This document shows, piece after piece, positions 1 to 64,000 of a DNA stretch of 64,000 bases. The translations under genes and the position numbers were made by a program. Source of the stretch: Caulobacteraceae bacterium (GTDB lineage: Bacteria; Pseudomonadota; Alphaproteobacteria; Caulobacterales; Caulobacteraceae); contig JAUJMO010000001.1 in assembly GCA_030446805.1 (NCBI GenBank), positions 949,241-1,013,240 of the forward strand, given 5' to 3'. Under the pieces are notes generated by a model. That model worked only from the letters and a program-made list of their open reading frames with translations, was not told where the DNA came from and did no database searches. Numbering within the stretch: position 1 is the first letter of the stretch; every line of letters starts with the position of its first letter.

Positions 1-273
1 GCGCAGTTGGCCCAGGAGGTTCACCACGGTGTCGGCGGCGGCCAGCGCGGCGTCGGTGATCGAGCTGGCCCGGTCCAGTCCGGAGGTCGCGGCCTTGAGC
101 GCGCCCATCTCCGCGGCTGGAGCGCGGGGCGCGGCGGCGGGATTGGCGCGGGCCTGATCGGGCTGGTTTCTGATCCCGTCCGGACCGGCGCGCACGGTGG
201 TCCCGCCCTCAGGACGGAGCCGCAGGCCCGGCAGGGACAGGGTGGAGCGTTCGGGTGAGACGCTGATCGTCAT
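1..273 (-). CDS. Flagellin-like protein, partial (3' end outside window)
   Basis: Ninety-one codons run from an ATG at 273 to the window edge with no stop, so the C-terminus is missing. A GAGGAG ribosome site lies just upstream. Residues 1-55 are Pro/Ala/Arg-rich and probably disordered. From about residue 57 a helix reads ALKAATSGLDRASSITDAAL, then AAADTVVNLLGQL, which resembles the flagellin D1 helix that follows the spoke region (compare STVDVAMSAGEAVSDLLLKM in the flagellin at 817-1695). The usual N-terminal D0 helix of flagellin is absent. It lies downstream of FlaG and flagellin on the same strand, so a filament-related role is inferred. Family assignment is by eye only. Confidence 0.6.
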   Translation of the reverse strand, partial: MTISVSPERSTLSLPGLRLRPEGGTTVRAGPDGIRNQPDQARANPAAAPRAPAAEMGALKAATSGLDRASSITDAALAAADTVVNLLGQLR

Positions 274-440
274 GGTGGCTCCTCGGCGCTTCGACCGTGA
301 GCGCCCCCAGGCTGGGAGGCGCCATGAGGACATGGCTTAGGCCGAGAGGGTGACCGCCGAGTTAACGGCCCACGCGGTTTCGCCGCCGCGGCGAACGCCG
401 GGCGGACGGGGAGCGGGGGGCCGAACCGAGCTTTGGAGGC

Positions 441-728
441 TCAGGCCCGGGTCTTGATCACGTCGCCGGGGTCGTAGTCTCCGGTCGACATGGCCTTCAG
501 CACCTCGGCGCGAGGAAGTTGAAGGATCACCTCGCCCGTTCTCCGATCCAGGGTCTTGTAGACAAAGGCGCCCGTTGCGGGGTCCTCCTCGATCACAAGC
601 CGGAGGTCGGCGGACTGGGGTTCGGTGGGGCCCTCCGGCGCCCGGGTCGGCGGCGCTTGTTCGGGGGAACGAGCGACGACGGTGGCGGCGGGACTGGAGG
701 CGGCGGCGGCTCCTGCTTCTGGCTTCAT
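441..728 (-). CDS. flaG: FlaG family flagellar protein
   Basis: A 95-residue protein with an Ala/Pro-rich first half (about residues 1-38) and a conserved C-terminal half (about 42-95) containing LRLVIEEDPATGAFVYKTLD and TGEVILQLPRAEVL. The block of a variable strand, D-x-x-TGEVI-x-Q-[IL]-P and a following short helix is the FlaG signature. FlaG proteins modulate flagellar filament length or assembly. It lies 88 bp downstream of the flagellin stop, beyond a strong hairpin at 780-808, and 167 bp upstream of the flagellin-like gene on the same strand, which supports a filament locus. Confidence 0.85.
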   Translation of the reverse strand: MKPEAGAAAASSPAATVVARSPEQAPPTRAPEGPTEPQSADLRLVIEEDPATGAFVYKTLDRRTGEVILQLPRAEVLKAMSTGDYDPGDVIKTRA

Positions 729-779
729 TGACGTTGCGCCGCCCCTTCTGGACGACGTCCCCTGCTAGAGGGCGAAAGC

Positions 780-808
780 GGGAGGCCGGGCGGGATGCCC
801 GGCCTCCC
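780..808 (-). terminator. Hairpin terminator after flagellin
   Basis: A perfect 12-bp inverted repeat (arms 780-791 and 797-808, GGGAGGCCGGGC and its complement) with a 5-nt loop begins 9 bp past the flagellin stop. On the minus strand it is followed by GCTTTCGCC, a weak T stretch. It probably ends or attenuates the flagellin transcript before flaG, which would give much more flagellin than FlaG. Confidence 0.7.
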
Positions 809-816
809 TTAGTCGC

Positions 817-1695
817 TTAACGGAACAGGCCGAGGATGATGCCCGAGGACTGGTTGGCGATGGACAGAGCCTGCACACCCAGCTGCTGCTTCGTCTGCAG
901 CGCCTGGAGGCGGGCGCTTTCCTTGGCCAGGTCGGCGTCCACCAGATCGCCCACGCCCGCGTCCAGGCTGTCTTGCAGCTTGGACATGAAGCTGTTGTGC
1001 GAGGACAGGGCGTTGGAGCCCGTACCCAGGGCGCTCAGCTTCGCGGACGTGGACTTGATGTCCGCCTCGACCGCCGCCAGCTTGGTGGCGGCGGCGGTGG
1101 CGTCTGCAAAGCCCTTCGTGACGGTCAAACCCGTCGTCGCATCGAACTGCAGGTTCACGCCGGCCACCGTGATGGTGGCCGGAGCCGTCGGGGCGCCCCC
1201 GGCCACCGCAGGCGGGGTCGAGTTGGGGCTGGCGAGCGCCTTGACCGAGGTGCCCGCGTCCGTCGTCGCCGCTCCCTTCAGCATGTTCACGCCGTTGAAG
1301 CTGGCGTTGTCCACCACCGTTTTGATCTGGTCGGCGAGGGAGTTGAAGTCTTTCTCCAGCGCCGTGCGGCTGTCGGCGCTCAGGCCCGTGTCGGTGGCCG
1401 CAAGCGCCTTTTCCTTCATTTTGAGCAGGAGGTCCGACACCGCTTCGCCCGCCGACATGGCCACGTCCACGGTCGAGACGCCGCGTTGCAGCGACTCCTT
1501 GACCGCGTTGATCGCCTGCGACTCCGCGCGCTGGCTCTGGGCGATGGCCCAGACGGCGCCGTTGTCCTTGGCCGAATTGATCTTCCTGCCGGTGTTGATG
1601 CGGCTTTGGACCGTGTTCAGCTCGGTGTTGGTGGCGTTGAGGCTTTGCAGGGCGACCAGGGCCCCGACGTTGGTGTTTACGCTGTTCAGAGGCAT
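817..1695 (-). CDS. Flagellin (Caulobacter type)
   Basis: A 292-residue filament subunit exported by the flagellar type III system. The N-terminal D0/D1 region begins MPLNSVNTNVGALVALQSLN and includes INTGRKINSAKDNGAVWAIA, the hallmark of Caulobacter flagellins. The C-terminal D0 helix ends LSIANQSSGIILGLFR. The middle (about residues 150-200) is an Ala/Thr/Pro-rich variable insert. The length is close to the 270-300 residues usual for this group. The start is fixed by AAGGAA six bases upstream of ATG. A sigma-54 promoter and a leader hairpin precede it, and a strong terminator follows. Which Caulobacter flj paralogue it matches cannot be decided from sequence alone. Confidence 0.95.
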   Translation of the reverse strand: MPLNSVNTNVGALVALQSLNATNTELNTVQSRINTGRKINSAKDNGAVWAIAQSQRAESQAINAVKESLQRGVSTVDVAMSAGEAVSDLLLKMKEKALAATDTGLSADSRTALEKDFNSLADQIKTVVDNASFNGVNMLKGAATTDAGTSVKALASPNSTPPAVAGGAPTAPATITVAGVNLQFDATTGLTVTKGFADATAAATKLAAVEADIKSTSAKLSALGTGSNALSSHNSFMSKLQDSLDAGVGDLVDADLAKESARLQALQTKQQLGVQALSIANQSSGIILGLFR

Positions 1696-1721
1696 TGGAG
1701 TTCCTTGTTCTCAGGTGGTCA

Positions 1722-1736
1722 GCCTCGTTTTGAGGC
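1722..1736 (-). promoter_or_regulatory. Hairpin in flagellin 5' leader
   Basis: The minus-strand leader contains GCCTC-AAAAC-GAGGC, a perfect 5-bp stem with an A-rich loop, 27 bp upstream of the start codon and inside the transcript predicted from the sigma-54 promoter. In Caulobacter the flagellin mRNA leader is a target of the translational regulator FlbT. A similar role here is inference. Confidence 0.45.
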
Positions 1737-1766
1737 CGTGGCCGGATGACCCGGGAGACAGGGAAA

Positions 1767-1781
1767 GCAAGCCGGGGGCCA
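1767..1781 (-). promoter_or_regulatory. Sigma-54 (RpoN) promoter for flagellin
   Basis: On the minus strand the sequence TGGCCCCCGGCTTGC has the -24 GG and -12 GC separated by exactly ten bases, with TGGC and TTGC boxes as in the RpoN consensus. It lies about 72 bp upstream of the flagellin start and predicts a leader of roughly 60 nt. Late flagellar genes of Caulobacter, including flagellins, use RpoN with the activator FlbD. No FlbD site was identified with confidence. Confidence 0.8.
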
Positions 1782-2023
1782 GGCTACGCCGTTCAGTCCG
1801 GTGCTGATTTCATTAGGCTTTCAAAGCCAGCCGGCCAGCCGGGTCGGCAGAATCGTCAGGGGCGCCTCTCCGCTCGGCAGTTTTTGCCCGGCAGTTTCGT
1901 CCCTTCGAGCCCCTGCGCCTTGCTCCGGCCGCGCCCCGGCCCTAGACCGTCCGCCCAGCCCCAAACCGGTTTCTCCCGCCTGCGCGTCGCCGCGGGCGGT
2001 CCGCGCGCGCCTCAGGACCCGCC
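1782..2023. other. Intergenic region between flagellin and carB
   Basis: With 1696-1781 this makes a 328-bp divergent gap. The flagellin side holds the leader and RpoN promoter. I see no ORF with good codon use in the remainder. It should carry the carB promoter and any enhancer for the flagellin promoter, but I could not single out a convincing -35/-10 pair. Confidence 0.4.
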
Positions 2024-5000
2024 ATGCCCAAACGCACGGACATCCAGTCGATCCTGATCATCGGGGCCGGTCCCATCGTGATCGGCCAGGCGTCCGAGTT
2101 CGACTATTCGGGCGTCCAGGCCTGCAAGGCCCTGCGCGACGAGGGCTACCGGATCGTGCTGGTCAACAGCAATCCGGCCACGGTGATGACCGACCCCGAC
2201 ATGGCCCACGCCACCTATGTCGAACCGATCACGCCCGAGTTCGTGGAACGCATCATCGACAAGGAACGCCCGGACGCGCTCCTGCCCACCATGGGCGGCC
2301 AGACCGCCTTGAACGCGGCCCTGGCCCTGGAGAAGTCGGGAGTTCTGGCCCGCTACGGCGTGGAGATGATCGGAGCCAGATCCGACGTCATCGAACGCGC
2401 GGAGGATCGCTCCAAGTTCCGCGCCGCCATGGACGAACTCGGGCTGGAAAGTCCGAAATCCCGGGCTGTCGACACCCTGGAGGCGGCCATGGACGCCCTC
2501 CCCTACGTCGGCCTGCCCGCGATCGTGCGCCCATCCTTCACCCTGGCCGGCACCGGCGGGGGCATCGCCTATAATGTGGAGGAGTTCCGCCAAATCGTGA
2601 CCGGCGGCCTGGACGCCTCCCCCGTCACCGAGGTGCTGATCGAGGAAAGCGTGCTGGGCTGGAAGGAGTACGAGATGGAGGTGGTCCGCGACCGGGCGGA
2701 CAACTGCATCATCGTCTGCTCCATCGAGAACCTCGATCCCATGGGGGTCCACACGGGGGACAGCATCACCGTGGCCCCTGCCCTGACCCTGACCGACAAG
2801 GAGTACCAGCGGATGCGCCGGGCCTCCATCGAGGTGCTGCGCACCATCGGGGTGGAGACGGGCGGCTCCAATGTGCAGTTCGCGGTCAACCCGGCTGACG
2901 GCCGCATGGTGGTCATCGAGATGAACCCGCGCGTGTCGCGGAGCTCGGCCCTGGCGTCCAAGGCGACCGGCTTCCCCATCGCCAAGGTCGCGGCCAAGCT
3001 GGCGGTCGGCTACACCCTGGACGAGCTCAGCAACGACATCACGGGCTCCACGCCGGCCTCGTTCGAGCCGTCGATCGACTACGTCGTGACCAAGATCCCC
3101 CGCTTCGCCTTTGAGAAATACCCGGGCGCGGAGCCCTATCTCACCACCAGCATGAAGTCGGTCGGGGAGGTCATGGCCGTCGGCCGCACCTTTGCGGAAA
3201 GCATGCAAAAGGCGCTCCGCGGCCTGGAGACCGGCCTGGCCGGCTTTGACGAGGTCGACATCCCCGGCGCCGACGATCCCGACCCGGCCGCCGCCCAGGC
3301 CGCCGTGATCCGCCTGCTCGGCCAGCCCACCCCGGACCGCATCCGGGTCATCGCCCAGGCTTTCCGCCACGGGCTCTCGGTGGAGCAGGTGGCCGGGGCC
3401 TGCCGCTACGAGCCGTGGTTCCTGCGCCAGATAGAGGAGATCGTGCGGGTCGAGGCGCAGGTGCGGCGAGCCGGCTTGCCGGACTCAGCGGTGGACCTCC
3501 GCCGGCTCAAGGCCCTGGGCTTCTCCGACGCCCGCCTGGCCGCCCTCACCGGCCGGAGCGAGGCCAGGGTCCGCTCGCTTCGCCGCGACCTGGGAGTCCG
3601 GCCCGTGTTCAAGCGCATCGACTCCGTGGCCGCCGAGTTCGCCGCCACCACCGCCTATATGTACTCGACCTATGAGACCGGCGCCCTGGGCCAGGTCCCC
3701 GAGACGGAGGCGGAGCCGTCCGACCGGCGCAAGGTCATGATCCTCGGCATGGGCCCCAACCGCATCGGTCAGGGGATCGAGTTCGACTACTGCTGCTGCC
3801 ACGCCGCCTTCGCCATGGCCGACCTTGGGATCGAGTCGATCATGGTCAACTGCAACCCGGAAACCGTCTCGACCGACTACGACACCTCCGACCGGCTCTA
3901 TTTCGAGCCGCTGACGGCGGAGGACGTGCTGGAGATCTGCGACGTCGAACGCTCCCGCGGCGAGCTCCTGGGCGTGGTGGTCCAGTTCGGCGGCCAGACG
4001 CCGCTCAAACTGGCCCAGGCGCTGGCCGATGACGGCGTTCCCATCCTGGGCACCAGCCCGGACGCCATCGACCTGGCCGAGGACCGGGAACGCTTCCGCG
4101 TCCTGCTGGACGCGATCGGCCTCAAACAGCCCGTCAACGAGATCGCCCGGACGGCCGAAGAGGCCTTCGCCGCGGCGGAGAAGGTGGGCTACCCCATCGT
4201 GATTCGCCCGTCCTACGTCCTGGGCGGCCGGGCCATGGAGATCGTCCGCGACGCCGACCAGCTCGGCCGCTATGTCCGCGACGCCGTGCGGGTCTCCGGC
4301 GACAGCCCCGTCCTGATCGACCAGTATCTCGCCCGCGCCACCGAGGTGGACGCCGACGCCATCTGCGACGGCGAAACCGTGTTCGTGGCCGGGATCATGG
4401 AGCACATCGAGGAGGCCGGGGTGCACTCGGGCGACAGCGCCTGTTCGCTGCCTCCCTTCTCGCTCCGTCCGGAAACTGTGGATGAGCTCCGCCGTCAGAC
4501 CGAGCTGCTCGCCCGCGCGCTGAAGGTGCGGGGCCTGATGAACGTCCAGTTCGCCATCGAGGACGCCCAGGGCGAGGCGCCCCGCATCTACGTCCTGGAG
4601 GTCAATCCTCGCGCCAGCCGCACCGCGCCCTTCGTGGCCAAGGCCATCGGGGCGCCCATCGCCGCCATCGCCGCCAAGGTCATGGCGGGTGAACCCCTGG
4701 CCGGGTTCGCGCTGGAAGGCGCCGGCCGCGACCACATCGCGGTCAAGGAGGCGGTGTTCCCCTTCGCCCGCTTCCCCGGGGTGGACACGGTGCTGGGGCC
4801 CGAAATGCGGTCCACGGGCGAAGTCATGGGCCTGGACTGGATCCGCCCGGGTGAAGGCCTGCTTCCCGCCTTCGCCCGCGCCTTTGCGAAGAGCCAGTTG
4901 GGCGGCGGAACCCGCCTGCCCTCATCGGGCACGGTGTTCGTCTCCGTCCGGGACGCGGACAAGACCTTGGCCGTGGAGCCCGTGCGTCGCCTTCTGCATC

Positions 5001-5317
5001 TTGGCTTCGACGTGATCGCAACGGGCGGGACCACGAGCTTCCTCCGTGAGCGCGGCCTGGAGGTCGGGCGGATCAACAAGGTGCTGGAAGGCCGCCCCGA
5101 CATCGTCGACGCCATGAAGAACGGCGACGTCCAGCTGGTGATCAACACCACGGAGGGCCGCCAGTCTCTGGAGGACAGTTTCTCGATCCGCCGGACGGCG
5201 CTGACCATGAAGATCCCCTATTACACCACCATCACCGGCGCCCACGCCGCGGCCCAAGCCATCGCCGTCATGGCCGAGGGGGTCCTCGAGGTGCGTTCGC
5301 TGCAAAGCTACGCGTGA
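2024..5317 (+). CDS. carB: Carbamoyl-phosphate synthase, large subunit
   Basis: This 1097-residue synthetase makes carbamoyl phosphate from ammonia supplied by the small subunit, bicarbonate and two ATP, for pyrimidine and arginine synthesis. It shows the duplicated layout: the first half starts with [20 protein letters not shown] (about residues 14-33), and the second repeats it as [18 protein letters not shown] (about 578-595), each leading an ATP-grasp domain (motifs [18 protein letters not shown] and [18 protein letters not shown]). The C-terminal allosteric MGS-like domain (about 965-1090) contains [12 protein letters not shown]. Length is normal for the family. carA is not in the window. 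Confidence 0.98.
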
Positions 5318-5573
5318 GAGTCTTGGGGACCCGCCGGAACCGGGGCGCGCGGCTTCGGTTGCGCTCTGCATTCGGATCTCGCGATCCCGGTCTGGACACA
5401 GCGCGGCGCCGCTTCGGAAGACCGTTGCTTTCCTGCTCAGCCGTTTCGCTCGCTCGGTGAAGAGCGCTGCGCCTGGCGAGGCCATGGCACTTGAAGCTCC
5501 ACCGTCTCCGTCCTAGCTTCCCACGCTGCCCGCGGGCATCCCACGCCGTTTGCCGGCCTCAACTGCGAAGTCC

Positions 5574-6047
5574 ATGGAAAAAGTCCCGATGACGTCGGCG
5601 GGCTACAGCGCTCTCGACGAAGAACTGAAGCGGCTCAAGTCGGTGGAGCGCCCCAGCGTGATCGCCGCCATCAGCGAAGCCCGCTCGCACGGCGATCTGT
5701 CGGAGAACGCGGAGTACCACGCCGCCAAGGAGCGCCAGGGCTGGATCGAGGGCCGCATCGCCGAGATCGAGGACAAGATCAGCCGCGCTCAGGTGATCGA
5801 CGTCTCCAAGCTGTCGGGCAAGCAGATCAAGTTCGGCGCGACCGTCACCGTGGTCGACGAGGACACGGAGAAGCAGGACCGCTATCAGATCGTGGGCGAA
5901 CACGAGGCCGACGTGAAGAAGGGGCGCGTGTCCGTCACCTCTCCCATCGCGCGCAGCCTGATCGGCAAGGAAACCGGCGACGTGGTGGAGGTGAACACTC
6001 CAGGCGGCGTGAAAGCCTACGAGATCACCGCCGTCGAGTGGCGCTGA
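5574..6047 (+). CDS. greA: Transcription elongation factor GreA
   Basis: The 157-residue protein rescues backtracked RNA polymerase by stimulating transcript cleavage. The start is set at ATG 5574 ([20 protein letters not shown]), because family members begin here and an in-frame ATG 24 bases upstream adds unrelated residues. The N-terminal coiled coil (about 1-75) carries the tip motif [20 protein letters not shown] with the acidic residues that act at the polymerase active site. The C-terminal FKBP-like domain ends with [15 protein letters not shown]. The carB-greA order is common in alphaproteobacteria. Confidence 0.97.
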
Positions 6048-6069
6048 GCCGGTCGACGGATCGGCGCTG

Positions 6070-6246
6070 ATGACCAACGCCGATGTGTTCCGGAGCGTGT
6101 TGGGCGAGGGTCCCTGGAAGGGCGTGGCCCATCGAGTCCGGCTCTGCGTCGCGCCGGCCAAGTGGACGCTTTCTGGGCGCGACAGTCCGCCCTCTCCGGA
6201 GTTCGGTGTGCTGAAGCCCGCAGCCAAATGGGAGAGGCCGGCCTGA
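6070..6246 (+). CDS. Small hypothetical protein (58 aa)
   Basis: An ATG at 6070, 22 bp after greA, opens a 58-codon frame ending in TGA at 6244. It encodes a basic protein with Trp at 16, 32 and 54, beginning MTNADVFRSVLGEGPWKG. Most third codon positions are G or C, as in neighbouring genes, which favours real coding. No strong ribosome site is visible and no family is recognised. Its end overlaps the chosen start of the ELM1 gene by 19 bp, so it could instead be leader sequence of that gene. Confidence 0.4.
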   Translation: MTNADVFRSVLGEGPWKGVAHRVRLCVAPAKWTLSGRDSPPSPEFGVLKPAAKWERPA

Positions 6247-7232
6247 GCCCGTCCAGCGCCGGTCGAGCCTTGAGCGTCTGGGCGGTTTCGGACGGACGGG
6301 CCGGGATGGCCAATCAGGTGCTGGGCCTGGCCGAGGCCGTGGCGCAGCGCCGGCCCTGCACGGTCACCTCCAAGCGGGTAGTCTGGCGGGCGCCGTGGGG
6401 CCGGGCGCCCCAGGCGCTCAACCTGTTTCCGCTATGGGCCCTTTCGCCGGAATCCGACCCGATAGAAGCGCCCTGGCCCGATCTGTGGATCGCAGCCGGA
6501 CGCGCGACCTTGCCGCTGTCCATGGGCGTTCGGCGTTGGTCGGCCGGGAAGACCTTTGTCGTTCAAGTGCAGGACCCGCGCTGGCCGACGCACCTCTTCG
6601 ACCTGGTGATCCCGCCGGAGCACGATGAACTGACGGGCCCCAATGTCTTCCCCATCGTCGGCTCCCCCAATCGGATCACCCCCGAACGACTGGCCGAAGC
6701 CGAATCGGAGTTCCACGACCGCATCGCCCCCCTGCCCTCCCCGCGGGTGGCCGTGCTGGTGGGGGGCAAGTCCAAGGCGCACGATCTGACGCCTCAACGG
6801 GCGCGCGATCTGGCCTCCGAAATCGCCACCGCCGTGGAGGGCGCCCGGGGCTCGGTTCTGGTCACCTTCTCCCGCCGCACGCCGCAGGACGCCCGGCGCT
6901 TCATGGCCGGCCGGCTGGGTCGGCTGCCCGGATGGGTTTGGGACGGCGAGGGCGCGAACCCCTACCACGCCTTTCTGGCCGCCGCCGACCTCGTGTTGGT
7001 CACCGAGGACAGCACCAACATGGCCGCCGAAGCCGCCGCGGCCGGCAAGCCCGTGCTGGTCATGCACCTGGACGGCGACAGCCCCAAACACCGCCGGCTG
7101 CACGACAGCCTTCGCAAACGGCTGGCCGCCCGCCCCTTCCGCGGCGCGCTGGAGCGCTGGACCTATCCGCCCCTGCGTGAGACGGAGCGGGCCGCGGCGG
7201 AGGTCGTCAGGCGCATGGGACCGGCGCGGTGA
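6228..7232 (+). CDS. ELM1-family protein (DUF1022), glycosyltransferase-like
   Basis: About 334 residues. The motif SVWAVSDGRAGMANQVLGLA near the N-terminus is diagnostic of the ELM1/DUF1022 family, found in alphaproteobacteria and in plant mitochondria, where ELM1 affects fission. The C-terminal half contains LVTEDSTNMAAEAAAAGKPV, resembling the nucleotide-sugar binding region of GT-B glycosyltransferases, so an envelope glycan role is possible but unproven in bacteria. ATG 6228 is used as start. An in-frame ATG at 6162 would overlap the 58-codon ORF, and a TTG close to the first conserved block is another option. Confidence 0.8.
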   Translation: MGEAGLSPSSAGRALSVWAVSDGRAGMANQVLGLAEAVAQRRPCTVTSKRVVWRAPWGRAPQALNLFPLWALSPESDPIEAPWPDLWIAAGRATLPLSMGVRRWSAGKTFVVQVQDPRWPTHLFDLVIPPEHDELTGPNVFPIVGSPNRITPERLAEAESEFHDRIAPLPSPRVAVLVGGKSKAHDLTPQRARDLASEIATAVEGARGSVLVTFSRRTPQDARRFMAGRLGRLPGWVWDGEGANPYHAFLAAADLVLVTEDSTNMAAEAAAAGKPVLVMHLDGDSPKHRRLHDSLRKRLAARPFRGALERWTYPPLRETERAAAEVVRRMGPAR

Positions 7233-7281
7233 CGCGGGTTGACGCCTCGCGCCTCGGCGGAATCCCTACTAGATAGGGCCC

Positions 7282-8304
7282 ATGTCCGTTGTCGCCCTAC
7301 CCCGAACCGTTCGCTGCGCCATCATCGGGTCCGGCCCGGCCGGCTACACCGCCGCCATCTATGCCGCTCGCGCGCTGCTGAAACCCGTGCTGATTTCGGG
7401 CATCCAGCCTGGCGGCCAGCTCACCATCACGACGGACGTCGAGAACTATCCGGGCTTCGCCGACGTCATCCAGGGCCCCTGGCTCATGGACCAGATGCGC
7501 GCCCAGGCCGAGCATGTCGGGACCGAGTTCATGGAGGACACCGTGGTCTCGGCGGACCTGTCGTCGCGCCCGTTCCGCCTTACCTGCGACAGCGGCCAGG
7601 TCTTGCTGGCGGAAACGGTGATCATCGCCACGGGGGCGCAGGCCAAGTGGCTGGGCCTGCCCTCCGAGCAGCGTTACCGGGGCTTCGGCGTCTCGGCTTG
7701 CGCGACCTGCGACGGCTTCTTCTACCGCGGCAAGGAGGTGGCCGTCGTGGGCGGGGGCAACACCGCCGTGGAGGAGGCGCTCTTCCTGACCAACTTCGCC
7801 AGCAAGGTCACCTTGATCCACCGCCGCGACGAGTTGCGCGCCGAAGCCATCCTGCAGGAGCGGTTGTTCGCCCATCCCAAGGTGGAGGTGGTCTGGAACA
7901 CGGTCATCGACGAGGTGCTCGGCGCCGAAACTCCTGGAGGCGGTGTCGCGGGCGTCACCGGACTGCGCCTGCGCGACTGCGAAACCAACGCCGTCCGCGA
8001 ACAGGCCTTCGACGGGATTTTCATCGCGATCGGCCACGCGCCGGCGTCCGAACTGTTCGCGGGACAGCTCCCCTTCAAGGACGGCGGCTACCTCCGCGTC
8101 TCGCCCGGATCGACCTCCACGGCCGTGGAGGGCGTCTACGCCGCCGGCGACGTCACCGACGACGTCTATCGCCAGGCGGTCACGGCCGCCGGTCAAGGCT
8201 GCATGGCCGCGCTCGAGGCGGTCCGTTTTCTGGCCGAACAGGACCATGCGGCTGCGCACCACCCCATCAGCCACGAGCAGGCGCAAAAGATCGGCGTTTG
8301 GTGA
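7282..8304 (+). CDS. trxB: Thioredoxin reductase
   Basis: A 340-residue cytosolic flavoenzyme transferring electrons from NADPH via FAD to thioredoxin. The FAD-binding motif GSGPAGYTAAIYAARA lies at about residues 13-28, the redox-active pair is in ACATCDG (Cys 140 and 143), the NADPH-binding motif is GGGNTAVEEA, and the C-terminal FAD motif is VYAAGDVTDD. Length is slightly above the usual 310-330. AGGG lies just before the ATG. It ends 4 bp from the convergent hydrolase gene. No thioredoxin gene is nearby. Confidence 0.96.
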   Translation: MSVVALPRTVRCAIIGSGPAGYTAAIYAARALLKPVLISGIQPGGQLTITTDVENYPGFADVIQGPWLMDQMRAQAEHVGTEFMEDTVVSADLSSRPFRLTCDSGQVLLAETVIIATGAQAKWLGLPSEQRYRGFGVSACATCDGFFYRGKEVAVVGGGNTAVEEALFLTNFASKVTLIHRRDELRAEAILQERLFAHPKVEVVWNTVIDEVLGAETPGGGVAGVTGLRLRDCETNAVREQAFDGIFIAIGHAPASELFAGQLPFKDGGYLRVSPGSTSTAVEGVYAAGDVTDDVYRQAVTAAGQGCMAALEAVRFLAEQDHAAAHHPISHEQAQKIGVW

Positions 8305-8308
8305 GAGT

Positions 8309-9595
8309 TCAACCCGCCGCGGGGCCGCCCTCGGTCGCGGCCACAGGCTTGTTCAATTCCGTGACCGGCAGTTCGGTGACGCCCTTGGGCTTGTTGGGCG
8401 CCATCGGCAGATTGTCAGCGTAGGGGGCGGCGGGCGTCTCCGCCGGGGACCTGGCGACGGACGGCGCATCGCTCTTGGGCTGATCAAGCACTTCGTTGAT
8501 GCGGCGGATGTCCTCGGCCGTGGGCAGGCGCCGGCCGCCGATGATGGAGCGCACGCGGGTGGTCTGCTCGCCGTTGGCGTCCGCCACCACGATGGTCTCC
8601 ACCGTGATCGGCGCGCCTTCCGGCAGCCCCGGCAGCCCTTGCAGGTCGCCCGGACCCGGCCGCGCAGTTGGGCGAGCCGCCCGGCCGGCCAGCACCAAGT
8701 CCGACAGCCTCAGCTCGCCGCTGGGCGTATACCGGCTGGTGAAGGCGCGCGGCTGACCCGCCATGCCGGGCCAGCGGTAGAAGATGTGCGCTCCGATCTG
8801 CCCGACCTTGGTCAGGGACGGCCGCCAGTACGGCATCACATAATCGGCGTGATAGTGCGTGGCCGTGCCCACGACGGGCTGCACCCGCCCGTTCAGGGCG
8901 GCGACCGCCACCTCCTCGGCCTGCCGCCAGAACTGCGCCATGGGCGCCCGCAACAAGGATCCGTCGCAGGTGAAGCTGAACTGGCACCCCGTCCAGCGCT
9001 CCCAACCCTGGTAGACCACCCCGCACACCGAATTGGGATACTCCGGGTGCCGCACCCGGTTAAGCACGACCTGGGCCACCGCCTCCTGCCCCGCCCGGGG
9101 CTCCAGCGCCGCCTCGTAATAGACGGCCTGGGTCAGGCAGCGCAGCGCACGGGCGCGCTCGGCGCCGGTCTGCGCCTTCAGGAAGAAGGGTTTGGCCGGC
9201 GGCGCGCCGGAGCCCGGCAGGAGAGCGTTGATCTTGCGCGCGTCCTCCGTGGTGATCACGCCCAGCCCGAGACTGGGAGCCCGGCTCACGTCATAGCTGG
9301 CCCAGGCCGCCGGCCGCCCCCACAGATCGGGGTGGCGCGCGGGGTCGTGCCGGGACACGAGCTGCGCGAGCGAGGGATCGAAGCTGGCCTTCAGCTTGTA
9401 AAGCCGCGCCTCCGAGCCGTCCGCCGCTGCCAGCGCCGCCTCTCGCGACAGCTTCAGGTCGGACGTGGACTCAGGCGGACCCGACTCCGCCGACAAAGCG
9501 AAGCCCAGCACGGTGGCCGCAGCCAGCCCGCCCACGGCAAGGCCCGGTGCAACCCCCGGCTTGCGAGCCGTCTGTTTGAGGCGCGTTAAATCCAT
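8309..9595 (-). CDS. SleB/CwlJ-type cell wall hydrolase, membrane anchored
   Basis: About 428 residues from ATG 9595; in-frame ATGs at 9631 and 9652 would add up to 19 residues. A membrane segment (GLAVGGLAAATVLGFAL) near residue 20 suggests an inner-membrane anchor or signal with a periplasmic body. The Hydrolase_2 (SleB) domain at roughly residues 150-265 includes CLTQAVYYEAALEPRAGQEA and VAQVVLNRVRHPEYP. The Glu in YYEAA is the expected catalytic acid of this lytic-transglycosylase-like family. The C-terminus is Pro/Ala-rich. It likely remodels peptidoglycan. Confidence 0.88.
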   Translation of the reverse strand: MDLTRLKQTARKPGVAPGLAVGGLAAATVLGFALSAESGPPESTSDLKLSREAALAAADGSEARLYKLKASFDPSLAQLVSRHDPARHPDLWGRPAAWASYDVSRAPSLGLGVITTEDARKINALLPGSGAPPAKPFFLKAQTGAERARALRCLTQAVYYEAALEPRAGQEAVAQVVLNRVRHPEYPNSVCGVVYQGWERWTGCQFSFTCDGSLLRAPMAQFWRQAEEVAVAALNGRVQPVVGTATHYHADYVMPYWRPSLTKVGQIGAHIFYRWPGMAGQPRAFTSRYTPSGELRLSDLVLAGRAARPTARPGPGDLQGLPGLPEGAPITVETIVVADANGEQTTRVRSIIGGRRLPTAEDIRRINEVLDQPKSDAPSVARSPAETPAAPYADNLPMAPNKPKGVTELPVTELNKPVAATEGGPAAG

Positions 9596-9790
9596 GCACT
9601 GTTTCCACAGGTTGCGACGGGACCGCTCCATGTAGGAGCCTTCCCCAGCCATCCAACCGCGACAGACTGCCCGTCAATCAAGGCGAACTCGGGTCTTTGC
9701 CCTCCCCGGCGGTGTCCGGACCGAATTGGTGCGCTGCAGCGACGAATTCCGATTGCCGCGTCTTAACCGGTCCTTATATGCAGCAGGAGG

Positions 9791-9811
9791 TTATGCTCAC
9801 GCGTAGCATAA
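9791..9811 (+). promoter_or_regulatory. Palindromic operator 1 upstream of nadA (NadQ-like)
   Basis: Arms TTATGCT and AGCATAA flank a 7-nt centre. The same arms recur at 9859-9879, 68 bp downstream centre to centre. Paired sites ahead of nadA suggest a repressor sensing NAD status. From memory, NadQ regulators in alphaproteobacteria bind palindromes of this kind upstream of nadABC; that identity is inference and no regulator gene is in the window. Confidence 0.6.
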
Positions 9812-9858
9812 GCCCGAAGCCGGCGTCCTCGTGGCGACCGGCGTTTTTCGGGCCACTG

Positions 9859-9879
9859 TTATGCTCACTTTGAGCATAA
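9859..9879 (+). promoter_or_regulatory. Palindromic operator 2 overlapping the nadA leader (NadQ-like)
   Basis: The arms TTATGCTC and GAGCATAA are a perfect 8-bp inverted repeat around ACTTT, ending two bases before the GGAGG ribosome site of nadA (9881-9885). Binding here would block initiation or early elongation. Confidence 0.65.
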
Positions 9880-9890
9880 GGGAGGACGCC

Positions 9891-11003
9891 ATGGCCGACG
9901 GCTTCGCCGCTCCGGTGGATTTCGCAACCGGCTTCGCCCACGGTTTCACGCCGGAGGTGGAGGCGCTGACGGCGCCCTTGTTCGCCAAGCTGCAGGGCAA
10001 GGTGACGGCTTTCGAGTGGCGCCTGCACGCGCCCCTGATCGCCGAAATCCTGGCGCTGAAACGGGCGAAGAACGCCGTGATCCTCGCCCACAACTATATG
10101 ACGCCTGAGATCTTCCACGGCGTCGGGGACTATGTGGGCGACAGCCTTGGGCTGGCCCGCGAAGCCCAACGCGCCGAGGCGGAGGTCATCGTCCAGGCCG
10201 GCGTGCACTTCATGGCCGAGACCTCCAAGATTCTGTCGCCAGAAAAGAAGGTCTTGATCCCCGACCCGCTGGCGGGCTGCTCGCTGGCCAGCTCGATCAC
10301 GGGCGCCGATGTGCGGCTGATCAAACAACGCTATCCGGGCGTTCCGGTCGTCACCTATGTGAACACCACCGCCGATGTGAAGGCGGAAACGGACATCTGC
10401 TGCACCAGCGCCAACGCGGTGCAAGTCGTGGAGCATGCCGCGCGCGAGTGGGGCGTCGATCGCGCGATTCTGATCCCGGACGAGTTCCTGGCCCGCAACG
10501 TGGCCCGCCAGACCGACGTCAGGATCATCGCCTGGGCCGGCCGCTGCGAGGTGCATGAGCGCTTCAGCGCCGCCGACATCGCCGAAATGCGCCAATCCTG
10601 GCCCGACGCCGAGATCCTGGCCCACCCCGAATGCCCGACCGAAGTGCTTGAGGCGTCGGACTTCGCGGGCTCCACGGCCGCCATGAGCGACTACGTCAGC
10701 CAACGCAAGCCCAAGCGCGTGATCCTGATCACCGAATGCTCCATGGCCGACAACGTCGCGGTGGACGCGCCGGAGACCGAGTTCGTGCGCCCCTGCAACC
10801 TGTGCCCGCACATGAAGCGGATCACGCTGCAGAACATCCGCGACGCCCTGTTGTTCGACCGGTTCGAGGTCACCGTCGATCCCGCGATCGCCGAACGGGC
10901 CCGCGCCGCGGTCCAGCGCATGATCGACATGCCCCCGCCGGTGGTCCCCGCCCGCTACGACCTGGTCCGCGCCCGTCACCACGTCGATGTTGAACTGATC
11001 TGA
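9891..11003 (+). CDS. nadA: Quinolinate synthase
   Basis: The 370-residue [4Fe-4S] enzyme condenses iminoaspartate from NadB with dihydroxyacetone phosphate to quinolinate, in NAD de novo synthesis. The start is ATG 9891 with GGAGG six bases upstream; upstream in-frame codons lie in the operator region. Cluster cysteines expected for NadA are visible in [10 protein letters not shown] (Cys 130), [10 protein letters not shown] (Cys 219) and CNLCPHMKR (Cys 302/305). [20 protein letters not shown] is also conserved. It is the first gene of an operon with the macrodomain gene, nadB and nadC. Confidence 0.97.
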
Positions 11004-11005
11004 CG

Positions 11006-11503
11006 GTGCGGGTCGTCACGGCCGACATCACGACCTTGGCCGTGGGCGCCGTCGTCAACGCCGCCAACTCCAGCCTGCTGGGCGGAGGCGGCGTCGACGG
11101 GGCCATCCATCGCGCCGCCGGGCCGGAGCTGCTGGACGCTTGTCGCAAGCTCGGCGGCTGCCGCACGGGGGAAGCCAAGATCACGCCCGGTTTCCGCCTG
11201 CCCGCCCGCTGGGTGATCCACACCGTGGGCCCGGTCTGGCGCGGCGGTGGCGAGGGCGAGGGCGAGTTGCTGGCCGCCTGCTACCGCAACTCGCTCCAAC
11301 TGGCGCGCCAGCACGACGCCGGGACCGTCGCCTTTCCCGCGATCTCGACCGGGGTCTATGGCTATCCCAAGGAACTCGCGGCCGAGGTGGCCGTGAGCGC
11401 CTGCGCCGAGGCCCACGGTCTGGACGTCACCTTTTGCTGCTTCGACGCGCGCTCGGCCGAGCTGCACGCCGCCGCCCTCGCCCGCTTCGGAGCCGCCGCT
11501 TGA
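11006..11503 (+). CDS. Macrodomain protein (ADP-ribose / O-acetyl-ADP-ribose hydrolase type)
   Basis: A 165-residue single macrodomain of the YmdB/MacroD class. The N-terminal block [20 protein letters not shown] (about residues 16-35) contains the Asn and the Gly-rich loop that bind ADP-ribose, and [20 protein letters not shown] is the second phosphate loop. Such enzymes deacetylate O-acetyl-ADP-ribose or remove ADP-ribose from proteins. The GTG start is 3 bp after the nadA stop, and nadB starts inside its own stop, so it is firmly within the nad operon. A role in dealing with ADP-ribose derivatives made when NAD is consumed is inferred from context. Confidence 0.93.
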
Positions 11504-13008
11504 TCGAGCGGGTCCGCCACGACGGCGTGCTTGTCGTGGGCGCGGGTCTGGCCGGCCTGTCCGCCGCACTCGCCTGCGCGCCGCGCCCGACCCTGGTGCT
11601 GTCGGCCGAGCCGCTCGGCGGCGGCGCCTCCAGCGCCTGGGCTCAAGGCGGGATCGCCGCCGCCGTGGGCGCGGAGGACAGCCCCGTCCTCCACGCCCGC
11701 GACACGGTCGCGGCCGGTGCGGGCCTGATCGACGCCGACCGGGCTCTCGCCCTGACGGAGCTCGGCCCGGCGGTGGTCGAGCGCCTCTCGGCTTTGGGCG
11801 TTCGCTTCGACGGCGACGGGACCCGCTACCACCTGAGCCTCGAGGCGGCTCACAGCCGACCGCGCGTGGCGCGCGTGGGCGGCGACGGCGCCGGGCGCGC
11901 CATCCTGGCCGCCGTTGGAGCCGCGGCGCTTGCGGCGCCGCACATCCAGGTCCGTACCGGCTTCCATGCCCGTGCCTTGCTGCAGGACGCCCCAGGCCGG
12001 GTCCGGGGGATTCTGGCGGACCAGGCCGGACGCCCGGTCGAGATCACCGCCTCAGCCACCATCCTGGCCACCGGAGGTCTGGGCGGACTCTACGCGGTCA
12101 CCACCAATCCTCGTGCGCTCCGCGGCGAGGGCTTGGCCATGGCCGCCCTGGCCGGCGCGGCCGTGCTCGACCCCGAGTTCGTTCAATTCCACCCCACAGC
12201 CATCGACCTGCGCCTGGACCCGGCCCCGCTCGCCACCGAAGCCCTTCGGGGTGAAGGCGCGATCCTCATCGATGGAACGGGCCGCCCGATCACGTCCGGC
12301 GTCCACCCGGACGGGGACCTCGCGCCCCGCGACGTGGTCGCCCGCGCGCTTCACCGGGCCGTTGCAGACGGCCGCGGCGCTTTCCTGGACGCGCGATGGG
12401 CGATCGGGTCCCGCTTCCCTGCAGCCTACCCCGCCGTCTTCGCCGCCTGCATGTCAGCCGGCCTCGACCCGCGCGCGGAGCCCATCCCCGTGGCGCCCGC
12501 AGCCCATTTCCACATGGGCGGGATCGAGATCGATGCGGACGGCCGCACCTCCCTGGCCGGCCTGTTCGCCGCAGGCGAATGCGCCGCCGGCGGCGTTCAC
12601 GGAGCCAACCGCCTGGCGTCCAACAGCCTCTTGGAGGCGGCCGGCTTTGGAGCCGCTACCGGCCAGGCGGCCGCCACGGAAGCCGACCCAGGCGCCTCGG
12701 CCCTCCCCCTTTCGCCGTCGCCTGAACTTCCCGAAGCCGACGTCCAGCGCCTTCGCGCCGCCATGACCCGCCACGCGGGCGTGATTCGTGACGCGCCCGG
12801 CCTGCGCCGGCTCCTGACTGCGATCGACGAGCTGGACGCACGGCATCCCGACGCCCTCCCCCTTGTCGCCGCCCGGCTGATCGCCGAAAGCGCCCTGGCC
12901 CGAGAAGAGAGCCGCGGGGCGCACCACCGCCTGGACTTCCCGGCTCGCGCCGAACCGGCCCAGCATTCGCGCCTGTTCCTCCCGCGCCGCGCCGCGCTCG
13001 CCGCCTGA
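11500..13008 (+). CDS. nadB: L-aspartate oxidase
   Basis: The 502-residue flavoprotein oxidises L-aspartate to iminoaspartate for NadA. The FAD motif [16 protein letters not shown] lies near the N-terminus, [15 protein letters not shown] is the characteristic AQGG loop, and the C-terminal region has [20 protein letters not shown] and [17 protein letters not shown]. The start is TTG 11500, which overlaps the macrodomain stop as TTGA. An open frame continues upstream, but that part is a shadow of the macrodomain gene. nadC follows with a TGATG overlap. Confidence 0.95.
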
Positions 13009-13844
13009 TGCTTCCCGACCTCCTCATCGCCCCCGTGGTCCGCTTGGCCCTGGCCGAAGACCTGGGCCGAGCCGGAGACATCACCGCTGCAGCCTGCGTT
13101 CCGGCCGACGCCCGTCTGTGCGCCGTTTTCGCCGCGCGTAAACCCGGCGTGATCGCCGGGCTGGACTGCGCACGCCTGACGGTCTCCGCGCTGGATCCCG
13201 CCGCTCGCTTCGCTTCCGAAGCCGCCGATGGCCAAGCCGTCCCGGCCGGCGCCGTCCTGGCCCGCGTGGAGGCGAACGCGCGCGCCCTCCTGGCCGCGGA
13301 ACGCACGGCGCTGAACCTGCTGGGCCGGCTTTCCGGGGTCGCCACCCTGACGGCGGCCTATGTCGCGGCGGTGGAAGGCACGGGCGCCCGCATCGCCGAC
13401 ACGCGCAAGACCACGCCTGGCCTTCGAGCCCTGGAGAAGCACGCCGTTCTCTGCGGAGGCGGGGTGAACCACCGCTTCGGCCTGGACGACGCCATCCTCA
13501 TCAAGGACAACCACATCGCCGCTTGCGGGGGTGTCGGGCCCGCCCTCCGGCGTGCGCGGGCCTACGCCGGCCACCTGGTCCGGATCGAGATCGAGGTCGA
13601 CACCCTGGATCAGCTCGATGAGGCCCTGGCCCAGGCTCCCGACGTGATCATGCTGGACAACTTCAGCCCCGAGGACCTTCGCACCGCCGTGGCCCGCGCC
13701 GCCGGTCGGGTCACCCTGGAAGCCTCCGGCGGCGTCTCGCTGCAGACCGTCCGCACCATCGCCGAAACGGGTGTGGACGTTGTCTCGGTGGGCGCGCTGA
13801 CCCACTCGGCCCCCGTGCTCGACATCGGGCTGGACGCGGTTTGA
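13008..13844 (+). CDS. nadC: Quinolinate phosphoribosyltransferase
   Basis: The 278-residue enzyme converts quinolinate and PRPP to nicotinate mononucleotide, CO2 and pyrophosphate, completing the pathway begun by NadB and NadA. Signatures seen are [73 protein letters not shown] and the phosphate-binding [20 protein letters not shown]. The ATG overlaps the nadB TGA. It is the last gene of the operon; no hairpin terminator is obvious after it. Confidence 0.97.
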
Positions 13845-13899
13845 ACGGAACCCCTCCACCCGCGGACCCGTTCAGTCCGTGATATGTAGCGAGGCCACC

Positions 13900-14154
13900 A
13901 TGTCCCACTCCCCGCCCCCCGTCCCCGTAGACCAACGCAGTCCGGGCCCGAATTCAGCCGCCGGCCAGGACGCCACCACGGACGGAGCCAACTCCAACGC
14001 CGCCGTCACCCAGGGTCTGAACGATCCGCGCGACGAGGTCACCGACCTGCAATCCAGTCAGCCTGGCGACGCGGACGTGAACCTCAGCCAGCAGGGCCGC
14101 CACGGCGGGGTGGGTCAGAACACCACCCACCAGGGCCTCCAGCAGGATCGCTAA
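13900..14154 (+). CDS. Small disordered protein (84 aa)
   Basis: The ATG at 13900 is preceded by GAGG, and an in-frame ATG lies 21 bp further upstream. The 84-residue product is rich in Pro, Gln, Asn, Asp, Ser and Gly with no hydrophobic core, for example TDLQSSQPGDADVNLSQQG, and looks intrinsically disordered. No family is recognised. A second small hydrophilic ORF follows after 4 bp. Third-position GC and spacing support real coding. Function unknown. Confidence 0.6.
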   Translation: MSHSPPPVPVDQRSPGPNSAAGQDATTDGANSNAAVTQGLNDPRDEVTDLQSSQPGDADVNLSQQGRHGGVGQNTTHQGLQQDR

Positions 14155-14158
14155 ACCC

Positions 14159-14353
14159 ATGCCCGACAAACACCCCAACACGGTCCGCCACGGCGGGCCC
14201 GGCGCCAGCAGCGAGAACGCCAAGGAGCCTGCTCCGCCGCAGGTCGATCCGCGCCCGCCCGGCACGCCCACCAACACCAAGCACAGCGAGAGGTCCACGG
14301 GCGGGGGTGAGCGCGACCTCAATCACACCCACGACCCCAAGACCAAGAACTGA
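14159..14353 (+). CDS. Small disordered protein (64 aa)
   Basis: This ORF encodes a 64-residue hydrophilic protein starting MPDKHPNTVRHGGPGASSEN and ending HTHDPKTKN. It is rich in Pro, Lys, His, Gly and Asn with essentially no aliphatic residues. It follows the 84-residue disordered gene by 4 bp and precedes a membrane protein gene by 5 bp, so the three are probably co-transcribed. No family is recognised. The absence of stops in a short hydrophilic frame is weak evidence alone; tight packing is the main support. Confidence 0.5.
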   Translation: MPDKHPNTVRHGGPGASSENAKEPAPPQVDPRPPGTPTNTKHSERSTGGGERDLNHTHDPKTKN

Positions 14354-14358
14354 CACAG

Positions 14359-14742
14359 GTGACCTCCGGGGACGACCGTTCCATCCTTGGCGCCGGCCGC
14401 GGCAAGACCGCGGCCGGCGCGGTCTGGATCCTGTTCATCCTTGGCCCCTTCACCGGCGGCTTGACCGCCCTGGCCGGCTGGATCGTCACCGTGACCGCCA
14501 AGGGTGGAGCCGAGGGCTTGGCTCGCGACCACATGCACCGTCAAGGACGGTTGTTCTGGAGGGCGGTGCTCTTTGCAGCCCCGCTGGCCGTGATCAGCTT
14601 CATCGGCTGGATCACCCGCATCGTCCTGATCGGCTACCCGATCGGCTGGCTGGCGGCGGTCGGGTTCTTCGTTCTTTCCGCCTGGTTCGTGCTCACCAGC
14701 TTCTTCGGCCTGCTGCGGCTGCAGCAGGACCGGCTTTCCTGA
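14359..14742 (+). CDS. Small inner-membrane protein (DUF4870-like)
   Basis: A 127-residue protein beginning at GTG 14359 with about three transmembrane segments: AVWILFILGPFTGGLTALAG, AVLFAAPLAVISFIGWI and IGWLAAVGFFVLSAWFVL. The arrangement resembles small DUF4870-type membrane proteins but the match is by general pattern only. It sits between the disordered small ORFs and a GNAT gene on the same strand, with gaps under 10 bp. Function unknown. Confidence 0.65.
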   Translation: MTSGDDRSILGAGRGKTAAGAVWILFILGPFTGGLTALAGWIVTVTAKGGAEGLARDHMHRQGRLFWRAVLFAAPLAVISFIGWITRIVLIGYPIGWLAAVGFFVLSAWFVLTSFFGLLRLQQDRLS

Positions 14743-14749
14743 GGTCTTC

Positions 14750-15031
14750 ATGCCCGACACCTTTGCGAACGGCGTCAGCGACACCGGCCGGACCTTTGAG
14801 CTGTTTGAGAACGGCGCCCTGGCTTTCGCCGACTACCGCGCGGATTCCGGCCGGCTGATCATCCCCCACGTGGAAGCCGCCCATGCGCTGCGCGGGACCG
14901 GAACCGCCGGGCGCCTGATGGAAGGCGTGATCGACGCCGCCCGTCAACGGGGCCTCAAGATCGTCCCCCTCTGCCCCTACGCCGAGGCCTGGATGCGCCG
15001 CCACCCGGAGACGGCCGACCTACGCGCCTGA
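14750..15031 (+). CDS. GNAT-family N-acetyltransferase, minimal (YjdJ type)
   Basis: The 93-residue protein matches the short Acetyltransf_CG (YjdJ-like) GNAT family. LIIPHVEAAHALRGTGTAGRL contains the shortened acetyl-CoA pyrophosphate loop (R-G-T-G-x-A), and LKIVPLCPYAEAWMRRHPE is the typical C-terminal signature. These proteins probably acetylate small amines or protein N-termini; their substrates are unknown. It ends 25 bp before the VWA gene. Confidence 0.88.
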   Translation: MPDTFANGVSDTGRTFELFENGALAFADYRADSGRLIIPHVEAAHALRGTGTAGRLMEGVIDAARQRGLKIVPLCPYAEAWMRRHPETADLRA

Positions 15032-15056
15032 GACTCGCCGCCAGGATCGCCCGAGC

Positions 15057-16229
15057 GTGTTCCTTCGCTTCTTCACCGAACTGCGGCAGGCCAAGGTGCC
15101 GGTTTCGCTGCGCGAATACCTTACCCTCATGGAGGCGCTGGATCGGCAGGTGATCGACCGCACGGTGGAGGACTTCTACCACCTTGCCCGCGCGGCCCTG
15201 GTCAAGGACGAGATCAATCTCGACAAGTTCGACCGGGTGTTCGGCCAAGTCTTCAAGGGCTTGGAAGCTCTTCCCGGAGAAGACACGGTCGAGATCCCGC
15301 AGGATTGGCTCCGCAAACTGGCCGAGAAGTTCCTCACCGATGAGGAAAAGGCGCAGATCCAGGCCCTCGGCGGCTGGGACGCGCTGATGCAGACCTTGCG
15401 CCGGCGCCTGGCGGAACAGACCGGCCGTCACCAGGGCGGGAGCAAGTGGATCGGCACAGCCGGAACGTCGCCGTTCGGCGCTTACGGCTACAACCCGGAG
15501 GGGGTCCGCATCGGCCAGGACGCCGGCCGCCACGGCCGGGCGGTCAAGGTGTGGGACAAGCGCGAGTTCCGTAATCTGGACGACTCGGTCGAGCTCGGGA
15601 CGCGGAACATCAAGGTCGCGCTGCGACGGCTCCGCCGCTTCGCCCGCACGGGGGCGGCGGAGGAGCTCGACCTCGAGGGCACCATTCGCGGCACGGCGGA
15701 GAAGGGCTACCTCGACGTCCAGCTCCGTCCCGAGCGACGCAACGCCGTCAGGGTGCTGCTGTTTCTGGACGTGGGCGGCTCCATGGACGCTCACGTCAAG
15801 GTCTGCGAGGAGCTGTTTTCCGCAGCCCGGTCAGAGTTCAAGACGCTGGAGTTCTTCTACTTCCACAACTGCCTCTACGAGGGCGTCTGGACCGACAACC
15901 GCCGGCGGCAGGATCGGATCGCCACTTGGGACCTGCTGCACAAATACGGCCAGGACTACAAGGTGGTGCTGGTCGGCGACGCCACCATGAGCCCCTATGA
16001 GGTGACCGTGCCGGGGGGTTCGGTCGAGCACTGGAACGAAGAGTCCGGCGCTGTCTGGCTCCAGCGACTCACCGGGGGCTACGCCCACGCCGCCTGGCTC
16101 AACCCCGTGCCCGAGCGCTATTGGAACTACACGCCGTCGGTGCAGATCATCCGTCAGCTCATGAGCGGGCGCATGTTCCCGCTGACGCTTTCAGGTCTGG
16201 ACGCCGCCGCCCGCGAACTCGGCCGCTAG
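15057..16229 (+). CDS. VWA / CoxE-like domain protein
   Basis: A 390-residue protein starting at GTG 15057. The N-terminus MFLRFFTELRQAKVPVSLRE and the body match CoxE-like VWA proteins. A MIDAS-like motif appears as FLDVGGSMDAHVKV (D-x-G-x-S, about residues 237-250), near residues typical of VWA metal binding. Proteins of this group often work with MoxR AAA+ ATPases to mature metalloenzymes, but no AAA+ gene is seen in the window. Its stop overlaps the convergent methyltransferase gene by 4 bp. Confidence 0.88.
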   Translation: MFLRFFTELRQAKVPVSLREYLTLMEALDRQVIDRTVEDFYHLARAALVKDEINLDKFDRVFGQVFKGLEALPGEDTVEIPQDWLRKLAEKFLTDEEKAQIQALGGWDALMQTLRRRLAEQTGRHQGGSKWIGTAGTSPFGAYGYNPEGVRIGQDAGRHGRAVKVWDKREFRNLDDSVELGTRNIKVALRRLRRFARTGAAEELDLEGTIRGTAEKGYLDVQLRPERRNAVRVLLFLDVGGSMDAHVKVCEELFSAARSEFKTLEFFYFHNCLYEGVWTDNRRRQDRIATWDLLHKYGQDYKVVLVGDATMSPYEVTVPGGSVEHWNEESGAVWLQRLTGGYAHAAWLNPVPERYWNYTPSVQIIRQLMSGRMFPLTLSGLDAAARELGR

Positions 16230-17149
16230 CTGCGCTTGACGACGACGGCGCCGACAGCGGCGATCCGCTCCACGTTGAAATAGGCGGGGTGCCTCAACTG
16301 GCTCCCGAACACATCGGGATCGAGCTCGGCGTAGCGCAGGTCACAGCCCTCCGCCTCCAGCATCTCGGCCAGCGCGGTCCGGAACCGGTCCTCTCCGCCC
16401 ACGATCGCGCTGCCCGTGTAGAGCAACAGCCGCCCGCCTGGGGCTAGGCGCTGCGCCGCCGCCTCGGCCCAGTCGAAGGACAACTGCGCCCCCAGCATCC
16501 CGCCCCCGTCCCGGTAGGTTCGCCCCGAGTCGCTCCCGATGTAGGGCGGATTGGCCACCACCAGGTCGAGCGGCCCGCTGACCGCGTCCAGCCCGCTGGT
16601 CTCCACGCAATCCATCGGCACGCCTGCGTGGGCGGCGTTGACCCGCGCCAGGCGCACCGCCCGGTCGTTGATGTCCGTTCCGATCACCTCGGCGCCCGGA
16701 CAGCAGCCGGCGGCGACCACGGCGCCCACGCCCGCCCCCGTACCGATATCGACCAGGGTGCGCACGCCCTCCACCCCCGCCAGCTCCCGCCGGATGAAGT
16801 CGGCGAAGCGGTAGGTGTCCGGGCCCAGGAAGACGGCGTCGGCCGCCTTGGGCGGAAAGGCCGAATGCAGGAACAATCGACCGTGGACGGTGGAGACCCG
16901 GACCCGACTGAGCAAGCGCCGCCCCCGGCGCCCCAACACACCTCCCGCGGCCATCAAGCGCACGATCTCCGCCTCCAGGTCGCCCTCGTCAAAGGCGCGG
17001 CTCCAGCCGAACACCTCCCGAAGCCCCGTCGGCTTCAAGGGCCGGCGCCAGACGATCCGGTGCGTGTCCGGCGTCGGCGTCACAAAGACGTAGCCCCGGG
17101 CGGACAAGGCCTCGAGCAGCGCCAGCAGCGCTTCATCCTCTTCGGTCAA
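16226..17149 (-). CDS. Class I SAM methyltransferase with NPPY motif (HemK-like)
   Basis: The 307-residue protein has the SAM-binding motif VDIGTGAGVGAVVAAGCCPG, motif II ending EVIGTDINDRAVRLA, and DLVVANPPYIG, the NPPY signature of N-methyltransferases acting on glutamine, adenine or rRNA/tRNA bases. The N-terminal 100 residues form a separate helical region. The start is TTG 17149, supported by GGAGGGG five bases upstream. It is not the standard PrmC or PrmB by length and context, so the substrate is open. Confidence 0.82.
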   Translation of the reverse strand: MTEEDEALLALLEALSARGYVFVTPTPDTHRIVWRRPLKPTGLREVFGWSRAFDEGDLEAEIVRLMAAGGVLGRRGRRLLSRVRVSTVHGRLFLHSAFPPKAADAVFLGPDTYRFADFIRRELAGVEGVRTLVDIGTGAGVGAVVAAGCCPGAEVIGTDINDRAVRLARVNAAHAGVPMDCVETSGLDAVSGPLDLVVANPPYIGSDSGRTYRDGGGMLGAQLSFDWAEAAAQRLAPGGRLLLYTGSAIVGGEDRFRTALAEMLEAEGCDLRYAELDPDVFGSQLRHPAYFNVERIAAVGAVVVKRS

Positions 17150-17316
17150 TCCAGCCCCTCCGTGCAGCGCCCGTGGCGACGCCGATGCAGCGTCTAAGAC
17201 TTCGCCTGCGGCCGCAACGCAACGTCGGCAAGCCGACCAGGATGAGGCGCTTGGGGTGACAAGTCGCCGCCAAGCCTAGCGATTCGGAACTGCGGCACGA
17301 TCTGTGCGTAACGCCA

Positions 17317-17346
17317 GTCCGAAGCTCCCAGGTCCGAAGCTCCCAG
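17317..17346 (+). repeat. Tandem 15-bp direct repeat
   Basis: GTCCGAAGCTCCCAG occurs twice in perfect head-to-tail array, followed by a partial third unit (CCCGAAG). It lies 25 bp before the TTG start of the haem-oxygenase-like gene and could be its leader or a slippage-prone site. Confidence 0.8.
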
Positions 17347-17370
17347 CCCGAAGATCAACGAGTCGCCTCC

Positions 17371-18285
17371 TTGACCCCGTCCGCTCCTTCAGCAGCCAAC
17401 GACCGCCTCGCGTTCGACGACCGCTTCCACAAGCGTCTCGCCCACTGGAACCACCGCCGCCTCTCGCCCGGGTTCCCGCATGCCGACTGGCGCGCCGAAC
17501 TGGCCGAAGAGCACGCGATGCGCGAACTCGAAAGCGAGTTCATGGAGGCTTTCCGCGCCGAGGTGGCCGAGCGCGCCGCTACGGCGCCCACCGATCCCGA
17601 GGGCATGCTCCGCTGGTTCGAGGACCTGAAGGACACCGGACCCGGCCAGAACGATCCGCTGTTTCCCTGGCTGGCCGAAGAGGCGGACATGGAGGCTATG
17701 CGCTGGTTCCTGCAACAGGAAGTGGCGGGCGAGGCGGGCTTTGACGACCTTGTGGCCTACACCCAGGTCAAGATGCCCGTGCCCCGCGCCAAGCTGGAGC
17801 TGGCGGCCAACTACTGGGACGAGATGGGCCGCGGCAGCGAAGCCGGCATGCATGGCCCCATGCTGGACGCCCTGGCTCGGAAGCTGGACCTGCAGCCCGA
17901 AATCGACACCACCGTGGGTCCGGCCTTGGCCCTGGGCAACACCCTGGTCGCGATGGCCACCCACCGACGCTACGCCTACCACTCCGTGGGCGGGTTGGGC
18001 GTGGTCGAGCTTACCGCCCCTTGGCGCGCCGACCTGATCGCCCAAGGGCTCAAACGCCTGGGGGTGGGCAAGGAGCGGATCTATTTCGCCCTGCACGCCA
18101 CCCTGGACATCAAGCACAGCGAAACCTGGAACGCTGAGGTGCTCCAGCCGCTGGTGGCCGCCGATCCCGGGTGCGCGCGCTACATCGCCGAAGGCGCGCT
18201 GATGCGCCTCACCTCCGGCGCGCGGTGCTTCGAAGCCTACCGCGCCCACCTCTGGGGCAAGGACGACCTTCGGGGCGCGGCCTAA
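17371..18285 (+). CDS. Iron-containing redox enzyme family protein (haem-oxygenase-like fold)
   Basis: A 304-residue all-helical protein. The spaced metal-ligand type residues in FPWLAEEADMEAMRWFLQQE, LELAANYWDEMGRGSEAGMH and the downstream ALHATLDIKHSETWNAEVLQ fit the iron-containing redox enzyme family with a haem-oxygenase-like diiron fold. Members carry out varied oxidations, and some act on fatty acids or amino acids; the substrate here cannot be predicted. The start is the TTG at 17371, as no ATG occurs before the conserved part. It diverges from the methyltransferase gene. Confidence 0.78.
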   Translation: MTPSAPSAANDRLAFDDRFHKRLAHWNHRRLSPGFPHADWRAELAEEHAMRELESEFMEAFRAEVAERAATAPTDPEGMLRWFEDLKDTGPGQNDPLFPWLAEEADMEAMRWFLQQEVAGEAGFDDLVAYTQVKMPVPRAKLELAANYWDEMGRGSEAGMHGPMLDALARKLDLQPEIDTTVGPALALGNTLVAMATHRRYAYHSVGGLGVVELTAPWRADLIAQGLKRLGVGKERIYFALHATLDIKHSETWNAEVLQPLVAADPGCARYIAEGALMRLTSGARCFEAYRAHLWGKDDLRGAA

Positions 18286-18381
18286 GCCTGGCCTTACTGT
18301 AATTTCACTTAGCTTTCGGCGAGTTCACTAGGGTCGGGGCACGGTTGAAGCGACCCTGCGGCTCTCACTGGGAGCCCAGCC

Positions 18382-18657
18382 ATGAAGACCGCAGACCTTC
18401 TCCTCTCCGCCCTCCTCGTCGCCACCGCCGTGTCACCGGCGGCCGCGGAAACCGCCGTCCGAGGCGATCGAAGCGCCAGCCCCACGGTCGCCGATTCGGG
18501 GTCCTCGGGCTCCGCGCCCCAGGCCCGCATGATATGCCGCCGTCAGGAGACCACCGGCGCCCGCACGGGCGGCGAGCGCATCTGCCTGACCAAGGAGCAA
18601 TGGCGCATCGTGCACAAGGGGGGTTCGGTCACCACCTATCAGAAGCGCGTCCGCTGA
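18382..18657 (+). CDS. Small exported protein with paired cysteines
   Basis: A 91-residue product with a clear signal peptide (MKTADLLLSALLVATAVSPA, cleavage probably after AAAE or just before). The mature part is about 68 residues, and its conserved-looking end ARMICRRQETTGARTGG, then RICLTKEQWR, has two cysteines that could form a disulphide in the periplasm. It resembles short uncharacterised proteins common in Caulobacterales and sphingomonads. No function is known. The gene stands alone upstream of ssrA. Confidence 0.75.
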   Translation: MKTADLLLSALLVATAVSPAAAETAVRGDRSASPTVADSGSSGSAPQARMICRRQETTGARTGGERICLTKEQWRIVHKGGSVTTYQKRVR

Positions 18658-18699
18658 CCGGCGACTGCGCCCGGGTCTTCCCTCCTTAACCCTCCTCCC

Positions 18700-18706
18700 C
18701 TATATC
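18700..18706 (+). promoter_or_regulatory. Candidate -10 element for ssrA
   Basis: CTATATC fits most of the Caulobacter housekeeping -10 (GCTANAWC) and lies just before the predicted 5' end of the acceptor RNA. The -35 is poorly defined (CTTAAC about 12 bp upstream). Confidence 0.4.
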
Positions 18707-18710
18707 AGCC

Positions 18711-19010
18711 GGGTCCCGCCTCGGCGGAACTATGGGGATAAACGAGCGCGTAATAGGCGGTCCGGACCCGGGTGCGATTCCCGGCGGCTCCACCAATACT
18801 TCCCCGCTTGGGCGGGGCAGCATGGGGCCGATCAGCTTCGACGGGCGGTTCAAAGGCGATTTCTTTCCCTCAGAGTGAGCCCCTGTGATCGGCTCATTTT
18901 CTAACTGCGAACGATAACTTCGCTGAGGAAGTCCGTTTGGCCGCGTAAGCGGTCCGATAGACATCCGACCTAAGCCCGGGGGGTTCAGATCCTCCGGCGG
19001 GGCCGGGAGG
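18711..19010 (+). ncRNA. ssrA: tmRNA, two-piece circularly permuted
   Basis: The acceptor piece comes first and ends in CCA at 18795, with the T-arm CCGGGTGCGATTCCCGG. The coding piece starts at 18824 with GGGGCCGATCAGCTTCGACG. Its first seven bases pair with CGGCTCC before the ACCA of the acceptor piece, including one G-U, rebuilding the acceptor stem. The tag reading frame runs 18907-18948 and with the charged alanine gives the tag AANDNFAEEVRLAA. GGTCCCGCC (18712-18720) pairs with GGCGGGGCC (18996-19004), supporting the long helix that joins the pieces. The linker 18796-18823 should be removed. Outer ends are approximate. tmRNA frees stalled ribosomes and tags nascent proteins for ClpXP. 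Confidence 0.95.
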
Positions 19011-19128
19011 GGGCCTGCCAACAGAACCCCTCCACTTTCCCGCGCCTGCGCCGTTACGACACGCAAGACCGCTTGCGCACACGCGTCGCCGCGTTAGGTT
19101 CTCCGCCTCTCCCGAGCCTTCTCGCCCC

Positions 19129-19647
19129 ATGACCGACACCGGCAAGCCCGAAGACCTGATGGACTATGAGGGGCTCGCCCAGGAGGCCCTGCGCGGCGTC
19201 GTGCGCGGCGCACTCCGGCGCGGCCTCGATCCCCAGGGCCTGCCAGGCGCCCACCATTTTTACATCACTTTCAAGACCCACGGACCCGGCGTCAGCGCCC
19301 CGGCCGACCTCCTCACCCGTTATCCGGATGAGATGACCATCGTCCTGCAGCACCAGTATTGGGACCTGCAGGTGGATGAGACGCAGTTCGCCATCACGCT
19401 CAAGTTCGGCGGTCAGCCGAAGCGGATGGTGGTGCCCTACGCCGCCGTGACCCGTTTCTACGACCCCAGCGTACAGTTCCTGCTGCAGTTCGAAGCCACC
19501 GAGCCCGCCTCCGCCCCGGTCGTCTCCCTGGAGCCCGCCTCCACGCCGGCGCTCCGCGACGCCAACGCCGAACCACCTCCCGTCCCCAACAACGCGGAGG
19601 ACGCGGGACCCAAGATCGTCTCCTTGGACCAGTTCCGGAAGAAATGA
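19129..19647 (+). CDS. sspB: SspB alpha, ClpXP adaptor for ssrA-tagged proteins
   Basis: The 172-residue protein has the SspB core (about residues 8-128), including HHFYITFKTHGPGVSAPADL, MTIVLQHQYWDLQVDETQFA and KRMVVPYAAVTRFYDPSVQF. A flexible Pro/Ala/Ser linker follows, then a conserved tail (KIVSLDQFRKK) that in alphaproteobacterial SspB docks on ClpX. SspB dimers grip the ssrA tag and deliver substrates to ClpXP. It lies 118 bp downstream of ssrA, which encodes the tag it should recognise, and overlaps the next gene by ATGA. Confidence 0.95.
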   Translation: MTDTGKPEDLMDYEGLAQEALRGVVRGALRRGLDPQGLPGAHHFYITFKTHGPGVSAPADLLTRYPDEMTIVLQHQYWDLQVDETQFAITLKFGGQPKRMVVPYAAVTRFYDPSVQFLLQFEATEPASAPVVSLEPASTPALRDANAEPPPVPNNAEDAGPKIVSLDQFRKK

Positions 19648-20417
19648 CGCGAGCGGCGGTCCGCGCCATCCTCGGCCTGGTCGCAGTTGTCCTGAGCTGC
19701 GGCTTTCAGGCCGCGCCAACCCCCGCCCCCTTCTCCGACTGGGCCGCGATCGTGGTCGCGGCGGATTGGCGCGCCGGCAACGGCAAGCCGACCGCGGCCT
19801 TCGACAACGCCCGGCGCGACGTCTCCGCCGCCCTGATCCGCGCCGGCTTCCGCCGCGAGAACCTGCGCAGCTACGCTGTAGAGCCCAGCGCCGGGGTGGG
19901 GGAAACCAATCCGCGAAACGTGTTCGTAGGCTTGGCCGAGCTGGCGCGGAAGGCCCCGGGGGGCTGCCTGGTGTACATGACCTCGCATGGCTCGCCGGAC
20001 GGCATTGTTTTCGGTCGCAACGGGCAACTGCCGCCGGCCGTGCTCGGGAGATTGCTCAACGCGACCTGCCGCGATCGGCCAACGGTGGTCATGATCTCCG
20101 CCTGCTTCTCCGGAGTCTATGTCCCGGCCCTCTCCGCGCCCGAGCGGCTGGTCGTCACCGCCGCCCGTCGTGACCGCACCTCGTTCGGCTGCGGCGAGGA
20201 CGACACCTATCCCTTCTTCGACGGCTGCGTCCTGGAGAACTTTCCGCGGGCTGGGGATTTCCTCGCCTTGGCTCGAGGCGTTCAGGCCTGCGTCGCCCGG
20301 CGCGAGACGGAGCTGAAGCTGTCTCCCGCCTCCGAACCGCAGATCAGCGCCGGCGCCCGCATCCGGCCCCTGCTGCCCTTGCTTCCCTTGAACGGCGCCG
20401 AACAGCCTGCCCCTTGA
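19644..20417 (+). CDS. Peptidase C13 (legumain-like) family protein, exported
   Basis: A 257-residue protein with an N-terminal signal or anchor (about residues 7-25, ILGLVAVVLSCGFQAAPTPA). The clan CD dyad is present: His 115 in YMTSHGSPDG and Cys 154 in MISACFSGVYVP, following WAAIVVAADW at the start of the fold. Bacterial C13 proteins are exported or periplasmic and uncharacterised; plant and animal members are asparaginyl endopeptidases. The ATG overlaps the sspB stop (ATGA). A cysteine just before the mature part (SCG) might be a lipobox variant, but this is unsure. Confidence 0.88.
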   Translation: MTRAAVRAILGLVAVVLSCGFQAAPTPAPFSDWAAIVVAADWRAGNGKPTAAFDNARRDVSAALIRAGFRRENLRSYAVEPSAGVGETNPRNVFVGLAELARKAPGGCLVYMTSHGSPDGIVFGRNGQLPPAVLGRLLNATCRDRPTVVMISACFSGVYVPALSAPERLVVTAARRDRTSFGCGEDDTYPFFDGCVLENFPRAGDFLALARGVQACVARRETELKLSPASEPQISAGARIRPLLPLLPLNGAEQPAP

Positions 20418-20466
20418 CGTCGGGCGCCCGAGCGGCGCGGATGAGACGGGAACGGGAGTCGGGTGG

Positions 20467-22737
20467 ATGAAGCGTGCGCTGCGCGCCTTCGCGCTTGGGT
20501 TGACGCTGGTTTCGGGCCTCTCCGCGCCCTTGCCGCCCATCCGGATTTCGGAGGCTCACGCTTTTGCTGCGCCCAGCTACCGCGTCCTGCCCGATGAGCG
20601 GGCAGCCCGCGCCCGGCGGCAAGCCCAGCAACGCGCTCGGCAGGCGCAGCGCCGCGCCGCGCCGCGCCCAGGCGACCGTCCGCGCGCAGCGGCCCGCCCC
20701 CGCCCAAGCTCCGCGACAGCCGCGGCTCCGGCCGGCGCCGCTTCGGCTGCGGCCGCCGCCGCCGCGAGCCCCGCCGTCCCCTCCCTCACGCCCGTGGTCC
20801 CCGTCCCGCCTGCACCGGCCCGCCCCGGTGCTCGCCTCGGCCCCGGCCAACTGCCCCCGCCGACCGAGTTGGAAGCCTTCGTGGACGGCATGGTTCGCGA
20901 CGCCATGGGCGCGGAGCACATCGCGGGCGTGGCCGTCGCCGTGGTGGGGGGAAATCAGATCCTTCTCAATAAGGGATACGGCTTCGCCGATTATCGGCCG
21001 CGTCCCCGTCCGGTGAACCCCGACCGGACCCTGTTTCGTCTGGGCAGCGTGTCCAAGACCTTCACCTGGATCGCGCTGATGCAGCAGGTCGAGGCGGGCC
21101 GCATCCGCCTGGACGCCCCGGTGAACGCCTACCTGCCCGAGCCGGCCCAGGTTCCCGACCGACGCCGCTGGCGCGCCGTCCAGGTCCGTGACCTCCTGAC
21201 CCACACTCCGGGGTTCGAGGACCGGGCGCTGGGCCACCTGTTCGAGCGCCGGCCGGACCAAGTCCGCCCTCTGCTCACCTACCTGGCCGAGGAGCGTCCG
21301 CAGCGTGTGCGAGCGCCGGGCGATCTACCGACCTATTCCAACTACGGTGCGGCCCTGGCCGGCGCCGCGGCCGCTCAGGCGGCGGGCCTGCCCTTCGCAG
21401 AGCTGGTCGAGCGCCGCGTCACCGGCCCGCTCGGGATGACGCGCACCAGCTTCCGCGAGCCCTATCCCGCCCGCGCCGGCCTTCCAGCACCGCTGCCGCC
21501 GACGCTGGCGGCCGACCTCAGCGAAGGGTTTCATTGGACCGGCTCAGGGTTCCAGCCCCGCCCCACCGAACTGATCACCCAGGTGGCGCCGGCCGGCGCG
21601 GCCAGCGCCACTTCGGGCGATATGGCCCGCTTCATGATCGCCCTCCTCAACGACGGCGCGGCCGCTGACGGCGCCCGCATCTACAGCCCGGGAACGGCGC
21701 GCGCCTTTCGCACCGTCCTTCAACGCTCGGCGCCTGGCGTGAACGGCTGGGCGCACGGCTTCATGGAGTACGACCTGCCCGGCGGCTTCACCGGCTTCGG
21801 CCATGGCGGCGCCACGCTTTCCTTCTTCACCAGCCTCGTCACCGTGCCCGAACTTGGGCTGGGCGTTTTCGTCACCACCAACACCGACACGGGTCGTCCT
21901 CTCGTGGAGCGCCTCCCGGCCCTCTTGGTGGACCGGTTCTACGCCCCGCCGCCGGCCGCGCCCCTGCCCGGCTCCGACGCCCTGGAGACCAGGGCTGAGG
22001 CCTTTGCCGGGACCTATCTCACCACCCGTCGCGCTTACGGCGGCCTGGAGGGCTTCGCCTCGCGCATCACCGGTGCGGCCGATGTGCGGATCAGCGAGGA
22101 TGGGCGGCTGCTCACGCCCGATCGGGGCGGGGCGCGGGCCTGGACGCCTGAGGCGCCCAACGGCTCGGTCACCGGGCGCTTTCGGTCGGACGACGGCGCC
22201 GAAAACCTGGTCTTCCAGATGGAGGACGGCCGCGCCGTGCGCTGGTACGCTCCCTGGGGCGGGGCGGCTTACGACCGTCAGTCCTGGCTGGGCAGCCCGG
22301 TCAGTCTCGCCATCCTGGCCAACCTCATGCTCCTGGCCAGCATCCTGGCCTTGATCGGCGCCGTGCTTCGCCTGCGCCGCAATGGACGGCCCAGTTCGGC
22401 CCAAGCGCGTTCGGGCGCCGTGGAGGCCGCCGCCGCCCTTTTCTGGATCCTGGCCTTCGCCGGGTTCATCGGCTTCGCCGTCAGCGCCGCCGTGAACGAA
22501 GCCGATCTCCTTTACGATTGGCCGGGCCCTTGGCTGCGGATCGGCTCCGGGGCGGCCCTGCTGGCCGCCCTCTTGTCGGTGACGCTGCTGGCCTTGCTGC
22601 TTCCCGCCTGGCGTTCGGAGAGCCGGGGCGGCTGGACACTCGGCCGGCGCCTCCGCCACACGGTGACCGCCCTGCTTTTCGCAGCCACCGCCGCCCTGCT
22701 GGCAAGCTGGGGCGCGCTGCAGCCCTGGACGGCCTGA
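20467..22737 (+). CDS. Serine hydrolase (class C beta-lactamase-like) with C-terminal membrane domain
   Basis: A 756-residue protein with a signal peptide, then an Arg/Ala/Pro-rich disordered linker (about 40-125), then a penicillin-binding/beta-lactamase fold. The catalytic SxxK is S194-V-S-K197 and the YxN motif is Y290-S-N. GFGHGGATLS resembles the HxG third motif. Residues about 615-756 contain some four membrane segments (SLAILANLMLLASILALIGA, AAALFWILAFAGFIGFAVSA, AALLAALLSVTLLALLL). The activity could be D-aminopeptidase, esterase or muropeptide related. It starts 49 bp after the C13 gene. Confidence 0.88.
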   Translation: MKRALRAFALGLTLVSGLSAPLPPIRISEAHAFAAPSYRVLPDERAARARRQAQQRARQAQRRAAPRPGDRPRAAARPRPSSATAAAPAGAASAAAAAAASPAVPSLTPVVPVPPAPARPGARLGPGQLPPPTELEAFVDGMVRDAMGAEHIAGVAVAVVGGNQILLNKGYGFADYRPRPRPVNPDRTLFRLGSVSKTFTWIALMQQVEAGRIRLDAPVNAYLPEPAQVPDRRRWRAVQVRDLLTHTPGFEDRALGHLFERRPDQVRPLLTYLAEERPQRVRAPGDLPTYSNYGAALAGAAAAQAAGLPFAELVERRVTGPLGMTRTSFREPYPARAGLPAPLPPTLAADLSEGFHWTGSGFQPRPTELITQVAPAGAASATSGDMARFMIALLNDGAAADGARIYSPGTARAFRTVLQRSAPGVNGWAHGFMEYDLPGGFTGFGHGGATLSFFTSLVTVPELGLGVFVTTNTDTGRPLVERLPALLVDRFYAPPPAAPLPGSDALETRAEAFAGTYLTTRRAYGGLEGFASRITGAADVRISEDGRLLTPDRGGARAWTPEAPNGSVTGRFRSDDGAENLVFQMEDGRAVRWYAPWGGAAYDRQSWLGSPVSLAILANLMLLASILALIGAVLRLRRNGRPSSAQARSGAVEAAAALFWILAFAGFIGFAVSAAVNEADLLYDWPGPWLRIGSGAALLAALLSVTLLALLLPAWRSESRGGWTLGRRLRHTVTALLFAATAALLASWGALQPWTA

Positions 22738-22745
22738 ACCCCAGC

Positions 22746-25700
22746 CTACTCAGCCGCCTGTGGGACGGGTTGAACCGGGGTCGGGCCGTGGCGGTCGTTC
22801 AGGTTGGCCCCGTGCTCGGCCTCATAGGCCTCGATCTGACGGCTGGTCCATTCGGGCGACTTGGTGAAACGCGCGAGCAGGCCGTACATCACGGGCACCA
22901 CGAACAGCGTCAGCAGGGTCGAGAAGATCGCGCCCGTGAAGATGACCACCCCGATCGTCTGACGGCTCTCGGCCCCGGCGCCCTGCCACAGCACCAGCGG
23001 CAAGGCCCCGAACGCGGTCGCGATGGACGTCATGATGATGGGCCTGAGACGCAAGGCCGAGGCCTCGATCACCGCCTCGCACGCCGACAGCCCTTCGTCG
23101 CGCAGCTGGTTGGAAAACTCCACGATGAGGATGCCGTTCTTGGCCGCGACGCCCACCAGGATGATCAGCCCGATCTGGCTGTAGATGTTGAGGCTCGACC
23201 CCGCCATCAGCAACCCGAACAGCCCGCCGGCCGCCGCCAGCGGCACCGTCAGCATGATGATCGAGGGGCTGATCCAACTCTCGAATTGGGCCGCCAGCGC
23301 CAGAAACACCAGGAGCAAGGCCAGTCCAAAGGCGATGAACACCGCCCCGCCGGCCTCCTGGAGGTCGCGCGCGCCGCCGCCCCACCGGACCACCGGCCCC
23401 GGCGGCTGTTTGGCCGCCTCAGCCTCGAAGAAGCTCACGGCGTCGGCGATGGTGTACCCAGGCTGCAGTTCGGCCGAGAGCGTGATGGAGCGCAGCCGGT
23501 CCACCCGGCGTCGGTCGGGCGTGTCGCCCCGGACCTCCGTCGTGACCACCGCCGACAAGGGCACCAGCTGTCCCGAGCCGCCCCGGACGTAGAGGGTGTT
23601 CAGGTCCTCGACCGAGCGTCGGTCGTTCAGCCCGGCCTGCAGAAGCACGTCGTACTCCTGGCCGCCGCGAATGTAGGTGGTGGACCGCCGCGCCCCGAAG
23701 TTGGTCTCGAGCGTCCGACCGATGTCGGAAGGCGAGACGCCCAGCGCCGCCGCCTTTTCCCGGTCCACGTCGACCAGGAGCCGCGGAGCATTGGGTTCAT
23801 AGTCCAGCCGCGGCCGCCCCAACCCGGGGTTGTCCCGGGCGGCCGCCAGCAAGGGCTGCATCCAGCGCGCCAAGTCCTCGTATTCCGAAGCGCCCGTGGC
23901 GATTAGCTCCACGCTGTTGCCGCCCCCGCCTCCGCCCCCGCCGCGCTGGAAAGGCCCGCGCACGCTGGCGGTTACCCGCGCGCCCGTGATGGAGGACAGC
24001 TCCCTGTTCAGCTGGGCGGCCAGGTCGTCCGCGGAGATGTTCCGCTCGCCCAAGGGCTTCAGCGTCAGCACGCCGCTGCCGGAGTTGAAATTGGCGCCGC
24101 CGAACCCCGGCGCGCTGATCAGGTAGCGCTCGGCAGGCTTGCCGGGTCCCTCGCCCGTGAGCGCGGCCAGCCGCGGCTCCACCTCTCGCGCAACCCGGAC
24201 GATGGCGTCGTAGCCGGTGCCTTCTGGAGCCTGGAAGCGGATGTCCACCCGCCCGCGATCCTCATTGGGCACCAGCTCCGACGGCAGCGCCTTCCATAGC
24301 CCCGCCGCGCACAACCCCACGACAAGGATCAGGGCCGCCACGCCCACGGCGGCCGCGCGCCGGCCCACCATCATGTTCAGGGAGGCCCGATAGCTGTCGC
24401 GGAGCGCGTTCATGCCCCGGTCGATCCTGCGCGCCACCCAGCCCTGGTTGTGCGCCGGCCGCAGCAGCTTGGAGGCCAGCATGGGCGACAGGCTCAGGGC
24501 CAGGAAGGCCGAAAAGGCCACGGCGGCCGCGATCGCCGCCGCCAGTTCGACGAACAGCCGCCCGATATAGCCGGGCAGGAACAGCAAGGGTGCGAACACC
24601 GCGATCAGAACGATCGTGGTGGCGACCACGGCGAAGAACACCTGCCGCGCGCCGCGCTGGGCCGCCACCGCAGGCGGTTCGCCCATGTCCACACGTCGCT
24701 GGATGTTCTCCGTGACTACGATGGCGTCGTCCACGACCAATCCGATGGCGAGCACCATCGCGAGCAGTGTCAGGAGGTTCAGCGAAAACCCGAGCGGCGC
24801 CAGCACGATGAAGGTGGCCAGGAGGCAGATGGGCGCCACAAGCGTGGGAATGAGCGCAGCCCGCCAGGTGCCCAGGAACAGGAAGTTCACCAGTCCCACC
24901 AGGACCAGGGATATGCCGATGGTGACATAAACCTCGTGGATGGCTTCGGACGTGAACTCCGACGCATCGGACGCGACGATGAAGGTGGCGCCCTCCGGCA
25001 GGCCGCCGCGGACCTCCTCCATGGCCGTGCGCACGCCCTTGCTGATCTCCAGGTCGTTGGCCTGGGACTGGCGGGTGATCGCCAATCCGATCTGGTCCTT
25101 GCCGTTGCCGCGGAACATGCGCCGCCGGTCGTTGGCGGCCTCCACCACCCGCGCGACGTCGCCCAGCCGCGTGACATAGGCCTGCTCCGCCTCCCCGCCC
25201 GCCACCGCCCGGCCCGTCACCAGGCCGGAGGCGCTGACCGTTCCCCCGGCGGTGCTGCGCGCGGCTGTGCCGATCGGCAGCTGCACGAAGTCTTCGGCCC
25301 GGGCGTAGCCCCGCGCCACGCGGATGGTGAAATCCTTGTCCTGGCCTTCCAGCGTCCCCGCCGGCAGCTCGTTGTTGTTGGCGGCCAGCGCCGTCTCGAC
25401 GTCCGCGACCGTGAGCCCGCGCGCGGCCAGCGCGTCCGCGTCCAGCTCGATGCGCATGGCGTACTGCTGCTCGCCGAAGATGCGGACATTGGCGACGCCG
25501 GGCACCGTCGAGAACCGCTCGACCAGATAGCGTTCGGCATAGTCCGTCAGCTCCAGCCGGCTCAGGTTCGGCGCCGACAGGAACAGTATCATGATGGGCG
25601 CGGCGTCCGCGTCCGCCTTGGCCACCTGCGGCGCGTTGGCCTGCTCCGGTAGGGCGTTGGCCACGCGAGAGACGGCGTCGCGCACGTCGTTGGCCGCATC

Positions 25701-26006
25701 GTCGATGTCCCGGCCGAGCCCGAACTCGATCGAGATCCGCGAGGATCCGTCCCGGCTGGAGGAGCTGATCCGCTCCTGGCCCTGGATGCCGGCCACCTGG
25801 CGTTCGATCACCTCGGTGATCCGGCTCTCGATCACCTCCGCCGAGGCTCCGCGGTAATCGGTCGAGATGGATACGATCGGCGGATCGATATTGGGCAGCT
25901 CGCGCACGGGCAGGGCGAAGAAGGCCGCCAGCCCCACCACGCACAGCACGATGGCCGCCACCGCGGCCAGCACCGGCCGTTTGACGGAGACGTCCGACAG
26001 CATCAT
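22746..26006 (-). CDS. RND multidrug efflux permease (HAE1 family)
   Basis: The 1086-residue inner-membrane pump starts MMLSDVSVKRPVLAAVAAIV and has the twelve-helix, two-porter-domain plan. The helix-4 motif includes AIGLVVDDAIVVTENIQRRV with the two Asp residues needed for proton coupling, and LIILVGVAAKNGILIVEFSN is the matching second-half helix. A run of eight glycines lies in the second porter region (about residue 690). It takes drugs or other hydrophobic compounds from the periplasm to an outer-membrane channel. The start overlaps the adaptor stop (ATGA). No outer-membrane factor gene is nearby. Confidence 0.96.
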   Translation of the reverse strand: MMLSDVSVKRPVLAAVAAIVLCVVGLAAFFALPVRELPNIDPPIVSISTDYRGASAEVIESRITEVIERQVAGIQGQERISSSSRDGSSRISIEFGLGRDIDDAANDVRDAVSRVANALPEQANAPQVAKADADAAPIMILFLSAPNLSRLELTDYAERYLVERFSTVPGVANVRIFGEQQYAMRIELDADALAARGLTVADVETALAANNNELPAGTLEGQDKDFTIRVARGYARAEDFVQLPIGTAARSTAGGTVSASGLVTGRAVAGGEAEQAYVTRLGDVARVVEAANDRRRMFRGNGKDQIGLAITRQSQANDLEISKGVRTAMEEVRGGLPEGATFIVASDASEFTSEAIHEVYVTIGISLVLVGLVNFLFLGTWRAALIPTLVAPICLLATFIVLAPLGFSLNLLTLLAMVLAIGLVVDDAIVVTENIQRRVDMGEPPAVAAQRGARQVFFAVVATTIVLIAVFAPLLFLPGYIGRLFVELAAAIAAAVAFSAFLALSLSPMLASKLLRPAHNQGWVARRIDRGMNALRDSYRASLNMMVGRRAAAVGVAALILVVGLCAAGLWKALPSELVPNEDRGRVDIRFQAPEGTGYDAIVRVAREVEPRLAALTGEGPGKPAERYLISAPGFGGANFNSGSGVLTLKPLGERNISADDLAAQLNRELSSITGARVTASVRGPFQRGGGGGGGGNSVELIATGASEYEDLARWMQPLLAAARDNPGLGRPRLDYEPNAPRLLVDVDREKAAALGVSPSDIGRTLETNFGARRSTTYIRGGQEYDVLLQAGLNDRRSVEDLNTLYVRGGSGQLVPLSAVVTTEVRGDTPDRRRVDRLRSITLSAELQPGYTIADAVSFFEAEAAKQPPGPVVRWGGGARDLQEAGGAVFIAFGLALLLVFLALAAQFESWISPSIIMLTVPLAAAGGLFGLLMAGSSLNIYSQIGLIILVGVAAKNGILIVEFSNQLRDEGLSACEAVIEASALRLRPIIMTSIATAFGALPLVLWQGAGAESRQTIGVVIFTGAIFSTLLTLFVVPVMYGLLARFTKSPEWTSRQIEAYEAEHGANLNDRHGPTPVQPVPQAAE

Positions 26007-27262
26007 CGCACAGCTCCTCTCGAAGGGCCGCTCCCGGCTCCGCCCGGCGCGCCGCCCCCACCGCCGCCCGCACCCGCGATCCGCACAGGCTGGTTCGGGT
26101 TCACCCGGTTCAGCCCATCGGCCACGATCCGCTCACCGGCTCGCACGCCCGACACGATCTCAACACGCCCGGTCTGCCGCGCTCCGGTCTCCACGGGCCG
26201 CCGTTGAGCGACCAGTCGAGGGCCGCCCCCCGCCCCGCGCGAACCCGCCGGGCCGCCTGGTCCGCCCTCCCCGCCGCCTGTCGCGCCCCCACCCGGAGCT
26301 ACGGCGTAGACGAAGGCCTGATCGCCCTCGAACAGCACGGCCGACTCGGGCACAGCCAGCGCCTGTCGCGCGCCCTGGACGACGCCAACGCGCAACAGCA
26401 TGCCGGGCTTGATCCGCTCGCCAGGATTGGCGAACTCGGCCCGAGCCGTCACGGCCCGGGTCGCCGGATCCACCCGGGTGTCGATCCGCGAGATCGTCCC
26501 GCGCAGGGTTCGGCCCGGAAAGGCGTCGGAGACGGCCTCCACCGGCAGCCCCGCGCGGAGGCCGCCCAGGTAGCGCTCCGGCACGGGGAAATCGACATGG
26601 ACCGAGGACAGGTCGTCCAACGTCGCGATCGCCGCGCCGGGATTGACCAACTGGCCCGGCGCCGCGTCGGACAGGCCGATGGTTCCGCCAAAGGGCGCCC
26701 GGATCAGCCGGTCCTGCGCCCGCGCCTGCACGGCCCGGAGCGTCGCCTGAGCCTCAGCCGCGGCCGCACGCCGGTTCTCCACCTCGGCTCGGGGCGCGAA
26801 CCCGCGTCGATCCAGCTGGACGTAGCGCTGCAGGTCGCGTTGCGCCTGGCCCAGCGCCGCCTGCGCTCGCGCCACGTCCGCACCCTGCTCCTCCGCCTTG
26901 AGCTCCACCAGGGTCTGCCCTTGGCGCACCCGCTGACCGCTGGTGAAAAGCACGCGTGCTATCAATTCGGTGGTGTCCGAGGTGATGGTCACCGACCGCC
27001 TCGCCTTGGCCTGCCCCAGCGCCTCCAGCCGATCCTCGAAGGTCTGCGGCTGAGGCAGGGCCACCCGCACCGTCACGGCCCGGCCTGCGCCTGCTCCACC
27101 GGCGCCCCCCGCCGGCCGGGCGGCTCCACCGGACGCGCCGGCAGGGGGCCCGCCCTGCGCCTCCGCCTCGTCCGGGGCCAGGAACAGCTTCCAAACGCCC
27201 GCGGCCGCCATCAGCAGCAGCAGGGCCAAGGCCCCAACCAGGAAGGCGTGACGACGCAGCAA
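26003..27262 (-). CDS. RND efflux periplasmic adaptor (membrane fusion protein)
   Basis: A 419-residue protein with an N-terminal membrane anchor (FLVGALALLLLMAAAGVWKL), a Gly/Ala/Pro-rich spacer, then the lipoyl half-motif ARVLFTSGQRVRQGQTLVEL, a helical hairpin with AQAALGQAQRDLQRYVQLDR, and IRAPFGGTIGLSDAAPGQLV. Beta-barrel and membrane-proximal domains follow, with another low-complexity Gly/Pro stretch near the C-terminus. It links the RND permease to an outer-membrane channel. The start is TTG 27262 with GGAG seven bases upstream. A G10/C10 run lies 18 bp upstream. Confidence 0.94.
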   Translation of the reverse strand: MLRRHAFLVGALALLLLMAAAGVWKLFLAPDEAEAQGGPPAGASGGAARPAGGAGGAGAGRAVTVRVALPQPQTFEDRLEALGQAKARRSVTITSDTTELIARVLFTSGQRVRQGQTLVELKAEEQGADVARAQAALGQAQRDLQRYVQLDRRGFAPRAEVENRRAAAAEAQATLRAVQARAQDRLIRAPFGGTIGLSDAAPGQLVNPGAAIATLDDLSSVHVDFPVPERYLGGLRAGLPVEAVSDAFPGRTLRGTISRIDTRVDPATRAVTARAEFANPGERIKPGMLLRVGVVQGARQALAVPESAVLFEGDQAFVYAVAPGGGATGGGEGGPGGPAGSRGAGGGPRLVAQRRPVETGARQTGRVEIVSGVRAGERIVADGLNRVNPNQPVRIAGAGGGGGGAPGGAGSGPSRGAVR

Positions 27263-27279
27263 ATCGGCTCCGGGCGAAC

Positions 27280-27289
27280 GGGGGGGGGG
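27280..27289 (-). repeat. Homopolymer C10 (G10 on + strand) in the RND operon leader
   Basis: Ten consecutive G on the plus strand lie 18-27 bp upstream of the TTG start of the efflux adaptor gene. Such tracts can change length by slippage and might alter promoter or leader spacing. It could also hold sequencing error. Confidence 0.75.
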
Positions 27290-27415
27290 CGAGATGGCCT
27301 TACACGTCGCAGCGCAGATAGTTCCGTCGCAACGCCCGTGACAGATGCTGACCTCGCAAGCTCCGGCAGGCCCCGTTCGCGACGGGGAACTCCGGCCAGG
27401 CTCGAGACCTCTCGG

Positions 27416-28189
27416 CTAGGCGTCGTACCCAGGCGACAGACGGTTCAAGCGGCGCAACAGCCCCGGCCAGGCCAGACCCGCCACCATGGGCATGGCGCGC
27501 GTCTGTTCCCGCACCTCCACCTGCGCCTCCTGCGAGGCCAAAAGCACGCCCTGCCGGCCCGCCGCCAGCGCCAGGCACTGCTGCCGGCAGGCCCGCTCCA
27601 GGAAGAACGCGCCGAGCCAGGCCTGCGCCGCGGTCTCCCCCAAGGCCAGAGTTCCGTGGTTGCGCAGCAGCATCACCCGCCTGTCCCCGAGATCACGGAC
27701 GATCCGCTCTCGCTCCTCCAGGTTGACCGCGATACCTTCGTAGTCGTGGTAGGCCAGCCCGGGGAGCGCGATCAACGCATGCTGCGTCAGCGGCAGCAGG
27801 CCTTCCGAATGGGCCGACACCGCCACGCCGGCGTCGGTATGCAGGTGGATGACGTAGTGCGCATCCGCCCGCGCCAAGTGAACCGCCGAGTGGATGGTGA
27901 ACCCCGCCGGATTCACAAAGCTGGAGGTCTTCTGGGCGACCGTGCCCTCCGAATCCACCTTGACCAGCGCCGAGGCCGTCATCTCGTCGAAGAAGAAGCC
28001 GTACGGGTTGATGAGGAAGTGCTCCGTGCCCGGCACCCGCGCGGACAGATGAGTGAAGATCATGTCGTCCCACCCTTCCAGCGCCACCAGGCGATAGAGC
28101 GCTGCGAGGTCGACCCTAGCCTGCCATTCCTCCGGACTCACCTGCCCCTTCAAGCTCGCAAAAGGCGCCTGCGTCGTACCGTCGGCCAT
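27416..28189 (-). CDS. Class II aldolase/adducin family protein
   Basis: The 257-residue protein has the class II aldolase layout: IFTHLSARVPGTEHFLINPY, the metal-binding HLHTDAGVAVSAH, and a third His in LLRNHGTLALGE. Enzymes of this kind cleave or dehydrate sugar phosphates and other hydroxy-carbonyl compounds using zinc; this longer branch is often seen in alphaproteobacteria without a known substrate. The start has GGAG and AAGGA upstream. It precedes the RND operon on the same strand but is 153 bp away and probably separate. Confidence 0.88.
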   Translation of the reverse strand: MADGTTQAPFASLKGQVSPEEWQARVDLAALYRLVALEGWDDMIFTHLSARVPGTEHFLINPYGFFFDEMTASALVKVDSEGTVAQKTSSFVNPAGFTIHSAVHLARADAHYVIHLHTDAGVAVSAHSEGLLPLTQHALIALPGLAYHDYEGIAVNLEERERIVRDLGDRRVMLLRNHGTLALGETAAQAWLGAFFLERACRQQCLALAAGRQGVLLASQEAQVEVREQTRAMPMVAGLAWPGLLRRLNRLSPGYDA

Positions 28190-28277
28190 GTCCTTCTCCT
28201 TGGCTTCGCCGAGACCGGGCGAGCTCCCGACCCATCCGCCCGCTCAGCCCCGAGGCCAGCATGCCTGCGACTCAAAC

Positions 28278-29753
28278 CTAGGCCCCGCCCGTCCGCCCCA
28301 CAACGCGTCCCACCGCCTCCAGCCAGCGTGCTCGCAAATCCGCCCGGGCTTCCGCCGCCATCCGGGGCTCGAACCGTTCCGCATCCGGCCGAAGCCGCGC
28401 GGCGGCCTCTACGTCCCACAACCCGGCCCCGACCCCGGCGAACATGGCCGCCCCCAGCGCCGTCGCCTCTTGGTAGTCGGCCCGCTCCACGGCGAAGCCC
28501 GTCAGATCGGCCAGCCGCTGCGCGAAGCCGCGGCTGGCCGCCATGCCCCCATCGATCCGGAGCGCGCCCAGCTCCGGCACGTCCCGCCCCATAGCCTCCA
28601 GCAGATCGCCCATCTGGTGCGCGGCCGAATCGATCGCGGCGGCCGCGATCTCCGCCGGGCCGCTGTCACGCGTCAGCCCGAACAGCGCGCCGCGGGCTTC
28701 GCTGTCCCACCAAGGCGCGCCCAGCCCCGTGAACGCCGGCAGGAGCATCACTGCGTGATCGGACCGCGCTCCCCCCGCCAAGCGCTCCACCGCCGCCGGC
28801 CCCTCCAACCCCAGCAGCTCGCCGGCCCACTGCACGGCCGCGCCCGCGTTGAACACCGATCCCTCCACGCAGAAGCGGGTCTGTCCCCCGACCCGGGCCG
28901 CCGCGCTGGTCAGCAGCCCCGCCCCGGAGCGCACCACCCGCTCGCCCGTGTGAAGCAGCACGAAAGCGCCCGTCCCGAACGTCGCCTTGAGACCGCCGGG
29001 CGCCACGCAGCCTTGTCCCATCAACGCCGCCTGCTGGTCGCCCGCCACACTCCGGATCGCGAGCCGCCGCCCGGCCAGCTCCGTCCAGCCGTAGTCGCCC
29101 GCCGTGTCCCGAACCTCCGGCAGCAAGGCCTCCGGCACGGCGAACAGGCGACACAACTCCGGGTCCCACCGCCCTGCCTCGAGGTCGAACAACAAGGTCC
29201 GTGAGGCGTTGGTCGCGTCCGTGGCATGCACCCGGCCTTCGGTCAGCCGCCAGACCAGCCAGCTATCCACCGTTCCGCAGAGCAGCCGTCCGGCCTCCGC
29301 GGCGGCTCGTGCGCCTTCCGTCCGGTCCAGCAGCCAAGCCCACTTAGTCGCGCTAAAGTAGGGATCGAGCCAAAGCCCCGTTTTTCGTCTGATCTCAGGC
29401 TCATAGCCCTCCCCCTTGTACCGATTGCAGGCCGGGCCCGTGCGCCGGTCCTGCCACACGATCGCGGGCGCGACCGCCCGTCCGGTGGTCCGGTCCCACA
29501 GCACCGCCGTCTCCCGCTGGTTGGCCACGCCCAGGGCCGCCACCGTTCGATCCGCCCGCGCCAGCGCCTCCCACAGCACCGCCAGGCTGTCGGTGAAGAT
29601 CACCTCCGGGTCGTGCTCCACCCAGCCGTCGGCCGGATAGCTCTGCGCCAGGGGTCGGGAGGCGGTCGCCCGCTCCCGCCCGTCGACCTCGAACAGCACC
29701 GCCCGCGTGCTTGTCGTGCCCTGGTCCAGCGCCAGCAGATGCGGTTCATTCAT
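28278..29753 (-). CDS. glpK: Glycerol kinase
   Basis: The 491-residue FGGY-family kinase phosphorylates glycerol to glycerol 3-phosphate. MNEPHLLALDQGTTSTRAVL is the N-terminal phosphate-binding region, and ATDATNASRTLLFD, ALMGQGCVAPGGLKATFGTG and LRIDGGMAASRGFAQRLADL are FGGY signatures. ATG 29753 is chosen over the in-frame ATG at 29819, because the family starts here and a GGAGGG site precedes it. The neighbours are not glycerol genes; no glpD or glpF is in the window. Confidence 0.95.
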   Translation of the reverse strand: MNEPHLLALDQGTTSTRAVLFEVDGRERATASRPLAQSYPADGWVEHDPEVIFTDSLAVLWEALARADRTVAALGVANQRETAVLWDRTTGRAVAPAIVWQDRRTGPACNRYKGEGYEPEIRRKTGLWLDPYFSATKWAWLLDRTEGARAAAEAGRLLCGTVDSWLVWRLTEGRVHATDATNASRTLLFDLEAGRWDPELCRLFAVPEALLPEVRDTAGDYGWTELAGRRLAIRSVAGDQQAALMGQGCVAPGGLKATFGTGAFVLLHTGERVVRSGAGLLTSAAARVGGQTRFCVEGSVFNAGAAVQWAGELLGLEGPAAVERLAGGARSDHAVMLLPAFTGLGAPWWDSEARGALFGLTRDSGPAEIAAAAIDSAAHQMGDLLEAMGRDVPELGALRIDGGMAASRGFAQRLADLTGFAVERADYQEATALGAAMFAGVGAGLWDVEAAARLRPDAERFEPRMAAEARADLRARWLEAVGRVVGRTGGA

Positions 29754-29817
29754 GCCATCACCCTCCCCCCGCGCGAACGGCTTTGACAACACTCCGCGCG
29801 TGTCCGACATCGGCTTC

Positions 29818-30795
29818 ATGTCCGACCTTTTCGGTCACGACCTGCAGGACGAAGTCGCCGTCAGCCGCTGGGCCTTCGCCCTGCCCGCCGACGAACGCGA
29901 CCGGCTGCTGCTGGCCACGGCCAGCGTGCTTGCCTCCGAGGACCTCCGCGCCCGCCCCCGCGCCGCCGCGCTGCTGGAGGCTCTCCTTCCGGCGCTGGCG
30001 CGCGACGCCGACCCTCACACGCGCCGAGAGCTCGCCCACCGCCTGTGCCGCGCGTCCTGGGCGCCCGAGGCCCTGCTGCTCGAACTGGCTTTCGACTCCC
30101 GCCTGGACGTTGCAGCGGCGGTGGCCCGCGCTCCCGCCCTGTCGGAGCCATCCCTGCTGCGCCTGGCCGAGGAGGCGGGCCCCGAAACCCTTTCGGCGCT
30201 GGCCCGCCGGCCCACGCTTCCGCCGGCGGTGCTCGATCACCTGATCGGGGCCGCCGCGCGCCTACCCGCGCTTCGCGACCCGCTCGCCCGTCGCCCGGAT
30301 CTGTCGCGGGAAGCGGCCTCCCGCCTGCACCGCTTGGCCGGTCCCGAACTCACGGCCACGCTCGCCGCGCGGTTCGACTTGCCGGCCGCGGCGCCCGGCC
30401 CGGAGCTCGCGGACGCGGACGCCCACCTCGTGGACAAGCTCCAGCGCGCCGGCCGCCTCACTCCCGACTACGCCCTCAATGCGCTCCGGCGCGGCCGCCC
30501 CGGCGTGTTTGGTCAGGCCGTCGCCCGGCTGGCCGATCTGGCCCCGTCCACCGTGGCGGAAGCGCTGCGGGAGGACGCCCCCGCCGAACTGGCCCTGGTA
30601 TGCGCCGCAGCGGCGATGGATCGCGCCGCCTTTCCCACGGTCTTGTGCGAGGTCCGCGCGCTCCGTGGCCTTGCCTTCGACCGCTCCCCCCTCAGTCCTG
30701 ATGTTCGCGCCGCCTTCGACCGCTCGCCAGCGGAGGCAGCCAGCCTGGTGCGCGCCGCCTCCGGCCGCCGCTCTGTACGCTGGACTCCCGCTTGA
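29818..30795 (+). CDS. DUF2336 domain protein
   Basis: About 325 residues from ATG 29818 (a GTG at 29800 is possible), diverging from glpK across 64 bp. The sequence is built of short Leu/Ala-rich helical repeats such as [20 protein letters not shown] and [20 protein letters not shown], matching the alphaproteobacterial DUF2336 family, which has a HEAT-like look and no known activity. Its stop overlaps the NAD kinase TTG start (TTGA), so the two are translated together. Confidence 0.82.
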
Positions 30796-31553
30796 CCCGT
30801 TTCGCCTTTACGGCCAGCGACCGTCCTGAAGCCCAGGACGCGCGGCGCCGGCTGCAGATGCTCTACGGCGACGTCTCCGAAGACGAGGCGGACGTGGTGG
30901 TGGCCCTGGGCGGCGACGGCTTCATGCTCGAGGTGCTGCATCGCCACCTGGGCTCCGGCGTGCCGATCTACGGCATGAACCGCGGCTCGCTGGGCTTCCT
31001 CATGAACGACTATGCGGAAGACGACCTGCCCGCCCGGATCGCCGCAGCGGAACGCGCCGCCATCCACCCGCTGGTCATGAACGCCACGGACATGCACGGC
31101 GAGCACGCCCGCGGCCTGGCCATCAACGAGGTCTCGCTGCTGCGCCAGACCCGTCAGGCCGCCAAGCTCCGCATTCGCATCGACGACAAACTCCGAATGC
31201 CCGAATTGGTCTGCGACGGCGCCCTGGTCGCCACCCCGGCCGGGTCCACCGCCTACAACTTCTCCGCCCACGGCCCCATCGTGCCCCTGTCCGCCGAGGT
31301 TCTGGCCCTGACGCCCATCAGCGCCTTCCGCCCCCGCCGCTGGCGCGGCGCGCTGCTGCCCCACGCCGCCCGCGTCACCTTCGAGGTGCTGGAGCCCGAC
31401 AAGCGCCGCGTCAGCGCCACCGCCGACAGCGTCGAGGTTCGCGACGTGCTCGAAGTCCAGGTCTGCGAAGACCGCACCACGGAACTGCACATGCTGTTCG
31501 ACGCCGGTCGCGGGCTCGACGAGCGGGTCCTGGCCGAACAATTCTCGGCCTGA
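30792..31553 (+). CDS. nadK: NAD kinase
   Basis: The 253-residue enzyme phosphorylates NAD to NADP. The signatures are [16 protein letters not shown] (GGDG), the substrate-binding [10 protein letters not shown], and [20 protein letters not shown]. Length is typical for the short alphaproteobacterial form. The TTG start at 30792 overlaps the DUF2336 stop. It is about 17 kb from the nadABC operon. A hairpin starts right at its stop. Confidence 0.96.
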
Positions 31554-31572
31554 ACGGCGTCGCGCCGTTTCA
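31551..31572 (+). terminator. Hairpin at nadK stop codon
   Basis: AACGGCG-TCG-CGCCGTT is a perfect 7-bp stem beginning in the TGA stop, followed by TCAGAGC. The T run is short, so termination strength is uncertain. Confidence 0.45.
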
Positions 31573-31658
31573 GAGCAGAGGGGAGTCTCCCACCGGGCCT
31601 CACACCCTCTCTTAAGCTCCAGGCGGCACAATGCCCGCGAACTCCGGAGCCTTCCCCG

Positions 31659-32135
31659 ATGCTCGCAAACCGCGGCGCCGTCTTCACCGTCCCCAATGCG
31701 CTCAGAGCCAAGGTCGGCGGCGGCGCCGCGCTGAACGCCGACGCCGTGGCCAAGGCCGAGGAGGCGCTCAAGGCCCTGTCGGCCAACTTCGCCCAATGGC
31801 TAAGCGACGAGATCATCCGTCTGGAGGGGGCTCGCACCGCTGTCCGCGAGCAGGGCCGCACCCCCGCCGCCACCGAAACCCTTTACTTGCGGGCCCACGA
31901 CCTCAAAGGCCTGGGCGCAACCTACGAATATCCCCTGGTGGGCCGCATCGCCGGCTCGCTTTGCAAGCTCCTGGAGGAGCCCGCCAAGCGCCCCGCCGTC
32001 CCCCAGGTCCTGATCGACGCTCACGTGGACGCCATCCGGCTGTGCGTGCGCACGGAAATGCGCGAGGAGGACCACCCCGCCGGCGCCTTGCTCCTGGCCG
32101 AACTCGAGTCGCGCACCACCGCCCACAACGCCTGA
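31659..32135 (+). CDS. Orphan histidine phosphotransfer (Hpt) protein
   Basis: A 158-residue helical protein whose sequence LYLRAHDLKGLGATYEYPLV carries the Hpt motif H-x-L-K-G; the phosphorylated residue would be His 80. The following GRIAGSLCKLLEEPAKRP completes a four-helix Hpt bundle. Such proteins pass phosphate between hybrid histidine kinases and response regulators. No kinase or receiver gene is near, so partners are unknown. In Caulobacter, ShpA acts in the ShkA-TacA pathway as an Hpt protein; whether this is its counterpart cannot be told from here. Confidence 0.82.
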   Translation: MLANRGAVFTVPNALRAKVGGGAALNADAVAKAEEALKALSANFAQWLSDEIIRLEGARTAVREQGRTPAATETLYLRAHDLKGLGATYEYPLVGRIAGSLCKLLEEPAKRPAVPQVLIDAHVDAIRLCVRTEMREEDHPAGALLLAELESRTTAHNA

Positions 32136-32364
32136 CGGCTCAGAGTCCTCCCTTCGCGGGAGAGGAGCCGTGAAGGGCCGGGAGTCACCCCCCTTCTGAC
32201 CCGTCCGCGCTCGACTTACTCCCCCCCCTCCGGCGAATGCCGGATCCGCCCGCAGAGGCGCCCCTCTTCGGACCAAGGGCCCGTCCCCGTCCATGAACCC
32301 CCGGCTTCGTCGGGGAGATCGGGAAGGATGGGCGCTCACCGCCCACCTCTCACCCTGCCCGCTC

Positions 32365-32381
32365 TTGCGAGCCATTCGCAA
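32365..32381 (+). promoter_or_regulatory. Candidate Fur box upstream of the iron importer
   Basis: TTGCGA-GCCAT-TCGCAA is a perfect 6-5-6 inverted repeat ending 18 bp before the lipoprotein start. It resembles alphaproteobacterial Fur sites of the TTGCGAATCATTCGCAA kind. The position suits iron-dependent repression. The rest of the gap 32136-32364 holds two short GC hairpins (near 32146-32164 and 32298-32314) and no gene that I can support. Confidence 0.6.
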
Positions 32382-32399
32382 CTATGTCACGAGCGGCTC

Positions 32400-33461
32400 A
32401 TGCGATCTCGCCCTGTCCTCACCGTCCTCGCCGCCGTTCTCAGCCTGCTCGCCGCCTGCGAGCGCCGCCCGGACGGGACCGCCCAGGGCGCCGAGGCCTC
32501 CAGCGGCCAACTCAACATCTACACCGCGCGCCACTACGACGCCGACCAGCAGCTCTACGCCGGCTTCAAGGAAGCCACCGGGATCGAGGTCCGCACCATC
32601 GACGGCAACGCCGCCCAACTTGTCGAGCGCATGAAGGCCGAAGGTCCCGCCAGCCCCGCCGATGTGGTGCTCATGGCCGACGCGGGCGCCCTGTGGCGCG
32701 CCGAGGACGCCGGGCTGCTCCAGCCGACCCAGTCCGCCGTTCTCAGCGAACGCATCCCGGCCAACCTGCGCGATCCCGCCGGACGCTGGTTCGGCTTCGC
32801 CCGCCGCGCCCGCGTGCTGGTATTCAGCAAGGCCGCGGCGCCGCCCAATGGCCAAGCCGCCTATGCCGACCTGGCGGACCCGCGTTTTCGCGGCCGCGTC
32901 TGCGTCCGCAGTTCAGACAACGTCTACAACCTCTCCACCCTGGCCGCGCTCACCGAACTGTGGAGCCGGGACCGCGCCTCCGCCTGGGCTCGTGGCGTGG
33001 TGGCCAACATGGCTCGCCCGCCGCAAGGGGGAGACATCGACCAGATCCGGGCTGTGGCCGCGGGTCAATGCGACGTGGCGCTGGCCAACAGCTATTACTG
33101 GATCCGCCTCGCGCGCTCGCAGAACCCGGCCGACAAGGCGGCGGCGGACCGCACGGTCATGGTCTTTCCGGAACAGGCGGACGGAGCTCCGGGCGCCCTG
33201 GTCAACATCTCCGGCGGAGGCGTGGCCGCCAACGCCCCCAACCGGGCCAACGCGGTTCGTTTCCTCGAGTACCTGACCTCGGCCGAAGCCCAGGCCATCC
33301 TGGCCGAGGCCAACAACGAATACCCCGCCGTCCAGGGCGCGGAGACGCCGCAGGCCCTGCGCCCCTATGCCGACTTCCGCCCGGCCGCACTCCCGGTGGC
33401 CGTTTACGGCCGCCGTCAGGCCGAGGCCCAGGCCCTGTTCGACGAAGCGGGCTGGCGGTGA
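32400..33461 (+). CDS. fbpA: Ferric iron ABC transporter, substrate-binding lipoprotein
   Basis: A 353-residue protein with a lipoprotein signal (MRSRPVLTVLAAVLSLLAAC). The mature part begins a type-II binding-protein fold with LNIYTARHYDADQQLYAGF, characteristic of FbpA/FutA ferric-binding proteins. The tyrosine pair Y232-Y233 in NSYYWIRLARS matches the iron-ligand tyrosines of the family, and VNISGGGVAANAPNRANAVR is also conserved. ATG 32400 is chosen because it begins the signal peptide. It is followed by permease and ATPase genes. Confidence 0.92.
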   Translation: MRSRPVLTVLAAVLSLLAACERRPDGTAQGAEASSGQLNIYTARHYDADQQLYAGFKEATGIEVRTIDGNAAQLVERMKAEGPASPADVVLMADAGALWRAEDAGLLQPTQSAVLSERIPANLRDPAGRWFGFARRARVLVFSKAAAPPNGQAAYADLADPRFRGRVCVRSSDNVYNLSTLAALTELWSRDRASAWARGVVANMARPPQGGDIDQIRAVAAGQCDVALANSYYWIRLARSQNPADKAAADRTVMVFPEQADGAPGALVNISGGGVAANAPNRANAVRFLEYLTSAEAQAILAEANNEYPAVQGAETPQALRPYADFRPAALPVAVYGRRQAEAQALFDEAGWR

Positions 33462-33467
33462 CATCCC

Positions 33468-33576
33468 ACCCTCGTCCTTCGACAAGCTCAGGATGAGGGT
33501 TTCAGCCGTGGCGATCGGCTTTCTGGCCTCTAGCGACCCTCCAACCGCCCTCATGTTGAGCTGGTCGAGGCACGAA
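33468..33576. repeat. Pair of inverted intergenic repeat copies
   Basis: Copy 1 (33468-33500) contains CCTTCGACAAGCTCAGGATG; copy 2 (33548-33576) is a diverged reverse copy containing TCATGTTGAGCTGGTCGAGG. Each resembles a short repeat scattered between genes in many Caulobacterales and sphingomonad genomes. Together they could fold into a long hairpin in the mRNA between fbpA and the permease gene. Confidence 0.75.
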
Positions 33577-33590
33577 TGCGGGCCACGCCC

Positions 33591-35228
33591 ATGGCCCTGA
33601 CCGAAGTCCCCGCACCTGAGGCCGCCTTCGCCCGCCGACCCCGGGGCGCCCCATGGACGCTGGCCGCCCCCAGCCCGCTGCGCCTTGCGGCCCTGCTGGC
33701 CGCAGCCTTGGTCGTGCTTCCCTTGATTGCGGTGACCTTTCTGGCCTTTCAGCCCGCGGAGGCCGGGCCCAGCCCCGCCATCCTCGCTCGCTACGCCCAG
33801 GACACGGCCCTGCTGGCAGCGGGGGTTGCGCTGGGCGCGACGGGCCTCGGCGCGGTGGCCGCCTGGCTGGTGGTGATGCACCGTTTCCCCGGACGAGGCC
33901 TCTTTGAATGGGCGCTGGCCCTGCCCTTGGCCGCCCCCGCCTATGTCCTGGCCTACGGCTGGGCCGACCTCCTGGACGTCGCAGGCCCCGTGCACACGGC
34001 GCTCCGCACGGCCGGCCTGGACCCGAACTGGCTTCAGGTCCGCACCCTTCCGGGCGCCGTCCTCCTCCTGTCCTTCGCCTTTTACCCTTATGTCTACCTG
34101 ACCGCGCGAGCGGCCTTCCTGAGCCAGCCTGTCTGTTCGCTGGACGCGGCCCGCACCCTCGGCTGCAGCCCCCGCCAAGTCTTCTTCCGCGTGGCCCTCC
34201 CTCTCGCCCGTCCGGCGCTGGCGGCCGGCGCCGCCCTGGCCGTCATGGAGACGCTGGCCGACTACGGCGCGGTGACCTATCTGGGCGTCCAGACCCTCAC
34301 CACGGGCGTCGTTCGTGCTTTCACCAGCTACGGCAGCCCCGAAGTCGCCGCCCGCCTCTCGCTCGCGCTTCTAGGCGCCGCGGCTCTCATGCTCTGGCTG
34401 GAGCGCTCCGGCCGCAGTGGCCAGACCTACGCGGCCCGATCCGGCCGCCCGCTTGGTCGCACCGACCTCGGTCCAGTCGCCGGCGCCGTGGCCGCGGCCT
34501 TCTGCACCGCCCTCCTCCTCGCCGCCCTGCTGATCCCGGCGATCTGGCTCGCGATCCGCGCCGGCCAGGCCGCTCCGGACCTTCCACGTCTGGCGCGCGC
34601 CGGCGCCACCTCTCTCGGCATGGCCGCGGCCGGCACAGCGGTGACCCTGGGCCTGGCGGTCGCCATCGCTTTCGGCGCTCGCGGACGCACCGCCTGGCCC
34701 GCCCGCGTGGCCAGCCTCGGCTACGCCACCCCGGGCGCCGTCATGGCCATCGGCCTGCTTGCCCCCGCCGCCCTGATCTGGCGCACGGCCGGCGCTCCAG
34801 CCGCCGGCGTGATCGCAGGCCTCGTCTTGCTGCTCTACGCCTACGCCGCCCGCCTCACCGCCGCCGCGCTGGGGCCCATCGACGCCGGCCTCACCCGCGT
34901 CACGCCGTCCATGGACCGCGCCGCCCGCACCTTGGGCGAGACCGAGGCCGGGGCGCTGCGTCGCGTCCACGCGCCCGTGGCCCGGGGCGCGCTCTGGACC
35001 GCCGCCCTTCTGGTCTTTGTGGACGTGCTCAAGGAGCTGCCAGCCACCCTGATCCTGCGTCCTTTCAACTTCGACACCCTGGCGGTCGCCGCCAGCAACT
35101 ACGCCTCCGACGAGCGCCTGGCCCAGGCGGCCTGGCCCGCCCTCCTCCTGGTGGCCCTGGCGGTCGGCCCCGTCCTCTTCCTCAGCCGCCGCATCGCCCG
35201 GTCCCGCCCCGGCGGGCGGCGCCCGTGA
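33591..35228 (+). CDS. fbpB: Ferric iron ABC transporter permease
   Basis: About 545 residues with roughly twelve membrane helices and two internal permease units, as in FbpB-type fused permeases. Two EAA-like loops are seen: SLDAARTLGCSPRQVFFRVA and SMDRAARTLGETEAGALRRV. ATG 33591 is preferred over ATG 33576, since the latter falls in the intergenic repeat copy. The stop overlaps the GTG start of the ATPase gene. It moves ferric iron across the inner membrane together with the binding protein and ATPase. Confidence 0.92.
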   Translation: MALTEVPAPEAAFARRPRGAPWTLAAPSPLRLAALLAAALVVLPLIAVTFLAFQPAEAGPSPAILARYAQDTALLAAGVALGATGLGAVAAWLVVMHRFPGRGLFEWALALPLAAPAYVLAYGWADLLDVAGPVHTALRTAGLDPNWLQVRTLPGAVLLLSFAFYPYVYLTARAAFLSQPVCSLDAARTLGCSPRQVFFRVALPLARPALAAGAALAVMETLADYGAVTYLGVQTLTTGVVRAFTSYGSPEVAARLSLALLGAAALMLWLERSGRSGQTYAARSGRPLGRTDLGPVAGAVAAAFCTALLLAALLIPAIWLAIRAGQAAPDLPRLARAGATSLGMAAAGTAVTLGLAVAIAFGARGRTAWPARVASLGYATPGAVMAIGLLAPAALIWRTAGAPAAGVIAGLVLLLYAYAARLTAAALGPIDAGLTRVTPSMDRAARTLGETEAGALRRVHAPVARGALWTAALLVFVDVLKELPATLILRPFNFDTLAVAASNYASDERLAQAAWPALLLVALAVGPVLFLSRRIARSRPGGRRP

Positions 35229-36247
35229 CGCCCGTGCTGGAAGCCCGCGCCGTGTCCCGTCTGTTCGCCGGCCGCCCGGCCGTGGACCGCGCCAGCCTCC
35301 AGTTGCATCCGGGCGAGATCACCGCCCTCCTGGGCCCTTCCGGCAGCGGCAAGAGCACCCTCCTGCGCATCCTGGCGGGCCTGGAGCCCGCCGACGCCGG
35401 CGAGGTCCGCGCCGGCGGTCGCCGCCTGTCCGCCCCCGGCCTCCACGTCGCGCCCGAGCAGCGCGACATCGGCATGGTCTTCCAGGACTACGCCCTCTTC
35501 CCCCACCTCTCCGTCCTGGACAACGTCGCGTTCGGACTACGCCGCCTTCCCCGGCCGGAGCGCGAGCTCCGCGCCCGCGGCGAGCTCAACCGCGTCCGCC
35601 TGCTCGACCGTGCCGCCAGCTTCCCCAACACCCTGTCCGGCGGGGAACAACAGCGCGTGGCGCTGGCGCGCGCCCTCGCCCGCGACCCGGCCGTGATCCT
35701 CTTGGACGAGCCCTTCTCGGGCCTGGACCAGGGCCTGCGCACCGAGATCCGCGACATGGCGCTGGACGCGCTGCGCAGCGCCGGCGCCGCGGCCCTGATC
35801 GTGACGCATGACGCGGAGGACGCCCTGCTCACGGCGGACCGCTTGGCGCTGATGGAGTCCGGCCGCATCCTTCAGACCGGCGTCCCCGAGGAGGTCTACG
35901 CCCGCCCCGTGTCCCTCGCCGCGGCCCGCCTCACCGGAGACGCCGACGCGCTGCCCGCCCAGGTTCGCGCCGGTTGGGCCTGCACCGCCTATGGCGAGAT
36001 CGCCGCTCCCGGCCGCCCGGACGGCCCCGCCCTGGTCATGGCCCGCCCTGAAGCCTTCCGCCCCGCCGAGGACGACGGCCGGGAGGTCGCGGTGGCCGAG
36101 CGACGCTTCGCCGGCGGCGCGCTTCGCCTCACCTTGATGTCCGGAGGCGTTCCCGCCCATGCACGCTGGCGCTTCACCCAGCCGGGCGCTCAAACCGTCC
36201 GGGTCCGCCTGGACTCCCGCTTCTGCGCCGTGTTCGACCCGGTCTGA
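35225..36247 (+). CDS. fbpC: Ferric iron ABC transporter ATP-binding protein
   Basis: The 340-residue ATPase has Walker A LLGPSGSGKSTLLR, Q-loop VFQDYALFPHLSV, signature TLSGGEQQRVALARALARDP, and Walker B VILLDEPFSGLD, followed by VTHDAEDALLTADRLALMES. A TOBE-like regulatory domain fills the last 110 residues. The start is the GTG at 35225 (GTGA overlap with the permease stop). An open frame continues upstream inside the permease but is a shadow. It powers the iron importer encoded just before. Confidence 0.95.
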   Translation: MTPVLEARAVSRLFAGRPAVDRASLQLHPGEITALLGPSGSGKSTLLRILAGLEPADAGEVRAGGRRLSAPGLHVAPEQRDIGMVFQDYALFPHLSVLDNVAFGLRRLPRPERELRARGELNRVRLLDRAASFPNTLSGGEQQRVALARALARDPAVILLDEPFSGLDQGLRTEIRDMALDALRSAGAAALIVTHDAEDALLTADRLALMESGRILQTGVPEEVYARPVSLAAARLTGDADALPAQVRAGWACTAYGEIAAPGRPDGPALVMARPEAFRPAEDDGREVAVAERRFAGGALRLTLMSGGVPAHARWRFTQPGAQTVRVRLDSRFCAVFDPV

Positions 36248-36277
36248 AGACGATCCCGCGCTCCTGGCGCAGAGCTT

Positions 36278-37342
36278 CTAGCCGCGCGCCACCCGGATCC
36301 GCTCCTGGGCGATCGCGTCGGCGATTTCGTGGGTGGGCCGCTTTTCAGCCGCCGAGCGCGCCAGCACCTCGTCCAGCGTCTCCATCAACCGCGCCAGCTT
36401 GCCTTCCACCCACTGGGGGTCATAGGCCTCGTCCCGCTGCAGCCCGCGCACCTCGGAAGCCACATTGATGATGCCGCCGCCGTTGATGACGTAATCCGGC
36501 GCATAGACCAGTCCGCGTTCGAACACCGCCCGACCGATCTCCGGCGTGGCCAGCTGGTTGTTCGCCCCACCCGCGATCACCTTGGCCTTGAGCCGCGGCA
36601 GCGTTTCCTCGTTCAGGATGGCGCCCAGGGCGCACGGCGCGAAGATCTCCGCTCGCGTCTCGAAGATGCCGTCGGGCGCCACGATCTCCGCCCCGGTCTT
36701 GTCCGCGACCCGCCGCAGCGCCTCCTGGTTCACGTCGGTGATCACCAGCCTGGCCCCGGCGGCGTGCAGCTTGTCGGCCAGATAGGCGCCCACGTGCCCG
36801 ACACCCTGCAGGGCCACCGTGGTCCCGTTCAGGTCGTCGCTCCCCAGCCCGTGCTTGGCGGCGATCTTCAATCCGCGGAACACGCCCTCCGCCGTCACCG
36901 GGCTGGGATCGCCGGACCCCGCCTTGGATCCCTCCACGCCCACCGCGTAGCGGGTCTCCTTGCCCGCCTCCATGATGTCGGACACCGACACGCCCACGTC
37001 CTCCGCGGTGAAATACCGCCCGCCCAGGCTGTCCACGGCCCGGCCGAAGGCCCGGAACAGCTCCGGCGTCTTCTGCGTCCGGCTGTCGCCGATGATCACC
37101 GACTTGCCGCCGCCCAGCTCCAGGTCGGCCATCGCGTTCTTGTAGCTCATGCCCTGCGACAGCCGCAGCACGTCCGTCAGCGCCGCCTCTGCGCTCTCGT
37201 AGTTCCACATGCGGCAGCCCCCGGCGGCCGGCCCCCGGGCGGTCGAGTGGATGGCGATGATCGCCTTCAGCCCCGTCTTCTCGTCGTGAAAGGCGTGCAC
37301 GCTTTCATGCCCGGCATAGGCGGGCAGGTCGAACAGGGTCAT
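36278..37342 (-). CDS. Leucine/valine/phenylalanine dehydrogenase family
   Basis: The 354-residue oxidative deaminase begins MTLFDLPAYAGHESVHAFHD. ARGPAAGGCRMWNY, MSYKNAMADLELGGGKSVII (with the catalytic Lys) and VALQGVGHVGAYLADKLHAA (Rossmann NAD-binding motif) are typical of the Glu/Leu/Phe/Val dehydrogenase superfamily, leucine-dehydrogenase branch. It reversibly deaminates branched-chain or aromatic amino acids to 2-keto acids with NAD. The exact substrate is not fixed by these motifs. It is convergent with fbpC. Confidence 0.93.
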   Translation of the reverse strand: MTLFDLPAYAGHESVHAFHDEKTGLKAIIAIHSTARGPAAGGCRMWNYESAEAALTDVLRLSQGMSYKNAMADLELGGGKSVIIGDSRTQKTPELFRAFGRAVDSLGGRYFTAEDVGVSVSDIMEAGKETRYAVGVEGSKAGSGDPSPVTAEGVFRGLKIAAKHGLGSDDLNGTTVALQGVGHVGAYLADKLHAAGARLVITDVNQEALRRVADKTGAEIVAPDGIFETRAEIFAPCALGAILNEETLPRLKAKVIAGGANNQLATPEIGRAVFERGLVYAPDYVINGGGIINVASEVRGLQRDEAYDPQWVEGKLARLMETLDEVLARSAAEKRPTHEIADAIAQERIRVARG

Positions 37343-37429
37343 GACGTCCTGGGTGTTTCCGCCCTCTTCCGGGGCCGGCGCGGCTTACGCCGGGACGCGC
37401 CGGGGAACAAGCTCGGCCCTGGGGCGCGT

Positions 37430-38425
37430 CTAGGTCCGGGTGGCCCGGATGGGCGGCGCCCCGGAAGGGAACGGCGCTTGCGGATCGCGTATGAAGGCCA
37501 GCATGTCGCGGCTGACCACCGGCCCCTGCAGATCGCGCGTCAGCATGTGATACCCCCGCGGGTAATGCGCCGATCGATCCTCGGGCTTCAGCTGCCGCAC
37601 CGCCGCCAGGGTGGGCTCCTCCCGGATTATGGTGTCGTTCATGCCGTATGCGTACATCAGCGGCGGCGGTCGTTTGATCGCCTCGATCCCGACGGCGGCG
37701 CGCTGCATCAGCCCGACCAGGCCGTATACCGCGTCGATCCGCGTGGCCCCGATCATCCGCGGATCTTTTCGCAGCTTGCGCAGGTACGGGAGGTTGTCGC
37801 AGGCGATGATGTCCCGCGTGAACATCCGCGGCGGGTTGGCGGCCCAGGCTCCGAAGGTGTGCGCCCCTACCCAGAGCGAGGCCTTGTACAGCAAGGGTTG
37901 AGCGTCCCAACCCCAAACCGCCGGCGCGCTCAGGATCAGGCGGTCCGCATCGGGAACCCGGTCGGAGCCGAAGGCCGCAACCGCCACAGCGCCGCCCATG
38001 CTTTCGCCCACCACGGCCAGCATCGCCTGGGGATGACGCGCCCGGACCAGACGGCAGAAGGTCCGCAGGTCTTCGATCATCAGCTCCGTCCCGCCCCAGA
38101 CCCCGCGCCTGGGCGAGCGGCCGAATCCCCTCTGGTCATACGCGTAGGTCGCTACGCCCTCCGCGGCCCAGACGGGGGCGGCTAGGCTGAACGCCTCCGC
38201 ATAATCATTCATGCCGTGCAGCCCCACCACCACGGCCCAAGGCTCGACCTCCCCTTCGGCCGGCCAGACGCTCAGCCCGAGCCGAGTCCCGTCGTGCGCC
38301 ACGAAGCGCTTCTCTTCCAGCCGAGGCCCCGCGAAGCCGCTCGGCGGCGTCCCTGGGAGCTGCGCCAGAGGCGTGCAGGCGCCCAGCAAAAGCGGCGCGC
38401 CGGCGAGAAACGATCGCCGCCTCAC
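37430..38425 (-). CDS. Alpha/beta hydrolase (lysophospholipase/monoglyceride lipase type), lipoprotein
   Basis: A 331-residue protein with a lipoprotein signal (FLAGAPLLLGACTPLAQLPG). The nucleophile elbow is VVGESMGGAVAV, the oxyanion region is VVGLHGMNDYAEAF, and AYDQRGFGRSPRRG follows as in monoglyceride lipases. A late His (SAHYPRGYHML) completes a likely Ser-Asp-His triad. It probably acts on lipid esters at the inner face of the envelope. The start is GTG 38425, overlapping the stop of the small gene before it (GTGA). Confidence 0.9.
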   Translation of the reverse strand: MRRRSFLAGAPLLLGACTPLAQLPGTPPSGFAGPRLEEKRFVAHDGTRLGLSVWPAEGEVEPWAVVVGLHGMNDYAEAFSLAAPVWAAEGVATYAYDQRGFGRSPRRGVWGGTELMIEDLRTFCRLVRARHPQAMLAVVGESMGGAVAVAAFGSDRVPDADRLILSAPAVWGWDAQPLLYKASLWVGAHTFGAWAANPPRMFTRDIIACDNLPYLRKLRKDPRMIGATRIDAVYGLVGLMQRAAVGIEAIKRPPPLMYAYGMNDTIIREEPTLAAVRQLKPEDRSAHYPRGYHMLTRDLQGPVVSRDMLAFIRDPQAPFPSGAPPIRATRT

Positions 38426-38688
38426 GTGGCGGCCCTGTCTGGCAGGCGCAGCCTATACACGTCCCCACAGATGTTCAGGTCCGGCGGCGGGACCTCCGGC
38501 GTGATCGCCAGCCGCCCGGCTCGGACCAAGCCTGCGGCGCGCGCCCGCCGGTCGGGCCTCAGCCCCCGCAAGCCCTCCAGGCGGCGGCCGGACCAGGCCC
38601 GGCGCGCCGCCTCGCTGGAACAGTTGTTCTTGTTCGGCTCCCGCTTGCCCAGCAGGGCGGAGATGGCGTCTTCGATGGACCGGCTCAT
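38422..38688 (-). CDS. Small hypothetical protein (88 aa)
   Basis: A basic 88-residue protein starting MSRSIEDAISALLGKREPNK with AGGGG upstream. It contains two cysteines, in NNCSSEAARRAW and NICGDVYRL, and many Arg residues. The last codons overlap the start of the alpha/beta hydrolase gene (GTGA), which implies translation coupling. No family is recognised. Confidence 0.6.
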   Translation of the reverse strand: MSRSIEDAISALLGKREPNKNNCSSEAARRAWSGRRLEGLRGLRPDRRARAAGLVRAGRLAITPEVPPPDLNICGDVYRLRLPDRAAT

Positions 38689-38735
38689 GCTGTTCCCCTA
38701 GATGGGCCGCCCTGTTGACCATTTGGAGGCGGCGA

Positions 38736-39173
38736 ATGCCCACGGCTGTGGCGACCGAAGGCGAATTCGCCGGCTGGACCCGATGGACGGGCGATCCGTT
38801 CGAGGATGCGGTCGGTCCCTTCTATTTCCAGACCGGCCCGGACGGACGCCCGGTCACCGCCTTTCGCGCCGAACGCAAGCACATGAACAGTCTGGGCCAC
38901 ATGCACGGCGGTTGCCTGATGGCGGTGGCCGACATGGCGCTCTTCACCATCGCTCGCGAGGCTCTGGGCGGCCAGTCCGGCGTCACGGTCGCGCTGGACA
39001 GCGTCTTCCTGAACCGCGGCGATCTCGGGGACCTGGTGCAGGCCACCGGAGAGGTCACCCGCGCCGGCGGATCGCTGATCTTCGTCCGGGGTCAGGTCAC
39101 GGTGGAGGACCGAACCCTCCTCACCTTCTCCGGCGTGATCAAGAAGCTTCGGGTCCGGCCCGCCCAGACCTGA
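38736..39173 (+). CDS. PaaI-type hotdog thioesterase
   Basis: The 145-residue protein has the hotdog-fold signature HMNSLGHMHGGCLMAVADMA, followed by VTVALDSVFLNRGDLGDLVQ and LIFVRGQVTVEDRTLLTFSG. It likely hydrolyses acyl- or phenylacetyl-CoA esters; the substrate is undetermined. ATG 38736 is selected because GGAGG sits six bases upstream. It is convergent with the GST gene, leaving 6 bp between stops. Confidence 0.9.
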   Translation: MPTAVATEGEFAGWTRWTGDPFEDAVGPFYFQTGPDGRPVTAFRAERKHMNSLGHMHGGCLMAVADMALFTIAREALGGQSGVTVALDSVFLNRGDLGDLVQATGEVTRAGGSLIFVRGQVTVEDRTLLTFSGVIKKLRVRPAQT

Positions 39174-39179
39174 GCCGGG

Positions 39180-39797
39180 CTACATCCCCGCCCCGGCCGC
39201 TGGCCGGGCGCGCATCGCCTCGTACCAGCGTCCCACGTTGACCAGGGTCTCCGGCGGACGCCACCTGATCATCCGGGCGAAGTCCATGCCCGTCACCGCC
39301 ACAATGTCGGCCGCCGTGATCCGATCCGCGGCGATGAACTCCCGCCCCTCCAGTTGGCGGTTCAGGTGTTTGAGCATTCGCTCCGCCTGGTCCCGCTGCT
39401 TGGCGCTCGCCGCCTCGTCCGTCCCCTCCAGCTTGGCCAGCGCGGGGTGGCTGTAGCGCACGGCCATCATCAAGGGATTGGCGAGGTACAGCTCGCAGCG
39501 ACGCGTCCACATCTCCACCAGCGCCGCTTCCTTGGGGTCTCGCCCGAACAGGTTGGGCTCCGGATACAAAGCCTCGAGGTAGCGGCAGATCGCCAACGAC
39601 TCGGTCAGCACCGTGCCGTCGTCCAGGACCAGAGCGGGCAGCTGCGCCATCCCGGCCAGGCTCCGGAACTCCGGCGTCTTGTGCTCGCCCCGGAGGATAT
39701 CGATGTCGACGATCTCGACGTCCTCCATCCCCTTCTCGGCCATGAACCAGCGGACGCGGCGGGGGTTGGGCGCGCGGCGGCTGTCGTACAGCTTCAA
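39180..39797 (-). CDS. Glutathione S-transferase
   Basis: A 205-residue GST with a thioredoxin-like N-terminal domain (LKLYDSRRAPNPRRVRWFMA, GMAQLPALVLDDGTVLTESL) and a helical C-terminal domain (ITAADIVAVTGMDFARMI). It conjugates or reduces substrates with glutathione; the substrate is unknown. The start is TTG 39797, overlapping the stop of the nucleoside transporter (TTGA); the open frame continues upstream but only as a shadow. gshA, which makes the first glutathione precursor, is also in the window. Confidence 0.9.
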   Translation of the reverse strand: MKLYDSRRAPNPRRVRWFMAEKGMEDVEIVDIDILRGEHKTPEFRSLAGMAQLPALVLDDGTVLTESLAICRYLEALYPEPNLFGRDPKEAALVEMWTRRCELYLANPLMMAVRYSHPALAKLEGTDEAASAKQRDQAERMLKHLNRQLEGREFIAADRITAADIVAVTGMDFARMIRWRPPETLVNVGRWYEAMRARPAAGAGM

Positions 39798-41119
39798 GGA
39801 ACGGCTCCCGCCGGGGTCGCCGGCCCGGCTTTGGCGGCCGGGGCGCCGCGGAACAGGGTCTCGGGAAGGGCGCCCACGATCGCTCCGCTCAGGCAGGTCG
39901 CGAGAAAGCCCGCCGCCAGCGCCCGCCACACCAGGTCCAGCACCTCCGTCCGGCGGTTCGGGACCAGCACGCCCAGTCCTGCGACCACGATGCCGACCGA
40001 GCCGATGTTGGCGAAGCCGCACAAGGCGTAGGTGAGGATCGTCCGGGTCCGCTCGCCCAGTTCGGAAACCGGCATCCGCGCCAATTCGATATAGGCCGTG
40101 AACTCGGTCAGGACCATCTTCACGCCTAGCAGCGCCCCCGCCTTGCCCGCCTCCTCCCAGGGCACTCCAATGGCCCAGGCGAGCGGGGAGAACACCGCGC
40201 CCAGGATTCGCTCAACCGACAAAGGCGCCCCAGCCACGTCGGGAAAGGCGCCCAGCAGCACGTTCGCCAGCGCCACCAGGGCCACGAACACGATCAGGGT
40301 GGCGGTGATGTTCAGCACCACGGCCAGACCGTCGGTGATCCCTCGCGCGATGGCGTCGACCGAGCTCTCATAGTTGAGCGCCGAGGTGTAATCGGCGAAG
40401 GCCCCGCCCTGCCCCGCCTTCTCCGGGACCACGATCCGCGACAGCAGCACGCCCGCGGGGGCCGCGATGATGGAGGCCGTCAGCACATGCCCGGCCGCGT
40501 CCGGCAAGGTGGGGGCCAGCAGGGTGGCGTAGGCCACCATGGTCGACCCCGCGACGGTGGCCAGTCCCACCGTCATCAGCAGAAACAGCTCCGAGCGCGT
40601 GAGCCGCTCCAGATAGCCGCGGATCACGATGGGCGCCTCCACCGTGCCCAGGAAGATGTTGGCCGCCACCGCCAGAGCCGAGGCCCCGCCCAGGCCCATG
40701 GTTCGTTGGAACAGGAAGCCGAAGCCCCGGATGACCCAGCGCAGGATGCGCCAGTGCCACAGCAGAGCCGAAAGGGCCGAGATCACCAGGATCAGCGGCA
40801 AGACCTCGAAGGCGAAGACGAAGAGCGCGCTCTGGTCGGCCAGCGTGTAGGGCTGAGGTCCGCCGCCCAGATAGCCGAACACGAACTGCGTGCCCTTGCG
40901 CGTGGCCGCGGCCAGCCCGTTCACCCCCCCGCTCATCCCGTTGAGCAGGACCTGGCTTCCCGGGATCCCGAACAGCATCAGCACCAGCACGGCCTGCAGC
41001 GCGATCGCCCCGATCGCCAGCCGCCATGGAAAGCGCTTGCGGTCCTCCGACATGGCCCAGCAGAGCGCCAGGATCAGCACGATGCCCAGCAGCGCCTGAG
41101 CGTTCAACAAGGAGAACAT
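39794..41119 (-). CDS. NupC-family concentrative nucleoside transporter
   Basis: The 441-residue membrane protein shows the CNT layout: N-terminal helices (LLGIVLILALCWAMSEDRKR), the gate motif FVFGYLGG, MGLGGASALAVAANIFLGTVEAPIVI, and the second half with FTAYIELARM and ALCGFANIGSVGIVVAGLG. It imports nucleosides with protons or sodium. ATG 41119 (MFSLLNAQ) is chosen over one 57 bases upstream. It is coupled to the GST gene. Confidence 0.94.
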   Translation of the reverse strand: MFSLLNAQALLGIVLILALCWAMSEDRKRFPWRLAIGAIALQAVLVLMLFGIPGSQVLLNGMSGGVNGLAAATRKGTQFVFGYLGGGPQPYTLADQSALFVFAFEVLPLILVISALSALLWHWRILRWVIRGFGFLFQRTMGLGGASALAVAANIFLGTVEAPIVIRGYLERLTRSELFLLMTVGLATVAGSTMVAYATLLAPTLPDAAGHVLTASIIAAPAGVLLSRIVVPEKAGQGGAFADYTSALNYESSVDAIARGITDGLAVVLNITATLIVFVALVALANVLLGAFPDVAGAPLSVERILGAVFSPLAWAIGVPWEEAGKAGALLGVKMVLTEFTAYIELARMPVSELGERTRTILTYALCGFANIGSVGIVVAGLGVLVPNRRTEVLDLVWRALAAGFLATCLSGAIVGALPETLFRGAPAAKAGPATPAGAVP

Positions 41120-41185
41120 GGAATCCGGACAGCCCCGCTCGCCTGTCGGCTTACCGACCCCTCCGGCTCCGAACAAGCAGAGTCG

Positions 41186-43234
41186 TCAACGGCCGCCCGT
41201 CAGCTCCGCCACCAGTCGGTCCTGGCCGTAGATGTCGCGCAGCGCCTCCGTGACGGCCTCGGCGGTCACGATCACGCTGCGGTTCACGGCGGGGTCGTAG
41301 CCAAAGGCGTTGCGCTGGCTCAGGAAGGTGCTGTCGAAATTGGCTCCGATGACCTCCCCCGCGGCGTTCAAGGCCGGCGAGCCGGAACTGCCGCCGATGG
41401 TGTCGGTGCTGAGCGTCATGTTGAGAACGGTGGCCAAGTCGGCCCGGTTCTCGCGCCAGCGCTCCGGCACGACGAAAGGCGCCGAACCCGTCGCGCGCTG
41501 GCGCAGGCCGGCGAAGGTGGTGAAGGGTCCGATGGTGCGTCCGTCCTGGTTCCAGCCTTCGATGCGGCCGTAGGTGATGCGCAGGGTCCCGGTGGCGTCG
41601 GGATAGACCGTGTCGCCATAGACGGCGAAGCGGGCGCGGGCGATGCGCTCGGCGGCCGAGTCCGTGGGTCCGGCCACGCGCTCGTCCCAGGCGGTTCGGA
41701 CCGCACGGGCGTCCGCGTCGGCGGCCAGCGCCAGGCGGATCAGCGGATCGTCGCTCGCCTGGACGGCGGCCAGGCCGCCCTCCCACAGCCGCTTGCGTTC
41801 GGCGGGATCGCCCAGCTTAGTCCCCGCGACCGCGCGTTCGGCCAAGGCCTCGGGCGACTCGCGCCCGAGCAGCCGCTGAACCTGGGGATCGTCGACCGTC
41901 AAAAACTCGCGGGTCTTGGAGAGCCAGGTCTCCAGCTGCACGCGATCCAGCGCCGGATAGACCGGGCGAGCCTCCAACACGGCCCGTTGGGTCGCGGGCA
42001 GCCGCGACTGGGTGAACTCGGGCAGGCGCTGGCCGTTGGGCTTGGCCCGTTCCTGGGCGCCGCGCACGAGCGCCCGAGCCCAGCCGTACAGGGACGATCC
42101 GCCTCCCGCGCGCAGCTCCAGGAAGTGGTACGCCGGATAGAGTTGGGCGTAGTCGTCCTGGACCGCCGCGATGTCCGCCCAAGGATCGCCGAGTTCGGCC
42201 TTCAGCGCGGGACTGGAAGCGACCCGAGCGCGGAGCTCGGTCTCCGACCGGCGCTTGCTGTCCATGAACCGGGCGTCGGTCAGCGCTCGCATCTGCCCGC
42301 GAGCCCGCTTGTAGCTGTTCTCCACGCCGTAGAGGGTGTCGCCGGCGAAGAAGGCGTTCTCCGGACTCTGCGCCCGAAAGGCGATCAGCCGCCCCCGGAG
42401 CTCCGAGCGGGTCAGCTGGTCGATGGGCATGACCACGTCCTGCGTGGTGCGAAGCTGGTCCAGGGTTTGCAGCCGCTGGGTCGCGCCGGGGGCGCCCACC
42501 ACGAACACAGGCGCGCCGGCGGTTGGGCGCGAAGCGTTCCAACGCAGGTTGTTGGGCGTGCGCGCCGGAGCATCGGCCTCGTACACCCGCACAAAGGCGG
42601 CGTCCAAGGCGAACCGCGGGAAGCTGAAGTTGTCCGGATCGCCGCCGAAGTTGGCGATAGCGTCCTCGGGCGCGAACGCCAGCCGGACGTCGTCGTACTT
42701 CCGGAACCGGTACAGTTTGAACTGACCTCCGCGATACAGATCAACTACTTGGCAGCGGAGCTTCGGGTCAGTCCCGCAGGCGCCCTCGATCGCGGCGATC
42801 TCCGCGTCGCGCGCCTGGATGCGCGCCTGCCCCGTCGTGCTCCCGATCGCGCCCCGCACCCGCGCGGTCACGTCCTCGACGCCCGTGACGAATTCCGCCG
42901 TCATCCCCGGACAACGACGTTCCTCCGCCCGCGAGGCGGTCAGGAATCCCGTCTCGCCATAGTTGCGTTGGGGGGTGGAGAGCTGCTGCTTGCAGGTGTC
43001 CACGCAATGGTTGTTGGTCAGGATCAGCCCCTCGGGACTTACCAGTGAGGCGGAGCAGCCGCCCAGCTTCACGGCCCCGGCCCGGACCCGGTCCAGCCAA
43101 GCCTGGTCCACGCGCGTGCCCAGCTCCCGGTTCACCCGGGCGGCCGGAAAGGCGTCGAAGGTCCACATCCCCTCCCCGGCCAGGGCGGGAAAAGCCAAAG
43201 CCGTCAATGCGGCCGCAAGCAGAGCTTTCTTCAC
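41186..43234 (-). CDS. S46 family dipeptidyl-peptidase (copy 1)
   Basis: A 682-residue exported serine exopeptidase with signal peptide MKKALLAAALTALAFPALAG. The S46 start of the mature chain is GEGMWTFDAFPAARVNRELG. The chymotrypsin-like triad His is H76 in LILTNNHCVD, and the catalytic Ser is about S619 in TIGGSSGSPALNAAGEVIG. The family removes dipeptides from peptide N-termini in the periplasm or at the surface. By eye, the specificity position after the catalytic Ser (Gly in DPP7, Arg in DPP11) is Ser, in GANFDSTF. It lies 55 bp from a paralogue. Confidence 0.93.
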   Translation of the reverse strand: MKKALLAAALTALAFPALAGEGMWTFDAFPAARVNRELGTRVDQAWLDRVRAGAVKLGGCSASLVSPEGLILTNNHCVDTCKQQLSTPQRNYGETGFLTASRAEERRCPGMTAEFVTGVEDVTARVRGAIGSTTGQARIQARDAEIAAIEGACGTDPKLRCQVVDLYRGGQFKLYRFRKYDDVRLAFAPEDAIANFGGDPDNFSFPRFALDAAFVRVYEADAPARTPNNLRWNASRPTAGAPVFVVGAPGATQRLQTLDQLRTTQDVVMPIDQLTRSELRGRLIAFRAQSPENAFFAGDTLYGVENSYKRARGQMRALTDARFMDSKRRSETELRARVASSPALKAELGDPWADIAAVQDDYAQLYPAYHFLELRAGGGSSLYGWARALVRGAQERAKPNGQRLPEFTQSRLPATQRAVLEARPVYPALDRVQLETWLSKTREFLTVDDPQVQRLLGRESPEALAERAVAGTKLGDPAERKRLWEGGLAAVQASDDPLIRLALAADADARAVRTAWDERVAGPTDSAAERIARARFAVYGDTVYPDATGTLRITYGRIEGWNQDGRTIGPFTTFAGLRQRATGSAPFVVPERWRENRADLATVLNMTLSTDTIGGSSGSPALNAAGEVIGANFDSTFLSQRNAFGYDPAVNRSVIVTAEAVTEALRDIYGQDRLVAELTGGR

Positions 43235-43289
43235 GTGGTGCTCTCCCGATCGTCCGCACGGCGCTGAGCGCCGCCGGCGCGACCCAAAA

Positions 43290-45371
43290 TCAGCGGGCCG
43301 CCCGCCTGCCGCCGGTCAGCTCGCGAACGAGCTGGGGCTGGTCATAGACGGTGCGAAGCGCCTCGGTGATGGCGGCGGTGGACACCGTGACCGAACGATT
43401 GGTCTCGCCCACGTAGCCATAGGCCCCGCCCAGGGCGGCCAGATTGCTGTCGAACACCGCGCCGATGACCTCGCCCCGGGCGTTGATCAGCGGCGAACCG
43501 GAGTTGCCGCCGATGATGTCGTTGGTCGACACCATGTCGAACACGGTGTCGCCCTTGACCCGGGCGCGCGCGGCGGCCCAGCGGGGCGCAAGTTCGAAGG
43601 GCTCCTGACCCGTGGCGCGCTCGTACAGGCCCTTGATGTAGGTGAAGGCGGGAATCCGCCGGCCGCGCTCCGTCCACCCGGCGATCTTGCCGTAGCTCAG
43701 CCGCGGGGTGAAGGTGGCGTCCGGATAGACGTCGTCGCCGTAGGCCAGGAACTGCGCCTTGGCGATCTGCTCCGACGCGCGGTCGGTGGGCGCAGTGACC
43801 CGCTGCTCCCATTGCCGGCGAAGCTCGCGGCCGCGGCCTTCGGTGCGCAGCACATACTGGATCATGGGATCCTGGCTGGCCTGGATCGCAGCCAGGCCGC
43901 CCTTCCAAAGGCGCGCACGTTCCGCCGGATCGGCCAGGCGGGTGCCGGTGACCAGACGATCGGCCAGGGTGTCGGGGCTGTCGCGGCCCAGCAGCAGGCG
44001 CGTGTCGGGATCGTCGGCGGTGAGGTACTCGCGGGCCTTGGCCAGCCAGAAGGAAAGGTAGAGCTCCTCCAGCTCCGGCTCCACCGGCCGGGCGTCCAGC
44101 AGGTTCTTCTCGACCAGCGGCAGCCGCGATTCCGAGAACTCGGGCAGCCGCTGGCCCGCGGGCTTGGCGCGCTCCTGGGCGCCGCGCACCAGGGTGCGGG
44201 CGTAACCGTAGAGGCTCGAACCGCCCCCGCCGCCCTCCACATAGGTGTAAGGGAGATAAAGCTCGGCGTAGTCGTCCTGAACCTCGGCGATCTCGCGCCA
44301 TGGATCGCCCGAGATCTGGTTCCGGCGAGAGGCGATGCGGCTCTGCACCTGCGCTTCGGCGCGGCGCTTGCTTTCGAAAAAGGCTGGATCGGCCAGGAAG
44401 CGCATGCGGCCGTAGTAGTTCTTGTAGCTGTTCTCGACCCCGAACAGCGGGTCGGTGGCGATGCGCTTGTTCTCCGGGGATTCCTGGCTGAAGCGGATCA
44501 GCCGGCCGCGCAGCTCCGACCGCTGCAGCTGCTGGTGCGGGATGACCAGGTCTCGCAAGGTCCGCAACTGGCTCACACTCTGGAGCCGGTTGGTCGAGCC
44601 GGGGTTGCCGGACACGAACACGGGCTCGTTCTCCTTCGGCGCCTCGGCGTTCCAGGGCAGATAGGCCGGCGAGGCGATCGGCCGGCCGTTCTCGTAAAGC
44701 CGCACAAACGCCGAATCGAGCGCGTAACGTGGGAAGCTGAAGTTGTCCGGGTCACCCCCGAAGAAGGCGGCCTGAAACTCAGGCGCGAAGGCCAGCCGCA
44801 CGTCGGCGTACTTGCGGTACTTGTACAGCTTGTACTGCCCGCCCCGGTAAAGCGAGACCACCTGACAGCGAAGGGTGGCGTCGGTTCCGCAGCCCTCCGC
44901 CTCGATCCGGGCGGTCTCGGCGTCGCGCGCTCGGACGAAGTCCTGACCGGACTTGCCCGCGCCGGCGCCCGTGACCCGCTCGGTCACGTCGGCGATGGAG
45001 GTCAGGATCTCGGCCTGCATCCCCGGGCATTGTTTCTCTTCGGTGCGGGCGCGGGTCAAAAAGCCCTTGGCGACATAGTCGTTCTGGGCCGACGACAGGT
45101 CCTGGGCGCAGCCGACGATGCAATGGTGGTTGGTGAGCACCAGCCCTTCGGGGCTGACCAGGGAGGCCGAGCAGCCGGTGGTCAAACGCACGGAAGCGTT
45201 GCGCACCCGGTCCAGCCAGGCCTGGTCGATCCGCGTGCCGTAGGTCTGGTTCACGCGGGCGGTGGGGAAGTTGTCGAAGGTCCACATTCCTTCGTCGGCC
45301 CGGGCCTTGGACGCCAGGGCGGGCGTAAGCGTCAGCGAAGCGGCGAGAAGCGCGGCGGCGGGTCTGAGCAT
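43290..45371 (-). CDS. S46 family dipeptidyl-peptidase (copy 2)
   Basis: A 693-residue paralogue of the next gene on the same strand, with signal peptide and mature start DEGMWTFDNFPTARVNQTYG. The His of the triad is H83 in LVLTNHHCIVGC and the Ser lies in IIGGNSGSPLINARGEVIGA. The specificity position again appears to be Ser (GAVFDSNLAA). A Gly-rich loop (EGGGGGSSLYGYART) is a difference from copy 1 (RAGGGSSLYGWARA). Probably an older tandem duplication. It diverges from the ABC exporter genes. Confidence 0.93.
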   Translation of the reverse strand: MLRPAAALLAASLTLTPALASKARADEGMWTFDNFPTARVNQTYGTRIDQAWLDRVRNASVRLTTGCSASLVSPEGLVLTNHHCIVGCAQDLSSAQNDYVAKGFLTRARTEEKQCPGMQAEILTSIADVTERVTGAGAGKSGQDFVRARDAETARIEAEGCGTDATLRCQVVSLYRGGQYKLYKYRKYADVRLAFAPEFQAAFFGGDPDNFSFPRYALDSAFVRLYENGRPIASPAYLPWNAEAPKENEPVFVSGNPGSTNRLQSVSQLRTLRDLVIPHQQLQRSELRGRLIRFSQESPENKRIATDPLFGVENSYKNYYGRMRFLADPAFFESKRRAEAQVQSRIASRRNQISGDPWREIAEVQDDYAELYLPYTYVEGGGGGSSLYGYARTLVRGAQERAKPAGQRLPEFSESRLPLVEKNLLDARPVEPELEELYLSFWLAKAREYLTADDPDTRLLLGRDSPDTLADRLVTGTRLADPAERARLWKGGLAAIQASQDPMIQYVLRTEGRGRELRRQWEQRVTAPTDRASEQIAKAQFLAYGDDVYPDATFTPRLSYGKIAGWTERGRRIPAFTYIKGLYERATGQEPFELAPRWAAARARVKGDTVFDMVSTNDIIGGNSGSPLINARGEVIGAVFDSNLAALGGAYGYVGETNRSVTVSTAAITEALRTVYDQPQLVRELTGGRRAAR

Positions 45372-45473
45372 CGGCTGTCCGTTCGGAGGTCGACGAAGGT
45401 TAAGGACGCTTGGCCGACCGGAAGCAAGAGCATCGGCGTCGCAGGGCTCGGAGGATCCGGCCGGCTCGCGCCC

Positions 45474-45499
45474 TTGCTTCGATTTAACTTGGCTTTATC
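45474..45499 (+). promoter_or_regulatory. Candidate promoter for the ABC exporter operon
   Basis: TTGCTT and GCTTTATC, 12 bp apart, resemble the Caulobacter housekeeping pattern TTGACG and GCTANAWC. A start site about 7 bp downstream would leave GTG 45506 with almost no leader, which favours GTG 45542 as the translation start. Confidence 0.35.
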
Positions 45500-45541
45500 G
45501 GGCCGGTGAGACACACCGGCAGCCGGATCGGGGCGCAACCT

Positions 45542-46705
45542 GTGACACTGGCGCTGAGCACGCTCATCTATGAATGGCGGCGCTATCTCGCAGCCATCAT
45601 CGCCCTCGCCTTCTCCGGCCTGCTGGTGTTGGCCCAGACCGGCATGTTCATGGGCATAGGCGCGGCCTTCAGCGCCACCATCGAGCGGTCCCCGGCCGAC
45701 GTCATGGTTCTGGCCCCCAAGGCCACCAGCCTGTTCGGCGGACCGTCCGGCGTGCCGCGCCGGCTCCTGCCGATCGTCTACATGCATCCTGAGGTGGTGG
45801 ACGTGGCCGACCTCGACAGCGGCTGGGGCCGTTGGCAGAACGTCTCGGAGGCCGCCCAGCCTGAGGCGCCCAAGGAGGACGCCAAGGCCAAGGCCACCAA
45901 TGTCCAGATCAGCGCCGTGGACCCCTACCCCGGGGCCGTGACCCTGCCCACCGACTACTCCGACGCCGTGCGAGACGCCCTGCTTGAGCCCTACGCCATC
46001 GCCATCGACCGCACCGCGCTGAAGCGGCTGGGTGTCAAACAAGGCGACAAGGCCACCATCAACGGCCAGGTGGTGCGGGTGAAAGCCGTGCTGGACGGCT
46101 ATCCGAACATGATGGAGGCCACGGTGGTCTCCTCGCGCGACACCCTGCGGCTGTTGGGCCAAGCCTCCACCGGTGATCGCGTAGGCCCTCTGATGGTGCG
46201 GGTGGCCGACCCGCTCCGGGCCGAGCAGGTGCGCGACGAGCTGAACGCCATGAGCGAAGGCAAATACCGCGCCTGGACCCGAGCCGAGCTCGCCAAGGCC
46301 AACCAGAACGCGATGTTCGAGGAGCAGATCATCGGCATCATGCTGGGCTTCTCCGTCTTCCTGGGCGTGCTGATCGGCGTGGGCATCACCTCCCAGACCC
46401 TGCGCGGGGCCATACTGGCCTCCATCAAGGAGTTCGCCAGCCTGCGCGCGCTGGGCGTGTCCATGGGATCGCTGCGGCGGATCGTGATCGAGCTGAGCTT
46501 CTGGGTCGGGATCGCCGGCCTGCTGGCCACCGCCTTGCTGACGGCGGGCGTGGGCGCCTTGGCCGCAGCCAACGGGGTGCCCATGGCCTTTCCCCCCGAG
46601 ATGGTGGCGGGGGTGGGCGTCCTGCTCGTCTTCATCGCGATCGCCTCGGGCCTGCTGGCGCTGGGCGTACTGAAGAAGAGCCAGCCCGCGGACCTCTTGC
46701 GATGA
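45542..46705 (+). CDS. ABC exporter permease (DevC/MacB-like)
   Basis: About 387 residues from GTG 45542 (another in-frame GTG at 45506 adds 12). LALSTLIYEWRRYLAAIIAL leads into the first membrane helix, a large periplasmic domain follows, then three helices (IIGIMLGFSVFLGVLIGVGI, ELSFWVGIAGLLATALL, VGVLLVFIAIASGLLALGV), as in DevC/FtsX-type permeases. With the ATPase and HlyD-like genes it forms a DevBCA exporter, the group known for glycolipid or lipid export in cyanobacteria. The cargo here is unknown. Confidence 0.88.
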   Translation: MTLALSTLIYEWRRYLAAIIALAFSGLLVLAQTGMFMGIGAAFSATIERSPADVMVLAPKATSLFGGPSGVPRRLLPIVYMHPEVVDVADLDSGWGRWQNVSEAAQPEAPKEDAKAKATNVQISAVDPYPGAVTLPTDYSDAVRDALLEPYAIAIDRTALKRLGVKQGDKATINGQVVRVKAVLDGYPNMMEATVVSSRDTLRLLGQASTGDRVGPLMVRVADPLRAEQVRDELNAMSEGKYRAWTRAELAKANQNAMFEEQIIGIMLGFSVFLGVLIGVGITSQTLRGAILASIKEFASLRALGVSMGSLRRIVIELSFWVGIAGLLATALLTAGVGALAAANGVPMAFPPEMVAGVGVLLVFIAIASGLLALGVLKKSQPADLLR

Positions 46706-47445
46706 CGGCGGCTGTTCTGGCCACGGGCCTGTCCAAAAGCTTCAAGACCGGCCGCAGCAAGATCCAGGTGCTGAAGTCGGTCGACTTTGATGCGGCGGCG
46801 GGCGAAGTGACCATGGTCATGGGCCCGTCCGGCTCCGGCAAGTCGACCCTGATCGCCGCCCTGTCCGGCCTGCTCCGCCCGGACGACGGCAGGGTGGTCT
46901 CGCTGGGCCAGGACATCTGGAAGCTGAATGGGGGCAGGAACGACCGCTTCCGCCTCGACAACTGCGGCTTCATCTTCCAGGGGTTCAATCTCTTTCCCGC
47001 GCTGACCGCCCTGCAGCAGGTCACCACCATGCTGAAGTACCAGGGCCTGTCGCCCCGCAAGGCGCGCGACACCGCCGCCCAAGCGCTCGACGAGGTCGGG
47101 CTCGGCCACCGCCTGAACCAGCGCCCCTCCGCCCTGTCCGGGGGCGAGAAGCAGCGAGTGGCCATCGCCCGCGCGCTCGCCAAACAGCCCCGTCTCCTGT
47201 TCGCCGACGAACCCACCTCGGCCCTGGACGGGGAGAACGGCCAGATCGTCACCCGGCTGCTGCAGCGCGCGGCCAAACAGCACGGCGCGGCGGTGATCTG
47301 CGTGACTCACGACCACCGGTTGGAGGCCTTCGCCGACCGGGTGGTCTCCATCGACGACGGGATCATCACAGGCGACGTGCGTCCCCCCCACGCCACCGGT
47401 CGCACTTCCGCGCCGTCGCGCCAGCCCGCCCTGCAAGGAGCCTGA
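46702..47445 (+). CDS. ABC exporter ATP-binding protein (DevA/LolD-like)
   Basis: The 247-residue ATPase has Walker A VMGPSGSGKSTLIAAL, Q-loop FIFQGFNLFPALTALQQVTT, signature ALSGGEKQRVAIARALAKQP and Walker B LLFADEPTSALDGENG, then VICVTHDHRLEAFADRVVSI. The sequence is of the MacB/LolD/DevA type. The ATG overlaps the permease stop (ATGA), and the HlyD-family gene follows 4 bp after its own stop. Confidence 0.95.
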   Translation: MTAAVLATGLSKSFKTGRSKIQVLKSVDFDAAAGEVTMVMGPSGSGKSTLIAALSGLLRPDDGRVVSLGQDIWKLNGGRNDRFRLDNCGFIFQGFNLFPALTALQQVTTMLKYQGLSPRKARDTAAQALDEVGLGHRLNQRPSALSGGEKQRVAIARALAKQPRLLFADEPTSALDGENGQIVTRLLQRAAKQHGAAVICVTHDHRLEAFADRVVSIDDGIITGDVRPPHATGRTSAPSRQPALQGA

Positions 47446-47449
47446 TTCC

Positions 47450-48454
47450 GTGCCCGGATTCCTCCGTCGCCCCCGCTTCTGGCTGACCCTGCTCATCCTG
47501 CTCTCGGTGAGCTCGGCGGGCGCCTACTTCTTCACCCAGGCCAAGGCGCAGCGCACGGCCAAGGCCGCCGCCCAGAAGAACGCCAAAGCGCCGGAGTCGC
47601 CGTACGCCGCGATCGCTCAAGGCAAGGCGGACGTGGAGGGCGGCATCATCCAGATCGCCGCCAGGCGCGGCGGCGTGGTGGAGGCCGTTCTGGTGCAGGA
47701 GGGCGACACCGTCCGTCGCGGCCAGGTGCTCGCGCGACAGGAGGACGACGAACTGCTGCTGGCGGTCAGCCGCTCGCAGGCCGAAGTGGCCCAGGCCCGC
47801 GCGCAGATCGCCACCGCCCAGGTCGCGCTGAACAGCGCCCAGCGCGAATACGACCGGCTGCAGAGCCTGGCTTCCAAGAACATCATCGCCGGCCAGCGCC
47901 TGGACGCCGCCCACGACAAGATCATGGAGGCCCGCGCGCAGATCCAGGCCCAGCAGGCAGGCGTTCAGACTGCGCTGGCGCGTCTGAACGAGGCCCGCTT
48001 CGAGCTGGAGAAGACGGTCATCCGCGCGCCGGAGGACGGCCGCATCGTCCGTCGTTACGCCAACCCCGGCTCGGGCGCCTCCACCTTGAACGTGTCCAAC
48101 ATGTTCGACCTGGAGCCCAACACCGCGCGCATCGTCCGCGCCGAAATCTCCGAGGCCGACGTGCCCGACGTGGCCCAGGGCCAGGAAGTGGAGATCGTCC
48201 CGGAAGCCGACAGCACCAAGATCTATACCGGCCGCGTGCTCCGCCGCGCGGCCCTGTTCGGCGCCCGCAAGCTGCAGTCCGACGACCCTTCCGAACGCAC
48301 CGACGCCCGCGTGGTGGAGGTTGTGGTGACCGCCGACGGCGCGCCCCTCCTGATCGGCCAGCGCGTCTTCGTGAAGTTCATGAAGCCGGGCCAGCAGGCC
48401 GGAGTGAAGCGGGCCCCGACCAAGGCGCCCGAGAGCGAGAAAGGAGCGGCTTAA
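47450..48454 (+). CDS. HlyD-family membrane fusion protein (DevB-like)
   Basis: A 334-residue adaptor starting at GTG 47450, with an N-terminal anchor (FWLTLLILLSVSSAGAYFFT), a lipoyl half GGVVEAVLVQEGDTVRRGQV, a long coiled-coil hairpin (SQAEVAQARAQIATAQVALN to QQAGVQTALARLNEARFELE), and the second lipoyl half TVIRAPEDGRIVRRYANPGS. It would connect the DevCA transporter to an outer-membrane channel; none is encoded nearby. It is the last gene of the operon. Confidence 0.92.
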   Translation: MPGFLRRPRFWLTLLILLSVSSAGAYFFTQAKAQRTAKAAAQKNAKAPESPYAAIAQGKADVEGGIIQIAARRGGVVEAVLVQEGDTVRRGQVLARQEDDELLLAVSRSQAEVAQARAQIATAQVALNSAQREYDRLQSLASKNIIAGQRLDAAHDKIMEARAQIQAQQAGVQTALARLNEARFELEKTVIRAPEDGRIVRRYANPGSGASTLNVSNMFDLEPNTARIVRAEISEADVPDVAQGQEVEIVPEADSTKIYTGRVLRRAALFGARKLQSDDPSERTDARVVEVVVTADGAPLLIGQRVFVKFMKPGQQAGVKRAPTKAPESEKGAA

Positions 48455-48621
48455 CCGCGGGTCCCCTTACGGAGGGCGCGGCTCGCGGTGGGGGGCTGCA
48501 CGGACCAGCTCTCCGTTCAGCGCCACGGACCTACAGGCAGGATCGCCCCGACCCCCTCCCCGCTTCGCCCGTGAGGATCACGGCCCTCGCACCGAGACCT
48601 CTTCGCGCCTACCTTCCCCGA

Positions 48622-50052
48622 ATGAGCCTTCTCGTCTCCCCTCCCCCGATCCTCGAAACCGCCGGCGTCGATCCCGAGCGCGCCCTGGAGCAGCTACGGG
48701 CCGCCGTGGGCGGCGCGGACGACGGGGAGCTCTATCTCGAACGATCCGAAAGCGAGTCGCTGGTCTTCGACGACGGCCGGATGAAAGGATCCAGCTATGA
48801 CGCCGGGGAAGGCTTCGGCCTGCGCGTGGTCACCGGCGAGACCACCGGCTACGCCCACTCCAGCGAAGTGTCCGAGGCCGCCATCGCCCGCGCCGCCGGC
48901 TCGGCGGCCGCGGTCAAGCGCGGCTATGCCGGGACCGTCGACCAGAGCCCGCGCGGCACCAACGCCCGCCTGTACGGCGAGGACGACGTGGTGGCCCACC
49001 CGCCCTTCTCGACCAAGGCCGAACTCCTGATGGAGATGGACGCCTTCGCTCGCGCGCTGGATCCCCGCGTGGTCCAGGTCTCCGCCTCCATCGCCGGCGA
49101 ACGCCGCATCGTGGAGATCCTGCGCGCCGATGGCCAGTTGCTGCGCGACGTGCGCCCGCTGGTCCGCCTCAACGTCTCGGTCACCGTGGAACGCGAGGGC
49201 CGGCGCGAGACCGGTAGCTCCGGAGCCGGCGGCCGCGCGGGATTCGAAGCCTGGATCCAGCCGGAACGCTGGCAAGCCCAGGTCCGGGAGGCGTTGCGCA
49301 TGGCGCTGGTCAACCTGGACGCCGTGCCTGCGCCCGCCGGTGAGATGGATGTGGTGCTGGGCCCGGGCTGGAACGGCGTGCTGCTGCACGAGGCGGTGGG
49401 CCACGGCCTGGAGGGGGACTTCAATCGCAAGGGCGTCAGCGCCTTCGCCGGCCGCATGGGCCAGCGCGTGGCCGCTCCGGGCGTCACCGTGGTGGACGAC
49501 GGCTCCGTCCCCGGCCGCCGCGGCTCGCTCACCATCGACGACGAAGGCACGCCCACCAATCGCACCGTCCTGATCGAGGACGGCATCCTGGTGGGCTATA
49601 TGCACGACCGCCAGAGCGCGCGGCTGATGGGGCATGCCCCGACCGGCAACGGCCGGCGGCAGTCCTACGCCCACATGCCCCAGACGCGCATGACCAACAC
49701 CGTCATGCTGGGCGGCGGGGACAAGGTCGCCGACATGCTGAGCTCGACCAAGCGCGGACTCTACGCCGTCAACTTCGGCGGCGGCCAGGTGGACATCACC
49801 AACGGCAAGTTCGTCTTCCAGTGCACCGAGGCCTATCTGATCGAGGACGGCCGGGTCACCGCCCCGGTCAAAGGCGCCACCCTGATCGGCGACGGCCCCA
49901 GCGCGCTGACCCGGGTCAGCATGATCGGCGACGACTTCGCCTATGACCCCGGCATCGGCGTGTGCGGCAAGGGCGGCCAAAGCGTTCCGGTAGGCATCGG
50001 CCAGCCTTCGCTCAAGATCGGCGGCCTGACGGTGGGCGGCACGGCGATCTAG
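48622..50052 (+). CDS. tldD: TldD metalloprotease
   Basis: The 476-residue protein has the TldD zinc motif H256-E-A-V-G-H261 within LLHEAVGHGLEGDFNRKG, plus LSSTKRGLYAVNFGGGQVDI and FQCTEAYLIEDGRVTAPVKG. TldD works with PmbA/TldE as a heterodimer that trims unfolded or modified peptides and leaders. PmbA is not in the window. ATG 48622 (MSLLVSPP) fits the family; the ATG 51 bases upstream adds an unlikely Arg/Pro-rich leader. It ends at a strong hairpin. Confidence 0.95.
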   Translation: MSLLVSPPPILETAGVDPERALEQLRAAVGGADDGELYLERSESESLVFDDGRMKGSSYDAGEGFGLRVVTGETTGYAHSSEVSEAAIARAAGSAAAVKRGYAGTVDQSPRGTNARLYGEDDVVAHPPFSTKAELLMEMDAFARALDPRVVQVSASIAGERRIVEILRADGQLLRDVRPLVRLNVSVTVEREGRRETGSSGAGGRAGFEAWIQPERWQAQVREALRMALVNLDAVPAPAGEMDVVLGPGWNGVLLHEAVGHGLEGDFNRKGVSAFAGRMGQRVAAPGVTVVDDGSVPGRRGSLTIDDEGTPTNRTVLIEDGILVGYMHDRQSARLMGHAPTGNGRRQSYAHMPQTRMTNTVMLGGGDKVADMLSSTKRGLYAVNFGGGQVDITNGKFVFQCTEAYLIEDGRVTAPVKGATLIGDGPSALTRVSMIGDDFAYDPGIGVCGKGGQSVPVGIGQPSLKIGGLTVGGTAI

Positions 50053-50080
50053 CCGCGCGAGCCGTCGCGCGGGCTGTTTC
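50051..50080 (+). terminator. Hairpin terminator after tldD
   Basis: AGCCGCGCGA (50051-50060) pairs with TCGCGCGGGCT (50065-50075) with one bulged base and a 4-nt loop, starting inside the TAG stop, followed by GTTTC. The rest of the gap to 50329 shows no supportable gene or clear operator. Confidence 0.5.
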
Positions 50081-50329
50081 GCGCCGCGAACGAACGAAGC
50101 GGCGCAAAAGCGCCAGACCAACGCCGGCCGTGTTCGAATCTCGACGCAGCGCGGCTCGCCGCGCCGGTTTGATCCCGGTCCCTCCCGTGGAGAGGGTTCG
50201 GCCGTGAGTACGGCGCTTCAAGGCCGACTATTGGGCGGTTACGGCGAAGTCACCTTCCTTGCGCCTTTGTAACTGGTTCCACACCCGCGACCGGTCCTAA
50301 AGCCTGGGCCTACGAGGGGGAGGACACCC

Positions 50330-52528
50330 ATGACGCGCGCCAGCCTGGCCTTGCTGCTGACCGCCGCCGCACCCGTGCTCCTGACCGGGACCGCCTGGGG
50401 CCAGACCGAGACGGGCGGCGCGCAGACGCCGGCGCCGGCCGGCGCAACGCCGGTCCCGACCGGCCGGCCCGCGGCCGACTCACCGCCCACCACGCCCAGC
50501 GAAACCGCGGACCAAGGCGCCACGCCCACCTCCGGCCAGCCCGAAGCTGATCCACAGTCGGAAGGCGTGACGGTCTATCGTCCGGAGTTCTTCGCCGCCT
50601 CGCGCCCGAACACGGCGCTGGACATGATCAACCGCCTGCCCGGCTTCCAACTCGACTCCGGCGACAGCGTGCGCGGCTTCGCCGGCACGGCCGGCAATGT
50701 GCTGATCGACGGCAAGCGCCCGGCCAGCAAGTCCGACACGGTGGACAGCGTCGCGTCGCGCATCCCCGCTTCACGGGTCGAGCGCATCGAAGTCATCCGC
50801 GGGGGCGCGCCCGGCATAGACATGCAGGGCCAGAGCGTCGTCGCCAATGTGATCGTGAGGACGGGCGACACCTCGCAGCAGACGCTGACCTTGCGCACCG
50901 ACTGGTTGCTGCAGAGCGGAGACAACCTCCCGGGCATCAACTATCAGACAACGCGCACGGTGGGCCCACGCACCTACGAGTTCTCCGCGGGCGTGGGCAC
51001 CTCGATCGACGACAGCCAGGGTCGCGGCCAGCGCGTCCGCCGAGACCCGAACGGCCGGATCATTCGCTTCGAGACCGCCGGCACAGAGGGGAGCGGCGTT
51101 CCGCTCAGCGCCCGGGGCTCGGTGAAGACGCCGATCGGGGGCGGCGAGCTTCGCGCCAACGGAACGCTCGACGTGAGCGATTTCAAGAGTGAGCAGCACT
51201 TCAACGCCCCCGGTCTCGATACGGACTCGGTGAGTGTCTCGGACCGCACGAACGGCGAGATCGGGCTGAACTACACTCGTCCGCTGGGGGAGCGCTTGGC
51301 CGTGGAGTTGGTCGGTCTGCAGCGGCTGGCCAGGGGAATATCGATCTCCAATTTCGAGCAGAACACCTCCAACAGCGTCTTCACCTCCGAGGTGGCGAGC
51401 GGCGAGAGCATCCTGCGCAGCGTGTTGCGCTACAAGCGCTCCGACACGCTGTCCTTCGAGGGCGGCGGCGAGGTCGCCTACAACTTCCGCGACGGCCAGA
51501 CGGCGCTGACGAGCGATGGCCGGATCGTCGAACTGCCGAACTCCGATGTGCTCGTCGAGGAGAAGCGGGCGGAAGCTTTCGTCACGGCCACCTGGCGGCC
51601 GATCAGCACGCTGGGCCTCGAGGCGGGGTCGCGGTTCGAGGTGTCGACGATTAGCGCGTCAGGGGATGCGAACAATGAACGATCGTTCTTTTATCCCAAG
51701 CCCCGCCTGCTGCTGACCTGGACGCCCACCCCCGCCAATACGGTGCGCTTCCGGTTGGAGCGGGAAGTGGGGCAGTTGAACTTCGGCGACTTCGTCAGCT
51801 CGGCCAACCTGACCGACGACCGTATCGTGGCCGGGAACCCCGAGCTGGAGCCGGACCAGACCACGGTGGCGGAGATCACCCTGGAGCGTCGCTTCTGGGA
51901 CAAGGGGGCGATCACCCTGGCCTATTCCCACGAGGAGATCACGGACGTGATCGACCGGCTTCCCATTCGCCAGCGGCCCGATCCGGACTCGGACCCCCGC
52001 GCCCCGGACATCGTGTTCGACGCCCCAGGCAACATCGGCGACGGGACTCAGGACGAGCTGGATCTGAACCTCACCCTGCCTCTGGACCGCTTCCGGGTGC
52101 CGGGCGGCGAGCTTAAGGTCAATCTGGAGCTGGTCAGCAGCGAGGTCACCGACCCGACCACAGGCGAGCAGCGGCGCATCTCGGGCCAGCGGCCGCAGGA
52201 TCTGCGGGTGGAGTACCGGCAGGACGTCCCGCGCTACAGGTTGACCTACGGGGCCACCTATCTGAACGGCTTCGAAGAGACCTACTTCAGGTTCAACGAG
52301 GTGTTCCGGATCGAGCTGGACCGCTACTTCGCCTTTTTCGTTGACTTCAAGCCGAACCCCCAGACCAGTTTCCTGGTCTCGTTGGAGAACGCCGGCCGCT
52401 TTGAGCTCGGCCGCGAGCGGCGGGTGTTCGCCGGCCCCCGCGACACCGAACCGCTGCTGTTCACTGAGAACTTCGACACCGAGGCCCAACAGCGCCTGGT
52501 GCTCCGGCTCAGGCGCAGCTTCAACTGA
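50330..52528 (+). CDS. TonB-dependent outer-membrane receptor
   Basis: A 732-residue protein with signal peptide MTRASLALLLTAAAPVLLTG, then a Pro/Ala/Thr-rich linker to about residue 75. The plug domain includes ALDMINRLPGFQLDSGDSVR, TAGNVLIDGKRPASKSDTVD and RIPASRVERIEVIRGGAPGI. The beta-barrel follows and ends QRLVLRLRRSFN with the C-terminal aromatic residue expected of outer-membrane barrels. EGVTVYRPE before the plug may serve as the TonB box. The ligand is unknown. GAGGGGGAGGA precedes the start. No Fur-like site was seen upstream. Confidence 0.93.
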   Translation: MTRASLALLLTAAAPVLLTGTAWGQTETGGAQTPAPAGATPVPTGRPAADSPPTTPSETADQGATPTSGQPEADPQSEGVTVYRPEFFAASRPNTALDMINRLPGFQLDSGDSVRGFAGTAGNVLIDGKRPASKSDTVDSVASRIPASRVERIEVIRGGAPGIDMQGQSVVANVIVRTGDTSQQTLTLRTDWLLQSGDNLPGINYQTTRTVGPRTYEFSAGVGTSIDDSQGRGQRVRRDPNGRIIRFETAGTEGSGVPLSARGSVKTPIGGGELRANGTLDVSDFKSEQHFNAPGLDTDSVSVSDRTNGEIGLNYTRPLGERLAVELVGLQRLARGISISNFEQNTSNSVFTSEVASGESILRSVLRYKRSDTLSFEGGGEVAYNFRDGQTALTSDGRIVELPNSDVLVEEKRAEAFVTATWRPISTLGLEAGSRFEVSTISASGDANNERSFFYPKPRLLLTWTPTPANTVRFRLEREVGQLNFGDFVSSANLTDDRIVAGNPELEPDQTTVAEITLERRFWDKGAITLAYSHEEITDVIDRLPIRQRPDPDSDPRAPDIVFDAPGNIGDGTQDELDLNLTLPLDRFRVPGGELKVNLELVSSEVTDPTTGEQRRISGQRPQDLRVEYRQDVPRYRLTYGATYLNGFEETYFRFNEVFRIELDRYFAFFVDFKPNPQTSFLVSLENAGRFELGRERRVFAGPRDTEPLLFTENFDTEAQQRLVLRLRRSFN

Positions 52529-52573
52529 GGCGAGCCCCCGCCCCCTGACAGGTCCAGAGGCTCGCGCCGCCGA

Positions 52574-54547
52574 TCAGAGCGCCGGGTCGGGGCGCTCGCC
52601 CCGGATGGCTGCGGGGCTTGTCACCTGACGCTCGCCGTCGACTGTCGGGGCGAAGCCGGTCGGAACGGGCTTTTGTCCTTCCGACTCCGGCTCGTTCACG
52701 CCATGCGCCCAGTGCTTGATGAAGAAGCTCGAGGCGATAAAGGCGACGCCCAGGCCCACGCCCCACCAGCCCAGCATGTTGAACGACTCGATCGAGCTGT
52801 TCAGCGCAGCCCGGGGATCGAGCACCTGACCCCCGACCGTCTCAGTGCCGGCCGCGGCCGCGATTTGGCCGCCGACGAAGTGGGCGATGGCGCTGGCCAT
52901 GAACCACACCGCCATCATGAAGGAGACGATGGAGGCCACCGACAGCTTGGTGATCTCCGACAGCCCGACGGGCGACAGGAAGAGCTCGCCCGTGGTGTGC
53001 AGCAGGTAAAGGAACAACAGCATGACCAGCGGGGTGCGGAAGGCCTCGTTGACCAGGCCGGCGTTGACACCCCAGACCACCACCAGGAAGCCCAGGCCCA
53101 CCTGGATCAGGGCCAGGCCGAACTTCATGACCGGATTGGGGTCACGCCCGTTGCGCGCTAAGCCGGCCCACATCGCCGCGAAGATGGGGGCGAAGATCAG
53201 AATGAAGCCCGCGTTGAATGACTGGGTCTGGGCCGCGGTGATGGCCGTGTCGATCCAAATCCGACCGCCGGCTCCGCCGGCCGCGGCCAGTTGCGCCGGG
53301 GAGGCGAGAAGGAAGGGTCCGAAGCTGGTCGCTGCGCTGGTGACCGAAAGGTCGACGTTGCGGTCGGCGAACAGGTTCAGCGAGGAGCCGGCCTGTTCGA
53401 ACAGCGTGAAGAAGATCACGGAGCCGAAGATCAGCACGGTGGCCAGCATCATCCGCTCGCGGGCGACCTTGTCGCCCTTCAGCTTGAAGATGATCATGTA
53501 TCCGATGAAGCCGAGCGCCAGGATGGTGCTGGCGATCAGGCCGGTGCCCACCAGGTCATGGTTGGGCACGACGAAATAGACGACGAGCACGCCCAAGAGC
53601 CCGAACAGATAGACCAGCCATTCGCGGTTCAGCGGGCCCACCACCGGCTGCTTCAGCCGCACCGGGTCGGGCGCTTCGCCCTTGCCCTGCAGCAGCGGCT
53701 TGCCGAGAACGAACACCACCAGCCCCAGGAACATGCCGATGCCGGCCAGGCCGAAGCCCCAGTTCCACCCGTATCTCTGCCCCAGATAGCCGCACAGCAC
53801 CGAGGCCCAGAAGGCGCCGAGGTTGATGCCGTAGTAATACAGGGTAAAGCCGGAATCCCGTCGGGGATCGCCCTTCGGATACAGCTGGCCGACGATGGTC
53901 GAGATGTTGGGCTTGAGAAAGCCCACGCCCATGATGATCAGCGCCAGCGCCAGATAGAAGACCTGCACCGCGCCGTCGTCGCGATCTTCCGCCATCTGAT
54001 AGCTGCCGCCCGGCAACACCGAGGGGATGGGCGAGCCCGCGGGCAGACCGGCGATGGCCAGTCCACCGCCCTCTTCGGCGCTGTATTCATAAGGCTGGCC
54101 ACCCACGATCAGGCGCGTGGTGCGCCCCTCGGCCCGACCCTCGATGCGCACGTCATAGGTCTGGCCCGCAAAGGTCAGGGACTGGGTGGCCGGCCGACCT
54201 TCATAGGCCATCAGACCGTGCCCGGCGACGAGCAGCAGCGCCCCGAAAACGATCGCTTTGCGCGTGCCGATGTAGCGATCGGCGACGATCCCGCCCACCA
54301 AAGGCAGCAGATAAACCAGCGAGCCGTAGGACCCGTACTGGCTCGAGGCGAATTCGTCGTCGAACAGGAAATGCTGGGTCAAGAAGAAGATCAGCAGGCC
54401 GCGCATGCCGTAGAAAGAGAACCGCTCCCACATCTCGGCGAAGAAGAGGATCATCAGCCCCTTGGGATGGGTTTTGACCATCTGCAGCAGGACCGGGATG
54501 CCGGTGACCAGCGTGACCAGGATACCCAGCAGTATAACGATGTTCAT
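52574..54547 (-). CDS. POT-family proton-coupled di/tripeptide transporter
   Basis: The 657-residue membrane protein has the family motif FFAEMWERFSFYGMRGLLIF (ExxERFxYYG, about residues 35-54). It is longer than the usual 460-500 residues, because of an inserted extramembrane segment (about residues 112-190, with LTFAGQTYDVRIEGRAEGRT) and extra regions in the second half. It imports short peptides with protons. Close neighbours include two exported dipeptidyl-peptidases, which would make its substrates. It is convergent with the TonB receptor gene. Confidence 0.93.
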   Translation of the reverse strand: MNIVILLGILVTLVTGIPVLLQMVKTHPKGLMILFFAEMWERFSFYGMRGLLIFFLTQHFLFDDEFASSQYGSYGSLVYLLPLVGGIVADRYIGTRKAIVFGALLLVAGHGLMAYEGRPATQSLTFAGQTYDVRIEGRAEGRTTRLIVGGQPYEYSAEEGGGLAIAGLPAGSPIPSVLPGGSYQMAEDRDDGAVQVFYLALALIIMGVGFLKPNISTIVGQLYPKGDPRRDSGFTLYYYGINLGAFWASVLCGYLGQRYGWNWGFGLAGIGMFLGLVVFVLGKPLLQGKGEAPDPVRLKQPVVGPLNREWLVYLFGLLGVLVVYFVVPNHDLVGTGLIASTILALGFIGYMIIFKLKGDKVARERMMLATVLIFGSVIFFTLFEQAGSSLNLFADRNVDLSVTSAATSFGPFLLASPAQLAAAGGAGGRIWIDTAITAAQTQSFNAGFILIFAPIFAAMWAGLARNGRDPNPVMKFGLALIQVGLGFLVVVWGVNAGLVNEAFRTPLVMLLFLYLLHTTGELFLSPVGLSEITKLSVASIVSFMMAVWFMASAIAHFVGGQIAAAAGTETVGGQVLDPRAALNSSIESFNMLGWWGVGLGVAFIASSFFIKHWAHGVNEPESEGQKPVPTGFAPTVDGERQVTSPAAIRGERPDPAL

Positions 54548-54647
54548 GCGCGACCTTGACGTTGCCTCACGTCGCGGGCTCGTTGGGCGGCCGCACGGAC
54601 GTTAACGGCGCATTAGGACCACGCGTTCGGCCGTTCGGCAAGCGGCT

Positions 54648-55442
54648 CTAGGCCGGGAGGCGGGCCAGGAGCGCTTCCGCCGCAGCGGGATTGTGCGCCT
54701 TGTGGCCGCTGATGAAGAAGGCGAACACGTCTCGTGATCCACCGGGCGCGGGCTCGGTGAACAGCGGCAGGCCATCCGGTGCACCCCCTTCGGCCCAGGC
54801 GCTGGCGGCGGCGACCCACCGATCCAGCTCGGCAGGCGGGTAGCCGGTCGGCTCCTCCTCCCGCGCGCGTTGGAGGCGGGCGTAGACGAAATCGGCGGTG
54901 GCGTCGGGGATGGAGGGCCAGTCCTCCGCGTCGGTGTAGACGGCCGCCGCTTCGTGCTTGCGCAACAGCCCCACGAACGCCGGGTCGGCGAAGCTGGGAT
55001 GGCGAACCTCCAGGGCATGGCGCAGGGCGCGGCCGTTCAGCTCTCGCGGCAGCACGCCCAGGAACCCGTCGATGAACTCCGGCTGGAAGCGCCGACGCGG
55101 ATCGAACTGCCAGTTCACGGCGCCGAGCTTCGGACCGAGCTCGGCCAGCCCGCTGCCTAGAAAGTGCTGGACGGGCTCCCTCGCCTCCTCCGCCGTCTTC
55201 CGGGTGGTGGTGAAGCGGTGCGCCTTGACCGTGAAGACGAAGTCGTCCGGCGTCTCGGCGGCCCATTTTGCGAAGCTGGCAGGGCTTTGCGTCCGGTAGA
55301 AGGTCCCGTTGATCTCGATGGCGGTGAGGCGCCGGCTGGCGTGCGCCAGTTCCTGCTTGGCGGGGAGCTTGGGCGGATAGAACAGGCCGCGCCAAGGCTG
55401 GTAGGTCCAGCCCCCCACGCCGACGCGAATGCGTCCGGTCAT
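54648..55442 (-). CDS. DUF72 family protein
   Basis: The 264-residue protein matches DUF72 (YecE-like TIM-barrel): IRVGVGGWTYQPWRGLFYPP at the N-terminus, LTAIEINGTFYRTQSPASFA, and DDFVFTVKAHRFTTTRKT. The function of DUF72 is not established. The ATG at 55442 overlaps the stop of the preceding exported-protein gene (ATGA); the open frame continues upstream only as a shadow. Confidence 0.9.
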   Translation of the reverse strand: MTGRIRVGVGGWTYQPWRGLFYPPKLPAKQELAHASRRLTAIEINGTFYRTQSPASFAKWAAETPDDFVFTVKAHRFTTTRKTAEEAREPVQHFLGSGLAELGPKLGAVNWQFDPRRRFQPEFIDGFLGVLPRELNGRALRHALEVRHPSFADPAFVGLLRKHEAAAVYTDAEDWPSIPDATADFVYARLQRAREEEPTGYPPAELDRWVAAASAWAEGGAPDGLPLFTEPAPGGSRDVFAFFISGHKAHNPAAAEALLARLPA

Positions 55443-55909
55443 GAGGCGCGGACGAGGGTGGCCGAGCCGATCCTGAAGCTGACCGGCAGTCGGGCCGCGC
55501 GCGCGGTCACCGGGCCGGCGATGGCGCCGGATGCTCCCCGACTGAGGCGCGTCGTCATGACACCTTGCCGACCGTTGCCGGATCCGGCGATCTCGACCAC
55601 GAAGGCCCCCTTCTCGAGGCGGCAAGGCGTCGGCTTGCGTGAAGACGGCATGCCCTGCCGCGTGACCTGGCAGCGGCCGACTCGCCCGTCCTGGACCTCC
55701 ACCTGCAGATCGATGGGGAGCGCCTTGAGAGGCTGCCCCTTCTCGTCGGTGAAGCTGATCTGCGGCCCCTTGGACCCCGGCGGATCGCCGCGGATGGTCA
55801 AAGTCCAGCGGCCATCCAATTCGGCGGGGCTAAGCGCCCCAGCGCCCTGCGCCGAGGCGGCGCCGGCCGCCGCGACCGAGATCGCAGCGATCATCACGGA
55901 CAGCTTCAT
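55439..55909 (-). CDS. Exported hypothetical protein
   Basis: A 156-residue product with signal peptide MKLSVMIAAISVAAAGAASA (cleavage after ASA). The mature protein appears all-beta: LDGRWTLTIRGDPPGSKGPQ, LPIDLQVEVQDGRVGRCQVT, GVMTTRLSRGASGAIAGPVT. It has two cysteines (GRCQV and TPCRLEKG) that could form a disulphide. No family is recognised with confidence. It is translationally coupled to the DUF72 gene. Confidence 0.75.
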   Translation of the reverse strand: MKLSVMIAAISVAAAGAASAQGAGALSPAELDGRWTLTIRGDPPGSKGPQISFTDEKGQPLKALPIDLQVEVQDGRVGRCQVTRQGMPSSRKPTPCRLEKGAFVVEIAGSGNGRQGVMTTRLSRGASGAIAGPVTARAARLPVSFRIGSATLVRAS

Positions 55910-55957
55910 GGCGCCCCCTCCGAAGCCTGCGGAGCAGGCGATCGGAACCCGGGCTTG

Positions 55958-57310
55958 TCAATAGGCCAAATCCTGGAACGCCCGCGTGACGTCCCCGGCC
56001 CAGGGTCCATGATAGAGGTGGAGGAGCCGCTCGGCGGGCGTAAGGCCGGTCTCCACAATGGCGTCGAGCTCGGCGAGGTAGCCGGTCTCGTCGACGAAGC
56101 CGCCGGACAACCGCCCGCGGCGGCGCAGGCCGCCGCGGGCGATGTTGACCAGGTCGCGGGCGATGTCCTGGAGAGGACGTCCCGCCACCTCGGCCTTGAG
56201 GCCCAGGCGGGCCGCGTCGGCGCGCAGGCGGACGCGGTCCTCGGACGTCCAGTTGCGGCACAGGTCCCAGGCGACGGCGAGCGCCTGGTCGTCGTAGAGG
56301 ATGCCGGTCCACAGGGCCGGCAGGGCGCAGATGCGGCTCCAGGGGCCGGCGTCCGCGCCGCGCATCTCCAGGTAGGTCTTCAGCCGGACCTCCGGGAAAA
56401 GCGTGGTGAGGTGGTCGTTCCAGTCCTTCAGCCTGGGCCGCTCGCCGGGGATCTCGGACAGCTCGCCGCGCATGAAGGCGCGGAAGGAACGCCCTGAAAG
56501 GTCTAGATATTCATCGCCCCGCTTGGCGAAGTACATGGGCACGTCCAGCGCGTACTCGGCGTAGGCTTCGAAGCCGAACCCATCGGCGAAGACGAAGTCC
56601 AGCATGCCGGTGCGGTCGGGGTCGGTGTCGGTCCAGACGTTGGCGCGGGTGGACAGAAATCCGCTCGGCCTGCCCTCCATGAAGGGGCTGTTGGCGAAGA
56701 GCGCGGTGGTCACGGGTTGCAGCGCCAGGCTGACGCGGAACTTGGCCACCATGTCGGCTTCGTCGGAGAAGTCGTGGTTGGACTGCACCGTGCATGTGCG
56801 CAGCATCATGTCCAGGCCCAGCCCGCCCTTCTTGGGCATGTAGGCGCGCATGATGTCGTAGCGGCCCTTGGGCATGACCGGCACCTCTTCGCGCCGCCAC
56901 AGGGGCGAGAAGCCCAGACCGATGAAGCCAAGCCCGAGCTCGTCGGCCACGGCGCGAACTTCTTCGAGGTGGCGACCCGTCTCTGCGCAGATCTGGTGCA
57001 TGTCTTCGAGCGGAGCGCCGGAGAGCTCGAACTGGCCGCCGGGCTCCAGGCTCACGCTGGCGCCGTCCTTCTCCAGGCCGATGATGTGCCCGGCTTCCAC
57101 CACGGGCGCCCAGCCGAAGCGGGTCAGGCCCTGCAGCATGGCGCGAATGCCGTCCGGACCTTCATAGGGCACCGGCGCCCAGGAGCGCTGGCGGAAGCCG
57201 AACTTCTCGTGCTCGGCGCCCACGCGCCAGCGCTCCTTGGGCTTGCAGCCCGAGGCGAGATAGGCCGCGAGGTCGGCCGGCTCCAGCGGCCGGTCGGGAT
57301 CGGTGGTCAT
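55958..57310 (-). CDS. gshA: Glutamate-cysteine ligase (plant/alphaproteobacterial type)
   Basis: The 450-residue enzyme makes gamma-glutamylcysteine, the first step of glutathione synthesis. WRVGAEHEKFGFRQRSWAPV, GQFELSGAPLEDMHQICAET, ALQPVTTALFANSPFMEGRP and LEMRGADAGPWSRICALPAL are signatures of the GCS2 family shared with plants and alphaproteobacteria. The ATG overlaps the rsmE stop (ATGA), a pairing common in alphaproteobacteria. gshB is not in the window. Confidence 0.96.
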   Translation of the reverse strand: MTTDPDRPLEPADLAAYLASGCKPKERWRVGAEHEKFGFRQRSWAPVPYEGPDGIRAMLQGLTRFGWAPVVEAGHIIGLEKDGASVSLEPGGQFELSGAPLEDMHQICAETGRHLEEVRAVADELGLGFIGLGFSPLWRREEVPVMPKGRYDIMRAYMPKKGGLGLDMMLRTCTVQSNHDFSDEADMVAKFRVSLALQPVTTALFANSPFMEGRPSGFLSTRANVWTDTDPDRTGMLDFVFADGFGFEAYAEYALDVPMYFAKRGDEYLDLSGRSFRAFMRGELSEIPGERPRLKDWNDHLTTLFPEVRLKTYLEMRGADAGPWSRICALPALWTGILYDDQALAVAWDLCRNWTSEDRVRLRADAARLGLKAEVAGRPLQDIARDLVNIARGGLRRRGRLSGGFVDETGYLAELDAIVETGLTPAERLLHLYHGPWAGDVTRAFQDLAY

Positions 57311-58143
57311 GCGGTCGGCGCCTGTCCCGCCCGGGGCTCGTCCGGGCCGCGCTCATTTGGAACAGGCGCGGTTGCGGGGCAAGCGGCCCAGTCGCCCGCC
57401 GCCGCCTGCCACAGGGTCAGCGCGGAGATGGCGGCGGTATCGGCGCGGAGGATGCGCGGGCCCAGTGACACGGGTCTGGTGAAAGGCGCCGTGCGGAGTT
57501 GGCCGCGTTCAGCAGGGTCGAAACCGCCTTCGGGGCCGATGAGGATGGCGGCCGATCGCCTGAACTTCGCCGCGCCCTCCGGCGCCTGGCCGCCCCGTCC
57601 TCCCGCGCCCCGGACGAGCAGATGCAGCAGCGGCTCCGCCTCGCCGGCCTCGTCGCAGAAGACCAAGGTGCGATCCGGGCTCCAGCCCGCCAGCAGGCGC
57701 TCCAGGCGTTCGGGGGCGACCACCTCCGGAACGTCGAGACGGCCGGTCTGCTCGGCGGCTTCGGCGGCGATGGCTTGCAGGCGGGCGATGTTGGCGTGGC
57801 CGGCGTTGGTGCGCCGCGTGATCACCAGACGTACGCGGCGGGCGCCCAGCTCGGCGGCCTTTTCGACGATCAGCTCCAGCCGCGTTCGTTTCACCAGGGC
57901 GATCAGCAGGTCGAGGTCGGGACCCAGCGTCTGGGGACGCGCCTGGGCTTCGGCCTCCAGCACGGCCCCACGCTTGCCGGCTTCGGCGATGCGGGCCCGC
58001 CACTCGCCGTGTCGGCCGTTGAAGACCAGGAGCGTGTCGCCGACGCCTTGGCGCATCACGGTCAGGAGATAGCGGGCCGGGTCGGGGCCGAGCGGGATGC
58101 GGGCGCCGGGGCCGAGGTCGTCGGCGACGAACAGACGGATCAT
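57307..58143 (-). CDS. rsmE: 16S rRNA m3U1498 methyltransferase
   Basis: A 278-residue SPOUT-family methyltransferase methylating U1498 of 16S rRNA. The start MIRLFVADDLGPGARIPLGP and KRTRLELIVEKAAELGARRV are conserved, and the knot region includes ILIGPEGGFDPAERGQLRTA and SLGPRILRADTAAISALTLW. The usual length is about 240-250; here the C-terminus carries an extra Pro/Ala-rich tail of some 25 residues. ATG 58143 is used in place of the in-frame start 30 bases upstream. Coupled to gshA. Confidence 0.95.
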   Translation of the reverse strand: MIRLFVADDLGPGARIPLGPDPARYLLTVMRQGVGDTLLVFNGRHGEWRARIAEAGKRGAVLEAEAQARPQTLGPDLDLLIALVKRTRLELIVEKAAELGARRVRLVITRRTNAGHANIARLQAIAAEAAEQTGRLDVPEVVAPERLERLLAGWSPDRTLVFCDEAGEAEPLLHLLVRGAGGRGGQAPEGAAKFRRSAAILIGPEGGFDPAERGQLRTAPFTRPVSLGPRILRADTAAISALTLWQAAAGDWAACPATAPVPNERGPDEPRAGQAPTA

Positions 58144-58220
58144 GGCGGGTCCTCTGCCGCGTTCACAGCGCATTAGCCAAGCTGTGTTTCTCTGTCGCCT
58201 TCTGGACAGAAGGTCTGGGG

Positions 58221-58766
58221 ATGATGGCGGACGGCCGAAACGCGCCGGCGGCGGCGCGCACCTGCGATGGGTGCGACCTGTGCTGCCGGACCTATGACAT
58301 CCCCGAGCTGGGCAAGCCTATGGGCATGCCCTGTCCCCTGATCGTGGCGCACGGCTGCGCCATCCACGGCTCCCACCCCAAGACGTGCCAGACCTTTCGC
58401 TGCCATTGGTTGAACCAGCCGGATCTGGGCCCCGAGTGGCGCCCCTCGATCGCAGGCTTCGTCCTGCGCCTGGACCCGGACGGCGTCACCATGTGGGTGG
58501 ACGTCGATCCGGAACGGGCCGGAGCCTGGCGCCGTCCGCCCTACTTCGTCCAGATCAAGAGCTGGTCCCAGGCCATCGTCGGGGGCTCGGGCGTGGTGGT
58601 GGTGCACGACGCCGGCGGCGTCTTCGTGATCTTTCCGGAGACGGAGCTGTTCTTCGCCGACCCGCCGCCAAGGGCGCGCTTCAGGGCGGGTTACCGGATG
58701 GGCGTTCATGGCCGCGAGCCCTGGGCGGAGATCATGACCAGGCCCGTTCGGCGCGCGGCCGCCTGA
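58221..58766 (+). CDS. YkgJ-type cysteine cluster protein
   Basis: A 181-residue protein with the C15-x-x-C18-x-x-C21-C22 motif in TCDGCDLCCRTYDIPELGKP, then further Cys and His residues in CPLIVAHGCAIHGSHPKTCQ and TFRCHWLNQPDL, the pattern of the YkgJ putative zinc- or iron-chelating family. Later parts (PPYFVQIKSWSQAIVGGSGV) are less conserved. It likely binds an Fe-S cluster or zinc; its role is unknown. It diverges from rsmE. Confidence 0.88.
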   Translation: MMADGRNAPAAARTCDGCDLCCRTYDIPELGKPMGMPCPLIVAHGCAIHGSHPKTCQTFRCHWLNQPDLGPEWRPSIAGFVLRLDPDGVTMWVDVDPERAGAWRRPPYFVQIKSWSQAIVGGSGVVVVHDAGGVFVIFPETELFFADPPPRARFRAGYRMGVHGREPWAEIMTRPVRRAAA

Positions 58767-58806
58767 CGGGCCGGCCCGGCTCAGTGGCCGAGCCGCGCGA
58801 CGCGCC

Positions 58807-60591
58807 TCACGCCGCCCCCTCGGTCACGGCATGGAGGCGGGCGTAGGCCCCGCCGCGAGCAAGAAGCTCGCCGTGGCGGCCCTCCTCCACCACCCGGCCG
58901 CTTTGGAAGACCAGGATGCGGTCGGCGCCGCGGATCGTGCTGAGGCGATGGGCGATCACGATTGTGGTGCGCCCCACCATCAACTCGTCCATCGCGGCCT
59001 GGACCTGGCGCTCGGTCTCCACATCGAGCGAACTGGTGGCTTCGTCCAGGACCAGGATGCGCGCGTCCGCCAGGAAGGCGCGGGCGAGCGCCACCCGCTG
59101 GCGCTCGCCGCCGGACAGCTTCACGCCGCGTTCGCCCACCAGGGTGTCGTAGCCCTGGGGCAGGCGGGTGATGAAGTCGTGGGCGCGCGCGCGGCGCGCG
59201 GCGGCCTTGATCTGGTCCGGGGTGGCGTCGGGCCGACCGTAGCTGATGTTCTCGGCCACCGAGCGGTGGAAGAGCGCCGGATCCTGGGGCACCACGGCGA
59301 TGGACCGGCGCAGGCTGGCCTGGGTCACGGTTGAGATGTCCTGGCCGTCGATGAGGATCCGGCCGCCGTCGAGGTCGTAGAGGCGCTGGATCAACTTGAC
59401 GAAGGTGGACTTGCCCGCCCCCGTCGGTCCGACCAGGGCGACCCGCTCGCCCGGAGCGATGGCCAAAGAGAAGTCGCGGTAAAGAGGTTCGGCGGCGTTG
59501 GCGTAGCCGAAGGTGACGTGATCCAGCACCACCTCGCCCCGGAGGGGCCGGAAGGCTGGGGCGTCGGGACGGTCTCCGACCTGAGGCGGCGTTTGCATGA
59601 AGACGGCCACATCCGTGAGGTCGTCGACCCCTTTCTGCAGGCCCTGCACCATCTCGCCCACGTTGCGGAGATAGCCGCTCATCAACATGAAACTGGTGAC
59701 CGCAAAGAGGACGTCGCCCGTATCGGCCCGCCCCTGCGCCCAGTTGTACACCATCATCCCGGTGAGCGAGGCCTGAAGGGCCACCAGGAGCACGTTCATC
59801 AGCAGGCCCACATCGGTGAAACGGGTCCATGTCTCGATGGAAGCCCTGCGCCAGGCGGAGGTGGTCTCGCCCAGCCGTGCCGTTTCGCGCTCCTCCGCGC
59901 CAAAGCTCTTCACGGTGGGGTTGCCGCTCATGGCGTCGGCCAGGGCGCCGCCCAACTTGCTGTCCAAGGCGTTGGAGCGGAGGTTGGCGGGGCGCACATA
60001 ACGGGTGTTCAGAACGACGTTGGCCGCGACGTACAGGGTGATCAGCAGGGCGGCGACCGCGCCGATCACCGGGTCGTTGATGGCCAGGGACACCGACAGC
60101 CCGGTCAGGACCAGCACGGCGGGCCCGAGCATCAGGAAGACGGTGTCGCTAACGCTGTCCAGGCCCCACATGGCCCGACTGACCTGGCGAACCGTGGAGC
60201 CCGCGAAGGTGTTGGCGTGCCAATCGGCGCTGAACGCCTGAACCCGTCGGAAAGCCTCGTTGGTGAGGTCCTCCATGTTGCGGGCCGCAAAGCCGTTCAT
60301 CAGCCGGAACAGTCCCTGCCGGAAGCTGTAAAAGAGCACGTACAGACCCGTGAGGCCGGCCCAGGCGGCCCAGGCGGCGTCCGGGCGGCGCACCGGGTCG
60401 GAGACGGTATCGGTGAGGGCCTTAACGGCCCAGGGAATGGACAGGTCGCAGACCGTCGCCAGCAGGGTGACGGCTACGATGGCGGCCAGCCGTCCGGGAC
60501 GACGGGTCCAGCGGGCCCAGGCGAAGCGCAGGACGGCGGCGTTGGACAGGGCGCGAGGGCGCGCCTGCTCTGGCTGGGTGGAGTCGGACAT
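58807..60591 (-). CDS. ABC exporter, fused membrane and ATPase domains
   Basis: A 594-residue half-transporter of the MsbA/lipid A exporter type. The N-terminal six-helix domain (about residues 30-330) precedes an ATPase with Walker A VALVGPTGAGKSTFVKLIQR, signature VKLSGGERQRVALARAFLAD, Walker B RILVLDEATSSLDVETERQV, and the H-loop TIVIAHRLSTIRGADRILVF. It acts as a dimer to export lipids or drugs. Its gene stands alone between convergent and same-strand neighbours. Confidence 0.93.
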   Translation of the reverse strand: MSDSTQPEQARPRALSNAAVLRFAWARWTRRPGRLAAIVAVTLLATVCDLSIPWAVKALTDTVSDPVRRPDAAWAAWAGLTGLYVLFYSFRQGLFRLMNGFAARNMEDLTNEAFRRVQAFSADWHANTFAGSTVRQVSRAMWGLDSVSDTVFLMLGPAVLVLTGLSVSLAINDPVIGAVAALLITLYVAANVVLNTRYVRPANLRSNALDSKLGGALADAMSGNPTVKSFGAEERETARLGETTSAWRRASIETWTRFTDVGLLMNVLLVALQASLTGMMVYNWAQGRADTGDVLFAVTSFMLMSGYLRNVGEMVQGLQKGVDDLTDVAVFMQTPPQVGDRPDAPAFRPLRGEVVLDHVTFGYANAAEPLYRDFSLAIAPGERVALVGPTGAGKSTFVKLIQRLYDLDGGRILIDGQDISTVTQASLRRSIAVVPQDPALFHRSVAENISYGRPDATPDQIKAAARRARAHDFITRLPQGYDTLVGERGVKLSGGERQRVALARAFLADARILVLDEATSSLDVETERQVQAAMDELMVGRTTIVIAHRLSTIRGADRILVFQSGRVVEEGRHGELLARGGAYARLHAVTEGAA

Positions 60592-60703
60592 GCCCGGCCA
60601 AGATGGGGACGGAGCGGTCGCAACGCACCCGGCGGGCCGGCGCTGGCTGGGCGGCTCTCAGCGGCGGCTGGACCGCGCCCGCCCGGCTGGCGCCGTGTTC
60701 GGA

Positions 60704-61849
60704 TCACCAGCGTTCGGGCAGATCGACGAGCTCCCGCCGCCGGGCGGCCTGGGCCACCGCCGGACCGCACACGGCGCTCTCGGGGGCGTCCGTGCGCAGG
60801 GGGTAGGTCGCGCGGGGCTGGAATTCCTGGCGATAGCGTTCGGTGGGCCAGCGGATCAGGCAGCCGTCATAGAGCGGGTTGCGGCGGAGAGGCGCGCCTT
60901 CAGGCGGCAAGGCCAGCCCCCCCGCCAGGCTGTGCGGCTTGCAATGCAGACCAGGCCCGAACACGAGCGAGAAGGCCTCCACCCGCTTGAGCTTACGAGG
61001 GACGGCGGGTTCGGGCGCGCGGTTCTGGACTAGGGCGCGCGTGAGCTCGGCGTCCTCATAGACCACGCCGCGGGGGAAGAGCTTGTCGATGTCGGCGGCG
61101 GTGACCGCGCCGCGGCTGGCCAACCCTGGCCAGTCCGCATTCTTCACGTGGCCCACCGCCACCCAGCCCGGACCGGCGAGCGCGCGCAGGGCCTCAACCA
61201 CGGCCGGCTTGTTGTCGAGAAAGGAAAAGGCGTCCTGGCACAACACCAGGTCGTAGGTGTCGTGGCCAGTGGGCCAGGGGGCGGCGGCGTCGAAGCAGAT
61301 GAGCTCGGCGGCGCCGCAGGCCACCCAGTGCTTGGCCAGCCACAGCTTGGCGAAGACGAGGTCGGCGCCGGTGGCCTTGACGCCGCGACGGCAGAGCTCG
61401 CGGAGGTAGTGCCCCGCTCCGCAGGACAGCTCGAAAGCGGTTCGCGGCGCCGGATCGGGCCAGTGCGCCTCCAGGAGCGCGAGGCCGGCCAGGAAGGTCG
61501 GATCACTCCAGCGGTGGGCGTTGTAGACGCCGGCGCCGTCAAAGCCGAGGTGGGCCATGGCCTCGCGAAAGGTCAGCCGCTCCCGGTCGCGCACCAGGGC
61601 CCGGAGGTGTTCCGGATCGGCCGGCGCACCGTTCCACAGGTCGTCACGGTCCGCGAGCAAGAGCACCAGCGCTTCATCGGGCCGCCCCGCGTCCAGGCGG
61701 GTCAGGGCGTCGCGCACCAGGGCGTCGCGTCCAACGCGCAGATAGGCGATGCCGTCCACCACCGGCCAGCGTTCCTTCCGGCCGTCGCTGAGCGACCAGG
61801 CGGTGTCGGCGTGCAGCGGCAGGCCGCTGATGGGCGAGCGTTGGCTCAT
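60704..61849 (-). CDS. Class I SAM-dependent methyltransferase
   Basis: A 381-residue protein from ATG 61849. The central methyltransferase domain shows TAFELSCGAGHYLRELCRRG (motif I, with Ser in place of the usual Asp/Gly), VKATGADLVFAKLWLAKHWV, and YDLVLCQDAFSFLDNKPAVV. It begins SPISGLPLHADTAWSLSDGR and WPVVDGIAYLRVGR, similar to small Zn-ribbon-free UbiE-neighbour proteins, and ends with a long C-terminal region. Substrate unknown. Confidence 0.8.
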   Translation of the reverse strand: MSQRSPISGLPLHADTAWSLSDGRKERWPVVDGIAYLRVGRDALVRDALTRLDAGRPDEALVLLLADRDDLWNGAPADPEHLRALVRDRERLTFREAMAHLGFDGAGVYNAHRWSDPTFLAGLALLEAHWPDPAPRTAFELSCGAGHYLRELCRRGVKATGADLVFAKLWLAKHWVACGAAELICFDAAAPWPTGHDTYDLVLCQDAFSFLDNKPAVVEALRALAGPGWVAVGHVKNADWPGLASRGAVTAADIDKLFPRGVVYEDAELTRALVQNRAPEPAVPRKLKRVEAFSLVFGPGLHCKPHSLAGGLALPPEGAPLRRNPLYDGCLIRWPTERYRQEFQPRATYPLRTDAPESAVCGPAVAQAARRRELVDLPERW

Positions 61850-62087
61850 GCCGCAATCTAGACACAAAGCGGAGGTCGGCGTCGAGTCACTCAGGGTGGA
61901 GTGGTTGACGGGAGCTCGGATCGCCGAAGAACCGGTCTGCCTGAAGAACGCGGCGGTTCATCGAACGGCAGGCGTTCGGCTCTCAAGCTTTGCGTCATCG
62001 CGACATGGACGCTCGCTTTCGCCGAGGGGAGCGGGATGGGATGCCCCCGGCTTGACCTCACCTCGCGTCCGGCGTTCCTGCCCGGCC

Positions 62088-63119
62088 GTGACCTCCCCTA
62101 CCCTTCCCGATGCGGCCCCCGCCAACTGGGTGGACCGCTGGGCGCCCGCGCGCTTGCGGCCCTGGCTGCGGTTGGGCCGCTTCGATCGGCCAGTGGGGAT
62201 CTGGCTGCTGATGCTGCCCGGGTGGTGGGGCGTGGCGCTGGCGAGCGCGCTGGGCGGGCGGTGGCCGGACCCGCGGCTGCTGCTCCTCTTCTTCCTGGGC
62301 GCGGCGGTGATGCGGGCGGCGGGCTGCGCTTACAATGACGTCGTCGACCGAGACCTGGACCAGAAAGTCGCGCGGACGGCGGGGCGGCCGGTGGCGTCGG
62401 GAGCCATCAGCCGCAGGGCGGCGCTGGCCTATTCGGTGGGGTTCAGCCTGATCGGGCTGTTGGTCTTGCTCCAGCTGAACAGGACGGCTCAGCTGGTAGG
62501 CGTGGCGTCGGTGCTGCTGGTCGCGGCCTATCCCTTCATGAAACGGATCACCTGGTGGCCGCAGGCCTGGCTGGGGCTGACGTTCAATTGGGGCGCGCTG
62601 GTGGGAGTGGCGGCCGCGTTTCCGGTTGCGGTGGTCGGCTATCGAGCTGAGACCGCGCATAGGATCGCCGAGATGCTCGGGGGCATGCCCGACGATCTCG
62701 CCGGGTCGGTCAACGTCTACGCCATCCACACCGGCGCCCAGATATTCGTAATGGCCGCCGTGCTGCTCTACCTTTCGGGCGTCTTCTGGACGTTGGGCTA
62801 CGACACGATCTACGCCCTGCAGGATCTTGAAGACGACGCTCTAGCCGGAGTGAAATCCTCGGCCAGGCGACTGGGCAGGCGTACCCGGTTCGGGGTGGCG
62901 ATCCTTTACGCCCTCACCGCTGGCTTTGCGGTTCTGGTCGGCACCCAGGCTGGATTGAAGCCCCTCTTCTACGCTGGCGTGGTGCTGTTCGCGGCGCAGC
63001 TGGGCTGGCAAGTGCTGCGGCTGCGCTTGGACGATCCTCAGGGGGCGCTGCGGTTATTCAAATCGAACATCTGGGCGGGGCTGATCCTGTTCGCGGCCTT
63101 GGCGTTCGGTTTTGTCTGA
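62088..63119 (+). CDS. ubiA: 4-hydroxybenzoate polyprenyltransferase
   Basis: The integral membrane enzyme joins a polyprenyl chain to 4-hydroxybenzoate in ubiquinone synthesis. Both Asp-rich motifs are present: CAYNDVVDRDLDQKVARTAG (N83, D84, D87, D91) and YDTIYALQDLEDDALAGVKS (from about residue 238). About eight or nine helices are seen. The GTG at 62088 gives 343 residues, longer than the usual 290-310, owing to an N-terminal tail and a loop (ETAHRIAEMLGGMPDDLAGS). The 238-bp gap before it holds no gene I can support. Confidence 0.95.
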   Translation: MTSPTLPDAAPANWVDRWAPARLRPWLRLGRFDRPVGIWLLMLPGWWGVALASALGGRWPDPRLLLLFFLGAAVMRAAGCAYNDVVDRDLDQKVARTAGRPVASGAISRRAALAYSVGFSLIGLLVLLQLNRTAQLVGVASVLLVAAYPFMKRITWWPQAWLGLTFNWGALVGVAAAFPVAVVGYRAETAHRIAEMLGGMPDDLAGSVNVYAIHTGAQIFVMAAVLLYLSGVFWTLGYDTIYALQDLEDDALAGVKSSARRLGRRTRFGVAILYALTAGFAVLVGTQAGLKPLFYAGVVLFAAQLGWQVLRLRLDDPQGALRLFKSNIWAGLILFAALAFGFV

Positions 63120-63904
63120 TGAGGTCGCTGCTGCTAGGCCCCACGCTGGCGGGACTGGTAGGGTGCGCGCAGGCGGCGCAACGCTCCGAGCCGGAAATGG
63201 ACCAGTCTCGAGCTTCCAATGTCGAGAGGTCGGCCAAACACCTGCTTGCCCCCTCGTCGAGCTTCGATACGGAGCGGCTGATTCCCTTGCATGATGATGT
63301 AGGCGAGGTCCGGTTCCTCGCTCCGGCCGGGTTTCGTCCGACCGGCGGCGCGGACCTCCGCCTGCATATGAGCGTGGGTGGCCAGTTCGACGCTCGTCAC
63401 CTCGATTATGTGAAAGACGTGCTCGGCGTCGATCCTGATGCGGTAATCTTCAAGGCGGAGCACTTCGCAGACCGCACGCCCGGTCGCGCCTTGACGGTAG
63501 TCACCAGCCTCGCGGACAGCATGCACGGCGGCGAAGGGCTCCGGACCGCCACGGGCGTGATCCACGGCCTTCTCCTCATACCCGCGGGCGCGGACCCGGC
63601 CGGAGAGGTTCAATACCGTTCGGAAGATCGCTACGAGCCCACTGCACCGGATTGGCCGGCAAGGGGCCGCCCCGAGCGGACGATGCTGTTCTGCACGGCC
63701 GAACACGAGCTCGATGAGCTGATCGTCAACCGGTACTGCACCGATTACTTTCTGTACGATGAGCTCCTAGTGGAGGTGCGGTTCCAACACCGGCACTTGG
63801 CGAACTGGCGAGCTTACCGGTGCCGGGCTGTGGCCCTGATCCGAAGTTGGTCCACGCGGCCACGGGCCGACACGACGCCGTGCGGCGCAGCGGGGGCGAT
63901 TTGA
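63119..63904 (+). CDS. Hypothetical lipoprotein
   Basis: A 261-residue protein whose N-terminus has a lipobox (LLLGPTLAGLVGC), overlapping the ubiA stop (TGATG). The body has recognisable alternation but no known family: GADLRLHMSVGGQFDARHLD, FADRTPGRALTVVTSLADSM, TMLFCTAEHELDELIVNRYC. Codon use is less GC-biased than in its neighbours, which could mean recent acquisition or relaxed selection. The next gene starts inside its stop. Confidence 0.65.
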   Translation: MRSLLLGPTLAGLVGCAQAAQRSEPEMDQSRASNVERSAKHLLAPSSSFDTERLIPLHDDVGEVRFLAPAGFRPTGGADLRLHMSVGGQFDARHLDYVKDVLGVDPDAVIFKAEHFADRTPGRALTVVTSLADSMHGGEGLRTATGVIHGLLLIPAGADPAGEVQYRSEDRYEPTAPDWPARGRPERTMLFCTAEHELDELIVNRYCTDYFLYDELLVEVRFQHRHLANWRAYRCRAVALIRSWSTRPRADTTPCGAAGAI

Positions 63905-64000
63905 TCGCGGATGCCCGCGCCTTTATCCTGGCCAACACCACCCTGCAGGCCCCGCCGCATGCGCCGGAACTGCGGCTGCACCTGGCCGACGAGGTCACAC
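63901..64000 (+). CDS. SAM methyltransferase (ETF-beta lysine methyltransferase-like), partial
   Basis: From the TTG at 63901, overlapping the lipoprotein stop as TTGA, the frame reads LIADARAFILANTTLQAPPH and then APELRLHLADEV to the window edge. This N-terminus is typical of alphaproteobacterial METTL20/Nnt1-type methyltransferases annotated as ETFB lysine methyltransferases. Only 33 residues are visible, so the assignment rests on the leader helix. Confidence 0.7.
   Translation, partial: MIADARAFILANTTLQAPPHAPELRLHLADEVT

Follow-up and report, generated by a model that had tools for sequence, protein, structure and literature searches.

The 64,000-nucleotide stretch of Caulobacteraceae DNA analyzed here (the window) carries ssrA, sspB, a gene for a C13 peptidase, and a gene for a serine hydrolase, in this order and all on the plus strand. 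This arrangement raises the question of whether the locus connects ribosome rescue with envelope proteolysis or merely co-expresses the two. The original prediction had proposed a shared quality-control or envelope-proteolysis task. In trans-translation, as established for Caulobacter, tmRNA tags stalled proteins, and SspB passes them to cytosolic ClpXP. The proximity of ssrA and sspB has already been noted in alphaproteobacteria. The open-licence literature, which misses most subscription papers, yielded nothing that describes the ssrA-sspB-C13 grouping or assigns C13 a role in Caulobacter, and no bacterial role for C13 peptidases was found there.

The tmRNA and SspB genes

ARAGORN detected one tmRNA, which was permuted and encoded the tag ANDNFAEEVRLAA. 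The gene matched the Rfam model RF01849 over its full length (positions 1–355 of 355; 208 bits), with both the permuted order and the tag frame present. The whole permuted alpha tmRNA gene spans positions 18674–19036 according to Rfam and 18701–19039 according to ARAGORN. The acceptor piece of this two-piece tmRNA, which ends in CCACCA, was placed at 18701–18795 from the ARAGORN start and permuted mark and from the CCA end at 18795, the piece boundaries being presumed, and the tag reading frame with its stop codon lies at 18907–18948 (ARAGORN and reading of the sequence). The sspB gene (19129–19647) encodes a ClpXP adaptor of the SspB-alpha type, with a PF04386 domain scoring 143.5 bits against a cut-off of 27 (7e-42) and with 2qas and 2qaz as the nearest solved structures (8e-56). 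Its C-terminus reads VSLDQFRKK, which we take to be the ClpX-docking tail. The two genes are neighbors, as predicted, although the gap between them was not the 118 bp originally given: it measured 92 bp when counted from the tmRNA end set by Rfam and 89 bp from that set by ARAGORN.

The Caulobacter SspB-alpha/two-piece tmRNA system (PF04386, RF01849) has in common with this locus a permuted tmRNA, an ANDNFAEE-type tag, a VSLDxFRKK tail, and an ssrA gene near sspB. The ssrA and sspB genes were no different from their counterparts in Caulobacter trans-translation, whereas the downstream genes are outside the described pathway. Judging from family membership, the two genes would represent the usual alphaproteobacterial trans-translation pair, with the corresponding putative roles in tagging and delivery.

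Both ssrA and sspB were present in every one of 120 genomes sampled from the order, and ssrA preceded sspB within 15 kb on one contig and strand in 99 of them. This linkage amounted to 25/25, 24/24, 18/24, 21/23, and 11/24 in the individual families, and 16 of the 21 misses had the genes on different contigs, some perhaps from draft assembly. A second sspB in genome G096 was considered as evidence of separation and rejected, because the two contigs carry near-duplicate sequence near contig ends. These near-duplicate sspB-thioesterase stretches (L082 and L083, on contigs C30 and C33) suggest a mixed-strain or redundant assembly.

A small exported-looking protein is encoded upstream of ssrA in the window (18382–18657) and in a locus of another genus (L078:2262–2558), and comparison by eye revealed a similar CRR...ERIC...W pattern in both.

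Structural features of the C13 peptidase and the serine hydrolase

The C13 gene (19644–20417) starts by overlapping the sspB stop codon, and the ATGA coupling that had been predicted was found at the 19644–19647 boundary. Its 257-residue product was identified as a C13 (legumain/caspase-fold) cysteine peptidase, in agreement with the original assignment, by a match to PF01650 (3.4e-11; 43.6 bits against a cut-off of 22.8, over 84 of the 258 profile positions), by alignment, and by its predicted model. The catalytic dyad, His115 and Cys154, was invariant in 19 of 19 aligned C13 proteins, as were five further cysteines (108, 142, 183, 195, and 216). The AlphaFold2 model (pLDDT 90.3) showed a caspase-like fold. 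In VIA-align comparisons, about 200–219 residues aligned with legumains and asparaginyl ligases with an rmsd of 2.6–3.0 (Z 19–22), and the model also matched asparaginyl endopeptidases (Z about 22), the GPI transamidase subunit K, GPI8 (Z about 20.8), and metacaspases (Z 19–21). A single-sequence search of the PDB with the C13 protein gave no match, and a profile search gave a weak match to legumain (E 0.0025).

Legumain has an Asn-specific S1 pocket and a C-terminal prodomain. The window protein shares with legumain and the asparaginyl endopeptidases (C13, PF01650) the caspase fold and the catalytic dyad, whose His lies in an SHG and whose Cys in a SACFSG context, with about 13–17% identity; identity to GPI8, with which it has the C13 fold in common, was about 13%. 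In contrast to legumain, it is a bacterial single-domain protein with an N-terminal hydrophobic segment and without the prodomain, its protease domain using model residues 31–257. The EAC motif of legumain reads SAC, with Ser replacing the Glu before the catalytic Cys, and because of this replacement Asn specificity is unproven. Since the N-terminus is hydrophobic, the protein is likely exported, and its cysteines point in the same direction. The protein is most likely a catalytically competent caspase-fold endopeptidase, with a predicted activity.

A serine hydrolase gene follows, as predicted, at 20467–22737, beginning 49 bp past the end of the C13 gene. The PF00144 match (1.2e-61) and the SVSK, YSNY, and HGG motifs, which it has in common with S12 serine hydrolases, placed the product in the S12/beta-lactamase fold. 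Beyond these shared features, the window protein adds a long Pro/Ala-rich N-terminal stretch and, according to hydropathy, C-terminal hydrophobic segments.

Conservation of the sspB-C13 order in Caulobacteraceae

The C13 gene was found in 176 of 249 genomes in a larger sample of Caulobacteraceae. Of the 114 of these for which the places of both SspB and C13 were listed, 113 had C13 on the same strand at most 1.5 kb downstream of sspB, and the remaining one had it on another contig. This selection favors well-scoring SspB and leaves out G002, G032, and G052 (2.6–3.7 kb apart) and G081 (different contigs). These four genomes are included in the count from the order sample, which overlaps in genomes with the set of 114 and in which 22 of 23 C13-bearing Caulobacteraceae had the gene no more than 4 kb downstream of sspB. 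A scan of named genomes placed sspB upstream of C13 in 14 of 18 loci, the exceptions (L100 and L102–L104) being, by record title, outside Caulobacteraceae.

Restriction of the order to near-identical strains, which had been named at the outset as the result that would speak against a functional grouping, was rejected, since the order was kept across genera at about 45–55% C13 identity. The window's other neighbors (CoxE-like, methyltransferase, haem-oxygenase-like, RND pump, and HlyD genes) were kept in one of 44 loci, as judged by tblastn against flanks of a few kb, and this single locus was the near-identical L088. Because the order is kept family-wide while the other flanking genes survive in a single locus, the adjacency of sspB and C13 is beyond chance within the family.

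In genome G081, the C13 gene is on a contig other than that of ssrA and sspB, and inspection by eye placed it by GFA-like and fumarase-like genes (L079, contig C3). A similar fumarase-like gene follows sspB in the C13-less genome G076 (L077; by eye), which suggests rearrangement.

C13 genes outside Caulobacteraceae

The C13 gene was present in 47 of the 120 order genomes and absent from 73, all of which have ssrA and sspB. It was beside sspB in none of the 24 C13-bearing genomes from four other families of the order; the order, whose conservation across alphaproteobacteria had been suggested as a check, held within Caulobacteraceae and broke down in these families. At the class level, C13 was patchy (26/289 genomes), and a class-wide sspB-C13 link was rejected, since tblastn found no sspB in the short, 1.5-kb flanks of C13 loci outside Caulobacteraceae. 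As for the control genomes, Caulobacter vibrioides has a C13 match and Escherichia coli gave none. In a quick tree, which carried a long-branch warning for L108, the Caulobacteraceae C13 proteins clustered with sequences of families f9 and f2.

The C13 gene overlaps the stop codon of an RNA methyltransferase-like gene in two loci of family f9 (L148:4269–6055 and L149:4418–6195). The overlapped gene of L148 showed RNA uracil-methyltransferase similarity (PF05958, 1.4e-8), L149 has a TlyA-like gene (S4 and FtsJ domains) near C13, and Dxs-like genes were read from the sequence near C13. The housekeeping gene to which C13 is coupled therefore differs between lineages. In L108 (G375), from a distant member of the class, a C13-like gene has, at a distance of up to 1.5 kb, a CoxE-like gene with 49% identity to that of the window.

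Composition and spacing of the gene cluster

We compared 35 loci carrying both sspB and C13, a number in which L073 and L089, apparently the same organism (identical C13 rows), are both counted. A 4HBT thioesterase of a 156-aa type lay between the two genes in 24 of them, detected by Pfam in L089 (PF03061, 3.1e-12) and by tblastn elsewhere. The thioesterase was carried in the cluster by most Caulobacter and Phenylobacterium loci read and was absent from this place in the window's genus, the best match elsewhere in the window's genome having 27% identity. The gap from sspB to the thioesterase was −4 to 13 nt in 25 of 25 loci carrying the latter, and the thioesterase was nearly contiguous with its neighbors, with start codons picked nearest the upstream stop, which biases the values toward short gaps, and with no C13 start that could be set in L080. 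This sspB-thioesterase spacing fits a putative operon.

Spacing also bears on whether C13 is driven by its own promoter, with the adjacency representing a gene order passed on by descent, without any link in function or expression. Such independence would be consistent with nine loci lacking both thioesterase and hydrolase, whose Brevundimonas-like label, like some Caulobacter and Phenylobacterium assignments outside L089–L105, we infer. In these loci, C13 starts 50–64 bp or 2.3–3.2 kb past sspB, the longer distance occurring in three, with unrelated genes between that include, among those sampled, an Exo_endo_phos protein and a 2OG-Fe(II) oxygenase. The separation of the two genes in G081 is in line with it as well. 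However, the sspB-C13 overlap by ATGA that the window shares with L088 and the near-zero spacing in thioesterase-bearing loci argue for coupling, and a promoter and terminator scan, which is weak for this group, gave nothing useful and no sigma-70-like site on the plus strand at 18000–23000. We regard an independently expressed C13 gene as rather unlikely.

A serine hydrolase with at least 37% identity followed C13 in 25 of the 35 loci, a 29% match in L071 being left uncounted. This pairing, together with the structural matches to GPI8 and to asparaginyl ligases (Z about 20–22), would accord with a C13 protein that acts mainly as a transpeptidase or ligase, similar to GPI8 or to peptide asparaginyl ligases, and attaches or cyclises envelope proteins in partnership with the S12 hydrolase. 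Fold alone, however, cannot separate a protease from a ligase, and the hydrolase is absent from nine loci; we consider a ligase function quite improbable.

Additional SspB proteins were observed in two lineages. In L098 (6801–7289, plus strand), a second SspB-domain protein (PF04386, 3.2e-26) is encoded between C13 and the serine hydrolase; it lacks a ClpX tail, has two cysteines and a signal-peptide-like N-terminus, and is apparently an exported SspB paralogue. Among the matches listed in the 249-genome family search, G543 (C10:231416–231901) matched this paralogue at 99%. In L074 (G061), a second SspB copy with 41% identity to the window SspB and without the VSLDxFRKK tail lies at approximately 6432–6770 in the reverse-complement orientation, between sspB and C13, where others carry the thioesterase. 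This tail-less copy could bind tags without delivering them.

Shared task or shared expression

The proposed shared quality-control or envelope-proteolysis task was not supported by these data. C13 co-occurred with ssrA and sspB in 47 of 120 genomes, against 120 of 120 for the latter two. In the other families sampled, all 24 genomes with C13 had it away from sspB, and elsewhere in the class one family has it overlapping an RNA methyltransferase-like gene. Moreover, most Caulobacter and Phenylobacterium loci read also carry a thioesterase, and SspB/ClpXP works in the cytosol, a different compartment from that expected for the exported-looking C13. A common quality-control role is conceivable but unsupported, and the evidence favors shared expression over a shared task.

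One form of a shared task would be quality control in two compartments, in which tagged stalled secretory proteins reach the periplasm, beyond ClpXP, and are removed there by C13. Alphaproteobacterial tags begin with Ala-Ala-Asn when the charged alanine is counted, and C13 could cut after Asn. The family-wide sspB-C13 linkage, the fold match to legumains, and the ANDNF... tag are compatible with this scheme, AAN being the sequence in a legumain inhibitor (title of 4awb, legumain with AAN-CMK). Nevertheless, C13 is missing from the 73 order genomes that have ssrA and sspB and is unlinked to sspB outside Caulobacteraceae, the Ser in place of the legumain Glu leaves a preference for Asn unproven, and the SsrA tag of E. 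coli also starts with AAN, yet E. coli gave no C13 match. We consider such a division of labor unlikely. On the basis of the tag sequence and the 4awb title, C13 might further be an envelope arm of trans-translation that recognizes the AAN tag start on exported stalled proteins and cuts the tag or starts degradation, with SspB/ClpXP handling cytosolic ones and both being encoded on the same mRNA; this appears highly improbable.

It is instead fairly probable that known trans-translation genes and an exported cysteine peptidase acting separately in the envelope are combined in one lineage-specific operon. The sspB transcript in Caulobacteraceae would have gained further cistrons, namely the 4HBT thioesterase, C13, and the S12 serine hydrolase in most Caulobacter and Phenylobacterium loci read, and the same set without the thioesterase in the window's genus. 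The C13 product would be secreted to the periplasm and may cleave envelope or secreted proteins there independently of the tag, while linkage to sspB would provide steady housekeeping co-expression, perhaps via translational coupling. Two observations weigh against this reading: the retention of the order at 45–55% identity with other neighbors replaced is stronger than plain hitchhiking needs, and two lineages have an SspB paralogue within the same cluster.

The C13 gene is an addition to a known family, located in an apparently undescribed, putative operon specific to Caulobacteraceae. For bacterial C13 peptidases, the locus provides a context, kept throughout the family, in which function can be tested genetically.
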